From contig CALUWI010000012.1 in the NCBI GenBank assembly GCA_944324465.1, positions 1 to 64,000 on the forward strand: DNA of 64,000 nucleotides. Direction: 5' to 3'. The position numbers and the translations under genes were made by a program. Below, one piece after another: positions 1 to 64,000 of the stretch. Within the stretch, counting starts at the first letter, position 1; every line of letters starts with the position of its first letter. The notes beneath the pieces are model-generated. The model did no database searches. It saw nothing but the letters and a program-made list of their open reading frames with translations, and was not told the DNA's origin. The stretch comes from an uncultured Mucispirillum sp. GTDB taxonomy: Bacteria; Chrysiogenota; Deferribacteres; Deferribacterales; Mucispirillaceae.

Positions 1-1643
<1,643 letters not shown>

Positions 1644-1655
1644 ATAATTAAACTT

Positions 1656-1687
1656 AAAGTGGCAGAAGATAATTTCTGCCACTTTTT
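1656..1687 (+). terminator. Rho-independent terminator of the Ig-like protein gene
   Basis: A perfect 12-bp stem (1656-1667 with 1674-1685) closes a 6-nt loop and runs into five Ts, 12 nt after the stop codon. Confidence 0.9.
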
Positions 1688-1748
1688 CATCATCTTTTGA
1701 TATATATAAATTTGTTCTAAATAAATTCTTAAACACACATTATTTTTA

Positions 1749-1777
1749 TTGACTAATCATATTTTTACTATTATAAA
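1749..1777 (+). promoter_or_regulatory. Putative sigma-70 promoter for thrS operon
   Basis: TTGACT (1749-1754), a 17-nt spacer and TATAAA (1772-1777), about 65 nt before the thrS start. The match to the consensus is good, but it was read by eye only. Confidence 0.6.
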
Positions 1778-1843
1778 CTTTATTTACTATATAGGCTTTC
1801 AAGCGTGCAGCTCATACAACTGCAAATGTATAAGGAGCTAATT

Positions 1844-3766
1844 ATGAATATAACATTACCAGATGGTGGCAGTTTAGAATTAGAAGATAATTCTACAATA
1901 TTAGATGCTGCTAAAAAAATCTCTAACAGCCTTGCTAAAAAAGCAGTAGCAGGTGTTATTAATAACAAACTTGTTGATTTAAATACTGCACTTCATAACG
2001 GAGATAATATAAAAATATTAACGGAATCTGATGAAGAAGCATTAGAAATACTTAGACACTCTACAGCTCACTTAATGGCTCAGGCTGTTTTAAGGCTTTA
2101 TCCAGAAACAAAAGTTACTATCGGGCCAGTTGTAGAAAACGGTTTCTACTATGACTTTGACAGAGATACACCATTTACTGTAGAAGATTTAGAAAAAATA
2201 GAAAAAGAAATGGCTAAAATCTCTGCTGAAAATATTGCTATTACTAGAAAAGAAATTTCTGCTGGTGAAGCTGTTGACCGCTTTACAAAAGAAGATGAAA
2301 AATATAAAGTAGAAATTATTAAAGATTTAGGTGTTGATACAGTATCTCTTTATGAACAGGGCGATTTTACAGACCTTTGTCGCGGACCACATGTATCATC
2401 TACTGGTAAAATAAAACATTTCAAACTTTTATCAGTTGCTGGTGCTTACTGGAGAGGTGATGAAAAAAATAAACAGCTGCAAAGAATATACGGCACTTCA
2501 TGGTTTTCTAAAAAAGAACTTGATGACTATTTAAATATGCTTGAAGAAGCTAAAAAACGCGACCACAGACGCCTTGGCAAACAGCTTAAACTTTTTACTA
2601 TAGAAGAAGATGCAGGGGCAGGTTTCCCAATTTATCTTCCAAAAGGTGGTATGCTTAGAGCTGTTTTAGAACAGTTTGAAAGAGAAGAACATATTAAAAG
2701 AGGCTATGACATAGTTTACGGTCCTACTATCCTTAAAAAAGATTTATGGGTATGCTCTGGCCACTATGATAACTACAAAGAAAATATGTATTTTACTGAG
2801 ATAGACGGTATGGAGTTTGGTATTAAACCAATGAACTGCTTATCTCATATTATGATATATAAAAATGACTTACATAGTTACAGAGATTTACCATTAAGAT
2901 ATTTTGAACTTGGCACAGTACATAGGCACGAAAAATCAGGCGTTTTACACGGTCTTATGCGTGTTAGAGCATTTACTCAGGATGATGCTCACATTTTCTG
3001 CCGCGAAGACCAGCTTTTAGAAGAAATTACAAATATCTTAGATTTTGTTAAAACTGTAATGGATATATTTGGCTTTGAATTTATACATACAGTATCTACA
3101 AGACCAGAAGAAAAATTTATCGGCTCAGTAGAAATCTGGGATACTGCAACTAAAGCATTAATTGATGCATTAGAAGCTAAAGGTTTAGATTATACAATTA
3201 ATGAAGGCGATGGTGCTTTCTATGGCCCTAAAATTGATATTAAATTAAAAGATGCTATTGGCAGACTTTGGCAGTGTGCTACAATCCAGTGCGACTTTAA
3301 CCTGCCAGAAAGATTTGATTTAAGCTATATTGGCCAGGACGGCGAAAAACACCGCCCAGTTATGCTGCATAGAGTTATTTTAGGCTCTGTTGATAGATTT
3401 TTAGGCGTATTAATTGAACACTTTGCAGGCGCTTTCCCTGTATGGATATCTCCTGTTCAAGTAAAAATTATGAATATTACTGATGAAAGTGCAGAATATG
3501 CAGAAAATTTATACAGAGAATTAAAACAGGCTGGCATAAGAGTAGAAAAAGACTTAAGAAATGAAAAAATCGGCTACAAAATCAGAGAAGCACAAATGGA
3601 AAAAGTGCCGCACATGATAGTTGTAGGTAATAATGAGATGAATGAAAATAAAGTTTCTGTCAGATTAAGAAATGGTGAAACAAAAAATAATCTTGATTTT
3701 TCTACATATATTAGTGTATTAAAATCATTGATAGATTCAAAATCTCTTGAATTGTGGGCTGAATAA
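1844..3766 (+). CDS. thrS: Threonyl-tRNA synthetase
   Basis: Class II aminoacyl-tRNA synthetase of 640 residues, the usual length, charging tRNA-Thr in the cytoplasm. An N-terminal TGS domain (~1-60) is followed by the editing domain with H-S-T-A-H-L-M near residue 73. The catalytic core has a zinc site supplied by the Cys in P-M-N-C-L-S-H and His residues in D-D-A-H-I-F and V-M-L-H-R-V. The anticodon-binding domain is C-terminal. ATG at 1844 is chosen because AAGGAG lies at 1832-1837; a longer frame from 1805 has no such site and adds residues foreign to the family. It is first in a thrS-infC-rpmI-rplT operon, a classic arrangement. I see no T-box leader in the short upstream region. Confidence 0.97.
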
Positions 3767-3825
3767 TATTATATATATAGGCTAGAAAGGTATTTAGGGA
3801 ATTATTTCTCTTATGGAGGTGTATC

Positions 3826-4362
3826 ATACCGTCAGTTAAAGATGGAGACAAAGAAAGGGTTAATGATGAGATAACAGCCTCTGAAGTCCGCCTTATTGAT
3901 GATAACGGACAGGCTCTTGGTATCTTATCGTTGCATGAAGCACTTGATGCTGCTAAGGATAAAGGACTGGATTTAGTGGAAGTTGCCGCTAATGCTAAGC
4001 CTCCTGTATGTCGTATTATGGACTACAGTAAATATAAGTTTGAAAAAAACAAAAAAGAAAAAGAGGCTCGTAAAAAACAGCGTCAACATCAGGTTGATGT
4101 TAAAGAAATTAAATTCCGTCCTAAAATTGAAGAGCATGATTATAATGTTAAACTTAAACATATAAGACGCTTTTTAACTGATGGTGATAAGGTCAAGATA
4201 GTTATCCGCTACCGCGGTAGAGAAATAATGTTTCTTGACTCTGGCACCGAGCTTTTAAATAAAATCTCTGTAGATGTAGAAGATTTAGGCGCTATGGAGA
4301 AAAAGCCTGAAATATTAGGCAAACAGCAAATGATGATTATTGCCCCAAAGGCAGCTAAATAA
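3826..4362 (+). CDS. infC: Translation initiation factor IF-3 with non-AUG start
   Basis: IF-3 binds the 30S subunit and checks start-codon and initiator tRNA fidelity. The reading frame clearly extends upstream of the first TTG (3931): bases 3841-3930 encode the family's N-terminal sequence, including R-V-N-D-E-I-T-A-S-E-V-R-L-I-D. A stop at 3778-3780 and the lack of any ATG, GTG or TTG in between leave only AUA (3826) or AUC (3823) as the start. GGAGG at 3815-3819 puts AUA at a 6-nt spacing, giving 178 residues, a normal length. Non-canonical infC starts are known to allow IF-3 to repress its own translation. The C-terminal domain (from ~residue 85) is intact. The choice between AUA and AUC is inference. 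Confidence 0.93.
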   Translation: MPSVKDGDKERVNDEITASEVRLIDDNGQALGILSLHEALDAAKDKGLDLVEVAANAKPPVCRIMDYSKYKFEKNKKEKEARKKQRQHQVDVKEIKFRPKIEEHDYNVKLKHIRRFLTDGDKVKIVIRYRGREIMFLDSGTELLNKISVDVEDLGAMEKKPEILGKQQMMIIAPKAAK

Positions 4363-4403
4363 ACGCTTAATTTTGTAAAGCTAGAAACTATAAAGGAGTA
4401 AAC

Positions 4404-4607
4404 ATGGCTACGCACAAAGTGAAAACCCATAAGGGTGCAAAAAAACGCTTTAAAATCAGTGCTAATGGTAAACTCATTTTCAAAAAACAAGGAATGAGAC
4501 ACATTGCTACTGGCATGAGCAGAAAGCGTAAACGTCAGTTAAAAGAAACTGGTGTTATCACTGGCACAGTGGCAGCAAATATGCGCCGCGTTATGCCTTA
4601 TGCATAA
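4404..4607 (+). CDS. rpmI: Large ribosomal subunit protein bL35
   Basis: 67 residues, very basic, beginning M-A-T-H-K-V-K-T-H-K-G-A-K-K-R-F and containing the family's R-H-I-A-T-G-M-S-R-K-R-K-R-Q-L segment. It is a structural protein of the 50S subunit. AAAGGAG at 4392-4398 precedes the ATG. It sits between infC and rplT as in most bacteria, and in the well-studied operon its expression is coupled to rplT through L20 binding to the mRNA. The length fits the family (about 65). Confidence 0.97.
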   Translation: MATHKVKTHKGAKKRFKISANGKLIFKKQGMRHIATGMSRKRKRQLKETGVITGTVAANMRRVMPYA

Positions 4608-4645
4608 GATATTTATTATCTTATAACTTTTAATCTCGCTATGTG

Positions 4646-4703
4646 TACGGCATTAGGCCGCCGTATGACAGGCAAAATCAAATAACCTAAGTCAAAAGAC
4701 TTA
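4646..4703 (+). promoter_or_regulatory. Two hairpins in the rpmI-rplT intergenic leader
   Basis: TACGGC (4646-4651) pairs with GCCGTA (4660-4665) around an 8-nt loop. TAAGTC (4688-4693) pairs with GACTTA (4698-4703) around AAAA, two nucleotides before the AAGGAGG ribosome site (4706-4712) of rplT. Known L20 autoregulation acts on RNA structure in this operon, so these may be the control element. That role is inferred from position only. Confidence 0.4.
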
Positions 4704-4717
4704 ACAAGGAGGAACAA

Positions 4718-5065
4718 GTGCCTAGAGCTAAAGGTGGTTACAAAACCAGAAGAAGAAGAAAAAACATACTTGCATTAGCAAAAGGATTCAGAGGCAGAAG
4801 AAGGACAGTTTATAATATTGCCCGCCCTACTGTTGAAAGAGCTTTATGCTATGCTTACAGAGACAGACGCAGGAAAAAAAGAGACATGAGAAGATTATGG
4901 ATTACTCGTCTTTCTGCTGCTGCTAAATTAAATAATACTTCATACAGCAAACTTATGGGCAATCTGAAAAAAGCTGGTATAGATTTAAACCGTAAAGTTC
5001 TTTCAGAAATGGCTATAAATGCTCCTGAAGCTTTTGCAGAATTAGTAAAAAGCGTTACAAAATAA
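4718..5065 (+). CDS. rplT: Large ribosomal subunit protein bL20
   Basis: 115 residues, basic, starting (GTG) M-P-R-A-K-G-G-Y-K-T-R-R-R-R-K-N-I-L, the family hallmark. It contains the R-D-R-R-R-K-K-R-D-M-R-R-L-W-I-T-R motif. L20 is an early 50S assembly protein bound to 23S rRNA, and in other bacteria it represses its own operon. AAGGAGG at 4706-4712 fixes the GTG start. It is last in the operon and followed by a strong terminator. The length is typical (117-120). Confidence 0.97.
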   Translation: MPRAKGGYKTRRRRKNILALAKGFRGRRRTVYNIARPTVERALCYAYRDRRRKKRDMRRLWITRLSAAAKLNNTSYSKLMGNLKKAGIDLNRKVLSEMAINAPEAFAELVKSVTK

Positions 5066-5090
5066 GTTTATAACTAAAACTTATAAATAT

Positions 5091-5115
5091 AAAGCCCTCT
5101 TTTGAGGGCTTTTTT
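5091..5115 (+). terminator. Terminator of thrS-infC-rpmI-rplT
   Basis: AAAGCCCTC (5091-5099) pairs with GAGGGCTTT (5104-5112), followed by Ts. The stop codon of the convergent ATPase gene (5114-5116) lies in the T tract. Confidence 0.9.
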
Positions 5116-6343
5116 AGTATAGGAAACCAAATATCCATAATGGAATTTTTTTCTTATATTCTATCTCTATATCATCTAATGCAAGAAATGAATTATCTGT
5201 ATCTTTGATTTGATTAAAATTTTTATTTTGACCACCAATTTCAAATATATATTTTTCTTCACATATAAAATCACCTGATTTGTTACTGTAAATCCCTTTA
5301 TTATTTGATATTATAGAATAGTAGCAGCTTAATTGATTAAAGAAAAATGTTTCACGCATACTTCCTATATCTTTATTAGCTAAATTCATAATATTAGTAT
5401 CTGCCATATATATTTTTTCAGGTTTATCAATATTTTTATAAGCCATACTATTTGCCATAAGCATTCTTATTATTCCTGCATCATCAAGATATACTAAATA
5501 TTCTTTTAATGTTCTAATATCTTTTATATCAAGTATTGTTTTTAATTCTGAAAAGTTAGGCTTAAATGGAACACTAGATATTATACATGAAAGCAGCTTT
5601 TTAATCTTATTTATGCTTACACCGCTTAAATTAGGATATATTGATAATAAATCGTTTTCTATAGTTGTATTTAAACTCTGCTGTAATGTTCTATAAAAAT
5701 CTTCTTTATTACCTATAGTAATTGAATATGGATAGTATCCATAATCTAAATATTTTTTAAATAAAGGGATTATTTTATCATCATGCAAATTATCTACAAT
5801 AAATTCTGCCATTTCTTCATGATGTTCTAATATATCATCTAAGCTGTAGTTATTAAATGAATATTGATAATGAATATTCAAAAATTCTCTAAAACTCATT
5901 CCTTCCATCTTATAAACTACTGCTCTCCTGCTTAAATCATAGTTTCCTTTATGTATATGCATAGCAGAACTTCCAGAAACTATTATTTTAATATTATTAT
6001 ATTTATCATAAATATTTTTTAACTCTTGAGACCAGTTTGGATACTTATGTATTTCATTTAAGCATAAAATTTGTCCGCCATTTTTTTCAAACTCATCTGC
6101 TACTTCTATAATTTTTTGATTACCACTCATTAATATATTATCTAGGCTTATATAGAGTACCTTATCTAATTCATAATTAGATAAATATTGAGCAATTGTT
6201 GTTTTACCGATACCTCTAGCACCTTGTATAATAGATAATCTATGTCCTAACTCATAGGTTTCTATAAAATACCTTTTATACGGCATATTATTTTGTTTAA
6301 TAAATCTTTTATTTCTATGAATAAATTTTCCAGCATACTGCAC
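5114..6343 (-). CDS. ATP-binding protein of the AAA_14/DUF4143 type
   Basis: 409 residues. The N-terminal P-loop domain has Walker A G-A-R-G-I-G-K-T-T (~residues 38-46), a Walker B-like I-L-C-L-N-E-I-H-K and the V-S-G-S-S-A segment typical of this archaeal/bacterial ATPase group. The C-terminal half resembles DUF4143, which often carries a nuclease-like fold. Cellular function is unknown. Such genes are scattered singly in gut bacteria and often vary between strains. The start is GTG at 6343; an ATG at 6286 (M-P-Y-K-R-Y) is an alternative, and neither has a strong ribosome site. It converges on rplT, with its stop inside that operon's terminator. Confidence 0.8.
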   Translation of the reverse strand: MQYAGKFIHRNKRFIKQNNMPYKRYFIETYELGHRLSIIQGARGIGKTTIAQYLSNYELDKVLYISLDNILMSGNQKIIEVADEFEKNGGQILCLNEIHKYPNWSQELKNIYDKYNNIKIIVSGSSAMHIHKGNYDLSRRAVVYKMEGMSFREFLNIHYQYSFNNYSLDDILEHHEEMAEFIVDNLHDDKIIPLFKKYLDYGYYPYSITIGNKEDFYRTLQQSLNTTIENDLLSIYPNLSGVSINKIKKLLSCIISSVPFKPNFSELKTILDIKDIRTLKEYLVYLDDAGIIRMLMANSMAYKNIDKPEKIYMADTNIMNLANKDIGSMRETFFFNQLSCYYSIISNNKGIYSNKSGDFICEEKYIFEIGGQNKNFNQIKDTDNSFLALDDIEIEYKKKIPLWIFGFLY

Positions 6344-6448
6344 CTGTATTTTATATATTTTTTATGGAATACATTACATATTTTTATTTTATCATCTTTT
6401 GGCACAGAGCTTGCTATAAAATTATCAGAATCAAAGCGGAGGCTTTTT

Positions 6449-7378
6449 ATGATAATAAATAACAGCATGTATCTTAATTATTTAAATACTTTACAAAACC
6501 CTAGTAATGATGTAAATGCAACAGATAACGATGATGACAGCACAACAGCTGCAAATTCTTCTGCAAATACACCTATTACACTGCCAGCAAATATGGATAG
6601 CATAGATATTTCCGGCACTACAGATGTAGAAGAAGTTGAAGCTGAAGTTATAGAAAAACCTAAATTTGACTGGAAATATAACACTACAGATGACGGTTAT
6701 CTTCCTGACTTTAAATTAGGCGACTGGGAAAATACTTCCGATATACTTTTTGGCGGCAACACTATGACTGTAGAAGAACGCTCTTATGCAGTGTACCTGC
6801 CTGAAAAATTACAGGAAAAAATGGAAGCTGACCCAGAATTTGCAAAAGAAATCAATGCAAAATTAGAAGAATTTTTTAACTCCGCTAAAAAAGAAAGTGG
6901 TACATTAGATGACGGAACAGAATATAATGTTATCGCTCAGCAAATGGCTGTTGCAATGGACGAAAACGGTAATATTACTCATACTTATGTACGCACAGAA
7001 AGTTACAGCATTTCTAATGCACTTCCAGAAGCTGCAAATGATGAAAATGCAATAGATACTCTTGACTTAAACCCAGATGACAGTAACACAAACACTAATT
7101 CTTTAACAATAAAATACGGCTTTGCAATGTATCAAAGCGTACAGATTGGAAGCAGCAGTAGTAAAGAATTAAGTGAACAGGAAAAAAATTCCAACGCAAT
7201 GTCAGCAATAGGTGTACAGGCTGTTATAACTATTGAAACATCTCAGGTAAGCGGCAGCGAGCCTGTTACAGAAATTAGAAAAGCAAATGGAGATGTTGTT
7301 GAGCTTGAAACTGGTAAACTTATACAAAAACATGCAGGCTACAGCGATGGTCTTCAAAAATATGATGCAAAAGCATAA
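6449..7378 (+). CDS. Acidic protein of unknown function
   Basis: 309 residues, not recognised. ATG 6449 is preceded by GGAGG (6438-6442); a longer frame from 6293 lacks a site and overlaps the divergent ATPase start. There is no signal peptide or membrane segment. Residues ~17-50 are rich in Asp, Asn, Thr and Ser. The middle contains a charged helical stretch (P-E-K-L-Q-E-K-M-E-A-D-P-E-F-A-K) and the C-terminal half has short beta-like strands. The repeat-rich N-terminus and absence of Cys suggest a soluble or non-classically exported protein. No neighbouring gene points to a pathway. A strong terminator follows. Confidence 0.75.
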   Translation: MIINNSMYLNYLNTLQNPSNDVNATDNDDDSTTAANSSANTPITLPANMDSIDISGTTDVEEVEAEVIEKPKFDWKYNTTDDGYLPDFKLGDWENTSDILFGGNTMTVEERSYAVYLPEKLQEKMEADPEFAKEINAKLEEFFNSAKKESGTLDDGTEYNVIAQQMAVAMDENGNITHTYVRTESYSISNALPEAANDENAIDTLDLNPDDSNTNTNSLTIKYGFAMYQSVQIGSSSSKELSEQEKNSNAMSAIGVQAVITIETSQVSGSEPVTEIRKANGDVVELETGKLIQKHAGYSDGLQKYDAKA

Positions 7379-7423
7379 AATTAATTATATTGGCACTATT
7401 TATATAAATTAATTTTTGGAGTT

Positions 7424-7453
7424 AAGCCGTCTAATATATTAGACGGCTTTTTT
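7424..7453 (+). terminator. Terminator after the acidic protein gene
   Basis: A 26-nt perfect palindrome (7424-7449) is followed by a T run to 7453. It lies at the end of the + gene and abuts the stop of the convergent ankyrin gene. Confidence 0.9.
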
Positions 7454-7454
7454 A

Positions 7455-10238
7455 TCAGCATTTATCTTTATTTTTCTTACAGTATTTTTCAATCATATCT
7501 ATTATTTTGCTGTCAGCATTCTGCTCTTTTGCATAAGTAAGTGCATTAAAACCGCTGCTGTCTTTTACATATGCTTTATTTTCAAGAAGCAGTTTTACAT
7601 TATCTGCTACATCATTAAGAATAGCACATTGTAATGGGTTAGGTGTATATTTTGACTTTTTAGATATATTATAATACTCACTAGTATCAATATCCCATTT
7701 ATTTATATTGCTTATATCTATATTTTTTAAAGCAGTTGCAAGATATTTACTATCACTAGTGCATGCAGAAATCTGAACAAGTGGAATATCATCTTGAGAT
7801 ATCATTTTATACTTATCTAATAACTGGCTGCTTTTAAACATAAAAAGACTTGTTAAATTTTTCTTAGATAAAGCAGTTTTTCTTTCTATAAACATTTTAA
7901 TAATTTTATCATTTTCTGTTTTAAAAGCTAATGGAAACGGTGCAGTGTTAGTGTATTCTTTATCAACAGAAAGAGCTGGGTCTGCCCCTTTTTCAAGCAG
8001 TAATTTTACTATATTTTCATCATCTATTAATACAGCATATAATAAAGGAGTTACTTCATTAGGCATAAGCTTTTCTTCTAAAGGCGACTTTTCACATTTA
8101 TTTTTTTCAAAATATCTAAAAGAGCGGATTATTTCATTTATATGGCTGCTTTCCTGATATCCGCTGTAAAAGTTACGGTATTTACATTCATCATAATTAT
8201 CCATAATATAATTAAAAAGTGCATCATCTTTTAATGCAATATTTGTTTTCTGCAGCTCGCCCTTAATATAAGATGCAATATCCTTTGTGCCAAGTTTATC
8301 CGCATACTGCATTATATTTGCACCTTTATATAAGTCATCTAAATTTGCACCATTTTCTATTAACAGTTTTACACTATCAAGGCTTTGTTTTTCAACAGCT
8401 TCAAAAAGAACAGGTTTTCCAAACTGGTTACGCACATTTACATCAAGCCCGTATTTAATAAATAATTTTAACTTTTCAGTATCTCCTGCATTATTAAATA
8501 CAGCAGTGAAAGGCACGCTGCCAAGATACATATTTTCACCCATAATTAAAAGCTGCTCTATATATTTATTATCACGAGCAAACTCAATAGGCACAAAATA
8601 ATAATTATCATAAATATCAAACCCATTTATAATCAAATAATTTGCCAGCTTATTATAGCCTTTTTTTAATGCAATATGCAAAAGCCCTTGAGATACATCA
8701 TTTGTATAATTTAATACTCCGGCTGGTTTTGACTGCACAATCTCTAAAAGTTCTTCTTCGCTTAAATCTATATCATCTGTTTCACTGCGTATAAATTCAT
8801 CTAAAAGATAACTGTATATATTTTGCTCATAATCTATAAACATATCATAAAGCTTTTTATAATAATTCAGTTCTTCACTTTCTACAACAATATCTTCAAA
8901 ATTACTTATTACATCTGCTAATAAACTAGAACAGCTGTATTCAAGTGTAAAATAGCCATTACCTTCATTATTATAAAGCGGTGGTGCACAAGGAATAGGT
9001 GAATAATTATATTTCATTAAAAGTTTTATAATATCTATATTATGGTTAAATATAGCAACAGCAAAAAGATTTGTATGATATTTTACAGGATACTGCATTT
9101 TTAAATGGTTTGCATCCAGCATAGCTTTGAATAACTCCACATCATCATATGTAACAGCTGCTGTCATAGGAAAATATCTTAAATATGGTTCAAAGTCCTC
9201 ATCATATTCTTTTTGGTCCTCTGCTTCATGATATGCTCTTAAATCAAACCCTGTCGCTTCTTCATATAAAGGGTAATTAAGTGATTTTACTGTATCCCTG
9301 TATGGCTCATATTCATTAATAGTCATATTATTTGTAGATGGGTCTGTTAATGCATAGTATTCTTCATCTTCAAGTATATCTGTAAATATATTAAGTAAAT
9401 TATAGTCAGATGATTTTATTTTATCATATAATATAGCTGCACTAACATTTTCTCTTAATTTTACTTCTTTCTTATTTTCATCTATAATATTTGACAGCAT
9501 TTTTATTATATTTTCATTAGATACCATATCTTTATAAAGCTGATATTCTGCAGGTGAAATTTTTGCCCCTGCATTAATAAGCATTTTTACAGCTTCCATA
9601 TTTCTTGTAGATACTGCATAATATAGAGCATCTTTTTCAAATAAATAATCTTTCTGATAAATATTAGATTTTGGAAGATATGCTTTAATCATTTGATTAT
9701 TTTTTAAAAGTATTGCTTTTTGCAGTGGCGTATAATATGTATAGCCGTTTATTTTATCCACTTTTGCATTATGAGATAACAGTAATAATGCCATTTCATA
9801 AGTTGCAGCAAAATCTATGGCTGAAAGATAATATTTTGGAGTAGTCTGGTTTACATCTGCACCCTTATCTAATAAATATTTTACCATTTCTATATTATTA
9901 TTTTCAACAGCTTTCATAAGTGCAGAACTTTCTGGAAAATAATTTAATGCATTTACATCTGCACCAAGAGTAACAAGTTTTTTTACCATTTTTAAATCAT
10001 TAAATAATACAGCAATATATAATAGAGTTGGATACTTGCCTGTAAACTTTTTATCTAAAAATACTTCTTCATTAGCTGCTCTTTCATTTACGCCGCATTT
10101 ATTTATAAATTCATTAATCTTATTATAGCTTTCTAATATGCAGTCTTTATTTATATCTGGTGTGTAATATGATGCAAAAGTATAACTTTGCATAAATAAT
10201 ACTAATAATACTATATATAATTTTTTCACAAAACTCAT
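7455..10238 (-). CDS. Large exported ankyrin-repeat protein
   Basis: 927 residues. A Sec-type signal peptide (K-K-L-Y-I-V-L-L-V-L-F-M-Q-S-Y-T-F-A, cleavage near 22-23) is followed by ankyrin repeats in several blocks: ~70-240, ~355-420, ~540-660, ~725-790 and ~880-920. They show the 'G-A-D-V-N' and 'L-L-x-x-G/K-A' signatures. The regions between look like degenerate repeats. Ankyrin stacks mediate protein-protein contact; a periplasmic or secreted location is inferred from the signal. GAGG precedes the ATG. The DUF2062 gene lies 27 nt upstream on the same strand and may be co-transcribed. Ligand and role are unknown. Confidence 0.85.
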   Translation of the reverse strand: MSFVKKLYIVLLVLFMQSYTFASYYTPDINKDCILESYNKINEFINKCGVNERAANEEVFLDKKFTGKYPTLLYIAVLFNDLKMVKKLVTLGADVNALNYFPESSALMKAVENNNIEMVKYLLDKGADVNQTTPKYYLSAIDFAATYEMALLLLSHNAKVDKINGYTYYTPLQKAILLKNNQMIKAYLPKSNIYQKDYLFEKDALYYAVSTRNMEAVKMLINAGAKISPAEYQLYKDMVSNENIIKMLSNIIDENKKEVKLRENVSAAILYDKIKSSDYNLLNIFTDILEDEEYYALTDPSTNNMTINEYEPYRDTVKSLNYPLYEEATGFDLRAYHEAEDQKEYDEDFEPYLRYFPMTAAVTYDDVELFKAMLDANHLKMQYPVKYHTNLFAVAIFNHNIDIIKLLMKYNYSPIPCAPPLYNNEGNGYFTLEYSCSSLLADVISNFEDIVVESEELNYYKKLYDMFIDYEQNIYSYLLDEFIRSETDDIDLSEEELLEIVQSKPAGVLNYTNDVSQGLLHIALKKGYNKLANYLIINGFDIYDNYYFVPIEFARDNKYIEQLLIMGENMYLGSVPFTAVFNNAGDTEKLKLFIKYGLDVNVRNQFGKPVLFEAVEKQSLDSVKLLIENGANLDDLYKGANIMQYADKLGTKDIASYIKGELQKTNIALKDDALFNYIMDNYDECKYRNFYSGYQESSHINEIIRSFRYFEKNKCEKSPLEEKLMPNEVTPLLYAVLIDDENIVKLLLEKGADPALSVDKEYTNTAPFPLAFKTENDKIIKMFIERKTALSKKNLTSLFMFKSSQLLDKYKMISQDDIPLVQISACTSDSKYLATALKNIDISNINKWDIDTSEYYNISKKSKYTPNPLQCAILNDVADNVKLLLENKAYVKDSSGFNALTYAKEQNADSKIIDMIEKYCKKNKDKC

Positions 10239-10265
10239 ATCCTCTTTTTGCTTAATTTACAATTA

Positions 10266-10802
10266 CTAAAATGCTCCTTCCAGATTGCTGTTTCGCATTT
10301 TTCTTGCAGCATACTTATCTCTCAGCCTGCATGCATATCTGTAACTTATAAAATATCCTGTGACAGAGAAAAATATCATAAGAATAAAGCTGCCAAGTAG
10401 TATAGGTTTACCCCAGAATATAAATATCTGTTTAACACCTTCCATTATCCCATTTTCAAAAAAACCAATAAATTCACTATATCCACCTATTTCCTGCCCC
10501 ATAATAAAGGAACCTGTTATATAATATAGATAGAATAGTGGAATATTTGTAAAAGAATTACTAATCCATGTCCATGCAATACCTATTGGCAGGCTGAAAT
10601 GAAACTTAAAAAATCTAGCAACCAACCATATAAGCAGAACTATATTCATCTGACCAACAACAGGTGTAAATCCGCAGAAAAGACCAACAGCTGTGCCCCA
10701 TGCACTATATTGCGGATTATTCCGCTCCTTTTTCATTGGAATAATTAATTTTAAATAACAATATCTGTATAGACTGATTAAATAATTTTTTATTTTCTTC
10801 AT
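10266..10802 (-). CDS. DUF2062 membrane protein
   Basis: 178 residues from ATG 10802, which has GAGGT at a proper distance; the longer frame from 10850 lacks one. The W-G-T-A-V-G-L-F-C-G-F-T-P segment near residue 50 and a following set of hydrophobic helices (three to four membrane spans) match DUF2062, a family of small inner-membrane proteins sometimes fused or linked to glycosyltransferases. The biochemical role is not established. It is read just upstream of the exported ankyrin protein on the same strand. Confidence 0.8.
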   Translation of the reverse strand: MKKIKNYLISLYRYCYLKLIIPMKKERNNPQYSAWGTAVGLFCGFTPVVGQMNIVLLIWLVARFFKFHFSLPIGIAWTWISNSFTNIPLFYLYYITGSFIMGQEIGGYSEFIGFFENGIMEGVKQIFIFWGKPILLGSFILMIFFSVTGYFISYRYACRLRDKYAARKMRNSNLEGAF

Positions 10803-10891
10803 ATATACCTCAATTGTATGCATCATATCATAACAAGAAAATATATACAAGATACTATTTACTTTTACAAATTTTCTTTTATATTATTTAT

Positions 10892-11368
10892 ATGAAATAT
10901 AAATTTAATTTTAAAAATACAGCTATTACTTTAATTGCAGTTTTCACTTTATTTTTTCTGGCAGAGTATTTGTTTAATAGAGAATATAAAATACTTTTTT
11001 TTGCAGTATGTTTTTTCTCTGTTACAGTATTAATATGCTTATTTATATATTTACTGCTTTTATTTGATAACAGATACAGGCTTACTTATGCCGATGCTGA
11101 TGAATTAAGCGATGAAACAAAAGCAAAGATTATTAAAGAAAATATAAAAGATACAAAAGAAACTCAAAAAAATAATCATTTAAAAGAAATGCTGTATGTT
11201 ATAATTTACAGGCAGATATATGTTTTAGGCTTTTTTGAACTGCTGCTGATTATTCATTTCCTGCTGACAGATATGGAAAACATTAATAAACTGCTTATTA
11301 ATACTTTCCCTGCATTATTTGCATTGATTATTGCAGTAACTGATATTCTTAAAAAAATTAGCAAATAA
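10892..11368 (+). CDS. Small membrane protein of unknown function
   Basis: 158 residues from ATG 10892. An upstream in-frame start at 10814 would overlap the divergent gene, and no clear ribosome site is seen for either, so the start is uncertain. Two membrane spans near the N-terminus (~10-30, ~38-62) are followed by a charged cytoplasmic-type loop (~65-105, K/E/D rich) and two further spans (~110-130, ~136-153). The layout suggests four transmembrane helices with a soluble loop. No family is recognised. It converges on the LysE-type gene with a gap of only 7 bp. Confidence 0.6.
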   Translation: MKYKFNFKNTAITLIAVFTLFFLAEYLFNREYKILFFAVCFFSVTVLICLFIYLLLLFDNRYRLTYADADELSDETKAKIIKENIKDTKETQKNNHLKEMLYVIIYRQIYVLGFFELLLIIHFLLTDMENINKLLINTFPALFALIIAVTDILKKISK

Positions 11369-11375
11369 TACTATA

Positions 11376-12188
11376 TCACTTCATATCGTGAGAATGTTCT
11401 TCATGAGTGTGGTTATCATCATGAAGAAATTCATCATGTTTATGGTCTATTGAGTGGTCATGGTCATCATGAATATGGTCAGCTTCTTCCCCATGATTAT
11501 GCATACCTTCTATTATACTGTCATCAACACCAAACACATTAAAGAGATTAATATGATTATGCTCATGATTTGGATTATTAAAATTATGTATAAACTGGGA
11601 AGCCATATATATGCACAGTGCAGCAATAAAAATATTAATAACTTTCCATGTTTTTGGATGGTTTAAAGGTTTTGCAAGAGTAGCACCAATAGTTCCTAAA
11701 AATGCATACCAGAAAAATGCAGCACATATTACACCTAACCCAAATATCCAGTGATGAGGATAAAAGTTAGCAGCAAGTGAGCCCATTATAGTAGTATCTA
11801 TAATAACATGTGGGTTAAGTAGTGCAAAAGCAAGCCCTGAAAGCAGAACTTCTTTTTTTGAAACAAGCCCTTTTTCTTCGTTATCTATTACTATATAATC
11901 ATTTTTCTTAACAGCTGCATATAATGACTTGCCTGCATAAAAAAGCAGGAACACAATACCTATACCTGTAATTATTTCATATAAGTGTGGTATGGAGCGG
12001 ACTAATGCCCCCATACCAGCAATACCTATTGTAACAAGCAGTGTTTCACTAAAAAAACATGTAAGAACAGCAACTATCACATATTCTCTGCGGATACCCT
12101 GCTTTAATATAAAAGCACTTTGCAGGCCCACAGTCATTACTAAACCAAGTTCCAGTAAAAAACCCTGGATAAAATCAGTTAATATCAT
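11376..12188 (-). CDS. LysE/ArgO-family exporter with histidine-rich C-terminal tail
   Basis: 270 residues. The first ~200 form a LysE-type amino-acid exporter: an N-terminal G-F-L-L-E-L-G-L-V-M-T-V-G-L-Q segment, about six membrane spans, and the conserved A-L-L-N-P-H-V motif. Family members export Lys, Arg or related amino acids. The last ~65 residues are a hydrophilic tail packed with His and Asp (many H-x-H and D-H pairs), unusual for the family and resembling metal-binding tails of metal transporters. It starts 6 nt after the permease-ATPase fusion, so the two are probably co-transcribed. Amino-acid export controlled by metal, or metal export itself, are both possible. Confidence 0.8.
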   Translation of the reverse strand: MILTDFIQGFLLELGLVMTVGLQSAFILKQGIRREYVIVAVLTCFFSETLLVTIGIAGMGALVRSIPHLYEIITGIGIVFLLFYAGKSLYAAVKKNDYIVIDNEEKGLVSKKEVLLSGLAFALLNPHVIIDTTIMGSLAANFYPHHWIFGLGVICAAFFWYAFLGTIGATLAKPLNHPKTWKVINIFIAALCIYMASQFIHNFNNPNHEHNHINLFNVFGVDDSIIEGMHNHGEEADHIHDDHDHSIDHKHDEFLHDDNHTHEEHSHDMK

Positions 12189-12194
12189 ATTTAC

Positions 12195-14255
12195 CTATCT
12201 TGTAAGCAGCAGTTTTTCGTCAGTTAACTCATCTTTTCTAATAGCTTTAAATTTTTCCATAATAGCTTCAACAGTTAAGTTTTCTTTCTCTTTACCAGAA
12301 ATATCCATAATGATTTCGCCATTATCCATCATTAAAAGCCTGTTGCCGTATTTAATAGCATGCTGCATATTGTGAGTAATCATCATCATTGTAAGACCGT
12401 ATTCTTCTCTTAACTGTAAAGTAAGTTCCATTACTCTGTTAGAGTTATCTGGGTCAAGAGCTGCAGTATGTTCATCTAAAAGCACAAGTTCTGGATGGCT
12501 CATAGCTGTCATAAGCAGAGTAAGAGCCTGTCTTTGACCACCAGAGAAAAGTCCCACATTATCAGCAAGTCTTTTTTCAAGTCCCATATTAAGACGAGCA
12601 ACATGGTCTGCAAATTCTTTCCTTACTTTTTTATTAAGGCTGATTATTGGAAGTTTAAAACCTTTTTTACGGCATAATATCATATTATCTTCTAATGCCA
12701 TATCGCCGCTTGTACCAAGCAGTGGATTTTGGAATATTCTTCCAATAAAAGCAGCTTTTAAATATTCAGGCATTTTTGTAATATTTTTCATTTTATATAT
12801 AATGTTACCAGATGATGCTTTATATGTACCTGCAATTACATTAAAAAGTGTAGATTTACCAGCACCATTTGAGCCTATTATTGTAATAAAATCGCCTTTA
12901 TTCACAGTTAATGATAAGTTTTTTAATACATGTTTTTCATCAGGAGTGCCTTCAAAAAAACTTTTTGAAACATTCTGCAGCACTAAAACATTATCACCTT
13001 TATAATCTTCGCCAGTATTTGCACCAGCTACTGTTTTACTGCGTTTATTTATACCAAAAGATACTTTTTTAAATGCCATATTAAGTTTGCTTTCTGCACC
13101 ATATTTACTCATTAAGAATATTTTTATATGAATAAACAGGGCAAATAATACTGTAAGAGCAAAAATAAGCATCCACATAGAATTTTCGCTGTTTTGGCAG
13201 TATTTGAAAAACAGAACCATAGGGTATATAAAAAGTATTAAGTACAGTGATAAGAACCAAAATGGATATGTTTTATTAATAAAGCCGTCAACAACACGGG
13301 CTATACTGTCAATAACAGGGCTTGACTGCTTATCTGCAGTTTTTTTACTGCCGCCTTTCTTTTTCTGCATTTTGCTGGCAACAATAATTAATATTATTAA
13401 TATACCAGATATAAGCTTTAAGTCATTAGGTCCAAGACCTATATCATAGCCATATTTTAAGCCAAAATAAATAATTGCCTTATATATAATAGAACCTACT
13501 ATTACCCCTAATGTAATAAGCCATATTTTATTAGAGCGGATTAAAAATTCACCTATCATAACAGCTGCAAGGCCTACAACAATTATACCCTGCCCGCTTT
13601 GCACTGAAGCACTGCCTGTAAACTGAGCATACATTGCACCGCTTAATGCTACAAGGCCGTTAGACATACCAACACCTAATACTTTTAATACATTAGGGTT
13701 CATACCCTGCGATAATATCATCTGCTCATTAGAGCCTAATGCACCAAGAGATATACCTAAATCTGTTCTGAAGAATATATCTATAAGAATTTTTATATAG
13801 ATAAGTAATAGCAGAAAAAATATAAGTATGCTTATACTTGAGCTGATTTCTATACCAAAACCGCCAAAAAATCCTGAAATTGCACTGTCTGCATTTGTAA
13901 CTGCAGTATCATATTTATTATTAGGAAGTGGAACAAAGCTGCTGCCGTTAGTGATGCGTGTATTTATGGAATAAAGCATGGTCATTGTAATAATACCAGC
14001 TAAAAGATTTGGTATTTTTAATAAAGTATGAAGCAGTGCAGTAAAAACACCGGCTGTAATACCTGCAATAATTGCAACAACTAAACCTAAATATAAGTCT
14101 GAACCATTAACAATAAACATAGCTGCAACGCACGCACCTGTTGCAAATGAACCGTCTACTGTCATATCTGGAAAATCAAGGATTCTAAAAGTCATAAAAA
14201 CTCCTAGAACCATCATTGCATAAATCAAACCTTCAATAAAAACCGCATTTACCAT
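12195..14255 (-). CDS. ABC transporter permease-ATPase fusion (TrpYZ-like)
   Basis: 686 residues. Residues 1-~300 form a multi-span permease of the branched-chain/putative tryptophan type (motif D-F-P-D-M-T-V-D-G-S-F-A-T-G). Residues ~300-415 form a linker with two extra membrane spans and a charged stretch. Residues ~430-686 form the ATPase, with Walker A G-S-N-G-A-G-K-S-T, signature F-S-G-G-Q-R-Q and Walker B V-L-L-D-E-H-T-A. In related clostridial systems these are two genes plus a binding protein; no binding protein is present here. ATG 14255 follows a GGGAAG-type site, and an upstream ATG at 14282 is less likely. The substrate is probably an amino acid, by family and neighbourhood. Confidence 0.85.
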   Translation of the reverse strand: MVNAVFIEGLIYAMMVLGVFMTFRILDFPDMTVDGSFATGACVAAMFIVNGSDLYLGLVVAIIAGITAGVFTALLHTLLKIPNLLAGIITMTMLYSINTRITNGSSFVPLPNNKYDTAVTNADSAISGFFGGFGIEISSSISILIFFLLLLIYIKILIDIFFRTDLGISLGALGSNEQMILSQGMNPNVLKVLGVGMSNGLVALSGAMYAQFTGSASVQSGQGIIVVGLAAVMIGEFLIRSNKIWLITLGVIVGSIIYKAIIYFGLKYGYDIGLGPNDLKLISGILIILIIVASKMQKKKGGSKKTADKQSSPVIDSIARVVDGFINKTYPFWFLSLYLILFIYPMVLFFKYCQNSENSMWMLIFALTVLFALFIHIKIFLMSKYGAESKLNMAFKKVSFGINKRSKTVAGANTGEDYKGDNVLVLQNVSKSFFEGTPDEKHVLKNLSLTVNKGDFITIIGSNGAGKSTLFNVIAGTYKASSGNIIYKMKNITKMPEYLKAAFIGRIFQNPLLGTSGDMALEDNMILCRKKGFKLPIISLNKKVRKEFADHVARLNMGLEKRLADNVGLFSGGQRQALTLLMTAMSHPELVLLDEHTAALDPDNSNRVMELTLQLREEYGLTMMMITHNMQHAIKYGNRLLMMDNGEIIMDISGKEKENLTVEAIMEKFKAIRKDELTDEKLLLTR

Positions 14256-14338
14256 ATTTCTTCCCTTATATAAAAACTGCATTTGATAATATTATTTTTT
14301 TAATTGTTTATCAAGTATATTTTTGCTAATTTATTTTA

Positions 14339-15727
14339 TTATTTATCTATCACTGGAATTTCTTCCTTATGTATGTGGTTAATATTTTCTATATAAAATT
14401 TTGTATCCTTTGAAATTTGAGATGCAAGCAGCAGCACAGCAATTAAGTTTGGCACTGCCATAAAAGCATTTAAAATATCTGCAATAGTCCATACCATATC
14501 AAGAGCAAGCACTGGAGCAAACACTAATACTGCCACATATAAAAGTTTATAAGGTAAAATAGCTTTTCTGCCAAAAAGATATTCTGCACAGCGTTCCCCA
14601 TAATAAGACCAGCCTAAAATTGTAGAATAAGCAAAAGTTGTTAAAGCTACAATTAATATAAATGAGCCAAAATAAGGTATCTGGTTAAAAGCTGCAGTAG
14701 TCATCTGGCCGCCGTTTTGGAAATTTATCATATGCACTTCTGGGTATTTCATAACTGTAGAAACAATAACAATACCAGTAATCAGGCAGAAAACAACAGT
14801 ATCCCAGAATGTACCTGTTGCAGAAACAAGTGCCTGCCTTACAGGGTTTTTAGTTTGTGCAGCTGAAGCCACAAGTGGAGCAGAACCAAGACCTGATTCA
14901 TTGGAAAAAAGACCTCTTGCAATACCAAATCTGGCAGCAATTATAATGCCCTGACCTACTAAACCGCCTTCCACAGAGCCTGGAGCAAATGCTAAAGTGA
15001 TTATTGCTTTTAAGGCTGGAAGAAGATAGTCATAATTTAAGAAAAGTATATAAATACTTCCAAATATATAAAATATTGCCATAAAAGGCACTAAATTTGC
15101 GCATACTTTTGCAATAGATTTAATACCGCCGATAATAATAAGAGCAGTTAAAATTCCAAAAAATATACCGATGTAAATACGGGGAACACCAATAAAAGCA
15201 AGGTTAGAATCAAAAACTTCTGCAATTGCATTTATTTGAGTGGCGCATCCTATACCAAAAGATGCAAGCATAGCAAAAAGAGCAAAGGCGATTGCCATTT
15301 TTTTCATATTTAAGCCCCTTTCAAGAGCATACATTGCACCGCCTAACATTCTGCCGTCTTTTGACTGCACTCTGTATTTTACACCTATTAATGATTCTGC
15401 ATATTTTGTAGCAATACCAAATACACCAGTTATCCAGCACCAGAAAACTGCACCAGGACCGCCTAAATATACTGCTGTACCCACACCTATAATATTACCT
15501 GTTCCTATTGTGGAAGCAAGTGCAGTAGTTAATGCCTGAAACTGGCTTACATCACCTGCAGAGCCGCTGTCTTTTGTTATGGAAAGTTTAATACCTAACG
15601 GCACTTTTCTTTGAATAAAGCCTGTTTTATATGTAAGATAAATATGCGTACCTAAAAGCAGTAAAATCATAGGCACGCCCCATACTATATCCCTAAAATC
15701 ACTTAAATATGATGCAAAACTTTCCAT
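14339..15727 (-). CDS. Sodium:alanine/glycine symporter, AGCS family
   Basis: 462 residues, about ten to eleven membrane spans. The family signature region lies around A-L-A-S-T-I-G-T-G-N-I-I-G-V-G-T-A, with G-G-P-G-A-V-F-W-C-W directly after. Members take up alanine or glycine (sometimes glutamine) with sodium ions. The length agrees with the family (440-500). It is first of three same-strand transport genes (symporter, ABC fusion, LysE-like exporter), which together suggest amino-acid traffic. The 83-bp gap to the next gene has no clear terminator. Confidence 0.92.
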   Translation of the reverse strand: MESFASYLSDFRDIVWGVPMILLLLGTHIYLTYKTGFIQRKVPLGIKLSITKDSGSAGDVSQFQALTTALASTIGTGNIIGVGTAVYLGGPGAVFWCWITGVFGIATKYAESLIGVKYRVQSKDGRMLGGAMYALERGLNMKKMAIAFALFAMLASFGIGCATQINAIAEVFDSNLAFIGVPRIYIGIFFGILTALIIIGGIKSIAKVCANLVPFMAIFYIFGSIYILFLNYDYLLPALKAIITLAFAPGSVEGGLVGQGIIIAARFGIARGLFSNESGLGSAPLVASAAQTKNPVRQALVSATGTFWDTVVFCLITGIVIVSTVMKYPEVHMINFQNGGQMTTAAFNQIPYFGSFILIVALTTFAYSTILGWSYYGERCAEYLFGRKAILPYKLLYVAVLVFAPVLALDMVWTIADILNAFMAVPNLIAVLLLASQISKDTKFYIENINHIHKEEIPVIDK

Positions 15728-15906
15728 AATATAACCTTTAATATATATTTTAAGGGGCTATATTACCATACTTTTCTATATTTCTCAATGAAAAGTTAAG
15801 ATAAATTCTGATTAGAGCCATATATTATTAAATATAAACAGGTAATATTTTATTTATAATACAAAACTTTTTTAATTAAAAAAGCCTATATAAAATGGAC
15901 TTATTT

Positions 15907-16671
15907 TTAATCATCTTCCATATACCACTTATGCCATTTAGGCGGATTTTTTGCCACTGAATATTTAACAAATATATTTTCACGCTTAGGTTTATCTTCG
16001 CTATCAATGTCCCAGTTATTTAAATCCTGATTAAAGTTTTTTGCTTTATAAAACATTTTTCTCATATTTCGGACATATGATATATCCCAGTTAGATATAT
16101 CTTGATTAAAACTTTCTGCATTTTCAAACATACAAAACATATCTTCTACATTAGAAACATTCCAGCTGCTTATATCTTGATTAAAGTTTACTGTTTTTAA
16201 AAACATTCTATTCATATCTTTTACATTTTCAGTATTCCAGTTTCCAATATCTTGATTAAATTGTTTTGCTCCTGCAAACATCCATGATATATTCCTGACA
16301 TTTGATATATCCCAGCTTCCTATATCTTGATTAAACCTTACTGCATATTCAAACATATGCGACATATCTTTTACATTAGATACATTCCAATCTTCTATGC
16401 CTGTAAAATCTTTTCTTTCACTTTGATAAAATAAATTATGCATATCTGTTATTTTACTTGTATCAATTTCCCATAGTTTGATACTTTCATTACAAACTAA
16501 CTTTCTTAACTCATACCTAGTTTCTGGGAAATATTTTATTTTCATAGTATTTAAGCCATTATTATTTATATTTTCTGACTGCATATATACTGCAGCTTTA
16601 CTCTTTATATAGTCATTTGTAATAATGACTAAAAATATTATTACGAGTATAATTATCATATTATTTTTCAT
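15907..16671 (-). CDS. BspA-like DUF285 surface protein (paralog 1)
   Basis: 254 residues. An N-terminal hydrophobic segment (~5-18) acts as signal or anchor. From ~45 it has a module (P-E-T-R-Y-E-L...E-I-D-T-S-K-I-T-D-M) shared with the two other copies in this window. About five ~25-residue repeats of the type 'F-N-Q-D-I-S-x-W-N-V-S-N-V-x-D-M-x-x-M-F' follow. This is the DUF285 (PF03382) leucine-rich-like repeat, found in surface proteins of mycoplasmas and gut bacteria. It lies 39 bp after paralog 2 and downstream of the ATP synthase operon. Function is unknown; adhesion or ligand binding is a reasonable guess. Confidence 0.88.
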   Translation of the reverse strand: MKNNMIIILVIIFLVIITNDYIKSKAAVYMQSENINNNGLNTMKIKYFPETRYELRKLVCNESIKLWEIDTSKITDMHNLFYQSERKDFTGIEDWNVSNVKDMSHMFEYAVRFNQDIGSWDISNVRNISWMFAGAKQFNQDIGNWNTENVKDMNRMFLKTVNFNQDISSWNVSNVEDMFCMFENAESFNQDISNWDISYVRNMRKMFYKAKNFNQDLNNWDIDSEDKPKRENIFVKYSVAKNPPKWHKWYMEDD

Positions 16672-16710
16672 TTAATATCTCTATTTATAGTTAATTAAAT
16701 ATAAATATCA

Positions 16711-17325
16711 TTAATTTTGATACCATTCAGGTGGGTTGTTTTTAAGAGGTGAATCAATAAACATATTTTCCATAGTTTCTACTTTTGATACATTCCAGCT
16801 ATTTATATTCTGATTAAAACTTTTTGCATTATCAAACATATTGTTCATATTAATTACATTTGATACATTCCATTTGCTTATATCTTGGTTAAAACTATCC
16901 GCATATAAAAACATTCCCTGCATATTAGTAACACTTGATACATTCCACATTGAAATATCACTGTTAAAATCTAAAGCAGCAGAAAACATATAGGACATAT
17001 CTTCTACCTGCGATACATTCCATTTAGATATATCCTGATTAAAACATAGATTATTGCAGAATAATCCTGCCATATTTTTTACATTACATGTATTCCAGCC
17101 TGATATATCAAACTCATCATAATCAAAACCTGCAAACATATAACTCATATCTATTACATTAGATACATCCCATGTTTCAAGCCCTGTATAATCATCTCTT
17201 TCAAAAAAATTTTGAAATAACCGTGACATATCTATAATATTTGATACATCAATATCTCCAAGAGAAATTTTTTCGTTTCTTATTAATAATTCAAGCTCTT
17301 TCCTGTTCAACGGTTTATATTTCAT
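16711..17325 (-). CDS. DUF285 repeat protein without signal peptide (paralog 2)
   Basis: 204 residues from ATG 17325; a TTG at 17340 is the alternative. Neither has a ribosome-binding site, and both lie just past the T tract of the ATP synthase terminator. The shared module (N-R-K-E-L...D-I-D-V-S-N-I-I-D-M) starts almost at once, followed by about five DUF285 repeats and an N-N-P-P-E-W-Y end that matches paralogs 1 and 3. No signal peptide or membrane segment is visible, unlike its two relatives. It is either cytoplasmic, exported another way, or a copy that lost its leader. Paralog 1 follows on the same strand. Confidence 0.82.
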   Translation of the reverse strand: MKYKPLNRKELELLIRNEKISLGDIDVSNIIDMSRLFQNFFERDDYTGLETWDVSNVIDMSYMFAGFDYDEFDISGWNTCNVKNMAGLFCNNLCFNQDISKWNVSQVEDMSYMFSAALDFNSDISMWNVSSVTNMQGMFLYADSFNQDISKWNVSNVINMNNMFDNAKSFNQNINSWNVSKVETMENMFIDSPLKNNPPEWYQN

Positions 17326-17340
17326 ACTGCATTTACTCAA

Positions 17341-17378
17341 TAAAAAAGGGATATACCATAATAATGAGTATATCCCTT
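17341..17378 (-). terminator. Terminator of the ATP synthase operon
   Basis: Read on the minus strand, an 11-bp perfect stem (17378-17368 with 17356-17346) is followed by a T tract ending at 17342, 31 nt after the atpC stop. Confidence 0.9.
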
Positions 17379-17408
17379 AATAATTTATATAATATTTTTT
17401 AGTTTATA

Positions 17409-17804
17409 TTATATATTTAAAGCTGTTTCGCAGAATTTTAATGCAGTTTCTTTTTCCTTGCGGATTTCCTCGTCAGCTATTTCACCAGCTAACTCTGCAC
17501 TTAATGCATCATATTCAGCTTTAATTTTTGCAGCATCAATGTCTTTTACATATACTGCTCTTTCAGCTAATACATTAACTTTGTTATCTGCTACTTCAAG
17601 AAACCCTTTAGATACTATAACCTTAAATGTTTCTTGACCTATTGCATAGGTAAGTACACATGGCACTAACTCTGTGCAAAATGGGGAGTGGTCAGGGTAT
17701 AAACCAAATGCACCGCCTGCACCCATAGCAAAAACATTATCTACATCTGATGATACAAGTAACTTTTCAGGTGAAACAAGTTCAAGAAACAATTTATCAG
17801 CCAT
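17409..17804 (-). CDS. atpC: ATP synthase F1 epsilon subunit
   Basis: 131 residues. An N-terminal beta-sandwich begins K-L-F-L-E-L-V-S-P-E and includes G-A-F-G-L-Y-P-D-H-S-P-F-C-T, the family signature. A helical C-terminal part from ~85 carries the usual alternating charged residues. Epsilon sits on the central stalk and modulates ATPase activity. It is the last gene of the operon, 2 nt after atpD, with a terminator 31 nt downstream. The length is normal (130-140). Confidence 0.95.
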   Translation of the reverse strand: MADKLFLELVSPEKLLVSSDVDNVFAMGAGGAFGLYPDHSPFCTELVPCVLTYAIGQETFKVIVSKGFLEVADNKVNVLAERAVYVKDIDAAKIKAEYDALSAELAGEIADEEIRKEKETALKFCETALNI

Positions 17805-17806
17805 AA

Positions 17807-20088
<2,282 letters not shown>

Positions 20089-20149
20089 TAAAAGCTCCTA
20101 ATCTCCTAAAATTATCAGTGAGCATACCGCAGATTTCTCTGCGGTTATT

Positions 20150-21658
20150 TTATGCAGTAAATTGTTTTTTAAATGTTTCTAAAGCAGATTTCATTTTGTT
20201 AGTTAAATCATCAGAAATAACTTTTTTCTCTGCAATTTCTTCCAGTATGCCTAAGCCACCAGATTTAAGGTATGCTAAATAGTCTTGTTCAAACTTTCTA
20301 ACATCTTTAACTTCTATATCATCTAAGTAGCCGTTGATTGCTGCAAATATAACAGCAATTTGTTCTTCAACTGGGAATGGTTTATTTTTATTTTGTTTTA
20401 AAAGTTCCATTAAACGGCTGCCGCGAGTAAGCTGTTTCTGAGTAGCTGGGTCTAAGTCACTGCCGAACTGAGCAAAAGCTGCCATTTCTCTGTATTGAGC
20501 AAGCTCAAGACGGAGTTTACCAGCAACTTGTTTCATTGCTTTAATTTGTGCAGAACCACCAACACGAGAAACTGAAATACCTGCGTTAACTGCTGGACGG
20601 AAACCAGAGTTAAAAAGGTCTGTTTCTAAGAATATCTGCCCGTCTGTAATAGAAATTACATTTGTAGGGATATATGCAGAAACGTCCCCTGCTTGTGTTT
20701 CAATAATTGGTAATGCTGTTAATGAGCCAGCACCTAAATCATCATTTAATTTAGCAGCTCTTTCTAATAATCTGGAATGTAAGTAGAATACATCACCAGG
20801 ATATGCTTCACGGCCAGGTGGGCGGCGAAGTAATAATGACATCTGTCTGTAAGCTGTAGCATGTTTAGATAAATCATCATAGATTAAAAGAGCATGTTTG
20901 CCATTATCTCTGAAATATTCACCCATTGTACAGCCTGCAAGAGGAGCAATAAATTGCAGTGGAGCAGGGTCAGAAGCTGTTGCTGCCACAACAATTGTAT
21001 AGTCCATAGCACCATGCTCTTCTAATGTTTGAACAACTTGTGCAACTGTTGAGCGTTTTTGACCTATTGCAACATAAACGCAAATCATATTTTGCCCTTT
21101 TTGGTTGATAATAGTATCAAGAGCAATTGCAGTTTTACCAGTTTGACGGTCGCCAATAATAAGCTCCCTTTGGCCTCTGCCTATAGGTATCATTGAGTCA
21201 ATCGCTTTAATACCTGTTTGAACTGGTTCATGAACTGGTTTTCTTAATACGATACCAGGGGCAACTTTTTCAATAACATCTGTTTTTTTAGCATTGATAG
21301 GGCCTTTGCCGTCAATAGGCTGACCAAGGGCATTTACAACCCTTCCTACAAGTTCCTCACCAACAGGAACAGATGCAATTTTACCTGTGCGTTTTACAGT
21401 ATCACCTTCTTTAATGCCAAGGTAATCACCCATAACAACAACACCGACATTGTCTTCCTCTAAGTTCAATGTCATACCATAAATACCGCCAGGAAACTCA
21501 ACTAATTCCCCAGCCATAACATTGTCAAGCCCGTAAACTTTCGCAATACCATCACCTGCGCTGATTACGGTGCCAACTTCCTCCATAGCAACCTTTTTAT
21601 CAAAATCTTTGATTTGGTCGCGTATGATCTGGCTTATTTCTTCCGCTTTTATGTGCAT
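20150..21658 (-). CDS. atpA: ATP synthase F1 alpha subunit
   Basis: 502 residues. Walker A G-D-R-Q-T-G-K-T lies near residue 169, with the [18 protein letters not shown] stretch further on. Alpha is the non-catalytic nucleotide-binding partner of beta in the F1 head. The start M-H-I-K-A-E-E-I-S fits the family. It is separated from atpH by 63 bp and from atpG by 61 bp on the same strand. Confidence 0.98.
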
Positions 21659-21721
21659 AAAGCCATGCTCCTTGAATATATTCTTTTACTTATGAAACCA
21701 TAAGTTTTAACAAATCTTAAC

Positions 21722-22264
21722 TTACATTAATGAAGCTTTTAATTTATCAAGCTGACCTTTGATTGTTGCATCATAAAGTCTGCTGCCAAGCTTCACTCTT
21801 ACACCACCAATAACTGATGGGTCAATCTTATCTTTTAATACAATAGTTTTGCCAGTTAAATGTTCAAGCCTTTTAACAAGCTCTTTTTTAACTGCATCAC
21901 TTGCAGCCTCAGCAAACACTGCTTCTGCTTCAAGTTTGTTTTCTGCCTCCATGATAAACTGTTTAACAGATTTATCAATATCAGCAAGTAATATAAGACG
22001 CTTTTTCTCAATTAAAACAGCTATAAATTTATACAGCTCATCAGAGATTTTACCTGACTTTTTAAGTGCTGAAAATATAGCAAGTTTTTCTTCATGAGAG
22101 ATAGTTGGGTTTTTTACCACATTAGCAAAATCACTGCTTGTGCTGCAAAGAGACGCAAGAGCAGAAAGCTCATCCCATATTTTTGCTGCACTTGCTGCAT
22201 GGTTTGCATTAATTAATGAGAAAAAAGCACCTGCGTAACGACGCGCAATAGTATTGTTACTCAC
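21722..22264 (-). CDS. atpH: ATP synthase delta subunit
   Basis: 180 residues. The N-terminal helical domain starts N-T-I-A-R-R-Y-A-G-A-F-F, and the C-terminus has D-P-S-V-I-G-G-V-R-V-K-L-G-S-R-L-Y-D, both family signatures. Delta (OSCP homologue) links the peripheral stalk to the F1 head. It is only 3 nt after atpF, implying translational coupling. The length is normal. Confidence 0.96.
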   Translation of the reverse strand: MSNNTIARRYAGAFFSLINANHAASAAKIWDELSALASLCSTSSDFANVVKNPTISHEEKLAIFSALKKSGKISDELYKFIAVLIEKKRLILLADIDKSVKQFIMEAENKLEAEAVFAEAASDAVKKELVKRLEHLTGKTIVLKDKIDPSVIGGVRVKLGSRLYDATIKGQLDKLKASLM

Positions 22265-22267
22265 CTG

Positions 22268-22810
22268 CTACTCCCCTATACGCTTAACGTATTCATCTAA
22301 TATTTTAGCGGCTTTGCTGCCGTTTATTTCTTTAATAAGTTTTTGCTCTGCCTGACTTGCTGCAAGCTCTACAGCCTCACGGTGCAAATTTTGTATAGCA
22401 CGCTCTTTTTCTGATTCTATCATATTAATAGCAAACTGTTTCATTTGTTCAACATGCTTTTTAGCATCAGCAATCATATTTTCTCTTTCTGATTCTGCTA
22501 CTTTTTTAGCATTTGCTTTCATCTCTTCAAGCTCTTTTTTAAGCTCTACCATTTTAGCTTCATACTGCTTAACTTTAGCCATCGCCTCATCTTTAGCAGT
22601 TTCAGCTTCAGCAAGTGCTGCTTTAATATCTTCAGTTCTTTGGATAAGCATAGCTTTTATTCGTTTAGCTGTAAGAAAATATAAAAGTGCTGCAAAAATA
22701 ACAAACATAGCAACACGCCAGCCAAATGTTTTCCAATCAAGCTCACCACCAGCAGCAAATGCAGTTAATGGAAAAGAAAGCAATGTAATTAATAAAAATG
22801 CTTTTTTCAC
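22268..22810 (-). CDS. atpF: ATP synthase F0 b subunit with N-terminal signal-like segment
   Basis: 180 residues. An initial hydrophobic stretch ending L-T-A-F-A-A-G-G looks like a cleavable signal peptide. A second membrane span (~28-46, W-R-V-A-M-F-V-I-F-A-A-L-L-Y-F-L) is followed by a long charged coiled coil to the end. The b subunit forms the peripheral stalk. A signal-like leader on b is seen in some delta-proteobacterial and related lineages. It overlaps neither neighbour: 3 nt to atpH and 11 nt from the b' gene. Confidence 0.93.
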   Translation of the reverse strand: MKKAFLLITLLSFPLTAFAAGGELDWKTFGWRVAMFVIFAALLYFLTAKRIKAMLIQRTEDIKAALAEAETAKDEAMAKVKQYEAKMVELKKELEEMKANAKKVAESERENMIADAKKHVEQMKQFAINMIESEKERAIQNLHREAVELAASQAEQKLIKEINGSKAAKILDEYVKRIGE

Positions 22811-22821
22811 CTGCTCCCCCT

Positions 22822-23253
22822 TTATGCTACATTACCAGAAATGGTTTTGTATATTATTTCACTAATATCATTAACTTCTTTTTGTAAAGTTTGTCTAGCA
22901 GTGTCATAAGACTGCTTTAATTCATTACGGGAAGCCTCTGTAGATTTTGCAATTTCTGCTTTTGCTTCTGCAATAATAGCTTCAACTTCTTTTGTCGCTT
23001 CATCTTTCATTTTAATTTGATAAGCAGACATTTCTGCTCTGACAGCAAGAAGTTTTTCTTCGTAAGCTTTTTTAGAATCTTCAACAGATGCAAGCCCAGA
23101 ATCTGCTGTTGCTTTAAGTTGTTTAATCTTTTCATCTCTTGATTCGATAGTAGCTTTTACAGGGTTAAGGTATAAAAACTTAGCCATAATAATAACTACA
23201 ATAAGAAGAAAAAGTTGGATAAAAAGAGTTTCGTCTAAACCGATAGAAATCAT
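22822..23253 (-). CDS. atpF': ATP synthase F0 b' subunit
   Basis: 143 residues: one N-terminal membrane span (~9-28, F-I-Q-L-F-L-L-I-V-V-I-I-M-A-K-F-L-Y-L) with N-P-V just after it, then a Lys/Glu/Ala-rich coiled coil. It is shorter than the next gene's product and has a single span, as expected for b' in organisms that build the peripheral stalk from b and b'. It is first in the operon. Subunits a and c are not in this window, so they are encoded elsewhere, as in several lineages with b/b'. Confidence 0.9.
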   Translation of the reverse strand: MISIGLDETLFIQLFLLIVVIIMAKFLYLNPVKATIESRDEKIKQLKATADSGLASVEDSKKAYEEKLLAVRAEMSAYQIKMKDEATKEVEAIIAEAKAEIAKSTEASRNELKQSYDTARQTLQKEVNDISEIIYKTISGNVA

Positions 23254-23358
23254 CAGCCATGCTCCTTATGTGATTTGGTAGTATATTTTGCAAATAACTG
23301 CACAAATATATCCGAAATAAAATATGCCAATCTTTAAGCATAATTTTACTAACAATAT

Positions 23359-23387
23359 ACTCTATCAGTAATATTTTAAAGTGTCAA
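23359..23387 (-). promoter_or_regulatory. Putative promoter of the ATP synthase operon
   Basis: On the minus strand, TTGACA (23387-23382), a 17-nt spacer and TAGAGT (23364-23359), about 105 nt before the b' gene. The -35 is perfect and the -10 is weak. The 310-bp gap 23254-23563 otherwise holds no reading frame I would call. Confidence 0.5.
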
Positions 23388-23424
23388 GATTAAAACATTA
23401 TATTAAAGAATGAAAAACATAAAA

Positions 23425-23453
23425 AATATATGCATAGGACTTTTTCTTGACAA
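23425..23453 (-). promoter_or_regulatory. Second putative promoter upstream of the ATP synthase operon
   Basis: On the minus strand, TTGTCA (23453-23448), a 17-nt spacer and TATATT (23430-23425). It could be an additional upstream start site for the same operon. Confidence 0.35.
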
Positions 23454-23563
23454 ATGATAATCTTATACCAGTTTTTATTACTTATCTTATAATGTTTTTT
23501 TAAAACAAACAGTTTTTTTAGATTTTATTATCTATAAAATATAATATTAATTGCAGTATATAT

Positions 23564-24598
23564 TTATTCAGAATAATATTGCTCACTAACTTTTTCTAAT
23601 ATTTTATCAATATCAGGCACATTCCAGAATTCTATGCCCGGGTAATCATCATGTATTAATTTTTTAGGCTCTTGTAGTTCTTCGTAAAATGGTTTTTTAC
23701 GCATATTCAGCAGTTTTTCTTCATATTCACGGCTCATATTCTTCAAATACTCTATCCGCAGCTCTTTTTGGTAGCCGTATCCAGAATACTGTATTTCATT
23801 TATCGTCATCTCAATGGTGTTCCACATAGATAGTAAGTTATCGTATTCATTCAAATATGATTTATTATATCTCTTTACATTATCAAGTGCCAAAGCAGCA
23901 TTATCTACTTTACTAACATCAATCTCACCTGCAAGGATATTTTCATCTTTCAGCATTCTAATTAACTCCTCTTTACTTTCAGGATAATATTTTATTTCAA
24001 ACTCATTTTTTAACTTAAACCAGTCAGGTGGAGTATGTTCTAATTTTGTGCCGCGAAATATTCCATAATATTTTACATCATCAGATACTTTCCAGTTATT
24101 AACCTTCTCTTTGCTTATAAGTGTAGTATAAGCAAACATATACTGCATATTCTTTACTTTTGATATATCCCAGGAACTTAAATCAGCATTTATTATGCCT
24201 GCTCCATAAAACATTCCTTCCATATTTTCTACATTTGATGCATCCCAGTTAGATATACCCCCATAAATCTTTGCAGTATTTTTAAACATTTCAGACATAT
24301 TCTTTACATGGCTTACATTCCATTTTTCTATACCAGAATAGTTATCTCTTGGATAAAGATAAAAAAGGCGGGATAAATCAGTGATATTTCTTATATCTAT
24401 ACTGCCTAATGAAATATTATCATCCTGTATCATCATTTCAAGCTCATATCTGTTTTCTGGCACAAATATATCATCATTAGTAACAATATCTGTGAGCTTA
24501 TAAACAAATAATAAGAAAGTAATTATCAGTATAATCATAATTTTTATTGGAAAAATATTAATAATATTTCTAAAAAATTGTAATAAATTACTGCCCAT
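23564..24598 (-). CDS. Membrane-anchored DUF285 protein with duplicated cap module (paralog 3)
   Basis: 344 residues. An N-terminal membrane span (~18-38) is followed by the module shared with paralogs 1 and 2 (P-E-N-R-Y-E-L...S-I-D-I-R-N-I-T-D-L), about four degenerate DUF285 repeats (~85-180), and then a second copy of the module from ~200 (P-E-S-K-E-E-L...E-I-D-V-S-K-V). The second copy is interrupted by a ~75-residue charged helical insertion before a final G-I-E-F-W-N-V-P-D-I. The start ATG 24598 has only a weak site. It is directly upstream of the ATP synthase operon; no functional link is implied by sequence. Likely a surface- or periplasm-facing binding protein. Confidence 0.8.
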   Translation of the reverse strand: MGSNLLQFFRNIINIFPIKIMIILIITFLLFVYKLTDIVTNDDIFVPENRYELEMMIQDDNISLGSIDIRNITDLSRLFYLYPRDNYSGIEKWNVSHVKNMSEMFKNTAKIYGGISNWDASNVENMEGMFYGAGIINADLSSWDISKVKNMQYMFAYTTLISKEKVNNWKVSDDVKYYGIFRGTKLEHTPPDWFKLKNEFEIKYYPESKEELIRMLKDENILAGEIDVSKVDNAALALDNVKRYNKSYLNEYDNLLSMWNTIEMTINEIQYSGYGYQKELRIEYLKNMSREYEEKLLNMRKKPFYEELQEPKKLIHDDYPGIEFWNVPDIDKILEKVSEQYYSE

Positions 24599-24816
24599 TA
24601 TTTATGCTCTTTTGCTGATGATATTTAATTATATTTATATACAAAAATTAAAATAGATATTAAGAATATAAGTATTTTTCCTTGAATTACATTGACTATA
24701 AAGCATACTAAACCCTCTTTTTGTAGAAAAATATACTCACCTGCTTTTTTATGTTCGTTTTAATAGACTTTATTGAAAATTATTGATAAATAATACATTT
24801 CAATAAAATACATTAT

Positions 24817-24857
24817 AAAAAAAGGAACTGATAAGAAGCCTTACCAGCTCCCTTTAT
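24817..24857 (-). terminator. Terminator after pgk
   Basis: Minus-strand hairpin between 24855 and 24821 (about 15 pairs, with G-U pairs and one bulged G) followed by a T run. The 270-bp gap 24599-24868 contains nothing else I can support. Confidence 0.75.
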
Positions 24858-24868
24858 ATTTTATTTAA

Positions 24869-26038
24869 TTATCTTAAAATATCAATTCCTGGGAGAGTGC
24901 CAAACTCTACATATTCTAATGAAGCACCGCCACCTGTTGAAATGTGAGAAATTTTATCTGCAACACCTGCTTTTTTAACTGCAGAAACAGAATCGCCGCC
25001 GCCAACAATAACTGTTGCACCAAGAGATGCAAGTTTATTTGCAACAGCAAAAGTGCCTTCTGCATAAGCTGGCTGTTCAAATACGCCCATAGGTCCGTTC
25101 CAAAGAACAGTTTTGCAAGGCTCTAATGCTGCAGCATATTCCTGCCTTGATTTTGGACCTATATCAAGCCCCATATAGCCATCAGGTATAGCCTGTTCGT
25201 TGCAAACTTTTGGTTCGCCGCCAAATTTGTCAGAGATAATGTGGTCTACTGGGAGTAATATTTTAATACCAGCTTTATCTGCCTGAGCAAGTACATCTTT
25301 AACTGTATCCATTTGCTCTTCTTCTACTAATGAAGTACCTGTTGGGATACCTTTATATTTTAAGAAAGTATAAGCCATAGCACCGCCAATTAATATTACA
25401 TCGGCAATTTTTAAAAGGCTTTTAATAACCCCTATTTTATCACTTACTTTTGCACCGCCAATAATAGCTGCTAATGGTTTTTCTGGGTTTTTGATTAATT
25501 TATCAAAATATTGAGCTTCTTTTTCTACTAAAAAGCCAGCTGCTTTATCATTAATTAACTCTGCAACACCGTAAACTGAAGCGTGTTTTCTGTGGCATGT
25601 GCCGAAAGCATCGTTTACATATACTTCAAATGGTTTTGCAAGTTCACGAGCAAATTCTGGGTCATTTTTTTCTTCCCCTTTGTAAAAGCGGACATTTTCA
25701 AGTAAAATAACTTCGCCGTCTTTCATATTATTCACTGCATCTTCAACTACCTTGCCAACACAGTCTTCTACAAATTTAACAGGGAAAATATTTTTTGCAT
25801 TAATATAGTCTGCAACAGGTTTTAAAGAAAATTCCATTTTCTTTTCGCCTTTTGGTCTGCCAAGGTGGCTGCATAAAGCAACTCTTGCACCCTGCTCTAT
25901 TGCATATTTTATAGTTTTTGCTGCTTCCTGAATACGAGTATCATCGCCAACAACACCATCTTTTATAGGTACATTAAAATCAACCCTTATGAATGTTTTT
26001 TTACCTTTTAAGTTTAAATCTTTGATGCTTTTAACCAT
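24869..26038 (-). CDS. pgk: Phosphoglycerate kinase
   Basis: 389 residues, the family's usual length. Signatures: F-I-R-V-D-F-N-V-P near the start, the S-H-L-G-R-P-K-G loop, G-G-A-K-V-S-D-K-I-G and the nucleotide-binding G-G-G-D-S-V-S-A. The enzyme transfers phosphate between 1,3-bisphosphoglycerate and ADP in glycolysis/gluconeogenesis. It lies 87 bp after gap on the same strand, with an intervening hairpin that may separate or attenuate the two. Confidence 0.98.
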   Translation of the reverse strand: MVKSIKDLNLKGKKTFIRVDFNVPIKDGVVGDDTRIQEAAKTIKYAIEQGARVALCSHLGRPKGEKKMEFSLKPVADYINAKNIFPVKFVEDCVGKVVEDAVNNMKDGEVILLENVRFYKGEEKNDPEFARELAKPFEVYVNDAFGTCHRKHASVYGVAELINDKAAGFLVEKEAQYFDKLIKNPEKPLAAIIGGAKVSDKIGVIKSLLKIADVILIGGAMAYTFLKYKGIPTGTSLVEEEQMDTVKDVLAQADKAGIKILLPVDHIISDKFGGEPKVCNEQAIPDGYMGLDIGPKSRQEYAAALEPCKTVLWNGPMGVFEQPAYAEGTFAVANKLASLGATVIVGGGDSVSAVKKAGVADKISHISTGGGASLEYVEFGTLPGIDILR

Positions 26039-26073
26039 AACGGACTCCCAAGTTTTAATTAATATGAAATGAT

Positions 26074-26102
26074 AAAAAAATGGGGGAGCATAATAACTCC
26101 CC
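26074..26102 (-). terminator. Terminator or attenuator between gap and pgk
   Basis: Minus-strand stem GGGGAG (26102-26097) with CTCCCC (26088-26083), an 8-nt loop, and a run of seven Ts (26080-26074) starting two nt after the stem. It lies 24 nt after the gap stop and before pgk. Confidence 0.75.
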
Positions 26103-26125
26103 GCAGAATATATATTATAATCAGA

Positions 26126-27203
<1,078 letters not shown>

Positions 27204-27339
27204 ATAAAAAAACTAAAAATATCTTAAAATTTATCATTTTTAACCAAGATGTTTTTAAGAAATGAAATATCGTTTTTTTTCTCTTGCATTCAGGCTCTTA
27301 TTTATATAACATATATCACTTATTTTAAAGGAATGTGTT

Positions 27340-28026
27340 ATGAAAAAAGTATATTTTACAAAAGAAATGATTAGTTTTTATGAGATGCTTGCAAGAAATA
27401 ATAATAAAGAATGGTTTGCAGAAAACAGACATATATATGATACTAAAATAATTCCTGCAGCTAAAGAATATATTATAGATATGGGCGAAAAATTAAAGAC
27501 TATTGTGCCAGATATTCAGTATGCTCCAAAAATAGATGGCTCTATTTTCCGCATACATAAAGATGTGCGTATAAATAAAGGAAAGCCCCCTTTTAAAACT
27601 CACCTTGGCATAATCTTCTGGCATGGTGCTTCAAGGCTTGAAAACCCATGCTTTTATCTGCATATTGAGCCGCCATTTTATTATACTGGTGTCGGTATTG
27701 CAAGATTTTCCCCTGAAATACTTGCTTCTTACAGGCTTATGGTAAACAGTAAAAAATATCAGGATACTCTTATAAACATAAAAAATACTGTACAGACAAA
27801 TTATTTTAATATACTTGGTGAAAAATTAAAAAATGTGCCAAAAGGTATCACTCCAATAAATGATACAGCAGCAGACTTTTTAAAATATAAGCATATATAT
27901 ATTAATGATGAAATGCCTGTAAATAAAGATTTTTACAGCGATGATTTTTTTAACTACACTTTAAATATATTTAAAAAACTTACAGCTTTTTTTAATTTTT
28001 TAACATGTATATGTAAAAATATCTAG
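27340..28026 (+). CDS. DUF2461 (TIGR02453) family protein
   Basis: 228 residues. It shows the family pattern F-Y-E-M-L-A-R-N-N-N-K-E-W-F near the start, then I-F-R-I-H-K-D-V-R and K-P-P-F-K-T-H-L-G. Family members are soluble bacterial proteins of unknown function, often single genes. AAAGGA upstream supports the ATG at 27340. It converges on motB with a 38-bp gap. Nothing nearby suggests a pathway. Confidence 0.85.
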   Translation: MKKVYFTKEMISFYEMLARNNNKEWFAENRHIYDTKIIPAAKEYIIDMGEKLKTIVPDIQYAPKIDGSIFRIHKDVRINKGKPPFKTHLGIIFWHGASRLENPCFYLHIEPPFYYTGVGIARFSPEILASYRLMVNSKKYQDTLINIKNTVQTNYFNILGEKLKNVPKGITPINDTAADFLKYKHIYINDEMPVNKDFYSDDFFNYTLNIFKKLTAFFNFLTCICKNI

Positions 28027-28064
28027 CCTAGAATAATATATTTTTACTACATATGATTTTACAT

Positions 28065-28835
28065 TTACCTGTCCTTTAAAATAGTCACCTCTATACGCCT
28101 GTTTTCCCTCTTATTATATGCTGTAATGTTTGGGAGTAATGGTTTATATTGTGCATATCCTGCTATTCCAAAATTCATAGGGTTTAATTTAGGATTAATT
28201 TTAAACATATATTCCATAAAATTAATGGCTCTTTTTGCACTTAAATCCCAGTTACTTGAAAATCTGCTGGAACTTGCAACTGCCTCATTGTCAGTATGAC
28301 CTGCAATTAAAATATTTTGTGAATATGGCTCTATTTGTTTAGAAACAAACTCTGCTATTTCTTTTGCAGTAGGTGTAAGTTTTGCACTACCTGTCTCAAA
28401 TAATGCAGTTGTTAAAATCTCTATAACAACACCTTCTTCCGTTATATGAGTGCCAATTGCACCTTTCATATTATTATTAGCAATATTAGTATCAATAACA
28501 TTCCTAATAGTATTAAGCCTTATATTACCTTGATTACTGCTGTCAGATTTTGCAACATCAGGTTTTGCTGTATCTTCAGTTTTTATTTGTTTTTCTGATT
28601 TGCCACCCTGCTCAATAGGTTTAACACCACCATCTAATATTCCCGACATACCACCGCCATTAAATTCAATTGCAAAAGTCTGCATCATTTGTTCAAACTT
28701 TTTTGCGTCAATGGTAGAAGAAGCAAATAAAACAATAAATAATGCAAGAAGAAGAGTTAATACATCAGAATACGGGACAAGCCATGTTTCATCAGGATGT
28801 TCTTCTTCATGCTTTTTTTTATTTCGTTTTGACAT
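28065..28835 (-). CDS. motB: Flagellar stator protein MotB
   Basis: 256 residues. A short basic cytoplasmic N-terminus and one membrane span (~25-42) carry the proton- or sodium-binding Asp24 in P-Y-S-D-V-L-T-L-L. A variable linker (~60-120) precedes an OmpA-type peptidoglycan-binding domain with A-G-H-T-D-N-E near residue 185. With MotA it forms the stator that drives flagellar rotation. It lies 1 nt after motA. The length is normal for MotB (250-310). Confidence 0.96.
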   Translation of the reverse strand: MSKRNKKKHEEEHPDETWLVPYSDVLTLLLALFIVLFASSTIDAKKFEQMMQTFAIEFNGGGMSGILDGGVKPIEQGGKSEKQIKTEDTAKPDVAKSDSSNQGNIRLNTIRNVIDTNIANNNMKGAIGTHITEEGVVIEILTTALFETGSAKLTPTAKEIAEFVSKQIEPYSQNILIAGHTDNEAVASSSRFSSNWDLSAKRAINFMEYMFKINPKLNPMNFGIAGYAQYKPLLPNITAYNKRENRRIEVTILKDR

Positions 28836-28836
28836 A

Positions 28837-29613
28837 TTATTTTTCCCACTCTTTTCTTAATATTTCTCTATCCTTTTCTTGCAGAAAAGCGAGCATTCTT
28901 TCTTGAATAACATATATTGATTCGCCATTTTGTATAGCTTTTATCCCTGATATAATCATTCTTTTTATTTCAACTTCCTTAGCAGACATTTGTTTTAATT
29001 TATTAGAAAATGGGTGCCATAAAACATAACCAGAAAAAATACCAAAAAGTGTTGCTATAAAAGCAGCTGCAATAGAATGGCCTAGTTTCTCAATATCATT
29101 TAAATTACCAAGTGCTGCAACAAGACCAATAACGGCACCCATAACACCTAATGTAGGAGCATACATACCTGCCTGAGCAAATACCTGAGCTCCAACTCTA
29201 TGCCTTTCTTCCATAGCTTCTAAATGCTGCTCCATAACATCTTCTAAAACTTCAGGGTCTACCCCATCTACAAGCATAGAAGCTCCAAGTTTTAAAAAAG
29301 GCTCTTTGAATTCCATTTTTTCTAAGGCAAGAATACCATCTCTTCTTGCTGTTTGAGCTAGAGAACAAAACTCTTTTGCAATATCAACTTCCTTAGGCTG
29401 TTTAGATGCTGTAAAAATCAATTTAAAATATGTTGGCAGCTTTGCAATAGTGCTCATTGGAAAAGCATTTAAAAGGGCAGCAAATGTTCCAACAAATATA
29501 ATAACTAAAGCCGCTGGGTTAACAAGAGCAGATAAACTAGAACCTTTTAAAACAATCCCACCCATAAGTGTTGCAAGACCTACAATAATGCCTAGTATAG
29601 TAGATGTATTCAT
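28837..29613 (-). CDS. motA: Flagellar stator protein MotA
   Basis: 258 residues with four membrane spans. The first two lie at the N-terminus (G-I-I-V-G-L-A-T-L-M-G-G and a second at ~32-50). The last two include the conserved A-P-T-L-G-V-M-G-A-V-I-G-L. A cytoplasmic loop between spans 2 and 3 carries the charged residues that contact FliG. The gene order motA-motB is canonical, and the ATG is preceded by AGGAG. Confidence 0.96.
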   Translation of the reverse strand: MNTSTILGIIVGLATLMGGIVLKGSSLSALVNPAALVIIFVGTFAALLNAFPMSTIAKLPTYFKLIFTASKQPKEVDIAKEFCSLAQTARRDGILALEKMEFKEPFLKLGASMLVDGVDPEVLEDVMEQHLEAMEERHRVGAQVFAQAGMYAPTLGVMGAVIGLVAALGNLNDIEKLGHSIAAAFIATLFGIFSGYVLWHPFSNKLKQMSAKEVEIKRMIISGIKAIQNGESIYVIQERMLAFLQEKDREILRKEWEK

Positions 29614-29647
29614 TAATATTCTCCTACTGCTTTTTTATAATTATATT

Positions 29648-29677
29648 ATTTTATACTTTTAAATATATTAATGTCAA
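29648..29677 (-). promoter_or_regulatory. Putative motAB promoter (sigma-70 type)
   Basis: On the minus strand, TTGACA (29677-29672), an 18-nt spacer and TAAAAT (29653-29648). I did not see a clear flagellar sigma-28 motif. Confidence 0.45.
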
Positions 29678-29749
29678 TACAGAACTAGCCTTAATTTATA
29701 TTTTTATATAATATTTTATTAATAAACATAAAATAGACTTTATCAATTA

Positions 29750-29937
29750 CAGTTATTATCTGGGGGTACCCCATTTTTTTACAACACCTTATGTCACTCA
29801 GAGCGAAGCGTGAACTTACCCAAAAAAGTTGGACTAAGCCACTAAATAAATTTGGCAATTATTTATATTTTTACATATATTATCAAGTAGTTATAGCATT
29901 TTTAATAAAAAAATAGGGTACTCCTAGCAGTTATTAT
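29750..29937. mobile_element. MITE-like element with 21-bp inverted ends and 10-bp target duplication
   Basis: CAGTTATTAT occurs directly repeated at 29750-29759 and 29928-29937. Between the copies, 29760-29780 and the reverse complement of 29907-29927 match at 18 of 21 positions (CTGGGGGTACC... against CTAGGAGTACC..., each ending in seven Ts). The 168-bp interior has no reading frame and includes a TCACTCAGAGCGAAGCG segment. Terminal inverted repeats plus flanking direct repeat are the signature of a non-autonomous transposed element. It occupies most of the 392-bp gap between motA and the ankyrin-TPR gene. Confidence 0.72.
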
Positions 29938-30005
29938 GAATATATTTGGCATATTTTTTGCTTTTCGATTTAATATTAAATTTAATATTAGTAAGGAAGT
30001 GTGTT

Positions 30006-31217
30006 ATGGGTTTAAGTATTGAAGAAAGATATGATGAATTTTTAAAAGCATGCCAGACAAACGACTTAGAAGTTGTAGAAGATTTAATTTTTGATAGAAC
30101 ATTCAGACTTGATGTAAACCGCTCACTAAAAGATGGAGCAAATGCAATAATTATTGCTGCTCAGGAAGATAAATATCAGCTTGTTAAATTATTACTTTTA
30201 AATGGTGCTGATGCAAACTCTAAAATACCAAACGGCTGGAGTGTATTAATGATTGCCATTAGAACTGGTAATTATGATACATGCAGACTTTTAATTGATA
30301 AAGGTGCAGATATTAATGAAAAAAGCCCAGAAGGTATGAGTCCATTAACTCTTGCAGCTTTCTGCGATAACTTTGAAATAGTAAAACTGCTTGTTCAAAA
30401 AGGTGCTGATGTTAATTCTGCAACAGAAGACGGCAAAACTCCATTAAATCAAGCAAAATCTAAAGAAATTAAAGAATTTTTAATAGAAAATGGTGCTGTT
30501 GATACTGCAACAGATAATACTAACTATAAATATGTTCCAAAAACATTAAAATCTGCTCAAGAAAATTTTGACTTTGCTCAGGAACTGCAAATGCATAACC
30601 TTTATACTGAATCTATTATTTATTTTGATAAAGCAATAGAAATGGATAAAAAATTTGCAAGAGCATATACTGGCAAAGGCCTATCTCTTTTAATGACTGG
30701 TAAATACTATGAAGCCATTGCATACTGTGCAAGAGCTACTTATATGAACCCTTATGATTCAGAAGCATTTTTATATAAAGGCGATGCTCTTACAAAAATA
30801 GATAAAAATTTAGAAGCATTAAACTCTTATGATAAAGCATTAAAAATAAATCCATCATCAGTTATATGCTATATGCATAAAGCAGACTGCCTTGCTGCAA
30901 TGAATAAAATAGATGAAGCATTAAAAGTATATGAATCTGCTGCAATTTTAAAACCAGATTTAAGAGAAGTGTACACTAAAAAAGCAGCTCTTTTAAATAA
31001 AATACAAAGATATGAAGATGCCGTTGTTAATTATGACAAAGCCATAGAATTAAACCCATATATTGCTGTTACATATAATAATAAAGGTGTTGCAATGCAT
31101 AAATGGGGCAAACTTGCAGAAGCTATTAAATGCTTTGAACAGGCTATTGAAATAGACCCAGAATATGAAAAAGCTATTGCTAATAAAGAAGTTTCTTTAA
31201 AAGAAATGGCAGGTTAA
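30006..31217 (+). CDS. Ankyrin-TPR fusion protein
   Basis: 403 residues from ATG 30006 (AAGGAAG at 29993-29999). A longer frame from 29946 lacks a site. Residues ~30-165 form about four ankyrin repeats with L-L-L-L-N-G-A-D-A-N, L-I-D-K-G-A-D-I-N and L-V-Q-K-G-A-D-V-N. Residues ~185-400 form about six tetratricopeptide repeats, recognisable from Y-x-x-A-I-x-x-x-D-K-A-I-E-x-x-P. No signal peptide is seen, so it is probably a cytoplasmic scaffold. Both repeat types bind proteins, but partners are unknown. The MITE-like insertion lies directly upstream and may affect its expression. Confidence 0.9.
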   Translation: MGLSIEERYDEFLKACQTNDLEVVEDLIFDRTFRLDVNRSLKDGANAIIIAAQEDKYQLVKLLLLNGADANSKIPNGWSVLMIAIRTGNYDTCRLLIDKGADINEKSPEGMSPLTLAAFCDNFEIVKLLVQKGADVNSATEDGKTPLNQAKSKEIKEFLIENGAVDTATDNTNYKYVPKTLKSAQENFDFAQELQMHNLYTESIIYFDKAIEMDKKFARAYTGKGLSLLMTGKYYEAIAYCARATYMNPYDSEAFLYKGDALTKIDKNLEALNSYDKALKINPSSVICYMHKADCLAAMNKIDEALKVYESAAILKPDLREVYTKKAALLNKIQRYEDAVVNYDKAIELNPYIAVTYNNKGVAMHKWGKLAEAIKCFEQAIEIDPEYEKAIANKEVSLKEMAG

Positions 31218-31225
31218 TTTAAATT

Positions 31226-31388
31226 AATGGGAAGTTATTTTAAAATATTATATTAAATATACTGCCACCTGCTGAATAGTTTTATGCCATAACTATAAAT
31301 GCTTTAGATACTTTATCTAAAAAGCTTAACAATATAAGTGCGGCAATTTTTTCCTGCTGGTAAATTAAACTGTAAAAACTTCCCATTA
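31226..31388. repeat. 163-bp intergenic element with 12-bp inverted ends and internal hairpins
   Basis: TAATGGGAAGTT (31226-31237) is the exact reverse complement of 31377-31388. Inside lie two hairpins: ATAGTT/AACTAT (31276-31281, 31291-31296) and TTTAGATA/TATCTAAA (31303-31310, 31314-31321). A possible TGCC/GGCA closing pair surrounds them. It fills the gap between two convergent genes. It could be a MITE-like element or a structured RNA. I could not find a clear target duplication. Confidence 0.5.
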
Positions 31389-31401
31389 TTATTTTAATCT
31401 G

Positions 31402-32064
31402 CTATTTTGCAAATACTAATACATCTATCCGTCTTGCCCCTGCTTTATAAAGTTCATTTACACATTCATTAATTGTAGCACCAGTTGTTAATATATCATC
31501 TACAAGCAGAATATTTTTTACATTATCCTTAAACTTTTTGCAGTAAAATGCTTTTTTCACATTTTCTTTCCTTGCAAGCCTTGAAATATGTGACTGAAAT
31601 TTAGTATAACGCACTCTTTTAAGGTTATGCAGCACTGGCACATTCAGTTTATATGCAGTATATTCTGCTAAAATATCAGCAGGATGATAAAATCTTACAA
31701 AATGCCTTAAAAAATGGCTTGGAACAGTAACTATGCCATCATACTTTGTTAGGAAATTTGGAAGATTGATTAAATGTTTTAAAGTATACTTAAGCCTTAT
31801 ATTATAGTGGAACTTCATCTGCAGTATCATACTTCTGACAACTTTATCATAATGATATAAAGCATAAATATTAGTTATTCTTTTAGAAAGTTTGCCTTTG
31901 CACCTGTAACATGATATGCCAGGGCGGGATAAAGGAAACCCGCATTTACCACAGAAGTGATTAAATGGATGCAGCAAAGATAAGCAGTCATCACAAAGGG
32001 CTGCATTAATGGCAGCTGCCCCGCTGCATGCAGGGCATTTGCCTGAAAATATTTCATTAAGCAT
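31402..32064 (-). CDS. comF: ComF-family amidophosphoribosyltransferase-like protein
   Basis: 220 residues. The N-terminal zinc-ribbon part has paired Cys motifs C-P-A-C, C-D-D-C, C-G-K-C-G and C-Y-R-C. The C-terminal phosphoribosyltransferase-like domain has the loop I-L-L-V-D-D-I-L-T-T-G-A-T. ComF homologues take part in DNA uptake in naturally competent bacteria and in unknown roles elsewhere. It starts 3 nt after gpmI ends, so the genes are probably coupled. Competence itself cannot be concluded from this one gene. Confidence 0.88.
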   Translation of the reverse strand: MLNEIFSGKCPACSGAAAINAALCDDCLSLLHPFNHFCGKCGFPLSRPGISCYRCKGKLSKRITNIYALYHYDKVVRSMILQMKFHYNIRLKYTLKHLINLPNFLTKYDGIVTVPSHFLRHFVRFYHPADILAEYTAYKLNVPVLHNLKRVRYTKFQSHISRLARKENVKKAFYCKKFKDNVKNILLVDDILTTGATINECVNELYKAGARRIDVLVFAK

Positions 32065-32067
32065 AAT

Positions 32068-33585
32068 TTAAGCTAAAAGGCTTTCCCCAGTCATTTCTTT
32101 AGGCTGAGTAATATTTAATACTTTTAATATTGTTGGTGCAATATCTGCAAGTTTACCGTGAATTCCGTTTAAATTGCCTTTATAGTTATATACTGCAAAA
32201 ACTACTGGATTTAATGTGTGTGCAGTATGTGGCTGGTTATTTTCATAATCCCACATTTGCTCAGAGTTGCCATGGTCTGCTGTAACAAAAAGCACTGCAT
32301 CCATATCGCGAGCTGTCTGCATAACTTTTCCTAAACATTCATCTACTGCAATGCATGCTTTTATGGCAGCTTCTTCTACACCAGTATGGCCTACCATATC
32401 AGGATTTGCAAAGTTCATAATAACCACATCTATATCGCCTTTTCTAAAAAGTTCTTCAAATTTTGATTCTACTTCATATACACTCATCTGTGGTTTTAAG
32501 TCATAAGTTGCCACATCTCTTGGAGATGCAATTAATGCCCTTTCTTCATTTTTAAAAGGTTCTTCTCTGCCGCCGTTAAAGAAATATGTTACATGAGCAT
32601 ATTTTTCAGTTTCAGCAATTCTTAACTGTTTTAAACCGCTGTTACTGATAACTTCACCTAAAATATTTACTAAATCTTCAGGTGGGTATGCAATAGGCAG
32701 TCCAAAAGATTTTTCATATTCTGTCATAGTAACAACATTAAGTTTTGGTTTTGCTCCACGGTCAAAGCCATCAAAATTATCCTGTATCATAATGCTTACA
32801 ATTTCACGAACTCTGTCTGCTCTGAAATTCATCATAAATACATTATCACCGTCTTTTAATATGCCGTCTACACCTTTGATTTTTACAGGTTTCACAAATT
32901 CATCTGTTTCTGTACTTGCTTTCATAGCTTCTTCTGGTGTTGCAGCTTCACTTTCGCCTGTGCCGTTTCTAAGCAGATTCCATGCTTTTTCTACCCTGTC
33001 CCAGCGTTTATCCCTATCCATTGCATAAAACCTGCCTGTAATATCTGAAATTACACCTGCATTATTTTCTTTTAAAAAGTTATCTAAATCTGTAATATAG
33101 CCTAAACCGCTGTTAGGTGGAGTATCTCTGCCGTCAGTAAAAGCATGAATATATACTTCTTTTATGCCGTATTCTTTAGCTATCATACATATTCCTTTAA
33201 AATGCTCTATATGGGAATGAACGCCGCCGTCAGAAATAAGACCTAAAAGATGAAGTCTGCCGCTGCCATTTTTAGTATCTTCCATTAATTTTTTAATAAC
33301 AGGGTTATTTTTTGCTCCCCCTGATTTAATATCGTTAGAAATGCGAAGCAGGTCTTGATATACTATTCTACCAGCACCTATATTTGTATGGCCAACTTCT
33401 GAATTGCCCATTTGACCGGCAGGCAGTCCAACACGCTCTTCAGAAGCATCAATTAATGTCCATTTATTATCCTGCAGAAGTGATTTAAAATTAACTGGAT
33501 TAGCTGCTAATACTGCATTATGTTCAGTATCTGTTCTATAGCCCCAGCCGTCAAGAATAAGAAGAATTACTTTTTGTTTATCCAT
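32068..33585 (-). CDS. gpmI: 2,3-bisphosphoglycerate-independent phosphoglycerate mutase
   Basis: 505 residues, standard length. An alkaline-phosphatase-type metal site (L-I-L-D-G-W-G at the start, V-T-A-D-H-G-N-S-E near the end) goes with the catalytic Ser in M-G-N-S-E-V-G-H. It interconverts 3- and 2-phosphoglycerate in glycolysis, using manganese. The unrelated bisphosphoglycerate-dependent form is not seen here. It is followed directly by comF and separated from the DUF4282 genes by a terminator. Confidence 0.97.
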   Translation of the reverse strand: MDKQKVILLILDGWGYRTDTEHNAVLAANPVNFKSLLQDNKWTLIDASEERVGLPAGQMGNSEVGHTNIGAGRIVYQDLLRISNDIKSGGAKNNPVIKKLMEDTKNGSGRLHLLGLISDGGVHSHIEHFKGICMIAKEYGIKEVYIHAFTDGRDTPPNSGLGYITDLDNFLKENNAGVISDITGRFYAMDRDKRWDRVEKAWNLLRNGTGESEAATPEEAMKASTETDEFVKPVKIKGVDGILKDGDNVFMMNFRADRVREIVSIMIQDNFDGFDRGAKPKLNVVTMTEYEKSFGLPIAYPPEDLVNILGEVISNSGLKQLRIAETEKYAHVTYFFNGGREEPFKNEERALIASPRDVATYDLKPQMSVYEVESKFEELFRKGDIDVVIMNFANPDMVGHTGVEEAAIKACIAVDECLGKVMQTARDMDAVLFVTADHGNSEQMWDYENNQPHTAHTLNPVVFAVYNYKGNLNGIHGKLADIAPTILKVLNITQPKEMTGESLLA

Positions 33586-33683
33586 TATCTTCTCCTTTTT
33601 AATAGATTTTATAGATTTTAGTGTAGATTATTAAAAAATACAAGATAATTTTAAAAAAGCCTGCCTCATCAATACAATTTATA

Positions 33684-33716
33684 CAAAAAAAGGCACTAAT
33701 AAAAATTAGTGCCTTT
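33684..33716 (-). terminator. Terminator of the lysA-DUF4282 group
   Basis: Minus-strand perfect 12-bp stem (33716-33705 with 33700-33689), AAAA-type loop, then a T run. Confidence 0.88.
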
Positions 33717-33746
33717 GTATATTATACATTTTTATTAAAAATTTTA

Positions 33747-34049
33747 TTATTCTGCTGTTTCTTTTACAGTATTTTCTACACTGCATTTTTCTTCATCAGC
33801 TGCCATTTTATCAGCTATTTTGCAGACTTTATCATATATTCTAAATGGAACAACTGTTAATTCAGCCATTATTCTTGAAAGAACAGGACCAAAAACAAGT
33901 AAAAATAAGCCTTGCAGCCTTTCTTCTGCATCATAGCCCTCTATAACTAAAAATAAGCCAGCTAAAATATACAATACTACAGATATCCAGTATATTACAT
34001 TAATTATTTTAGGTGTATAAAATTTATTTAAAAATAAAATGTTTTGCAT
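33747..34049 (-). CDS. DUF4282 membrane protein (third of three)
   Basis: 100 residues from ATG 34049, which has GGGGAG at a good distance; a start at 34067 would overlap the previous gene. It contains F-Y-T-P-K-I-I-N-V-I-Y-W and two membrane spans (roughly residues 15-35 and 45-75), then R-I-M-A-E-L-T and a charged tail. DUF4282 proteins are small two-span membrane proteins of unknown role. It lies 4 nt after the preceding paralog and is followed by a terminator. The three copies differ mainly in the loop between the spans. Confidence 0.82.
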   Translation of the reverse strand: MQNILFLNKFYTPKIINVIYWISVVLYILAGLFLVIEGYDAEERLQGLFLLVFGPVLSRIMAELTVVPFRIYDKVCKIADKMAADEEKCSVENTVKETAE

Positions 34050-34053
34050 ATTA

Positions 34054-34362
34054 TTACTCCCCTGCATTTTCTCTTTGTAATTTTTTTGCTTTTAATTCTG
34101 AAATCAGCTGCATTTTTTTATATATTTTAAATAAAATAACAAGTACTTCAGCATATACTCTTATAATAAGTGGCATAACAAAAATAAAAAATATACCAGG
34201 AATTAAAAAGAATTCTGTATTCCAGCCGTATCCATATACTATTACTTCATCATAAATAAAATATATACCAAAAAATATAGAAAAAATAACCGCCAGAATG
34301 TATAAAACATTTATTACGGTTAGCAAAATAAATTTATCATTTAAAATAAATAGATTTTTCAT
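34054..34362 (-). CDS. DUF4282 membrane protein (second of three)
   Basis: 102 residues. It opens with L-F-I-L-N-D-K-F-I-L-L-T-V-I-N-V-L-Y-I, the shared N-terminal motif of this trio. Two membrane spans (~15-40, ~55-75) are separated by a short aromatic loop, followed by R-V-Y-A-E-V-L-V-I-L-F-K and a Lys-rich cytoplasmic tail. Function is unknown. Spacing of 13 nt from the first paralog and 4 nt to the third indicates one transcript. Confidence 0.8.
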   Translation of the reverse strand: MKNLFILNDKFILLTVINVLYILAVIFSIFFGIYFIYDEVIVYGYGWNTEFFLIPGIFFIFVMPLIIRVYAEVLVILFKIYKKMQLISELKAKKLQRENAGE

Positions 34363-34375
34363 ATATCACCAGCCT

Positions 34376-34774
34376 TTAAATATCTTTCTGCTGATTTTCT
34401 TTTTCCGTCATACCTGCAAGCCTGCCAGTCTGCTCATTAATTTTAAAAAGTATAATAAGCAGTTCTGCATAAATACGAGCTGCTATAGGTCCTAAAATAA
34501 TAAGAGCAATACCAAGAACTTGGTTAATATACAGACCAGTATTAACTGCTATAACTAAAATAATAAAAATAATACTGTCTTTTATATAACTTTTCATATC
34601 AACGGATACATCCATATTATAAGATATAGAAATATCAGGTATTTCATAAAAGCAGAGAAAAATACCACCTGCAATTGATGCAATAACTGATAAAATGTAT
34701 AAGACATTTATAATTCTAGGCATATACATTTTATCTAAAAACAGTATGCTTTTTAAAAACGACTGTTTTTCCAT
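34376..34774 (-). CDS. DUF4282 membrane protein (first of three)
   Basis: 132 residues, the longest of the trio because of an extra ~25-residue loop with alternating Asp, Ser and Val (~45-65) between the first span and the second hydrophobic region. It shares M-Y-M-P-R-I-I-N-V-L-Y-I-L and A-R-I-Y-A-E-L-L-I-I-L-F-K with the others. It starts 23 nt after the lysA stop, suggesting the three genes are read from the lysA transcript. The tandem array probably arose by duplication. Role unknown. Confidence 0.8.
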   Translation of the reverse strand: MEKQSFLKSILFLDKMYMPRIINVLYILSVIASIAGGIFLCFYEIPDISISYNMDVSVDMKSYIKDSIIFIILVIAVNTGLYINQVLGIALIILGPIAARIYAELLIILFKINEQTGRLAGMTEKENQQKDI

Positions 34775-34797
34775 ACTCCCTCATTTTAAATAAGTTA

Positions 34798-36039
34798 TTA
34801 AAATTTTAATGTTGCAAATAAATCTTCTAAAGTTTCTGCCCTTCTAATCATTTCCACTGAGCCATCCTGTTTTAAAAGAAGCTCTGCAGAGCGAAGTTTA
34901 CCGTTATAGTTAAAGCCCATTGCATGACCATGAGCACCTGTATCGTGAATAACTATAATATCGCCTATTTCTATTTTTGGCAGTTTTCTGTCTACTGCAA
35001 ACTTATCATTATTTTCACAAAGTGAGCCGGAAACATCATAAGTATAATCACATGGTGCATTTTCTTTACCCATAACAGTAATATGATGATAAGCACCATA
35101 TAAAGCTGGACGCATTAAGTTTGCCATACAGGCATCAATACCAATATATTCTTTATAAATATGTTTTTCATGGATTGCTTTTGTAACAAGATAGCCATAA
35201 GGTCCTGTTATTGCCCTTCCTAATTCAAAATATATTTTTGGACTGTAACCTAATTGGTTAAATACATCTTCATAGGCTTTTTTAATGCGTGCAGATAAAT
35301 CTACCCACTCTATTCTATCCTGCTCAGGTCTATAAGGGATACCAACACCTCCGCCAAGGTTAATAAATTCCATTTTAATGCCTGTTTCTTTATAAATATC
35401 TGCAGCAAGCTGAAAAAGAATAATGGCAGTTTCTGCAAAATATTCTGGATTTAATTCATTTGATGCAACCATTGTATGCATTGCAAAGCGTTTTACACCT
35501 TTTTCTTTTGATATTTTATAAGCATCTATCATCTGCTGCCTAGTTAAGCCGTATTTAGCTTCCTGAGGCTTGCCTATAATATCGTTGCCACCTTTTAATG
35601 GACCAGGGTTATATCTGAAACATAAAAGCTCTGGCAGATGACCTAAGGCTTTTTCTAAAAATTCAATGTGTGTTATATCATCAAGGTTAATAACAGCACC
35701 CATTTCATAGGCTTTTTTAAACTCATGAGCTGGGGTATCGTTAGAAGTAAACATTATATCTTCGCCTCTGATGCCTGCCATTTCTGCTAAATAAAGCTCA
35801 GCAATAGATGAACAGTCTGCACCAATGCCTAAATCTGCTAAAAGTTTTAATATTGCAGGGTTAGGAAGAGCTTTTACTGCAAAATATTCTTTAAAGCCTG
35901 CAGCCCATTTAAATGCATCAAGAAATGCTTCTGCATTATCTAATATTGCTTTTTCATCATATATATGAAAAGGCGTAGGATATTTTTCAATCACCTTTTC
36001 TATTTCTGCTTTTGTAAAAGGAACTTTTTTTTCTGTCAT
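34798..36039 (-). CDS. lysA: Diaminopimelate decarboxylase
   Basis: 413 residues. It is a fold-type III PLP enzyme converting meso-diaminopimelate to lysine. The PLP-binding Lys lies in Y-F-A-V-K-A-L-P (~residue 52), the phosphate loop is G-G-G-V-G-I-P-Y, and the catalytic Cys is probably in G-S-L-C-E-N-N-D. Most homologues have C-E-S-G-D there, so this belongs to a divergent subgroup, and a related decarboxylase cannot be excluded. The length is normal (400-430). The DUF4282 genes follow. Confidence 0.9.
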   Translation of the reverse strand: MTEKKVPFTKAEIEKVIEKYPTPFHIYDEKAILDNAEAFLDAFKWAAGFKEYFAVKALPNPAILKLLADLGIGADCSSIAELYLAEMAGIRGEDIMFTSNDTPAHEFKKAYEMGAVINLDDITHIEFLEKALGHLPELLCFRYNPGPLKGGNDIIGKPQEAKYGLTRQQMIDAYKISKEKGVKRFAMHTMVASNELNPEYFAETAIILFQLAADIYKETGIKMEFINLGGGVGIPYRPEQDRIEWVDLSARIKKAYEDVFNQLGYSPKIYFELGRAITGPYGYLVTKAIHEKHIYKEYIGIDACMANLMRPALYGAYHHITVMGKENAPCDYTYDVSGSLCENNDKFAVDRKLPKIEIGDIIVIHDTGAHGHAMGFNYNGKLRSAELLLKQDGSVEMIRRAETLEDLFATLKF

Positions 36040-36234
36040 ATATTTTCACCTTAAATTTATTTATTTTAATATATCATATTAATTACTGCTTTAAATCTAA
36101 ACATAAGTATATTAATCTGTATTATACCCTTATTTTTTTTAAAATATACTCGTGAAGTCCTAATATAAAAATTTTTCATAATAAATGCAATAAAAAATTA
36201 CAGCAGAATTTGTAAACAGCTTTAAAAAGAATAT

Positions 36235-36263
36235 TTGACATTCATTTTAATTCATAATATTTA
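36235..36263 (+). promoter_or_regulatory. Putative promoter of the Na/Pi cotransporter operon
   Basis: TTGACA (36235-36240), a 17-nt spacer and TATTTA (36258-36263). The -35 is perfect and the -10 poor. It lies in the 267-bp divergent gap to lysA. Confidence 0.35.
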
Positions 36264-36306
36264 TATAATATATATTTATATTTAAAAATGATATGAGGGA
36301 ATACTT

Positions 36307-37980
36307 GTGGAAAATATCAATGTAACAGCAATCGTCTTCCAGCTTATAGGCGGACTTGGCTTATTCCTTACTGGTATGCAGTTTATGTCTGAAGGGCTGC
36401 AGAAATCATCAGGGGATAGTTTAAAAAAAATCCTTGAAAAACTTACCACAAACAGAATAATAGGCACAGGGGTTGGTGCCATTGTTACAGCAGTTATCCA
36501 AAGTTCTTCCGCAACCACAGTAATGGTAGTAGGCTTTGTAAGTGCAGGGCTTATGAGCTTAACTCAGGCTTTAAGTGTTATTTTAGGTGCAAACATTGGT
36601 ACAACCATTACAGGTCAGATTATTGCATTTAATGTATCAGCAGCTGCACTGCCCTGCATTGGTCTTGGGGCTGTTTTATATATATTTTTCAGGCGTCCTG
36701 CCATTATCTATTTTGGGCAGATTTTACTTGGCTTTGGTCTGCTTTTTCTTGGTATGGATACTATGACAGATGCCTTTAAGCCACTTTCCCGCTCTGAAGA
36801 ATTTAAATCAATATTTGTATATTTTTCTCACAATCCATTAATGGCAGTGCTGGCAGGAACATTGACTACTCTTATAGTACAAAGTTCTTCTGCCACAATA
36901 GGTATTACTATAGCACTGGCTACTGCAGGTATTATTGATTTCCCTGCAGCTGCAGCTTTAGTTCTTGGTGAAAATATTGGTACAACAATCACTGCAAACT
37001 TAGCAGCATTAAACGCAAGCCGCACAGCAAAACAAGCTGCACTTGGCCACTTTCTTTTTAACTTAATCGGTGTAACATATATGCTTATTTTCCTGCAGCC
37101 TTTTATGTCTTTTATTAACTATATTACACCAGGTGATGTGGCTTACTCTGTTCAAAAAGGTACAGAAGTAATTTATCCTAATATAGGCAGACATATTGCA
37201 AACCTGCATACTATGTTTAATATTATTAACACATTAGTGTTCCTGCCATTTTTACCGTTTTTAGCTAAACTCTGCGAAAAAATCATAAAAAATGATAAAA
37301 AAGAAGAAACAGAAGCAAAGGTTGTGCATTTATCTAATGAAATGCTTTCCACTCCAGAAATTGCTGTAGGCTTAACCCAAAAAGAAGCTATAAGAATGTA
37401 TGAATATGCTCTTAATCTTTTTAACTGTGCTAAAAAAGCAGTTATTGAAAATGATATGAAAGCAGCTGCAGAAGGTAAAGCTATTTCTAAAACATTGGAT
37501 ATATTTAATGATGAGATTAATGTATTTTTAACAAAACTTTCTGCTAAATCTCTTTCTGCCAGGTCATTAAGAATTATACATAATATAAGCACTGCTGTAG
37601 AAGAAATAAACCAGATAGGTGACAGAAGTGTAAAACTTATTAAAACTAAAATTAAAATGAATGATAAACATATTATTTTTTCTGCTGATGCATCAAAAGA
37701 ATTAAACAATATTATTAAATTAGTAGAAGATTTTTGTCATCAGGTTGAAAAGCTGTATGTTTCTGGTGATAAACTTAAAGAAATAACTGATTTGGCAGAA
37801 AATGAAGAAAGAATTGACCAAATTCGTAAAACATATAAGAAAAACCATTTAAAACGGCTAGATGCTGGCGTATGCTCACTTCCAGCAGGGCTTGCATTTA
37901 TTGATTTACTAAATACACTTGAAAAAATAGCCGATAATACTTATGCTATTGCATTATTAATAGCAGATGAAAATTTATAA
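36307..37980 (+). CDS. Na/Pi cotransporter family protein with PhoU-like tail
   Basis: 557 residues. The membrane part (1-~330) holds two inverted Q-S-S-S-A-T motifs (~residues 60 and ~197), diagnostic of the NptA/YjbB family that moves phosphate with sodium. The cytoplasmic tail (~350-557) is helical and PhoU-like, typical of the bacterial long form. The start is GTG 36307, preceded by GAGGGA. The HD-GYP gene lies 20 nt downstream, probably on the same transcript. Direction of phosphate transport is not clear from sequence. Confidence 0.92.
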   Translation: MENINVTAIVFQLIGGLGLFLTGMQFMSEGLQKSSGDSLKKILEKLTTNRIIGTGVGAIVTAVIQSSSATTVMVVGFVSAGLMSLTQALSVILGANIGTTITGQIIAFNVSAAALPCIGLGAVLYIFFRRPAIIYFGQILLGFGLLFLGMDTMTDAFKPLSRSEEFKSIFVYFSHNPLMAVLAGTLTTLIVQSSSATIGITIALATAGIIDFPAAAALVLGENIGTTITANLAALNASRTAKQAALGHFLFNLIGVTYMLIFLQPFMSFINYITPGDVAYSVQKGTEVIYPNIGRHIANLHTMFNIINTLVFLPFLPFLAKLCEKIIKNDKKEETEAKVVHLSNEMLSTPEIAVGLTQKEAIRMYEYALNLFNCAKKAVIENDMKAAAEGKAISKTLDIFNDEINVFLTKLSAKSLSARSLRIIHNISTAVEEINQIGDRSVKLIKTKIKMNDKHIIFSADASKELNNIIKLVEDFCHQVEKLYVSGDKLKEITDLAENEERIDQIRKTYKKNHLKRLDAGVCSLPAGLAFIDLLNTLEKIADNTYAIALLIADENL

Positions 37981-38000
37981 TTTGGAGTAATAAAATATAA

Positions 38001-39218
38001 ATGGCATCACTTAAAAGAATAGGTGTATGGGATATACAGCTTGGCATGGTTATTGTCAAGTGTGATAAAGCTGGAGTTCCATTTAATGAATATGGCCGTC
38101 CCCTTTCAAACTTAGGCTATATACACAGCCTGCATGATTACGGGGTGGAACATGTTTATATATGGAGCGAAGATGATACCCCTGAAGAAAAATCAGCTGC
38201 TAAAAAAGAAGAAAAACCAAAAGCTGTAGAATATCTTGTGGCAAAAGATGATGATGTTAATGCAATATTATTATCATCTGCTACAGAGCTTGTCCATATG
38301 CTTAAAGAAAACTTTACAGAATCTATGGCAGGACTAAAAATGGGAAAAGCTATTGATGCTCCTGCAGTTGTAGATGTAGTTTCTGATGTTATATTTATGA
38401 CTAATGATAACCCAGAAGTTTTTACAAAAATTGCTTTAAGTGAAGGCATGAGCAAAGATGAATATACACATGGCTTAAATGTGTGTATAAATGCAGTATC
38501 ACTTGGACAGGCTGTAGGTATAAAAGGAAAAGAACTGCATGATTTAGGACTTGCCGGGCTTTTACATGATATAGGCAAAGTAAGAGTACCTGAACAGATA
38601 TTAAATAAAAAAACTAACCTTTCAGAATATGAAATGGCAGCATTAAAAAGACACCCAGAATATGCAGGGCAGGTACTTCAAAGGTATGATAATATAAGCG
38701 AAGATGTAGTAAATATTATATACCAGCACCATGAATGCTGCGACGGTTCAGGCTATCCATCAGGCATTAATGCTCAGTATATCTTAAAGTCATCAAAAGT
38801 ATTAGCTATTGCAGAAGCATACAACACTATGCTTACATACAGCCCTGAATTTCCAAGAGCATTTAATAATACTGATGCAATCAAAAAAATATATGCAGAA
38901 GCCGGCAAAAAATATCAGGCGGATATTGTAAAAACATTTGTATCTATAATGGGCGTTTATCCAGTAGGTACTGCTGTAACCTTAAGCAATGGTGCAATAG
39001 GTATAGTATGTGAAGTAAATAAGCAGGACCAGGCAAGACCAAAAATATTAATGATGTCAAAAGATAACCCAGAAAAAATTGAACTTGTAAACTTAAAAAC
39101 TCATCAAAACATTAAAATAGTAAAAGAAATTAATAATACAGAGCTTAATATTAACCCTTTTGAAATATTTAACAGTTTCCTGCAAAACAGAATCTCTCAT
39201 CAAGTGCAAAAAGCATAA
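38001..39218 (+). CDS. HD-GYP domain protein, probable cyclic-di-GMP phosphodiesterase
   Basis: 405 residues. The N-terminal ~60 residues resemble DUF3391, a common partner of HD-GYP domains. The catalytic part (~140-330) has Y-T-H-G-L-N-V, L-L-H-D-I-G-K and H-H-E-C-C-D-G-S-G-Y-P, so the HD and GYP residues needed for metal-dependent hydrolysis of cyclic di-GMP are present. The C-terminus (~315-405) has a small beta-rich region. Linked to the Na/Pi gene by a 20-nt gap. In a motile organism such an enzyme would be expected to influence motility or attachment; this is inference. Confidence 0.9.
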   Translation: MASLKRIGVWDIQLGMVIVKCDKAGVPFNEYGRPLSNLGYIHSLHDYGVEHVYIWSEDDTPEEKSAAKKEEKPKAVEYLVAKDDDVNAILLSSATELVHMLKENFTESMAGLKMGKAIDAPAVVDVVSDVIFMTNDNPEVFTKIALSEGMSKDEYTHGLNVCINAVSLGQAVGIKGKELHDLGLAGLLHDIGKVRVPEQILNKKTNLSEYEMAALKRHPEYAGQVLQRYDNISEDVVNIIYQHHECCDGSGYPSGINAQYILKSSKVLAIAEAYNTMLTYSPEFPRAFNNTDAIKKIYAEAGKKYQADIVKTFVSIMGVYPVGTAVTLSNGAIGIVCEVNKQDQARPKILMMSKDNPEKIELVNLKTHQNIKIVKEINNTELNINPFEIFNSFLQNRISHQVQKA

Positions 39219-39251
39219 AAAAACTGCCTGTAATTATTCATTACAGACAGT
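39217..39251 (-). terminator. Terminator of the zinc-ribbon gene
   Basis: Minus-strand 12-bp stem (39251-39240 with 39234-39223), including one T-G wobble, then seven Ts (39223-39217). It overlaps the stop of the HD-GYP gene; read on the plus strand the same stem has a C-A mismatch and no T run. Confidence 0.75.
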
Positions 39252-39276
39252 ATAAATATAATCAATTAATTAAAAT

Positions 39277-39498
39277 TTAAAGGGGTTCATGCTTTTTAGA
39301 CGACGATTTAGAGCAGTAACCATTAACTAATACTCTCAATTCTTGTTCCTTTTTCCCACAATGTTTGCATAAAAATGGGTTAGTATTGTTTCCATCATAT
39401 GCTTTATGTTTTTTTGATGGTGATTTAGAGCAGTAACCATTTAACAATACTCTTAATTCTTTTTCTTCTTTGCCACAATATTCGCAGTAAAATGCCAT
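39277..39498 (-). CDS. Duplicated zinc-ribbon microprotein
   Basis: 73 residues from ATG 39498 (GGAGGT at 39509-39504); the longer frame from 39561 lacks a site. It consists of two near-identical ~30-residue units. Each has C-x-x-C-G-K, then E-L-R-V-L-x-N-G-Y-C-S-K-S and K-K-H. Each unit thus offers Cys, Cys and Cys plus His for one metal ion. Function is unknown; possible roles are zinc storage or nucleic-acid binding. It has its own terminator. Confidence 0.72.
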   Translation of the reverse strand: MAFYCEYCGKEEKELRVLLNGYCSKSPSKKHKAYDGNNTNPFLCKHCGKKEQELRVLVNGYCSKSSSKKHEPL

Positions 39499-39571
39499 AT
39501 CGCACCTCCAATATATGATATTTTTCCATACCATAAGGTGGCGATAACAGGTGTCGTGCATAAAAATTTTT

Positions 39572-40162
39572 TTATAAATTAATTAAAACATCTGCATAAT
39601 CATTAAAATGCTTATCATGGGTTGCTATTATAAAAGGTGTATTTTTAGAATATTCTATAATAACTTTTGATAAATTATCAGCTTCCATATCATCAAGCAT
39701 ATCAAGGGGTTCATCTGATAAAATAATTCTGCCGTTGCTTATATGCAGTGCCATAAGTAAAGATATTTTCTTTAATGCACCGCCAGAAAGCTCATAAACT
39801 GATTTATTTAAATATTTTTCAAAAGGGGAATAGTCTTTAATACCTAATATTTTTAATTCATCTTTTATATAGCCTGTTAAAAAATTTAATTCAGGCTGAG
39901 AATGAACATAAACTGCACCTGCATTTTCATTATTTTTATTATACATTGAAATACTGCCGCTGTTTAATTTATTTATACCTGCTATAGCTTTTAAAATTGT
40001 GCTTTTTCCACTTCCTATCTGCCCTTTTAATATTACTATGTTATTGTATGTTATATTAAAACTTTCATTTTCCAGTATTACTTTATCCCCTGCATAAAGT
40101 GATACATTATCAAATATTAACCTGTAATCACTGCATTTATTATTTAACTGATTTACTGTCAT
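39572..40162 (-). CDS. Lone ABC transporter ATPase
   Basis: 196 residues, short for the family. Walker A G-Q-I-G-S-G-K-S-T lies near residue 48, Q-loop region V-H-S-Q-P-E, signature L-S-G-G-A-L-K-K, Walker B I-I-L-S-D-E-P and switch His in A-T-H-D-K-H. All catalytic motifs are intact. There is no permease in the neighbourhood, so its partner must be elsewhere or is the small upstream ORF. It starts immediately after the TAA of that ORF, indicating translational coupling. Substrate unknown. Confidence 0.85.
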   Translation of the reverse strand: MTVNQLNNKCSDYRLIFDNVSLYAGDKVILENESFNITYNNIVILKGQIGSGKSTILKAIAGINKLNSGSISMYNKNNENAGAVYVHSQPELNFLTGYIKDELKILGIKDYSPFEKYLNKSVYELSGGALKKISLLMALHISNGRIILSDEPLDMLDDMEADNLSKVIIEYSKNTPFIIATHDKHFNDYADVLINL

Positions 40163-40285
40163 TTATTTATTCCTTTTAAAAATATCAGAATTCAGAAAAT
40201 ATACATTATAGTTTTTTGAAGAACCTTTTGACATTATAACATATATATTTTTATTAAAGGGATAAAAATAATACATTACATTCAT
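40163..40285 (-). CDS. Small ORF or gene remnant coupled to the ABC ATPase
   Basis: 40 codons from ATG 40285, ending in TAA directly before the ATPase ATG. The same frame is open further up to 40360 and there reads A-D-Y-A-E-S-L-L-Y-G-I-I-S-D-N-I-L-S before the Met. This looks protein-like, so a larger gene may have lost its start. A ribosome site (GGGAG) and ATG at 40331-40329 sit in another frame that ends after 16 codons with TGA overlapping this ATG. A frameshift or a short leader peptide are both possible. No domain is recognised. Confidence 0.35.
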   Translation of the reverse strand: MNVMYYFYPFNKNIYVIMSKGSSKNYNVYFLNSDIFKRNK

Positions 40286-40373
40286 AGATAAAATATTATC
40301 TGAAATAATGCCGTATAAAAGACTTTCTGCATAATCAGCTCCCTTTATATAAATATTTAATTACTTATATTTG

Positions 40374-40407
40374 AAAAAGGCGGCTTAAATATTACAAATA
40401 AGCCGCC
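40374..40407 (-). terminator. Terminator after cysS
   Basis: Minus-strand stem GGCGGCTTA (40407-40399) with TAAGCCGCC (40387-40379), then five Ts. Confidence 0.9.
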
Positions 40408-40430
40408 CTGTCATATATTATTATAATTTT

Positions 40431-41861
40431 TTATACAAGAGTTCTAAACCTTGTGCCTTCTGGTGTATCTATAATTTCAACACCTTTTTCAGTTAATTCT
40501 GCACGAACACTGTCTGCAAGAGCAAAATCTTTATTTTTTCTGGCTTCTGCTCTTTTTGCAATTAATGCTTCCACTTCGCTTACAGGTATTTTTAAGTTGC
40601 TTTTATACCATTCATCTGCACTGTGGTTTATAATACCAAGCACTTTTGAAACAATATCAAAAATATAACTGCTTACTTCTTTTAAATGCTCTGCACTGTC
40701 TGTATCAGGTTTTCCTGCAATAATAGTGTTGCCCATTCTAACAATCTCAAAAATTGCAGCTACTGCTTTTGGAGTATTAAAATCATCATTCATAGCTTCT
40801 TCAAACTCTTTGATAAAATGACCTTTCATATCACATATTTCCTGCTCCATATTTTTGCCTTTTTTAGAGCCGGTTAAATGTGCCACTTCATCAAGGAAAA
40901 TATATATTCTATGCAGTGCAGCTGATGCTTCTTTTAATTTATCTTCAGAATATTCAAGAGGCTGCCTGTAATGAGTCATTAAAAATAAAAGCCTTAATGC
41001 TTCTGGGTGGCATATTTTTAAAATATCGCGGATAGTAAAAAAGTTATTTAATGATTTTGACATTTTTTCTTTATTAATATTTACAAAACCATTGTGTATC
41101 CAGTAGTTTGCAAAGGTAGAGCATGAGATTGCTTCAGACTGTGCTATTTCATTTTCATGGTGTGGGAATATTAAATCCTGACCGCCGCCGTGAATATCAA
41201 TATGGCTGCCTAAAATAGCTTCACTCATAACACTGCACTCTATATGCCAGCCAGGTCTGCCCTGCCCCCATGGAGATGTCCAGGAAGGCTCACCCGGCTT
41301 TGCTGCTTTCCATAATGCAAAATCAAGTGGGTTTTCTTTTTTATCATTTACATCAACCCTTGCACCCGCCATCATATCTTCTAAATTTCTGCCGGAAAGT
41401 TTGCCGTATTCTTTAAAAGAATTAACTCTAAAATATACATCGCCGTCTACTGCATAAGCATTGCCTTTTTCTATTAACCTTTCGCAGTAGTTTATCATTT
41501 TTTCTATATATTTTGTAGCCATTGGAGTATAAGTTGGTCTTTTAATATAAAGGCTGTCCATATCTGTATCATGCTCTTTTATAAACCTTTCTGAAAGCTC
41601 GCTCCATGCTTCATGGTTTTCATTAGCACGGTTAATGATTTTATCATCAACATCAGTGAAATTTTTAACAAAGGTAACATCATAGCCTTTATATTCAAAA
41701 AATCTTCTAATAACATCAAAAGCAACAGAACTTCTGCCATGGCCTATATGGGTATAGTCATACACAGTTACACCGCATACATACATACCGACTTTGCCTT
41801 CATTAATAGGCTTAAATTCTTCTTTTTTTGAAGTCATTGTATTATAAAGTGTGATATTCAT
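40431..41861 (-). CDS. cysS: Cysteinyl-tRNA synthetase
   Basis: 476 residues, class I synthetase. The catalytic H-I-G-H is at ~39-42 (T-H-I-G-H-G-R-S) and K-M-S-K-S lies near residue 270. The zinc site comes from the Cys in V-C-G-V-T, the Cys in I-E-C-S-V-M and the His/Glu in P-H-H-E-N-E; zinc helps select cysteine. A helical anticodon-binding end follows. Preceded by the Opp-type ATPase (13-nt gap) and followed by a strong terminator. Confidence 0.98.
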   Translation of the reverse strand: MNITLYNTMTSKKEEFKPINEGKVGMYVCGVTVYDYTHIGHGRSSVAFDVIRRFFEYKGYDVTFVKNFTDVDDKIINRANENHEAWSELSERFIKEHDTDMDSLYIKRPTYTPMATKYIEKMINYCERLIEKGNAYAVDGDVYFRVNSFKEYGKLSGRNLEDMMAGARVDVNDKKENPLDFALWKAAKPGEPSWTSPWGQGRPGWHIECSVMSEAILGSHIDIHGGGQDLIFPHHENEIAQSEAISCSTFANYWIHNGFVNINKEKMSKSLNNFFTIRDILKICHPEALRLLFLMTHYRQPLEYSEDKLKEASAALHRIYIFLDEVAHLTGSKKGKNMEQEICDMKGHFIKEFEEAMNDDFNTPKAVAAIFEIVRMGNTIIAGKPDTDSAEHLKEVSSYIFDIVSKVLGIINHSADEWYKSNLKIPVSEVEALIAKRAEARKNKDFALADSVRAELTEKGVEIIDTPEGTRFRTLV

Positions 41862-41874
41862 ATATTCTCCATTA

Positions 41875-42675
41875 TTAATTATTTTTCATAAATGTATAAC
41901 TTGATGATGCTAAAAGGCTTTTTGTATATTCTGATTGTGGATTTGAAAGCACTTCTAATGTGTTTCCATATTCTTCCAGCTTTCCTTTCTGCATAACTGC
42001 TATATTTTCACATAAGTTTGAAACAACTGCTAAACTATGGGATATTAATATAAGGGTAATTCCATTTTTTTGCAAGGCTTTCATTAAATTTAAAATCTGT
42101 GCCTGAACCGATACATCAAGAGAGCTGACAGGTTCATCTGCAATAATCACTTTTGGATTAATGGATAAAGCACGAGCTATTGATATACGCTGCCTTTGTC
42201 CCCCAGAAAATTCATGAGGATACCTTTCTAAATATTCATAAGGCAGCCCTACCATTTCCATAAGCTGTTTTAATTTTTCCTGTATCTCATCTTTATCTTT
42301 TGTAATATGCTGCTTTATGCCGTCACTTAATGCAGATTTAATTGTAAGTTTTGGATTAAGTGTGTTATCAGGGTCTTGAAATACCATCTGCACATTTTTC
42401 ATATATTCCTGTTTTTCATTTTTTGATAACATAGATATTTCTTTACCATCATAGAGTACTCTGCCTTTATCTGCTTTATATATACTGCACATAAGCCTTG
42501 CTATAGTTGTTTTGCCGCTGCCAGATTCTCCAACAATACCAAGCGATGAGCCAGAAGCTACACTTAATGTTACATTATTAAGTGCTGCAAAGTGTCTGCC
42601 ATTATTAAAAAAACCATTAGATGTATAAAAATACTTGCTTACCTGTTCAAGTGATAAAATATTACTATCCTGCAT
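41875..42675 (-). CDS. Oligopeptide-class ABC ATPase in an operon with two large membrane proteins
   Basis: 266 residues. Walker A G-E-S-G-S-G-K-T-T lies near residue 50, signature F-S-G-G-Q-R-Q-R, Walker B V-I-I-A-D-E-P, then S-S-L-D-V-S-V-Q-A-Q, the hallmark of the OppD/OppF/DppF group. The usual DppB/DppC permeases, a second ATPase and a binding protein are absent. Its ATG lies inside the last codons of the upstream 624-residue membrane protein (11-bp overlap), so the two are translationally coupled. It may power those membrane proteins, or work with permeases encoded elsewhere. Confidence 0.88.
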   Translation of the reverse strand: MQDSNILSLEQVSKYFYTSNGFFNNGRHFAALNNVTLSVASGSSLGIVGESGSGKTTIARLMCSIYKADKGRVLYDGKEISMLSKNEKQEYMKNVQMVFQDPDNTLNPKLTIKSALSDGIKQHITKDKDEIQEKLKQLMEMVGLPYEYLERYPHEFSGGQRQRISIARALSINPKVIIADEPVSSLDVSVQAQILNLMKALQKNGITLILISHSLAVVSNLCENIAVMQKGKLEEYGNTLEVLSNPQSEYTKSLLASSSYTFMKNN

Positions 42676-44539
42676 ATTCTTCTAATTCCAGCCTTTTTTC
42701 TTCCTTAATCTTATTATAAGAGCCTATTGCTACTAATAAATTACTTATAATTAAAGTAAAAAAGAATAAATTATATATAAATATATTGTCTCTAAAACCT
42801 TTATGAAATAAAATATCTATAACAGTGATTAAAACTAAAATAATTGATAACCCAAAGCCTGCTGCAATGTAATGATTGTATCTGTTAACACATATTGCGA
42901 TTACAACCATTACAGAATATAAAAATACATAAATATACTCAACAGGATATACTCTTAAATCAGTAATAAGCATATTTATTGGAGTAAACAGCAGAACATA
43001 CACTTCACCAAGGATAACTGATGAAATAATAAACATAGGAAACACATCATTATAATTTTTAAAAAGCAGAAAAAGCCCTAAAAATACATAAAAAGCAATT
43101 ATATGCCTGAATTGAAAAAATGTTGTCATGATATCAGCATCTATCTGCTCCCCTGCTGTAATATTAAATACAAAAGGTATCAGCCACATAAATACTGAAT
43201 ATATAACCATAACTATTGAAGCATAATATAATATCATATATATATGTTTCAGCTTAATGAAATTAACTATCTCTCTAAAATCATTCCAAAGCATAGCAGC
43301 ATATCTTGCATCAGACTGATAACTGCCTTTGTTATATGCCACCCTGCTTAAAAATATAAATATAGATATCAGCTCTATAAAAGCATAAAAAGCTATATTT
43401 AATGAATGAAAATCATAAACAATCATACCTTTAAATGCAACAGAATCTTCAAGCACAAATAATGCTGATAAGAAAAAGCTGATAATGGAAAGTATTTTTA
43501 TAATATCTCTGTCAAAAGTAGTAAAATAAAGCATACCAACAAAAAGCATGGCAACAGATACTTGATAATAGTTGATTGTAAAATATACTGCATCATTTGA
43601 AATAAAAAGCTGCTCAAAGCCTAAAAAGGCAAACACTATGTTTGTATATATAATAAATAAAATACTGCTTAAGCCCATAAAAGCTGATAAAAACCTGCCT
43701 GAAAGCATAAGGGCTGTTCCTTGTATCAAAATGGCTGCACATATAACTATATGCAGTGATACAGAATAACCTACAATAAAAATATAACCGACAGATATAA
43801 TAACAAAAAAACAGGCTAATAAAGAAAGATAGTCTATAATATATTCTTTTGAATACCATGTAGAATATTTAGCGACAGGGTAATATTCTACACCGCTTTT
43901 CTCTAAATAATCAAGCCTGTGAACAGATGGGGCAACTGAAAATACAAAATAAACTGTGCCCATAGCTTTTAATACAAAAACGATAAAATCTATTAGTTTT
44001 ATTTCATAAAGCCTGTCAACCAGCTCTATATTTCCAAAACCGTAAAAAAAATTACCAAATAAATATACTGATAAAATAATAATTTTCAAAAAACCAGCGG
44101 TATAAAATAACGAGATACTGAAAAAAAAGTCAAGAAAAGCCTTTTCAAGTTTATCAAAGATTTTATATTTATTTGGAATAAGGTCTACATAAGAAACATA
44201 TTCTTTAGCATTTATCAGCCTGCCTGCAAATACCCGCAAAGACATTAATGCAGTAATAACCACACATACATAAAACATAAATTCGGCAGCAGATGATATT
44301 ACTGGTACAGCAAAACTTATAAGGATTAATACAGAGCCTGTAAAAAACAGTGCAGTAAGATTAGCAGCAAAATAACACCAAAATTCATACCGTGAGAATG
44401 GTTTTATTTTGAAGATAAAATATTTAAAAAAATCTTTTGCAACAAGTTTAAATAATATAACCGCATTGAAAAGACTGTGTTTTAAAAAAATTTTTTGTGT
44501 GTAATTTTTGGATGCAGTTTCTTTTAAATCAGTAACCAA
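42665..44539 (-). CDS. Large polytopic membrane protein, paralog A
   Basis: 624 residues, start TTG 44539 with AAGGAG upstream. Fourteen or more hydrophobic spans are spread over the length. Near residue 48 it has F-S-R-Y-E-F-W-C-Y, reminiscent of the R-x-E-F-W start of DUF805 proteins, and further on K-L-K-H-I-Y-M-I-L-Y-Y-A-S. It aligns end to end with the next gene upstream (paralog B), so the pair arose by duplication. Overlap with the ATPase gene and the 101-bp gap to paralog B suggest one operon. No known transporter motif is visible. Function unknown; a membrane complex with the ATPase is inference. Confidence 0.8.
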   Translation of the reverse strand: MVTDLKETASKNYTQKIFLKHSLFNAVILFKLVAKDFFKYFIFKIKPFSRYEFWCYFAANLTALFFTGSVLILISFAVPVISSAAEFMFYVCVVITALMSLRVFAGRLINAKEYVSYVDLIPNKYKIFDKLEKAFLDFFFSISLFYTAGFLKIIILSVYLFGNFFYGFGNIELVDRLYEIKLIDFIVFVLKAMGTVYFVFSVAPSVHRLDYLEKSGVEYYPVAKYSTWYSKEYIIDYLSLLACFFVIISVGYIFIVGYSVSLHIVICAAILIQGTALMLSGRFLSAFMGLSSILFIIYTNIVFAFLGFEQLFISNDAVYFTINYYQVSVAMLFVGMLYFTTFDRDIIKILSIISFFLSALFVLEDSVAFKGMIVYDFHSLNIAFYAFIELISIFIFLSRVAYNKGSYQSDARYAAMLWNDFREIVNFIKLKHIYMILYYASIVMVIYSVFMWLIPFVFNITAGEQIDADIMTTFFQFRHIIAFYVFLGLFLLFKNYNDVFPMFIISSVILGEVYVLLFTPINMLITDLRVYPVEYIYVFLYSVMVVIAICVNRYNHYIAAGFGLSIILVLITVIDILFHKGFRDNIFIYNLFFFTLIISNLLVAIGSYNKIKEEKRLELEEYAG

Positions 44540-44640
44540 AAAACACTCTCCTTTTTTTGTGTAGAATTATATATTATATATAAAAATTAAAGCTGCTGCA
44601 ATATATTATTATTTAAAAATAAGCCTTAATAAACCATATT

Positions 44641-46476
44641 CTATGAATACTGCTTTATTTTTTTATATGCTCCAGCTGATATTATTATATTAGCAGCTAA
44701 AAGTAATACGAAAAATAAATAAAAAATAATAACTGTATTCTTATATGAAAAACTAGAAAAAATACCAATAAGTGATAATATAAAAAGCATTCCTGCTAAA
44801 GAATATCCATAAGCCATTATTTTACAATACTTAATAAGACTTATGGATAAAACAAATAATATTGCATTAATTGCTGCATATAAATACTCTACTTTATAAA
44901 CCATATATTCTGGGAAAAGATTATTTAATGCGGAATATATTATAATATAAAGTTCGCATATTACTACAAAGATAATAAGAAAAATTGAAAACATATCTTT
45001 ATAACTTCTAAAAAGCAAATACAATCCTAAAAGAATATAAAGTGTAAACATTTTTCTAATATTATGAAGAAAATTTAATATATAACTATCAAATAAATTA
45101 ACATTTAATATTTGGTTTATGATAGGAGCAATTAAAAGCATTGCACAATATAATGAAAGTAATAAAGATGCATAAAAAATTATCATATAAATATGTTTTA
45201 ATTCAACTTGATTTATATAATGACCATATTCATTCCATATTTGTTCTTCAGTTATATAGTATCCTTTATTATTAGCAACTCTCACCAGATATATAAAAAA
45301 TGTAACAAGTCCAACTAATCCATAAAATAATACTGGTATTGTGTGGTTATCATAAACTACAATATTTCTAATTGCAGCATGGTCTTCCCATAAAAATAAA
45401 GCAGCTAAAAAACAGCCCAGCACTGTTGCCATTTTCAGCATATCTTTATCAAAAGTAATATGATAAAATAAGCCAATAAAAAGTGTTGCAAGAGAAACTT
45501 CATAATAATTCAATATATGCATAACTGTATTTGCATCATAAAAAGTATAAGCCATACCATTAATAAATATAGAAATAAAATAATACACACTATATACTAA
45601 ATTAACTAATCCAACAAATACAGCAAAATATCTGCTTGAAAATATAAGTGCTGCACTTTCCAATAAAAGAGCTGCACTTACTATAATATGGCATGATAAT
45701 GTGAAACCAATAATAAGAAGATGACCAACAGAAACAACAGCTAAAATACCAGCTGCTAATGTAAGATAGTCTACCATATAATTTCTTGAAAATAAATTAT
45801 AATGACTAAAAATATGATAGTATTTAATATTTTTATGTTTCATATATTCAAAACCGCTGCAGGCTGGAAGAATTAATAGAATAACATACATTACAGCAGA
45901 CATCTGCACGGTAAACACTAAAAAAGTAATTATATTTAAAAGAAGACCATTATTTATTGTGATACTTAATGAACCATAGTCATGAAATAAACGGTATAAG
46001 AAATAAATAATAATAATAAAGATATTTATATATCCAGCAACAAAATAAGTTTTTGTATTAATAAAAAACTTTTTAATTAAATTTTCAATAAATGCTGCTT
46101 TATGGTGCTTAATATCTGAGTTAATATTACTTAAATACAGCTGAACACTTATAATTCTGCAGGCAAATGCACGCACAGATATATTTAAGGCAAAGACTAC
46201 ATAGCTGTAAAAAATAATATCTGCAAATAATTTAGCTGCAGGAACTAATGTATAAACAAAATAAAGTAAAGATGATAATATGGCAGTTGAGCCAAAAAGA
46301 GAAAAAATGAAACACCAAAATTCATATCTTGATAATGGGGATAGGTTATGAAGATAATATTTAAAATAATCTTTTATAAGATACTTATATATAATGACAG
46401 AATTTAATATACTGTTTTTCAAAAACTGCTTTTGAGTATTTACATCGGAAAACAATGTATTTATACTGTCGCTCAT
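44641..46476 (-). CDS. Large polytopic membrane protein, paralog B
   Basis: 611 residues. The same plan as paralog A: L-S-R-Y-E-F-W-C-F near residue 48, E-L-K-H-I-Y-M-I-I-F-Y-A-S in the second half, and some fourteen or more membrane spans with only short loops. The ATG is preceded by GGGGAG. It is first in the presumed three-gene operon and divergent from metH, with the gap shared by both promoters. Both paralogs lack signal peptides and enzymatic motifs. It could be a permease, a polymer-export component or a membrane-embedded enzyme of a new kind. Confidence 0.8.
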   Translation of the reverse strand: MSDSINTLFSDVNTQKQFLKNSILNSVIIYKYLIKDYFKYYLHNLSPLSRYEFWCFIFSLFGSTAILSSLLYFVYTLVPAAKLFADIIFYSYVVFALNISVRAFACRIISVQLYLSNINSDIKHHKAAFIENLIKKFFINTKTYFVAGYINIFIIIIYFLYRLFHDYGSLSITINNGLLLNIITFLVFTVQMSAVMYVILLILPACSGFEYMKHKNIKYYHIFSHYNLFSRNYMVDYLTLAAGILAVVSVGHLLIIGFTLSCHIIVSAALLLESAALIFSSRYFAVFVGLVNLVYSVYYFISIFINGMAYTFYDANTVMHILNYYEVSLATLFIGLFYHITFDKDMLKMATVLGCFLAALFLWEDHAAIRNIVVYDNHTIPVLFYGLVGLVTFFIYLVRVANNKGYYITEEQIWNEYGHYINQVELKHIYMIIFYASLLLSLYCAMLLIAPIINQILNVNLFDSYILNFLHNIRKMFTLYILLGLYLLFRSYKDMFSIFLIIFVVICELYIIIYSALNNLFPEYMVYKVEYLYAAINAILFVLSISLIKYCKIMAYGYSLAGMLFILSLIGIFSSFSYKNTVIIFYLFFVLLLAANIIISAGAYKKIKQYS

Positions 46477-46613
46477 ATCTCCCCTCTATCATTTTTTCAC
46501 AGCTGTTTTTATCATATATAAAGTTACCTTATAATGCAATATGTTCTTGCAAAAATCTTATTTTTATATATAGTAAAAAAATTATTTTTAATCTAATAAA
46601 TGAGGGTGTAGCT

Positions 46614-49600
46614 GTGTCATTAAAAGAGTTTGCAAAAAACAACATAGTTGTCTTTGACGGTGCTATGGGAACATCTATCCAGAAAATAAATATTAGTGAA
46701 GATAAATGGCAGGGTAAAAATGGCTGTAACGAGTTTTTATGCATTTCATATCCTGAAGTGATATATGATATACATAAAGGTTATTTTGACGCTGGTGCGA
46801 ATGTTGCTGTTACAAATACATTTGGTGCTATTAAATCAGTTTTAGCAGAATATGGCTTAGAAGATAAAGTTGTTGAAATAAACAGAGCGGCAGTAGATAT
46901 TGCAAGGCGTGCTGCAGAAGGTAAAGAAAATACTTTTGTTTCTTTATCTATGGGCCCTGGAACAAAACTTGCAAGTTTGGGACATACTACTTACCAGTCA
47001 CTTTATGAGCAGTATTTAGAACAGGCAGAATGTGTTGATGTAGATTTATATAATATAGAAACTGCTCAGGATATTTTACAGTTAAAAGCAGCTGTTAATG
47101 CCTGTAGAGAAGCAAACAGGCGTAAAAATACTGATACACCTATACTTGTATCATTTACTGTTGAAAATAACTATACTCTTTTAACAGGTTCAGATATTTC
47201 TGCAATATCTGCAGTTATGGCAGGTATGCCTTTATTTGCTCTTGGTCTTAACTGTGCAATGGGTCCAGATATGATGGAACCAGCTATTGCCTCACTTGCT
47301 AATATATGGCAGGGCAGAATATATATTTCTCCAAATGCGGGTATGCCGGAAACTATTGACGGCAAAACTATATACCCTATGAATGATGAAAAATTTACTG
47401 CCATTATGAAAAACATAATGGAAAAATATCCTGTATCTATGGCAGGGGGCTGCTGTGGAACAGATAAAACTCACATAAAAATGTTAAGTGAAATGGCAAA
47501 AGGAAGAAAAGTTCCTGAAAGAGATGAAAACGCATATTTTGGAGAAGCTGCAAGTCTTTTTACAGCTGTATCATTAGAGCAGAATCCAAAACCTGCTATG
47601 ATTGGAGAAAGAGCAAATGCTACAGGCTCAAAAGCATTTAGAGAAATGCTTTTAGCAGAAGATATTGACGGTATTACTGCAATATGCAAAAATCAGGAAG
47701 ATGCTGCCCATTTTATAGATTTATCACTTGCTTATGCTGGCAGAAATGAAATAGATGACTATAAAAATATAGTACCTGTTTTAAATTCGCTGCTTTTAGC
47801 TCCACTTGTAATAGATTCTACTGACCCGGAAACTGTAAAAGCAAGCCTTGAAAGATATTCAGGCAAGCCTATTATAAATTCTGTAAATTTTGAAGACGGC
47901 GGAATAAAACTTCATAAAATGCTTGAAGTGGTAAAAGAGCACCCTGCATGTGTTGTTGCTTTAACTATTGATGAAGAAGGAATGGCAACTACAGCTGATA
48001 AAAAATTCCAGATAGCTGCACGGCTTTATGACACATGGGTAAATGAATATCACTTTAGAGCAGAAGACTTAATTATAGATGCTCTTACATTTTCTATTGG
48101 CTCAGGGGATGAAACATTAACTACTGCTGCCATTGAAACATTAGAGGCTATTAAAATGATTAAAGAAAATTTAAAAGGGGTAAAAACTACTCTCGGTGTA
48201 AGTAATGTATCCTTTGGCTTATCCCCTGCTTCAAGGCAGATATTAAACTCTGTATTTTTAAATGAAGCAGTAAAAGCTGGGCTTGATACAGCTATAGTTC
48301 ATGCATCTAAATTAACACCTATTGCAAGTATGTCTCAAGTTGATGTAGATTACTGCCTTGATTTAATATATGCAAGAGAAAACGCTCTGCCTAACTTTAT
48401 AGAGCATTTTGCAAATGCAAAAGTAGAAGCAGAAGAAATAGATAAAGATTTACCACCTTATGAAATGCTGCCGTTAAAAATTATTAAAGGCGATAAAACT
48501 GAACTTGATACTATCATATCATCTCTTTTAGAAAACCATAAGGCAGAAGATATTATTAACAATATACTTTTCCCTGCAATGCAGCAGGTTGGCGATATGT
48601 TTGGTGAAGGAAAAATGCTTTTACCTTTCGTATTAAAATCTGCAGAAACTATGAAAGCAGCAGTATCTATACTAGAGCCACACCTTGAAAAACAGGAAGG
48701 TGCATCAAAAGGTGAAATAGTTATTGCAACAGTAGCAGGCGATGTTCATGATATTGGTAAAAATTTAGTAGATATTATTATGAGCAATAACGGCTTTAAT
48801 GTACATAATCTTGGAATAAAAGTTCCTGTTGCTGATATGATACAAAAAGCAAAAGAAGTAGGTGCTCAGGCTATCGGTATGAGCGGCCTGCTTGTAAAAT
48901 CTACTCTTATCATGAAAGAAAATATTGAAGAAATAGCAAAAGAACTGCCTGATATTAAAATTATGCTGGGCGGTGCTGCATTAACTAATAAATTTGTAAA
49001 CGAAAGCTGTGCCCCTATTATGCCTGATAAAGTTTTCTACTGCAAAGATGCTTTTGATAATATTTCTGCAATGGACGGCTCTAAAAAAGCAGCAGCAGGT
49101 ATGAAAGCTGAAAAACCTGTTATAGAAATAATAGAAGAATTTGATGTAAAAAAAGAAGAACGGGCAGATATAAGAAAACTAGATATTAAAGAGATACCTG
49201 TACCGCCATTTTACGGCACTAAAGTTATAAGTGCTGATATTTATGATGTATATAAATATCTTAATAAAAACTTTTTATTCTCAAATATATGGGGTTATAA
49301 AAAGAAAGATTTAAGCTGTGAAGAATATGAATTTTTAATTAATGAAACAGTTATTCCAGAGCTTAAAGGCTTATTTAAAGATATTACCAGCAAAAAAGCA
49401 GTGGAAGCAAAAGCAATATATGGATATTTTAAATGCAGAAGTATAAATAACTCTATTGAAGTTTATGCTAAAGATGATGCACTACTTCACACATTTAATT
49501 TTCCAGACAGTAAAGCTGTTCCAAAATACAGTCTTGCTGATTACATATCAAGCAGTGAAGAGGGATATGATGTACTTCCTATGCAGATTGTAACATTAGG

Positions 49601-49967
49601 GGAAAAACCAGCCCAGTATTGTGCAGAACTTTTTAAAAATAATGATTATAAAAACTACTATATGGCTCATGGTCTTTTTACTGAGCTTACTGAAAGTCTG
49701 GCAGAATATACTCACAGAATTATCAGAAAAGAATTAAACCTTATTGATAAAAACAGTGATACTCCAGAAAATGCAGTTGCAGGAAAATACAGAAGTAAAC
49801 GCTTCAGCTTTGGATATCCGCTTTGCCCAGATATTGAAAATAATACTGTTATTGCAAATATGCTGCAAAGCGAAAGAATTGGTGTAACATTAAGCCAGTC
49901 TAATCAGATGCATCCAGAATATTCTACCTCTGCTTTTATTATACACCATCCAGATATTAAATATTGA
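46614..49967 (+). CDS. metH: Cobalamin-dependent methionine synthase
   Basis: 1117 residues from GTG 46614 (GAGGG 8 nt upstream); the frame open from 46455 adds unrelated residues. The homocysteine domain (1-~310) has zinc ligands in L-N-C-A (~213) and G-G-C-C-G (~278). The methyl-folate domain starts M-I-G-E-R-A-N-A-T-G (~328). The cobalamin part (~620-840) has the axial His in D-V-H-D-I-G-K-N (~709). The activation domain (~870-1117) has G-Y-P-L-C-P-D and ends H-H-P-D-I-K-Y. Full length, so reactivation with S-adenosylmethionine is expected. It transfers a methyl group to homocysteine. Confidence 0.96.
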   Translation: MSLKEFAKNNIVVFDGAMGTSIQKINISEDKWQGKNGCNEFLCISYPEVIYDIHKGYFDAGANVAVTNTFGAIKSVLAEYGLEDKVVEINRAAVDIARRAAEGKENTFVSLSMGPGTKLASLGHTTYQSLYEQYLEQAECVDVDLYNIETAQDILQLKAAVNACREANRRKNTDTPILVSFTVENNYTLLTGSDISAISAVMAGMPLFALGLNCAMGPDMMEPAIASLANIWQGRIYISPNAGMPETIDGKTIYPMNDEKFTAIMKNIMEKYPVSMAGGCCGTDKTHIKMLSEMAKGRKVPERDENAYFGEAASLFTAVSLEQNPKPAMIGERANATGSKAFREMLLAEDIDGITAICKNQEDAAHFIDLSLAYAGRNEIDDYKNIVPVLNSLLLAPLVIDSTDPETVKASLERYSGKPIINSVNFEDGGIKLHKMLEVVKEHPACVVALTIDEEGMATTADKKFQIAARLYDTWVNEYHFRAEDLIIDALTFSIGSGDETLTTAAIETLEAIKMIKENLKGVKTTLGVSNVSFGLSPASRQILNSVFLNEAVKAGLDTAIVHASKLTPIASMSQVDVDYCLDLIYARENALPNFIEHFANAKVEAEEIDKDLPPYEMLPLKIIKGDKTELDTIISSLLENHKAEDIINNILFPAMQQVGDMFGEGKMLLPFVLKSAETMKAAVSILEPHLEKQEGASKGEIVIATVAGDVHDIGKNLVDIIMSNNGFNVHNLGIKVPVADMIQKAKEVGAQAIGMSGLLVKSTLIMKENIEEIAKELPDIKIMLGGAALTNKFVNESCAPIMPDKVFYCKDAFDNISAMDGSKKAAAGMKAEKPVIEIIEEFDVKKEERADIRKLDIKEIPVPPFYGTKVISADIYDVYKYLNKNFLFSNIWGYKKKDLSCEEYEFLINETVIPELKGLFKDITSKKAVEAKAIYGYFKCRSINNSIEVYAKDDALLHTFNFPDSKAVPKYSLADYISSSEEGYDVLPMQIVTLGEKPAQYCAELFKNNDYKNYYMAHGLFTELTESLAEYTHRIIRKELNLIDKNSDTPENAVAGKYRSKRFSFGYPLCPDIENNTVIANMLQSERIGVTLSQSNQMHPEYSTSAFIIHHPDIKY

Positions 49968-49974
49968 TTATAAT

Positions 49975-50002
49975 AAAGTGCCGAAAATATTCGGCACTTT
50001 TC
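49975..50002 (+). terminator. Terminator after metH
   Basis: Perfect 11-bp stem (49975-49985 with 49990-50000), loop AATA, Ts after. It separates metH from the tail-fibre genes. Confidence 0.88.
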
Positions 50003-50146
50003 ACCTTGTCAAAAAATAATTTTTTTTATAAATATTTTCCCAGCCTGATAATATTTTTTCAGATACTTTTTTATTACTTTTCTAAATTAATACACTTTTC
50101 ATGTTTTTTCGGACTTTTTATACCTTTATGGACTTTTTTGCATTTA

Positions 50147-50174
50147 TTGGACAGGGTTATTTTCTATATATGCT
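50147..50174 (+). promoter_or_regulatory. Putative promoter of the tail-fibre cassette
   Basis: TTGGAC (50147-50152), a 16-nt spacer and TATGCT (50169-50174), before the GGAGG of the first gene. Moderate match only. Confidence 0.3.
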
Positions 50175-50200
50175 AATATCTGCTATCAACGGAGGATAAT

Positions 50201-50923
50201 ATGAAACTATATTCATGGAATACACAAAAAATATCTATAAATGACAATGGAAAAATCAAAACAATATCACCATTCTTCTTAGTAAGTGATGATAAAGCAC
50301 ATCTTTTTGATAGCAGCAGTTATACCGATTTAGGTGCTGTTTTCAATATTGATGAATTAAAAATAATATCATCAAATATAGAAATGGTTACAAATGATAT
50401 AAAAGATATTATAGCTGAAAAAACTGATAATCTAATAAATATGCAGGAAACTATTGAAAATTCATTAAACCAGCTTGCAGCAGTTCAAAATACTATGCAG
50501 GAAATAGAAAACTTAAAAAATGAATATGTAAAAATCATTAATAAGGCAGAAGAATATAAAAAATCTATACAAAAAGAAACTGAAAAATATATGGAACAGC
50601 TTTCCCTGTTTCAAAACGATACTGATAATAAAATAAAAGAGGCAGAATATTCTTTTAATAAAGCTCAAGTAAATATATCTGACCTTATGGAGCAGGCAGA
50701 AAACAAGGTGGCAGCAAAATATATGGCTGTCCGCTTAAATATGGATAATATTTATAATAAATACATTAATGCAGTATCTGCTAAAACAGATGAAAGTAAA
50801 AAATATGCAGAAATAAGTAAGAAATGGGCATGCAGTCCTGTAAATGTGCCTGTAGAAAATGGCAGCTATTCTGCACTTCATTATGCTGCATTACTTAAAA
50901 ATCAGGGAGCAGCAAATGAGTAA
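50201..50923 (+). CDS. Phage-type tail-fibre protein, proximal coiled-coil part
   Basis: 240 residues. The N-terminal ~55 residues are beta-rich. A long coiled coil (~58-205, mostly Lys, Glu, Gln and Asn) follows. The end has W-A-C-S-P-V-N-V-P-V-E-N-G-S-Y-S-A-L-H-Y-A, close to the S-A-x-H-Y-A motif found near the end of many phage tail-fibre modules. It probably forms a trimeric rod carrying the receptor-binding protein of the next gene. The ATG is preceded by GGAGG. The next gene starts within its last codons (8-bp overlap). No other phage structural genes are nearby. Confidence 0.7.
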   Translation: MKLYSWNTQKISINDNGKIKTISPFFLVSDDKAHLFDSSSYTDLGAVFNIDELKIISSNIEMVTNDIKDIIAEKTDNLINMQETIENSLNQLAAVQNTMQEIENLKNEYVKIINKAEEYKKSIQKETEKYMEQLSLFQNDTDNKIKEAEYSFNKAQVNISDLMEQAENKVAAKYMAVRLNMDNIYNKYINAVSAKTDESKKYAEISKKWACSPVNVPVENGSYSALHYAALLKNQGAANE

Positions 50924-53390
50924 TACATCTTATATATCAGTAGAAGTATCAAAAAACACATCTGAAAACAGAACAACTCCTATATATGTGCAGGAAAAAG
51001 GAAGTCTTTCTCTTGATAATATATTATCTGAAAAGCCTGCTGATTTTAATGGGCAGATAGATATATCATGGCTTACGGATGCACTTAATCAAAAAGCATG
51101 TGAAATAAAATATGCTCCATGGGACGCTTTATATATGCCACAGGGTTTATGGGTATCTTCTGCTTACGGCAGCAATACTATTATTGCAGTATCAGCTGAT
51201 GGTAAAATATGCTTATCCCATGATTACGGCACAAATTGGGAAGAAAAACAGATAAACGATAACTTAACTGCTGCTTCATACGGTAATGGTGTATTTATAC
51301 TGCTTTCTAATACTGGAAAATGCTTTAAAAGCACAGATAAAGGTATATCCTGGGAAGAAAGCATAATAGATGAAGATAATTTTTCATGTATTACATATAA
51401 CAATAATAAATTTATTGCAGGTACATCTTCAGGCAGAATATATGTTTCAGAAGACTATGGGCAAAACTGGCAAAAGGTGTGCGAATATAATAATATGCAG
51501 ATTTCAAAAATAACATATTCATCATCAAACATTATAATGGCAGTTGCAGTTTCTGGCAGTCCCCTTTCAATCTACAGTATAGATGACGGCTCATCATGGA
51601 ATGAAATAGAGATGCCCTCATCATCATGGATATCATTAACTTATGGCAAAGATAGATTTATGGCTTGTGCTTATGATGGGGACATAAGGCTTGCTTACTG
51701 TCTTGAAAAGGATATTATTAGCAGCAATCCTGTGTGGAAAAATACAGCTTTAAGCTATAATGAACCATGGAAAGATATATGTTATGGAGCAAATGTATAT
51801 ACTCTTGTCTCATCAAATGGTGTTACTCTTGCAAGCAGTGACGGTATAAGGTGGATAAAAACACCATGTCCTTATGGAGCATGGAATAATATTTTAAGAA
51901 CAGATTATTTTTTTATGACATTTTCAGCAGATAATGAGGCAAATCACTTAAATGCAATCCGTTCATCAAATGGCGGACTTGCTGGAATTATGTTTGCAAC
52001 TTTAAATGAAATTATACATGATGAAAATGTAGATAAAGCAGTTAACCCGCAGACTTTAAAAGATTATCTTGCATACAGAACTGGCAAAAATACCTCTCAA
52101 TATCCAGTTTACAGTGATGATTTACTTATTGAATGCACTTCACTTGATACAAGACAGATTAAAATTACAAATATAGACAGCAAAAGCACGATTAATGATT
52201 ATAACGATATTAAAACACCAGGAATATATATAATAGAAAAAACTCTTAATAACGGTCCTGATTTACAAACAGGATATATGCTTGTACAGGCAGAAAATAA
52301 TAAAATACATCAATTTTTAAGCCCTGATTATTTATTTACATCAGGTTATATGCGCCAGTTCAGTAATAACTTATGGAGCAGCTGGCAGAAAAAAATGATA
52401 AAACAGGAAAATATAGAAAGCCTTGATTTATCTAATAATAATATAACAGTATCATCTAATTCATCATATTCTGATATAACAAACATTATAGCAGAAGAAA
52501 ATGGAAGTATCAAAAAAATAAGTAAAAATGAAGTAGATGAAGAAATAAATAATAAAGTAAAAGATGCATTCAACCTTATGGCTGGAAATAATGTTTACTG
52601 GAACAAAACAGCAGATTATAAATTAGGTGCTGCCGTTTTAGGAAGTGATAATGCACTGTACTACTGCATAAAAGCAAATGGCTCAGCAAGTCCTCAAAAC
52701 CCAGTGTCCGCATCTTCATACTGGCTTAAAATTATAAACAGTAATGGAAAAATCAATGCAGATAATTTAAGTGTGTCATTAGGTACACTTGCTCTGCTTA
52801 ATAATATTGCACTTACTAATAATGCCATAACTGGAATACTGCCCATAAGTAAAGGAGGCACAGGAAGAACAAATGGAATGTCAAATGGTATTGCAGATAA
52901 TACTATAATTACAGAAAATAACTGGCAGACTGCAGAGCAAAGAGGGTTAGGTGTTTTATACTGGCAGACTACAGATATTGCCAGCAAAAAGCTGCCTTAT
53001 ACTGCAGGAGCAATGATAAGAAATTATTTTGTAAGCAACCTTAAAAGTGCTTTAGCTTTTGATTTAGGTAATGCTTATGTATCTATTTTTGATTTTAAGC
53101 AAAATAGGTGGAAACAAATTGCATTTAATGATGATGTTGTAAATAAAATGCCAAAAGTATCAAAAAATAATGGAATAGGATATTTACAGCAAATTGCAGG
53201 ACAAGGAGTTCAAGTAACTTACAGGCTTCCTTCTGATGGCACTTATTTCTACTTTCTTACCTGCACAAATGACTATAATAACTATAATGCTGTAGATAAT
53301 AAGGCAGGAATTGCAGAAGGTGGAAGTGAAATAATTTCTGCATCTATGAATAAAAAAACTTTTGGGGGATTTATATGGAGAATACAGTAG
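50916..53390 (+). CDS. Tail-fibre receptor-binding protein with Asp-box propeller and pyocin-type knob
   Basis: 824 residues from ATG 50916 (GGGAG before it). Residues ~65-330 contain repeated Asp-box-like turns (S-x-D-x-G-x-x-W, e.g. S-H-D-Y-G-T-N-W and S-E-D-Y-G-Q-N-W), indicating a beta-propeller. Residues ~428-492 read like a pyocin/tail-fibre knob (D-I-K-T-P-G-I-Y ... L-W-S-S-W-Q-K). A carbohydrate-binding-like stretch lies near 555-600, and I-L-P-I-S-K-G-G-T-G-R-T-N, typical of tail fibres, near 640. It probably recognises surface glycans. No signal peptide, as expected for a phage-type protein. The next gene overlaps its end. Confidence 0.75.
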   Translation: MSNTSYISVEVSKNTSENRTTPIYVQEKGSLSLDNILSEKPADFNGQIDISWLTDALNQKACEIKYAPWDALYMPQGLWVSSAYGSNTIIAVSADGKICLSHDYGTNWEEKQINDNLTAASYGNGVFILLSNTGKCFKSTDKGISWEESIIDEDNFSCITYNNNKFIAGTSSGRIYVSEDYGQNWQKVCEYNNMQISKITYSSSNIIMAVAVSGSPLSIYSIDDGSSWNEIEMPSSSWISLTYGKDRFMACAYDGDIRLAYCLEKDIISSNPVWKNTALSYNEPWKDICYGANVYTLVSSNGVTLASSDGIRWIKTPCPYGAWNNILRTDYFFMTFSADNEANHLNAIRSSNGGLAGIMFATLNEIIHDENVDKAVNPQTLKDYLAYRTGKNTSQYPVYSDDLLIECTSLDTRQIKITNIDSKSTINDYNDIKTPGIYIIEKTLNNGPDLQTGYMLVQAENNKIHQFLSPDYLFTSGYMRQFSNNLWSSWQKKMIKQENIESLDLSNNNITVSSNSSYSDITNIIAEENGSIKKISKNEVDEEINNKVKDAFNLMAGNNVYWNKTADYKLGAAVLGSDNALYYCIKANGSASPQNPVSASSYWLKIINSNGKINADNLSVSLGTLALLNNIALTNNAITGILPISKGGTGRTNGMSNGIADNTIITENNWQTAEQRGLGVLYWQTTDIASKKLPYTAGAMIRNYFVSNLKSALAFDLGNAYVSIFDFKQNRWKQIAFNDDVVNKMPKVSKNNGIGYLQQIAGQGVQVTYRLPSDGTYFYFLTCTNDYNNYNAVDNKAGIAEGGSEIISASMNKKTFGGFIWRIQ

Positions 53391-53824
53391 AATATAATGA
53401 AAATAAAAAATTATTTTTAAACTCTATTTCAAATATTAAGAAAAAAAATGACGGCTCTTTTATTGTTAATTATAACAATATGCCTTACCATATTTCTAAC
53501 AGTGATGAAATGCTGGAAAAATATAACTGGCTCACTGAATATATAGAAAAATATCCAGAACAGGCAGAAGATTATATAGAAAAACAATATATACCTTCTG
53601 CAGAAGAAAAAGTTGAACATATAAGAAATAAACGAAACAGCCTTTTAAATGAAGCCGATATTATACTTATGAAATATCAGGAACAGGTATCCCTTAATAT
53701 AATACAGGTAAACGATGAATATTATAATGCACTTTTACAGTATAAGCAAAACTTAAGAGATATTACAAAGCAAATTGATTTTCCTGAAAATATAATATGG
53801 CCTTTAATGCCAGAATATATTTAA
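53375..53824 (+). CDS. Tail-fibre assembly chaperone-like protein
   Basis: 149 residues. The C-terminal half has R-N-K-R-N-S-L-L-N-E-A-D, then Y-N-A-L-L-Q-Y-K-Q-N-L-R-D-I-T and I-I-W-P-L-M-P-E. This is the pattern of caudoviral tail-fibre assembly proteins encoded directly after the fibre gene. The N-terminal part is unlike them and may bind this particular fibre. It overlaps the fibre gene by 16 bp. It ends exactly where the convergent glycosyltransferase gene ends. Confidence 0.75.
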   Translation: MENTVEYNENKKLFLNSISNIKKKNDGSFIVNYNNMPYHISNSDEMLEKYNWLTEYIEKYPEQAEDYIEKQYIPSAEEKVEHIRNKRNSLLNEADIILMKYQEQVSLNIIQVNDEYYNALLQYKQNLRDITKQIDFPENIIWPLMPEYI

Positions 53825-54643
53825 TTATGCAGTTTTATAACCTATCAGTTTAGGCAGAGCCTGCAAAATATATAATATTTTTTTATGAATTGGAAGGGAG
53901 TGTAAAAGCTCTTTTCCTTTGCTTTCTGCCCTGCCAAAAGTATCTATAAGCCATTTATTTTCTTTATGCATTTTGCCTATTGCTTTTCCTCGTGCATATT
54001 CATTTTTTAAAGAATATGGATGACTGTGGTATATTTTTGCTTCAGCATTATAATAAACTTTTTTTCCCATTAATATAATTTTCGCAGCTGCAAGCATATC
54101 TTCAGCAAAATCAGTTTTTGGAAAGCCGCCAGCAGCAAGTAAATCTTTTATCTTATATGCAGCAAAGCTGTCTGAACAAAATGCAGTAGATATGCCGTAT
54201 TTTACAATATCGTCTTTTGATTTTATAATAGAATGGGGAGGATAATTAAAATGTCTGCTTATTTTTTCTATAAAAGATGAAGTGTTATCCGTCAGCTGCC
54301 TGCCGTAAGTAATAGATACATTGTCATGATTAAATGATGAAAGCAGTGTTTCTAATGTATTATTATCTTTTAATAAAATATCCTGTGTCATAAATACTGC
54401 ATAGTCATAGTTTTTATTATTATCTATTCCCTGCTGCCTTGTTAAGCCGTGATTAAAGCTGCCTTTATCTATAATAGTAATATCACAGCCGTATTTTCTG
54501 CATATCTCTACTGTATTATCAGTAGATGATGAATCAATTATACATATTTTTGCAGGTACAACACTCTGCTCTTTAATTGATTGTAAAAGCCTTTCAATAG
54601 TGTTACAGCCATTATATGTGGGGATAATTATTATAAATGACAT
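53825..54643 (-). CDS. Family 2 glycosyltransferase, rhamnosyltransferase-like
   Basis: 272 residues. A GT-A fold start I-I-I-I-P-T-Y-N-G, the D-S-S-S-T-D-N-T motif and F-N-H-G-L-T-R-Q-Q-G resemble RfbF/RfbN-type rhamnosyltransferases of O-antigen synthesis. T-Q-D-I-L-L takes the place of the DXD metal motif. It probably works at the cytoplasmic face of the inner membrane. It is last in the gtr cluster, 11 nt after the GtrII-type gene. Its 3' end meets the tail-fibre chaperone end with no gap. Confidence 0.82.
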   Translation of the reverse strand: MSFIIIIPTYNGCNTIERLLQSIKEQSVVPAKICIIDSSSTDNTVEICRKYGCDITIIDKGSFNHGLTRQQGIDNNKNYDYAVFMTQDILLKDNNTLETLLSSFNHDNVSITYGRQLTDNTSSFIEKISRHFNYPPHSIIKSKDDIVKYGISTAFCSDSFAAYKIKDLLAAGGFPKTDFAEDMLAAAKIILMGKKVYYNAEAKIYHSHPYSLKNEYARGKAIGKMHKENKWLIDTFGRAESKGKELLHSLPIHKKILYILQALPKLIGYKTA

Positions 54644-54654
54644 AGGTAATCTAT

Positions 54655-56142
54655 CTAATTACTTAGTTTAATAATCACTGTATTGTCAATTAATTTAACA
54701 CAGTCATTATCTGGATATGATGGCATATCTTTTACCTTTTTCATCATATCATCTGTCATATTACCTATTTGTATATTCATAGGAAATCCTTGAAGTTTTA
54801 AAAATGAAAGTATTCTATAACTGTTGCCACCATCCCATGAAAAAAATGATGCACTAAATACATCTTTACCATTTATTAATGGATTTTTATGGGTATAATT
54901 TACTGCACCTGTAAAATTTATTTTATATTTACCATTAACTATTTCTGGATATTTATTATATATTTTGCTTATTATATTATTTGCAGTTATTTCATCCTGT
55001 TTATATGTCATATAATAACTTATTTGATATTTTACAATATTAGTTGTATGAAAACATATTATAAAAATTGATAAAATAATAATAAAATATTTTAATTTAT
55101 TATTAAAACAATATATAAGCAGTAAAATAAATGCAGGATAAAAAGCAACAGCTAATTTTGCTCTTACAGGTAAAGCAGTGCCAAAAACTATATTTAAAGA
55201 AAAAATAGAAAGCAACCAGAAAAGCATTAGAATAATAAATTTAATATTCTCTTTATATGTTTTATAATTCTTTATATTATGCAGTATATAAATTATTACA
55301 ATAACTGTGATTATAATATTTGCAGTATGACTGCCTTGAAAACCATTACTTGATAAAACACGCCATATATTTGTTAAGGCATTTCCTAACCCTTCTATTA
55401 TTCCCTGCCTGTATCCAATAAAATCGCTGTGATAAGCACCTAAAGTTTTGTTTGTAAATACAATAGTTATATAATAAATAATAATCGGTATAAGAAGTAT
55501 TATAGTTGATTTAATAATATGTTTTATGGATTTTTTGATATTTTTATCATTAATATAATCAAGAATAACATTTATCATCATAACTGATAAAAAAACTGCT
55601 ATATTTGCTTGATATGATGATATACCGATAAACAGCAATACTACTGCTGCAAAATATAATAAAATATTATTTTTTTCTATAAGCCTGTATGCAATAACAA
55701 CTAATAAAAGCCCGATAAAATTATAAGCTGATTGAAAATAAAAATACTGCAAAAATGCAAAATTTGGATAAGTTACAAATAATAATACAAATAATAATTT
55801 AGCACTGTTTTGCAGATTATGCCTTGAAACAGTTAAAAGTCCAGCTAGAGTAAGAGCAAATATGCCAATAATCTGTGATACTATATGATATCTTGCAAAC
55901 GGTAGTATATAATATAATATCCATGAACCGTAACGCTGAGTATCATAGTATAATTGTGGACCGTCTGCTAGTGTATATGTTTCAGAATCTATCCCAAACT
56001 TAATTGTAAAAATATCAACAGCATTTATCACTAAAGCCACAAAAAAACTAATTAATATTATATTTTTATTTTCTAAAATAAAATTATATAATTTTTCAGC
56101 ATATTTACTACTATTTGACATATTTTTAAAAATATTTTTCAT
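54655..56142 (-). CDS. GtrII-type membrane glucosyltransferase
   Basis: 495 residues from ATG 56142, which has GGGAG 6 nt before it; the ATG at 56160 lacks one. About ten membrane spans lie in the first ~390 residues, with a Q-R-Y-G-S-W-I-L motif after the first span and S-S-Y-Q-A-N in the middle. A periplasmic C-terminal domain (~390-495) follows. This matches the GtrII family (O-antigen glucosyltransferases of serotype-converting phages). It would transfer sugar from a lipid carrier to O-antigen in the periplasm. Sugar specificity cannot be told. Confidence 0.75.
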   Translation of the reverse strand: MKNIFKNMSNSSKYAEKLYNFILENKNIILISFFVALVINAVDIFTIKFGIDSETYTLADGPQLYYDTQRYGSWILYYILPFARYHIVSQIIGIFALTLAGLLTVSRHNLQNSAKLLFVLLFVTYPNFAFLQYFYFQSAYNFIGLLLVVIAYRLIEKNNILLYFAAVVLLFIGISSYQANIAVFLSVMMINVILDYINDKNIKKSIKHIIKSTIILLIPIIIYYITIVFTNKTLGAYHSDFIGYRQGIIEGLGNALTNIWRVLSSNGFQGSHTANIIITVIVIIYILHNIKNYKTYKENIKFIILMLFWLLSIFSLNIVFGTALPVRAKLAVAFYPAFILLLIYCFNNKLKYFIIILSIFIICFHTTNIVKYQISYYMTYKQDEITANNIISKIYNKYPEIVNGKYKINFTGAVNYTHKNPLINGKDVFSASFFSWDGGNSYRILSFLKLQGFPMNIQIGNMTDDMMKKVKDMPSYPDNDCVKLIDNTVIIKLSN

Positions 56143-56171
56143 TTTTATCTCCCATTCCAAATATAATAACT

Positions 56172-57386
56172 TTAAAAATATGTGTTACCGGCAAGAATTC
56201 TGTGCATATAATCATATCCATAAACTGCATGTATTACAAATAATATATAGCATACTATCAGCCATATTTTTTTAAAGTACCCCCCCCCTTCTTGCCATAA
56301 TTTAGACGAATATTTCACAAGATATTCTATTGTTACTAAAAACAATAAAAACATAGCTGCATAAGCACCCCATATCCAGTTACCATGATACTGTCTCCAG
56401 CCAAGCTCTACTATCAGCACAGCTCCAAGCAGTGCTGTTACAGCAAATATCCATACATAAGTATAATTTCCCATTTTTTTAATATGTTCCCACAATAATG
56501 GCAGAGCAGCTAGTGGAAATAAAAAACTTTGAATAACTGTAGATAAAAACACCAGAATAGTTGGATAATGATGTATATTATAATGAAAATTCATATATAT
56601 AAATGGCCTTATAGCAAGAGCCTCACCAGTTCTATCTGGAAACATTATTTTTGTCTGTATAATTAAAATAAATAATGTTGGTATAATGGTCAGTGATAAA
56701 TAAAGCAGCTGTTTAAATAAACTTTTATCTTTGAAATACCATATAATAATCATAACAGCAAGTGCAGGATACATTACAAATACTAAATTAGGCTTTATCC
56801 ATGCACCTATCATTGCTGCTAAAGAAAAAATAATAAATTCTGAATATGGTATTTTTTGCTTTTGATTAATTTTTTCTGCAATAGATTGAAAAAGAAACAT
56901 CATGATTAAACTTGTTAATTTAAGGGCAATTAAACTTGAATTATGCCATACTCCTGACATATATAACCCAACATGTCTATTAGGGCTAAGTGGAAGAATA
57001 TATACTGCTGCTTCAATATATGCAAAAAGAGCAAGAATAAAACATAAAGAATAATTATTTAAATTTGTATTTTTATATAAATATTTACCAGAAAGATATA
57101 TTGTAATGCCTATTATAATTAATATACATACAGCAATACTGACTTGATGTGGAAATATTTTATACAGTATGCCAAAAAATATGTATAAAAGACTATACCG
57201 TTCATGTCCTGTTATAGACATATGAATATGTGAAGGTAAATCACTATATACCCAGACTTTCACCTTAAATTCATCTATCTGGTATATAATTATCTGAGAA
57301 ATTATCTCTATGCTGTAAAAAAACAATAATGCAGTAAAAAAATAATAAATGTACCTTTTTATTTTCTCCTGATTAGTATAATTCAT
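56172..57386 (-). CDS. Membrane GT-C-like protein of the gtr cluster
   Basis: 404 residues from ATG 57386. TTG at 57428 would overlap gtrA by 20 bp; GGGAG lies 10 nt before the chosen ATG. About ten membrane spans. An early periplasmic-type loop has Y-S-D-L-P-S-H-I-H, an acidic-aromatic pattern seen in polyprenyl-dependent GT-C enzymes. Between gtrA and the GtrII-type gene it occupies the usual place of the serotype-specific transferase, so it may be the real transferase or a second one. No close family recognised. Confidence 0.7.
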   Translation of the reverse strand: MNYTNQEKIKRYIYYFFTALLFFYSIEIISQIIIYQIDEFKVKVWVYSDLPSHIHMSITGHERYSLLYIFFGILYKIFPHQVSIAVCILIIIGITIYLSGKYLYKNTNLNNYSLCFILALFAYIEAAVYILPLSPNRHVGLYMSGVWHNSSLIALKLTSLIMMFLFQSIAEKINQKQKIPYSEFIIFSLAAMIGAWIKPNLVFVMYPALAVMIIIWYFKDKSLFKQLLYLSLTIIPTLFILIIQTKIMFPDRTGEALAIRPFIYMNFHYNIHHYPTILVFLSTVIQSFLFPLAALPLLWEHIKKMGNYTYVWIFAVTALLGAVLIVELGWRQYHGNWIWGAYAAMFLLFLVTIEYLVKYSSKLWQEGGGYFKKIWLIVCYILFVIHAVYGYDYMHRILAGNTYF

Positions 57387-57408
57387 AGTATATGCACTCC
57401 CAGCGATT

Positions 57409-57822
57409 TTATAAACTTTTAAAAACAATAAACCTTTGAGCTAAATAATTAAGCCCTGTAAATAAAACCATACCAATAAACATTGCAGTATTTTCCTGTA
57501 CACTAACAGAATAGCTGCTTAATAAATACATTGTAAATGGCTTTGCAGCTCCATATGCAATAAAAAAGCAGACTGCAATATTTATAATGAAATAAACAAC
57601 CTCTCTTAAAGAAAAAGCATTGCTTTTGAATGTGAAATATTTATTTAAGAAAAAACTGACTACACTTCCCACAACATAATTCATAATAGAAGATATCCAG
57701 TAAGAACAGTTAAAAATATTGTATAGTGCAAACATTACACCTGCACCAACTGCTGTATTTATGATACCTGCTATTATGAATTTTAAAAATGTTTTATCAT
57801 AAAATATTTTAATTAACTGCAT
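57409..57822 (-). CDS. gtrA: GtrA-like lipid-linked sugar flippase
   Basis: 137 residues with four membrane spans. Signatures: F-I-I-A-G-I-I-N-T-A-V-G near the start, S-F-F-L-N-K-Y-F-T-F in the middle and Y-L-A-Q-R-F-I-V-F at the end. GtrA proteins are thought to flip bactoprenol-linked sugar across the inner membrane. It starts directly after gtrB, as in serotype-conversion operons. Confidence 0.9.
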   Translation of the reverse strand: MQLIKIFYDKTFLKFIIAGIINTAVGAGVMFALYNIFNCSYWISSIMNYVVGSVVSFFLNKYFTFKSNAFSLREVVYFIINIAVCFFIAYGAAKPFTMYLLSSYSVSVQENTAMFIGMVLFTGLNYLAQRFIVFKSL

Positions 57823-58764
57823 TTACTTTTCATCACCACTGTATTTTTCTACAAAATAAAGCGGTCTGTTTTTTACTTCATCAAAAATTCTGCCTAAATA
57901 TTCACCTATTACACCAAGTGATAAAAGCTGAATACCTCCTAAAAATATTATAATTGATAATAATGTAGGATAACCACGAACAGGTTCTCCAAAAAGTAAA
58001 GTTTTTAAAACTAAAAAAACAATATAAATAAACCCAACAGCTGCAACAATTATTCCTAAAAATGAGCTTAATCTAAGTGGAAATGTAGAAAAAGATGTAA
58101 GACCTTCTATTGCAAGGTTAAAAAGATTAAAATAATTCCATTTAGATTTACCTGCAAATCTTTTAACAGGTTCATACATAAATTCTTTTTTATTAAAGCC
58201 TATTAATGCAAACAACCCTTTAGTATATCTTCTCTGTTCTTTATACTGTTTTAATGCATCCACTGCTCTGCGGCTTAAAAGTCTAAAATCACTTGTATTT
58301 TTTAAAATATCAACACGAGTTAATGACTGTAATGCTTTATAATATATCTTTGTTCCTAATCTTTTGAAAAAACTTTCATCATTTCTTGATTTTCTTCTTC
58401 CATATACATCATCATAGCCTTCTTCATAATAAGTAAGCATTTCTGGAATGTATTCTGGGGGAATTTGCAAATCTGCATCTAAAATAACAACAACATCACC
58501 TTTCACATAATCAAACCCTGCAGCCATTGCTATTTCTTTACCGTAGTTTCTAGCTAAATTCACATACTGCACATGGTCATCTTTTGCATTTAAATCACGC
58601 AATATCTCTAAAGTTTTATCTTTTGAACCGTCATTTATTATAAGTATTTCATAATCATACTTTTCAAGTTTTGATAAAACATTACTTACTCTCTTATAAA
58701 GTTCATGTAAACATTCTTCTTCATTATAAGCAGGAATTAGAGCAGATATAAGCTGTTTTTTCAT
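57823..58764 (-). CDS. gtrB: GtrB-like bactoprenol glycosyltransferase
   Basis: 313 residues. The GT-A domain starts A-L-I-P-A-Y-N-E-E, D-G-S-K-D-K-T lies in the nucleotide-binding part, and I-L-D-A-D-L-Q carries the DXD metal site. Two C-terminal membrane spans (~230-255, ~270-293) are followed by V-I-G-E-Y-L-G-R-I. It loads sugar from UDP-sugar onto undecaprenyl phosphate. First of five glycosylation genes on this strand; the others follow with short gaps. Related to DPMS/PglB-like enzymes but with the GtrB C-terminus. Confidence 0.92.
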   Translation of the reverse strand: MKKQLISALIPAYNEEECLHELYKRVSNVLSKLEKYDYEILIINDGSKDKTLEILRDLNAKDDHVQYVNLARNYGKEIAMAAGFDYVKGDVVVILDADLQIPPEYIPEMLTYYEEGYDDVYGRRKSRNDESFFKRLGTKIYYKALQSLTRVDILKNTSDFRLLSRRAVDALKQYKEQRRYTKGLFALIGFNKKEFMYEPVKRFAGKSKWNYFNLFNLAIEGLTSFSTFPLRLSSFLGIIVAAVGFIYIVFLVLKTLLFGEPVRGYPTLLSIIIFLGGIQLLSLGVIGEYLGRIFDEVKNRPLYFVEKYSGDEK

Positions 58765-58793
58765 AAATAAACTATCCTCCTTTATAAAAATGT

Positions 58794-59504
58794 TTATCCA
58801 ATAATTCTTGCTACTGCCATAGCAGCTGAAACTGCACTACCTGGTTTTGCAAGCAATGCTCCATTTGAAAGCATATATTCTTCTATATTTTTGTTTTTAC
58901 TTAAAAGAACAACTGGTTTTTTAGATATATTTGATATAATAGATGTAAGTCTTATATCTTTATCAAATGCAACAATTACAGCCTTTGCTTTTGAAAGATA
59001 GTTCTTTACAACCTGAATAGATACTGTTTCATATTTTGATATAAAGCATATTTCTACCTGCATACCTAAAATATTAAATACAGCTTCCAGCTCTTTTATC
59101 ATTTTATCATCATGAGCAAGAGAAGTAACCACTACCACTGTTTTATCATATTTTACTGTCTGCTCTTTTTCTATATATGTGATTATTCCAGCATCGTATA
59201 AAAACATACACTTATTAAATTTTGGAGCAAGCTCTCTCATAATATGTTCTTCAATACCAGTTAATATGAAATTATTATATTTTTTATGCATCTGATGAAT
59301 AAGCAGTTCTATATAATGGGCATCTTTGCCGTTACATTCTACCATTTCATCAAAAGGGCAGCCAAGTTTCTGCCATACTGTTAAGCTGTCATTATCTTCT
59401 GCTGAATAAAAATTCTGCTCTATTTCATTAACAGCACTTTCTATTGAAATTGTGCCAAGCCTTAATTTTACTAATAAATCTTCTAATTCATTTTTATCCA
59501 GCAT
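58794..59504 (-). CDS. LarB/PurE-like (AIR carboxylase family) protein
   Basis: 236 residues. The N-terminus (L-E-D-L-L-V-K-L-R-L-G-T-I-S-I-E-S-A) resembles LarB, which carboxylates nicotinate dinucleotide in nickel-pincer cofactor synthesis. The C-terminal half has a PurE/LarB-like alternating fold, with V-V-V-V-T-S-L-A-H-D. The typical G-T-S-D and G-L-H-R motifs are missing, so activity is doubtful. It sits between rlmE and gtrB without other lar genes. An unrelated P-loop-free Rossmann protein is also possible. Confidence 0.4.
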   Translation of the reverse strand: MLDKNELEDLLVKLRLGTISIESAVNEIEQNFYSAEDNDSLTVWQKLGCPFDEMVECNGKDAHYIELLIHQMHKKYNNFILTGIEEHIMRELAPKFNKCMFLYDAGIITYIEKEQTVKYDKTVVVVTSLAHDDKMIKELEAVFNILGMQVEICFISKYETVSIQVVKNYLSKAKAVIVAFDKDIRLTSIISNISKKPVVLLSKNKNIEEYMLSNGALLAKPGSAVSAAMAVARIIG

Positions 59505-59521
59505 ACTAATTCTCCATACTC

Positions 59522-60115
59522 TTAATTTACTTTATTTAAGGCAGCAATATATATTTCCATAGAGCCCTGCCTTGTTGCATCAGGTTTTATAATTCTTACA
59601 TCTTTAAAATCTTTTTTAAGCCTTTCTACCAAACCTTTTCGGCCTTCCCCTTCAAAAAGTTTAAACAAAAATGAGCCGCCTTTCTTTAATGTTTTCATTG
59701 TAAAAGCATATACTTTCTCTACAAGCTCTAAAGAATTAGTATGGTCCGCATCTCTAATACCTATTGTATGGGGTGCAATATCAGAAATAACAGCATCATA
59801 TAACGGGCATATTTCAAGCACTTGATTTAATATTTCATCAGTTGTAAAATCACCTGCTATGCTTACAAAATTCTTTTTGTTTATACCAGTAATTTCATTT
59901 AAATCAACACCAACTACAAATCCTTTATCGCCAGCTATCTCTAAAGCAACCTGGCTCCAGCCGCCAGGGGCAGCACCACAGTCCAGCACTTTATAGCCGC
60001 TTTTAATAATCTTATATTTTGTATTTAATTCTTTTAACTTATAAGCTGCACGGGATTTGTAGCCTTCCTGTTTTGCTTTTTTATAATAACTGTCTTTTCT
60101 GTTATATACTGCCAT
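59522..60115 (-). CDS. rlmE: 23S rRNA 2'-O-ribose methyltransferase (FtsJ)
   Basis: 197 residues. S-R-A-A-Y-K-L-K-E-L carries the first catalytic Lys. V-L-D-C-G-A-A-P-G-G-W-S is the SAM-binding motif, S-D-I-A-P the catalytic Asp region and F-L-F-K-L-F-E-G-E the second Lys. The enzyme methylates U2552 in the peptidyl transferase centre loop of 23S rRNA. It lies 52 bp after rng on the same strand. Length normal (200-210). Confidence 0.95.
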   Translation of the reverse strand: MAVYNRKDSYYKKAKQEGYKSRAAYKLKELNTKYKIIKSGYKVLDCGAAPGGWSQVALEIAGDKGFVVGVDLNEITGINKKNFVSIAGDFTTDEILNQVLEICPLYDAVISDIAPHTIGIRDADHTNSLELVEKVYAFTMKTLKKGGSFLFKLFEGEGRKGLVERLKKDFKDVRIIKPDATRQGSMEIYIAALNKVN

Positions 60116-60167
60116 TAATTTATCCTGATATTTAATTTGTTTATAAATATTTTTTATTTATACTATT

Positions 60168-61733
60168 TTAATGTTTATAACCTGTAATTTTTAGTTTATA
60201 TCTGTCAAAAATACCACTGTTATTTTGCTGTATTTCTATATGTACTCCATAAAGCTGTTCCATATTATCAATAGATTCTCTTTCATGCTCTAATATTAAA
60301 TCTGCCACATCTACATTAGCTTCTATTAATATATTTGCACCTTTATGATGAGCTGCAAGCTGAGTAAGCTGGCGCATTATCTCATAACATACTGTTATTT
60401 TAGACTTAATTACACCTCTGCCTTCACAGTACGGGCAAGGCTCACTGATTATGCGAGTTACACTGTCTCGCACTCTTTTTCTTGTAATTTCCACAAGCCC
60501 AAGTGGCGATATATTAACAACAGATGTTTTTGCCCTGTCTTCTTTTAAATACTGCTCTAAAGTGGTAAGAACTTTCTCTCTGTCTTCCACTCTTTCCATA
60601 TCTATAAAATCTACAATAATAATACCGCCAATATTTCGCATTTTTAACTGGTGTGCAATTTCTTTTGATGCTTCTAAGTTTGTTTTAAGTATTGTATCAT
60701 CAAAATTATGACGCCCTACATATTTACCAGTATTTACATCTATTACTGTTAATGCTTCCGCCTGGTCTATAACAATAGAACCGCCAGAACGAAGCCATAC
60801 TTTTTTATCAAGAAGTCTGTTTACTTCTATTTCCACATTATATAAATCAAAAAGCGGTTCGTCCCCTTGATAATATTCTATTTTCAAATCAAGATTAGAT
60901 AAATGGTTAACAAAAAATTCCTGCATTTTATCATAATCTTCTTTATTATCTATTAATATTCTAGTAGTATCTGCAGTAACAACATCGCGAAGAATTTTAT
61001 AAATTAAGTTATGGTCTTCATATAAGAGAGATGGTGCAGTAGATGAGTGTGTAACAGCTTCTACACCTGCCCACACACCTTTAATATATTCTAAATCTGC
61101 CTTCAATTCTTCTAAACTTAAGCCATCACTTACTGTTCTTGCAATAAGTCCCATACCTTCTGGACGAAGCTGAACTAATATATCTTTTAACCGCTCTCTT
61201 TCTGCTTCATTTTCTATTTTTCTTGATACACCAATATGTTCATAGCCTGGCATCAATACAAGGTATCTGCCGGGGATTGTTAAGTGAGTAGTAAGCCTTG
61301 CTCCTTTTGCTGCGATTGCATCTTTTGCAACCTGCACAATTATTTCCTGCCCTTCAGTTAATATTTCTGCAATAGGTGCATAATGCTGCTGTTCTGAATG
61401 AATTTCTTCACTTACTCTTGTTTCGCTGTTTTCTTTATCGTAATTTTCATTTGCTTCGCTGTCATCTTCTGGCATACTTTCTTCATAGCTTAATTCATCA
61501 CTGCTGCCAGTATAAATATCTGCAATATGCAAAAAAGCTGCCCTTTGCAGACCAATCTCTACAAAAGCAGACTGCATTCCAGGTAGAACTTTCACTACCT
61601 TTCCTTTATATATGTTGCCTGCTGCACTTTTTTTATTAACTCTTTCTATAAAAATTTCTGATACATTACCGCCTGTTAATACAGCAGCACGCACTTCTCG
61701 TATTCCTGAATTTATGAGTATTTCTTTAGACAT
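60168..61733 (-). CDS. rng: Ribonuclease G/E family endonuclease
   Basis: 521 residues from ATG 61733, with AGGAG before it. The longer frame to 61838 runs into a repeat element and lacks family sequence. The S1 RNA-binding domain (~35-150) has an acidic insertion of about 35 residues. The catalytic DNase-I-like domain has T-V-I-D-V-N-T-G and I-I-V-D-F-I-D-M. The Zn-link is C-P-Y-C-E-G-R-G. The long unstructured tail of RNase E is missing, so it is the short RNase G type. Roles: 16S rRNA 5'-end maturation and mRNA decay. Confidence 0.93.
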   Translation of the reverse strand: MSKEILINSGIREVRAAVLTGGNVSEIFIERVNKKSAAGNIYKGKVVKVLPGMQSAFVEIGLQRAAFLHIADIYTGSSDELSYEESMPEDDSEANENYDKENSETRVSEEIHSEQQHYAPIAEILTEGQEIIVQVAKDAIAAKGARLTTHLTIPGRYLVLMPGYEHIGVSRKIENEAERERLKDILVQLRPEGMGLIARTVSDGLSLEELKADLEYIKGVWAGVEAVTHSSTAPSLLYEDHNLIYKILRDVVTADTTRILIDNKEDYDKMQEFFVNHLSNLDLKIEYYQGDEPLFDLYNVEIEVNRLLDKKVWLRSGGSIVIDQAEALTVIDVNTGKYVGRHNFDDTILKTNLEASKEIAHQLKMRNIGGIIIVDFIDMERVEDREKVLTTLEQYLKEDRAKTSVVNISPLGLVEITRKRVRDSVTRIISEPCPYCEGRGVIKSKITVCYEIMRQLTQLAAHHKGANILIEANVDVADLILEHERESIDNMEQLYGVHIEIQQNNSGIFDRYKLKITGYKH

Positions 61734-61736
61734 ATA

Positions 61737-61950
61737 AACTCCTATTAAAAAATCCATCCTTGGATTTTTTAAACCACGCTCTGCCAAAACAAGTTTGGCT
61801 ATCGCTCTCGCAAGCGACGCCACATCCTGTGGCTTCAACTCCTATTAAAAAATCCTATCCAGCTGCGCATTTCTTTTTCCTGCCTATTCGTCGGGAAATG
61901 CTTGCGTCACTTTGTTCCCCTTGGATTTTTTAAACCACGCTCTGCCAAAA
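61737..61950. repeat. Double-copy hairpin repeat element between recR and rng
   Basis: AACTCCTATTAAAAAATCC occurs at 61737-61755 and again at 61837-61855. A second 30-bp segment (TTGGATTTTTTAAACCACGC plus CTCTGCCAAAA) occurs at 61760-61789 and 61921-61950. In the first copy the A-rich and T-rich parts form a perfect 10-bp hairpin (61747-61770). In the second they are split by ~67 bp. Smaller hairpins lie between (CCAAA/TTTGG, TCGCT/AGCGA, GCCACA/TGTGGC). The element looks like a REP-type genomic repeat, perhaps also acting as a terminator. Confidence 0.65.
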
Positions 61951-61995
61951 TCAATAGTTCACTAGGATAAATCACATTACCTGATAATTTTTAAG

Positions 61996-62598
61996 TTATG
62001 ATAAATCAACCCTGTTTTCCAATGCTCGTAAAACAGTTATTTCATCTGCATATTCTAAATGAGAGCCAATAGGAATACCGCTTGCAAGTTTTGTAACTTT
62101 TAAATTAGGTACATTTTGAAGTATTTTTCCTATGTATGATGCAGTAGTCTCACCGTCCGCATCTGGATTAGTGGCAATAATAACTTCTTTTATATGAAGT
62201 TTTTCCACTCTTTCAATTAATTTATTAAAACTTAAATCTGACGGACCAATACCATCAAGTGGCGATATTTTTCCGCCTAAAACATGATACAGCCCATTAA
62301 ACCTGCCTGTATTTTCTATAAAAAATACATCTTTTGCTTCTTCAACTATACATATTATATCTTTATTTCTGTGTTCATCACTGCATACTTTGCATATATC
62401 ACCTTCTGCAATAGAGCCGCACTCTTTACAGAATTTAATATTATCTTTCAGCTTTCTAATAGCATCAGAAAGTTTATATGCCTGTTCCGGCTTTATTTTT
62501 AATATATGCAGTGCAAGGCGGACAGCTGTTTTCCTGCCCACCCCTGGAAGTCTTGAAAGTTCATGAACACAGTCATCAAAGACTTGAATATTCTGCAT
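61996..62598 (-). CDS. recR: Recombination mediator protein RecR
   Basis: 200 residues. A helix-hairpin-helix start (L-S-R-L-P-G-V-G-R-K-T-A) precedes a zinc site from C-K-E-C and C-K-V-C and a Toprim domain with I-V-E-E-A-K-D and A-T-N-P-D-A-D-G-E-T-T-A. With RecF and RecO it loads RecA at single-strand gaps. It follows ybaB with 18 nt between. Length normal (about 200). Confidence 0.97.
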   Translation of the reverse strand: MQNIQVFDDCVHELSRLPGVGRKTAVRLALHILKIKPEQAYKLSDAIRKLKDNIKFCKECGSIAEGDICKVCSDEHRNKDIICIVEEAKDVFFIENTGRFNGLYHVLGGKISPLDGIGPSDLSFNKLIERVEKLHIKEVIIATNPDADGETTASYIGKILQNVPNLKVTKLASGIPIGSHLEYADEITVLRALENRVDLS

Positions 62599-62616
62599 TA
62601 TAAACTATATCCTTAA

Positions 62617-62925
62617 TTAAAACATTCCTGGAATATTTAATCCGCCAGTAATACCTTGAAGTTTATCCTGCATAAGCTGCTGTGCTTTTTTCATACCTTC
62701 ATTAACTGCTGCCACAATTAAATCCTGCAGCATTTCCACATCATCTGGATTAACAACATCTTTTTCTATTACTACTTCTAAAAGTTCCTGTTTACCGTTT
62801 ACTTTAACAGATACCATACCGCCGCCGGCACTTGCTTCTACCACTTGAGCTGCTGCCTCTGCCTGAGCTTCCTCCATTTTCTTCTGCATTTTTTGTGCCT
62901 GACGCATAATCTGCTGCATATTCAT
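62617..62925 (-). CDS. ybaB: YbaB/EbfC-type nucleoid-associated protein
   Basis: 102 residues from ATG 62925 (GAGGT at proper spacing); GTG 62934 is the alternative start. A helical, Gln/Met/Lys-rich N-terminus (Q-Q-I-M-R-Q-A-Q-K-M-Q-K-K-M) is followed by G-G-G-M-V-S-V-K-V-N-G-K and a C-terminal helix ending G-L-N-I-P-G. The family forms DNA-binding dimers. Position between dnaX and recR is highly conserved in bacteria. Confidence 0.95.
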   Translation of the reverse strand: MNMQQIMRQAQKMQKKMEEAQAEAAAQVVEASAGGGMVSVKVNGKQELLEVVIEKDVVNPDDVEMLQDLIVAAVNEGMKKAQQLMQDKLQGITGGLNIPGMF

Positions 62926-62951
62926 AATATTCACCTCATATTCTTTATATA

Positions 62952-64000
62952 TTAATTCTTTTCTATATTAATTATTCTACCGCCTAATTCTTTTTCTGCC
63001 ATTTTTAAAAATTCATTATCTTTTACTTCTTCTTTCATTTTCTGCACAGCAAAACTTTCTATTTTATGGGACTGCACTCTTTTTACTGATGTTCCAGTAC
63101 TTTCTGCTGTACTTACATTTCCTTTTAAATCAGGGCTTTTTTTTTCCGCCCCCTCGTCTATATCAGCTTTTTTTTTACTGTCCCCTATATTATTATCAAG
63201 TGTAATATCTATCTTTGTATGCTTTTCGCTTACCATAAAAACAATATTCTCAAAAATATCTTTTGAGTTGCCTGTTTTTAACTGAGTAAACTGAAATTTA
63301 CGCTCAAGAGGAAAACTGATAGCCAAATGTTCTGCAGTGTCTTCTATCAGCTTTGCATGCTGAAGCATTGCATAAATCATAGGATTTTTTGATGAAGCGA
63401 TATTTAATACTCTTGTCCATATACCTTCTTCACTGCCCTTAAGCACTGGCACAGGCTCTGTATCTTTTTCTACTTCCTTTGCCGTATCTGCAATTTTTTC
63501 AGATATTTCAGGCTTTACTGTTTCCTCTCTGGCTGGTTCTTGTTTTACTGGTATTGCTGCACTTTCTGTTACTTTATTTACTGGTGCAGATACTGCCTTT
63601 TTCACTGAAGCAGCAACAGGGCTGCTGTTATCTAATATATTAATAATAGATGATATATTTGCTGCCTTAATAACTGCAAATTCAAAAACATATCTTGCAA
63701 AATCAGAATATTTTAAATCATTTATCAGCTTTGTAAGGATTTGAAATAAGCTGTAAAGTTTTGCTTTTTCAGCATATGCTTTTAATGATGAATAATATTC
63801 TTCCTCTCTGCTTGTAAAATCACTGCCTGGCAGTTTATTTGATACAACATAAATCATCATATTTCTACAGTGTTCTATAAGACACTCTGTCATATATTTA
63901 TAATCTATGCCTTTTTCATCTACAGTTTTTACTAAATCTGGCAGTTTTTCAGTTTCTTCTTTTAAAATTGCACTAAAAATATCATTAGATAAGTAAGAAT
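62952..64000 (-). CDS. dnaX: DNA polymerase III gamma/tau subunit, 5' part outside window
   Basis: The frame is open through the window edge: codons at 63998-63894 continue directly into the Met at 63893, so that Met is internal. Visible residues (about 349) include the helical clamp-loader domain III (L-P-D-L-V-K-T-V-D-E-K-G, then the L-F-Q-I-L-T-K-L-I region) and a Lys/Glu/Pro/Val-rich tau-like linker (~residues 125-195). A C-terminal domain follows. The ATPase domain lies beyond the window. The gene order dnaX-ybaB-recR supports the call. Confidence 0.9.
   Translation of the reverse strand, partial: SYLSNDIFSAILKEETEKLPDLVKTVDEKGIDYKYMTECLIEHCRNMMIYVVSNKLPGSDFTSREEEYYSSLKAYAEKAKLYSLFQILTKLINDLKYSDFARYVFEFAVIKAANISSIINILDNSSPVAASVKKAVSAPVNKVTESAAIPVKQEPAREETVKPEISEKIADTAKEVEKDTEPVPVLKGSEEGIWTRVLNIASSKNPMIYAMLQHAKLIEDTAEHLAISFPLERKFQFTQLKTGNSKDIFENIVFMVSEKHTKIDITLDNNIGDSKKKADIDEGAEKKSPDLKGNVSTAESTGTSVKRVQSHKIESFAVQKMKEEVKDNEFLKMAEKELGGRIINIEKN

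Follow-up and report, generated by a model that had tools for sequence, protein, structure and literature searches.

Related phage-derived particles

Only a small number of gene transfer agents (GTAs) have been characterised, most of them from Alphaproteobacteria, and a newly found one is not easily distinguished from a broken prophage. RcGTA and its relatives (Rhodogtaviriformidae, Alphaproteobacteria) have scattered loci, the fibre and lysis genes lying apart from the head-tail cluster, and the RcGTA tail is siphovirus-like. PBSX of Bacillus subtilis is encoded by a contiguous prophage-like cluster with a contractile tail, unlike the Mucispirillum loci described below. BhGTA/VSH-1 (Brachygtaviriformidae, Brachyspira) likely has a genome dispersed over several loci, with endolysin and TerL in host-specific clades, and the definition of a GTA, or viriform, has six features (PMC9662315). 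The lytic short-tailed Escherichia phage SU10 (Kuravirus) has a long fibre made of proximal gp12 and distal gp13, seated on the adaptor (PMC9509320); its gene order is terminase, portal, scaffold, capsid, Ig protein, adaptor, proximal fibre, distal fibre.

The genes described here probably include, in a three-gene fibre cassette, the long-tail-fibre module of a dispersed phage-derived Mucispirillum particle, predicted from its genes and most likely a gene transfer agent. The system resembles RcGTA in being phage-derived, vertically inherited and scattered over several loci, but even its head and neck genes are split and it belongs to a new phylum; the tail type also differs. With BhGTA/VSH-1 it shares a gut bacterium as host and dispersed loci, but the ancestral phage is presumed to be different. 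Like R-type pyocins and other tailocins it has a fibre with chaperone and swappable tips, but no contractile tail could be assigned to it, whereas a terminase and a capsid do. With PBSX it shares the type, a headed phage-like particle packaging host DNA, which is predicted here from the genes.

The fibre cassette

The window (the whole stretch of 64,000 nucleotides that was analysed, from contig C12 of genome G000) contains the following features, all on one strand:

50111..50153, + strand: tandem repeat array, a probable activator-binding array (GGAC at 50111, ATAC at 50120, GGAC at 50130, a weak box at ~50140, GGACA at 50149)
50174..50179, + strand: -10-like element TAATAT, 20 bp past GGACA, with the same geometry as in the lysis promoter
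50201..50923, + strand: gene 1, 240 aa, putative proximal long-tail-fibre protein, with a conserved N-terminal ~30 aa and then a long coiled coil
50916..53390, + strand: gene 2, 824 aa, putative distal fibre or receptor-binding protein with an Asp-box beta-propeller
52866..53390, + strand: exchangeable tip of gene 2, about residues 651-824, beyond the ISKGGTG motif
53375..53824, + strand: gene 3, 149 aa, tail-fibre assembly chaperone, co-varying with tip type

A sequence-only reading had described three overlapping genes for a coiled-coil stem, a receptor-binding protein and a fibre chaperone, and this holds: the coordinates (50201-53824) are right, successive genes overlap by 8 and 16 bases, and the reading frames are free of frameshifts and stops. 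The conserved start of gene 2 is at 50916, the longer start in the ORF list (50859) not being the conserved one. Residues 50-211 of gene 1 are one long helix. The Asp-box propeller proposed for gene 2 is borne out by its Asp-box/BNR repeats (PF15899 and sortilin PF15902, both over cut-off) and by an AlphaFold2 model in which an all-beta propeller is confidently predicted for about residues 69-340. The model is unreliable except for this propeller and one later block; in a PDB search, matches to gene 2 were limited to sortilin propellers. A pyocin-knob feature, also proposed, finds no support in Pfam or PHROG. Gene 3 matches PF16778 at 4.9e-12 (over cut-off) and phrog_4912 at 6e-15. As that reading had it, no capsid, baseplate or integrase was noticed in the window's ORF list. 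The arrangement recurs in relatives, and is therefore not a chance one.

The roles of genes 1 and 2 are suggested by the SU10 gene order and by the seating of its long fibre on the adaptor; gene 1, which has no detectable match to SU10 gp12, would be the proximal long-tail-fibre protein by analogy with it. Profiles of SU10 gp12, gp13, gp17 and gp18 (long fibre, nozzle, needle) gave no match to the fibre or to the 715-aa protein described below, and PDB searches with gene 1, the adaptor and the 715-aa protein yielded no useful match. No kin of the conserved parts of gene 1 or gene 2 were found among the phages and viral contigs searched.

A shared promoter array

The repeat array upstream of the cassette is conserved in seven genomes. 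The fibre and lysis upstream regions have in common GGAC-type boxes spaced 9-10 bp apart and a -10 element ~20 bp past the last box, and the array is probably the binding site of a shared activator. The TerS and adaptor loci were discovered through a fibre-box promoter scan of G007, a complete single-contig 2.35-Mb congener genome, probably that of M. schaedleri. With a matrix from fibre promoters only, built when the upstream regions of the fibre and lysis genes had already been set side by side, the G007 lysis promoter ranks first, TerS second and the adaptor 13th of 2246. A matrix trained on other genomes puts the same three G007 sites on top, at 35.4, 31.8 and 30.0, with the next at 13.6; its best score in a simulated genome was 18.2. 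The GACATWACGGACA core is found in 17 of the 278 loci examined, in each case ahead of TerS, the adaptor or the lysis genes; the complete G007 sequence has no other copy.

In the reverse test, the fibre upstream regions of seven genomes fell in the top 1% on at least one score and most in the top 0.3%, the species being related and so not independent tests. With some variation, the array precedes TerS in all eight species for which the stretch was read and precedes the adaptor in most. The fibre promoter fits the array less well than the promoters of the other three loci do, and least well in the window's own genome. As a method, the route from a stray fibre module to its shared promoter may lead to the remaining loci of other such systems.

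Head, neck and lysis loci

The four loci of G007 lie at 0.86, 1.04, 1.92 and 2.17 Mb, with host genes as neighbours:

G007 863,378-866,432: operon of the adaptor, a 715-aa protein and a 111-aa protein
G007 1,043,822-1,049,915: operon of TerS, TerL, portal, a 228-aa protein and capsid, followed by a Big_2 protein
G007 ~1,917,317-1,921,067: fibre cassette
G007 2,173,982-2,175,450: lysis cassette of two spanins, holin and endolysin

In the window's genome they are on contigs C1 (two places), C3 and, for the fibre, C12:

C1:100726-102870: 715-aa protein
C1:162825-164273: TerL
C3:127312-127641: holin

Profile matches at the G007 terminase locus are to PF16677 (5e-14) and phrog_2 TerL (1e-40). The portal and capsid are of the SU10 type (PF23899 at 6e-124 and PF17236 at 4e-40, both over cut-off), the adaptor matches the SU10 model PF24175 at 2e-4, below the Pfam cut-off, and the lysis cassette has matches to holin, endolysin and LysC spanin. 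Portal, capsid and the later genes of the TerS operon were read in G007 only. Putative roles for the 715-aa "nozzle", the 111-aa protein and the 228-aa "scaffold" rest on position. Genes for an ejection protein, a short tail fibre, a needle or an activator were not identified.

The likeness to SU10 thus lies in the family of the portal, the capsid and, weakly, the adaptor; in addition, the SU10 order from TerL through portal, scaffold and capsid to Ig protein resembles that of the G007 operon. There are also differences: the Mucispirillum TerL is closer to the epsilon15 and Pseudomonas phage AF types, and SU10 has one 77-kb genome, whereas here there are ~14-16 kb in four loci. Adjacent loci in G007 are ~180 kb to 0.9 Mb apart, far more than the 77 kb of the whole SU10 genome; depending on the capacity of the head, this spacing may keep the system's own genome from being packaged whole, which is a further feature of GTAs.

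Inheritance across the genus

TerL is single-copy in all ten Mucispirillum genomes and 82-95% identical to the G007 copy, with catalytic motifs intact in all nine full-length copies. The TerL sequences of the genus form a clade of their own, with strong support, apart from viral homologues, and the tree (of this single gene) splits G008, G009 and G010 from G000, G006, G007 and G011, as metH identities do. dN/dS is 0.03-0.11 for TerL and 0.01-0.09 for the holin, with 0.07-0.14 for metH as control. The 715-aa protein is found in nine of the ten genomes; all seven genomes that are at least 90% complete have the stand-alone holin, and all seven have all four loci. A terminase of the sister genus (54%; G003:C25 and G004:C31, loci L186 and L187) stands in another gene order and without the repeat array, and the system is therefore claimed for the genus Mucispirillum only. 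For the 715-aa protein (L192, L193, L195), G008 is 96.8% identical to G009 and 81% to G010, whereas by metH G008 is nearest to G010; the conflict indicates allelic exchange of the 715-aa gene.

Conservation of the cassette and exchange of its tips

Close relatives on two named contigs, one of them from Candidatus M. faecigallinarum, place the window's genome in Mucispirillum (Deferribacterota). Gene 2 has matches in all ten Mucispirillum genomes, those in the low-completeness G013 and G014 being short and of prophage type, and gene 1 is present in nine. In the relatives read, the cassette either adjoins metH or sits between metH-side genes and the same glycosyltransferase, with host genes on both sides; in G007, metH itself is ~40 kb away. 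dN/dS is 0.18-0.42 for gene 1; over the conserved stretch of gene 2 it is 0.16-0.26. A prophage remnant, which had been one proposal, is rejected on these grounds, the genes being intact, in the same place and under purifying selection across the genus. No complete prophage lies beside the cassette in the relatives read, copies read whole have no disabling frameshift, and adjacent phage genes, decay or a varying insertion place were not found in relatives.

In gene 2, conservation extends over the first 650 residues and is lost in the last ~170. The change is abrupt: past ISKGGTG, identity to the nearest relative drops from 96% to 14-21%, and it drops likewise against other relatives. Comparison of fibre alleles, which had been recommended, shows that tips differ after ISKGGTG and that tip types pair with chaperone types across relatives. 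Some of the cassette's tips, and chaperones, match those of the genus' prophage fibres, at up to 60-68%. Judged by these alignments, the receptor-binding tip and its chaperone are swapped as one block and exchanged with prophage fibres. To this extent the idea of a fibre-switching reserve was sound, though not in the rest of what it proposed.

Contractile tails and prophages of the genus

The cassette had also been suggested to be part of a tailocin encoded elsewhere. The rest of the particle is indeed encoded elsewhere, but it is headed and terminase-driven, and so no tailocin, as genes for terminase, portal and major capsid are among those of the co-regulated loci; tail genes standing without head or terminase were not what was found. 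A search of the genus for contractile-tail genes, as had been advised, gave Baseplate_J matches that belong to prophage-like loci of some genomes only, with none in G007 or G008, and a contractile-tail partner was rejected. G007 has no match to Baseplate_J or PhageMin_Tail, as might mark the tube, the sheath or tape measure, and the baseplate of a tailocin; the sheath model PF04984 also missed a Mu-like prophage and is uninformative.

This Mu-like prophage, with Baseplate_J, is on contig C3 of the window's genome at ~55.5-84 kb (L007, L008), and there are similar baseplate matches in several congeners. It has its own fibre (82456-83532), ending in WRIQ as the window's tip does, and its own chaperone (58431-58769). 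A matrix scan found no array site in it.

A candidate gene transfer agent

Three of the six features of a GTA were found here, and the system is for this reason called a candidate gene transfer agent: particle proteins of tailed-phage origin (TerS, TerL, portal, capsid, holin, endolysin, fibre chaperone); full endogenisation, as often over several loci (four, in G007 and in the window's genome); and mostly vertical inheritance with co-diversification (TerL in ten of ten genomes, with a tree split as in metH, for a single gene). That the system works like a GTA is well supported by its anatomy; that it is one awaits particles, packaging and transfer being predictions from the genes. We consider it likely that Mucispirillum has an independently domesticated GTA with a short-tailed SU10-like ancestor, at least four co-regulated loci and tips refreshed from prophage fibres. 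It would be the first GTA of the Deferribacterota and of any genus of mucus-dwelling gut commensals.

In such a system, an activator would bind the GGAC-type repeats and switch on all four loci in some cells. Heads would assemble and TerL would package pieces of host chromosome, the adaptor and the 715-aa protein forming a short tail. Gene 1 would dock the fibre onto the adaptor, the tip of gene 2 would bind a surface receptor of related cells, and the producer cell would be burst by holin, endolysin and spanins. Exchange of tip and chaperone with prophages could let the particle track changing receptors.

In the open literature (subscription papers and preprints being outside its scope), no paper was found with both "Mucispirillum" and "gene transfer agent", nor one joining "SU10" and "gene transfer agent". 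In the M. schaedleri genome paper the only word that begins with "phage" is in a reference title on T6SS, and the genus is absent from the main text of a 2026 gut packaging study. If the proposal is right, a co-regulated, fully dispersed GTA of short-tailed ancestry in Deferribacterota would be one more case with an origin of its own. It would also be relevant to the extensive horizontal gene transfer that has been reported in M. schaedleri (PMC5285517). How do particles keep pace with changing receptors? Fibre-tip swaps make this testable.

Alternative explanations

The same dispersed headed particle might be a PBSX-like killing device, binding competitors through its fibre and harming them, with packaged host DNA incidental: a weapon needs diverse tips whose chaperones vary in step, as they do here, and PBSX packages host fragments of 13.4 kbp (PMC12946183). 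We think this improbable: the genes are scattered over four loci, in contrast to the contiguous PBSX prophage, no gene for a toxin or for immunity was noticed next to them, and TerL is as conserved as metH, which argues that packaging itself is under selection.

Conservation of the promoter array across species, intact catalytic motifs and purifying selection on every module tell also against a reading in which one ancestral prophage left scattered remains that no longer work together, with the fibre cassette retained for some unrelated purpose, for instance adhesion. This is quite unlikely, even though G008 has the 715-aa protein, lysis cassette and fibre genes on one contig within ~77 kb.

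It is more doubtful still that the cassette is a reserve from which resident prophages draw fibres, for example the Mu-like one in the window's genome. The matches of tips and chaperones to the genus' prophage fibres would fit, as would a baseplate-bearing prophage on C3, but that prophage has its own fibre and chaperone without the array, and G007 and G008 keep the cassette yet have no Baseplate_J match. Least probable is PblA/PblB-like export, in which lysis would free the fibre proteins to act as adhesins and no particle would carry DNA. A pair of conserved stand-alone modules under a common promoter, and a fibre with no obvious signal peptide, would suit it, but the same promoter also drives the terminase/portal/capsid and adaptor operons, and both it and a T6SS link were dropped on discovery of the terminase operon.

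Additional observations

Two large lipoprotein-like genes, with Big_2 domains in G007, stand beside the cassette in relatives (L029:3354-9278, L030:2622-8550, L031-L034); the window is without them, gene 3 abutting the glycosyltransferase (53824/53825). G007 has a 127-bp copy of the fibre promoter region, 98% identical, at C1:1933108-1933234, ~12 kb from the cassette and with no fibre genes behind it. A CI-like S24 repressor gene (G000:C12:66518-67192; L011:2518-3192) is ~13 kb from the cassette, has an orthologue near the G007 cassette, and is a possible candidate regulator. In G013 (C28, L036), Cas1/Cas2-like genes, a large Cas9-like ORF and repeat-like ORFs lie directly beside a prophage tail end.
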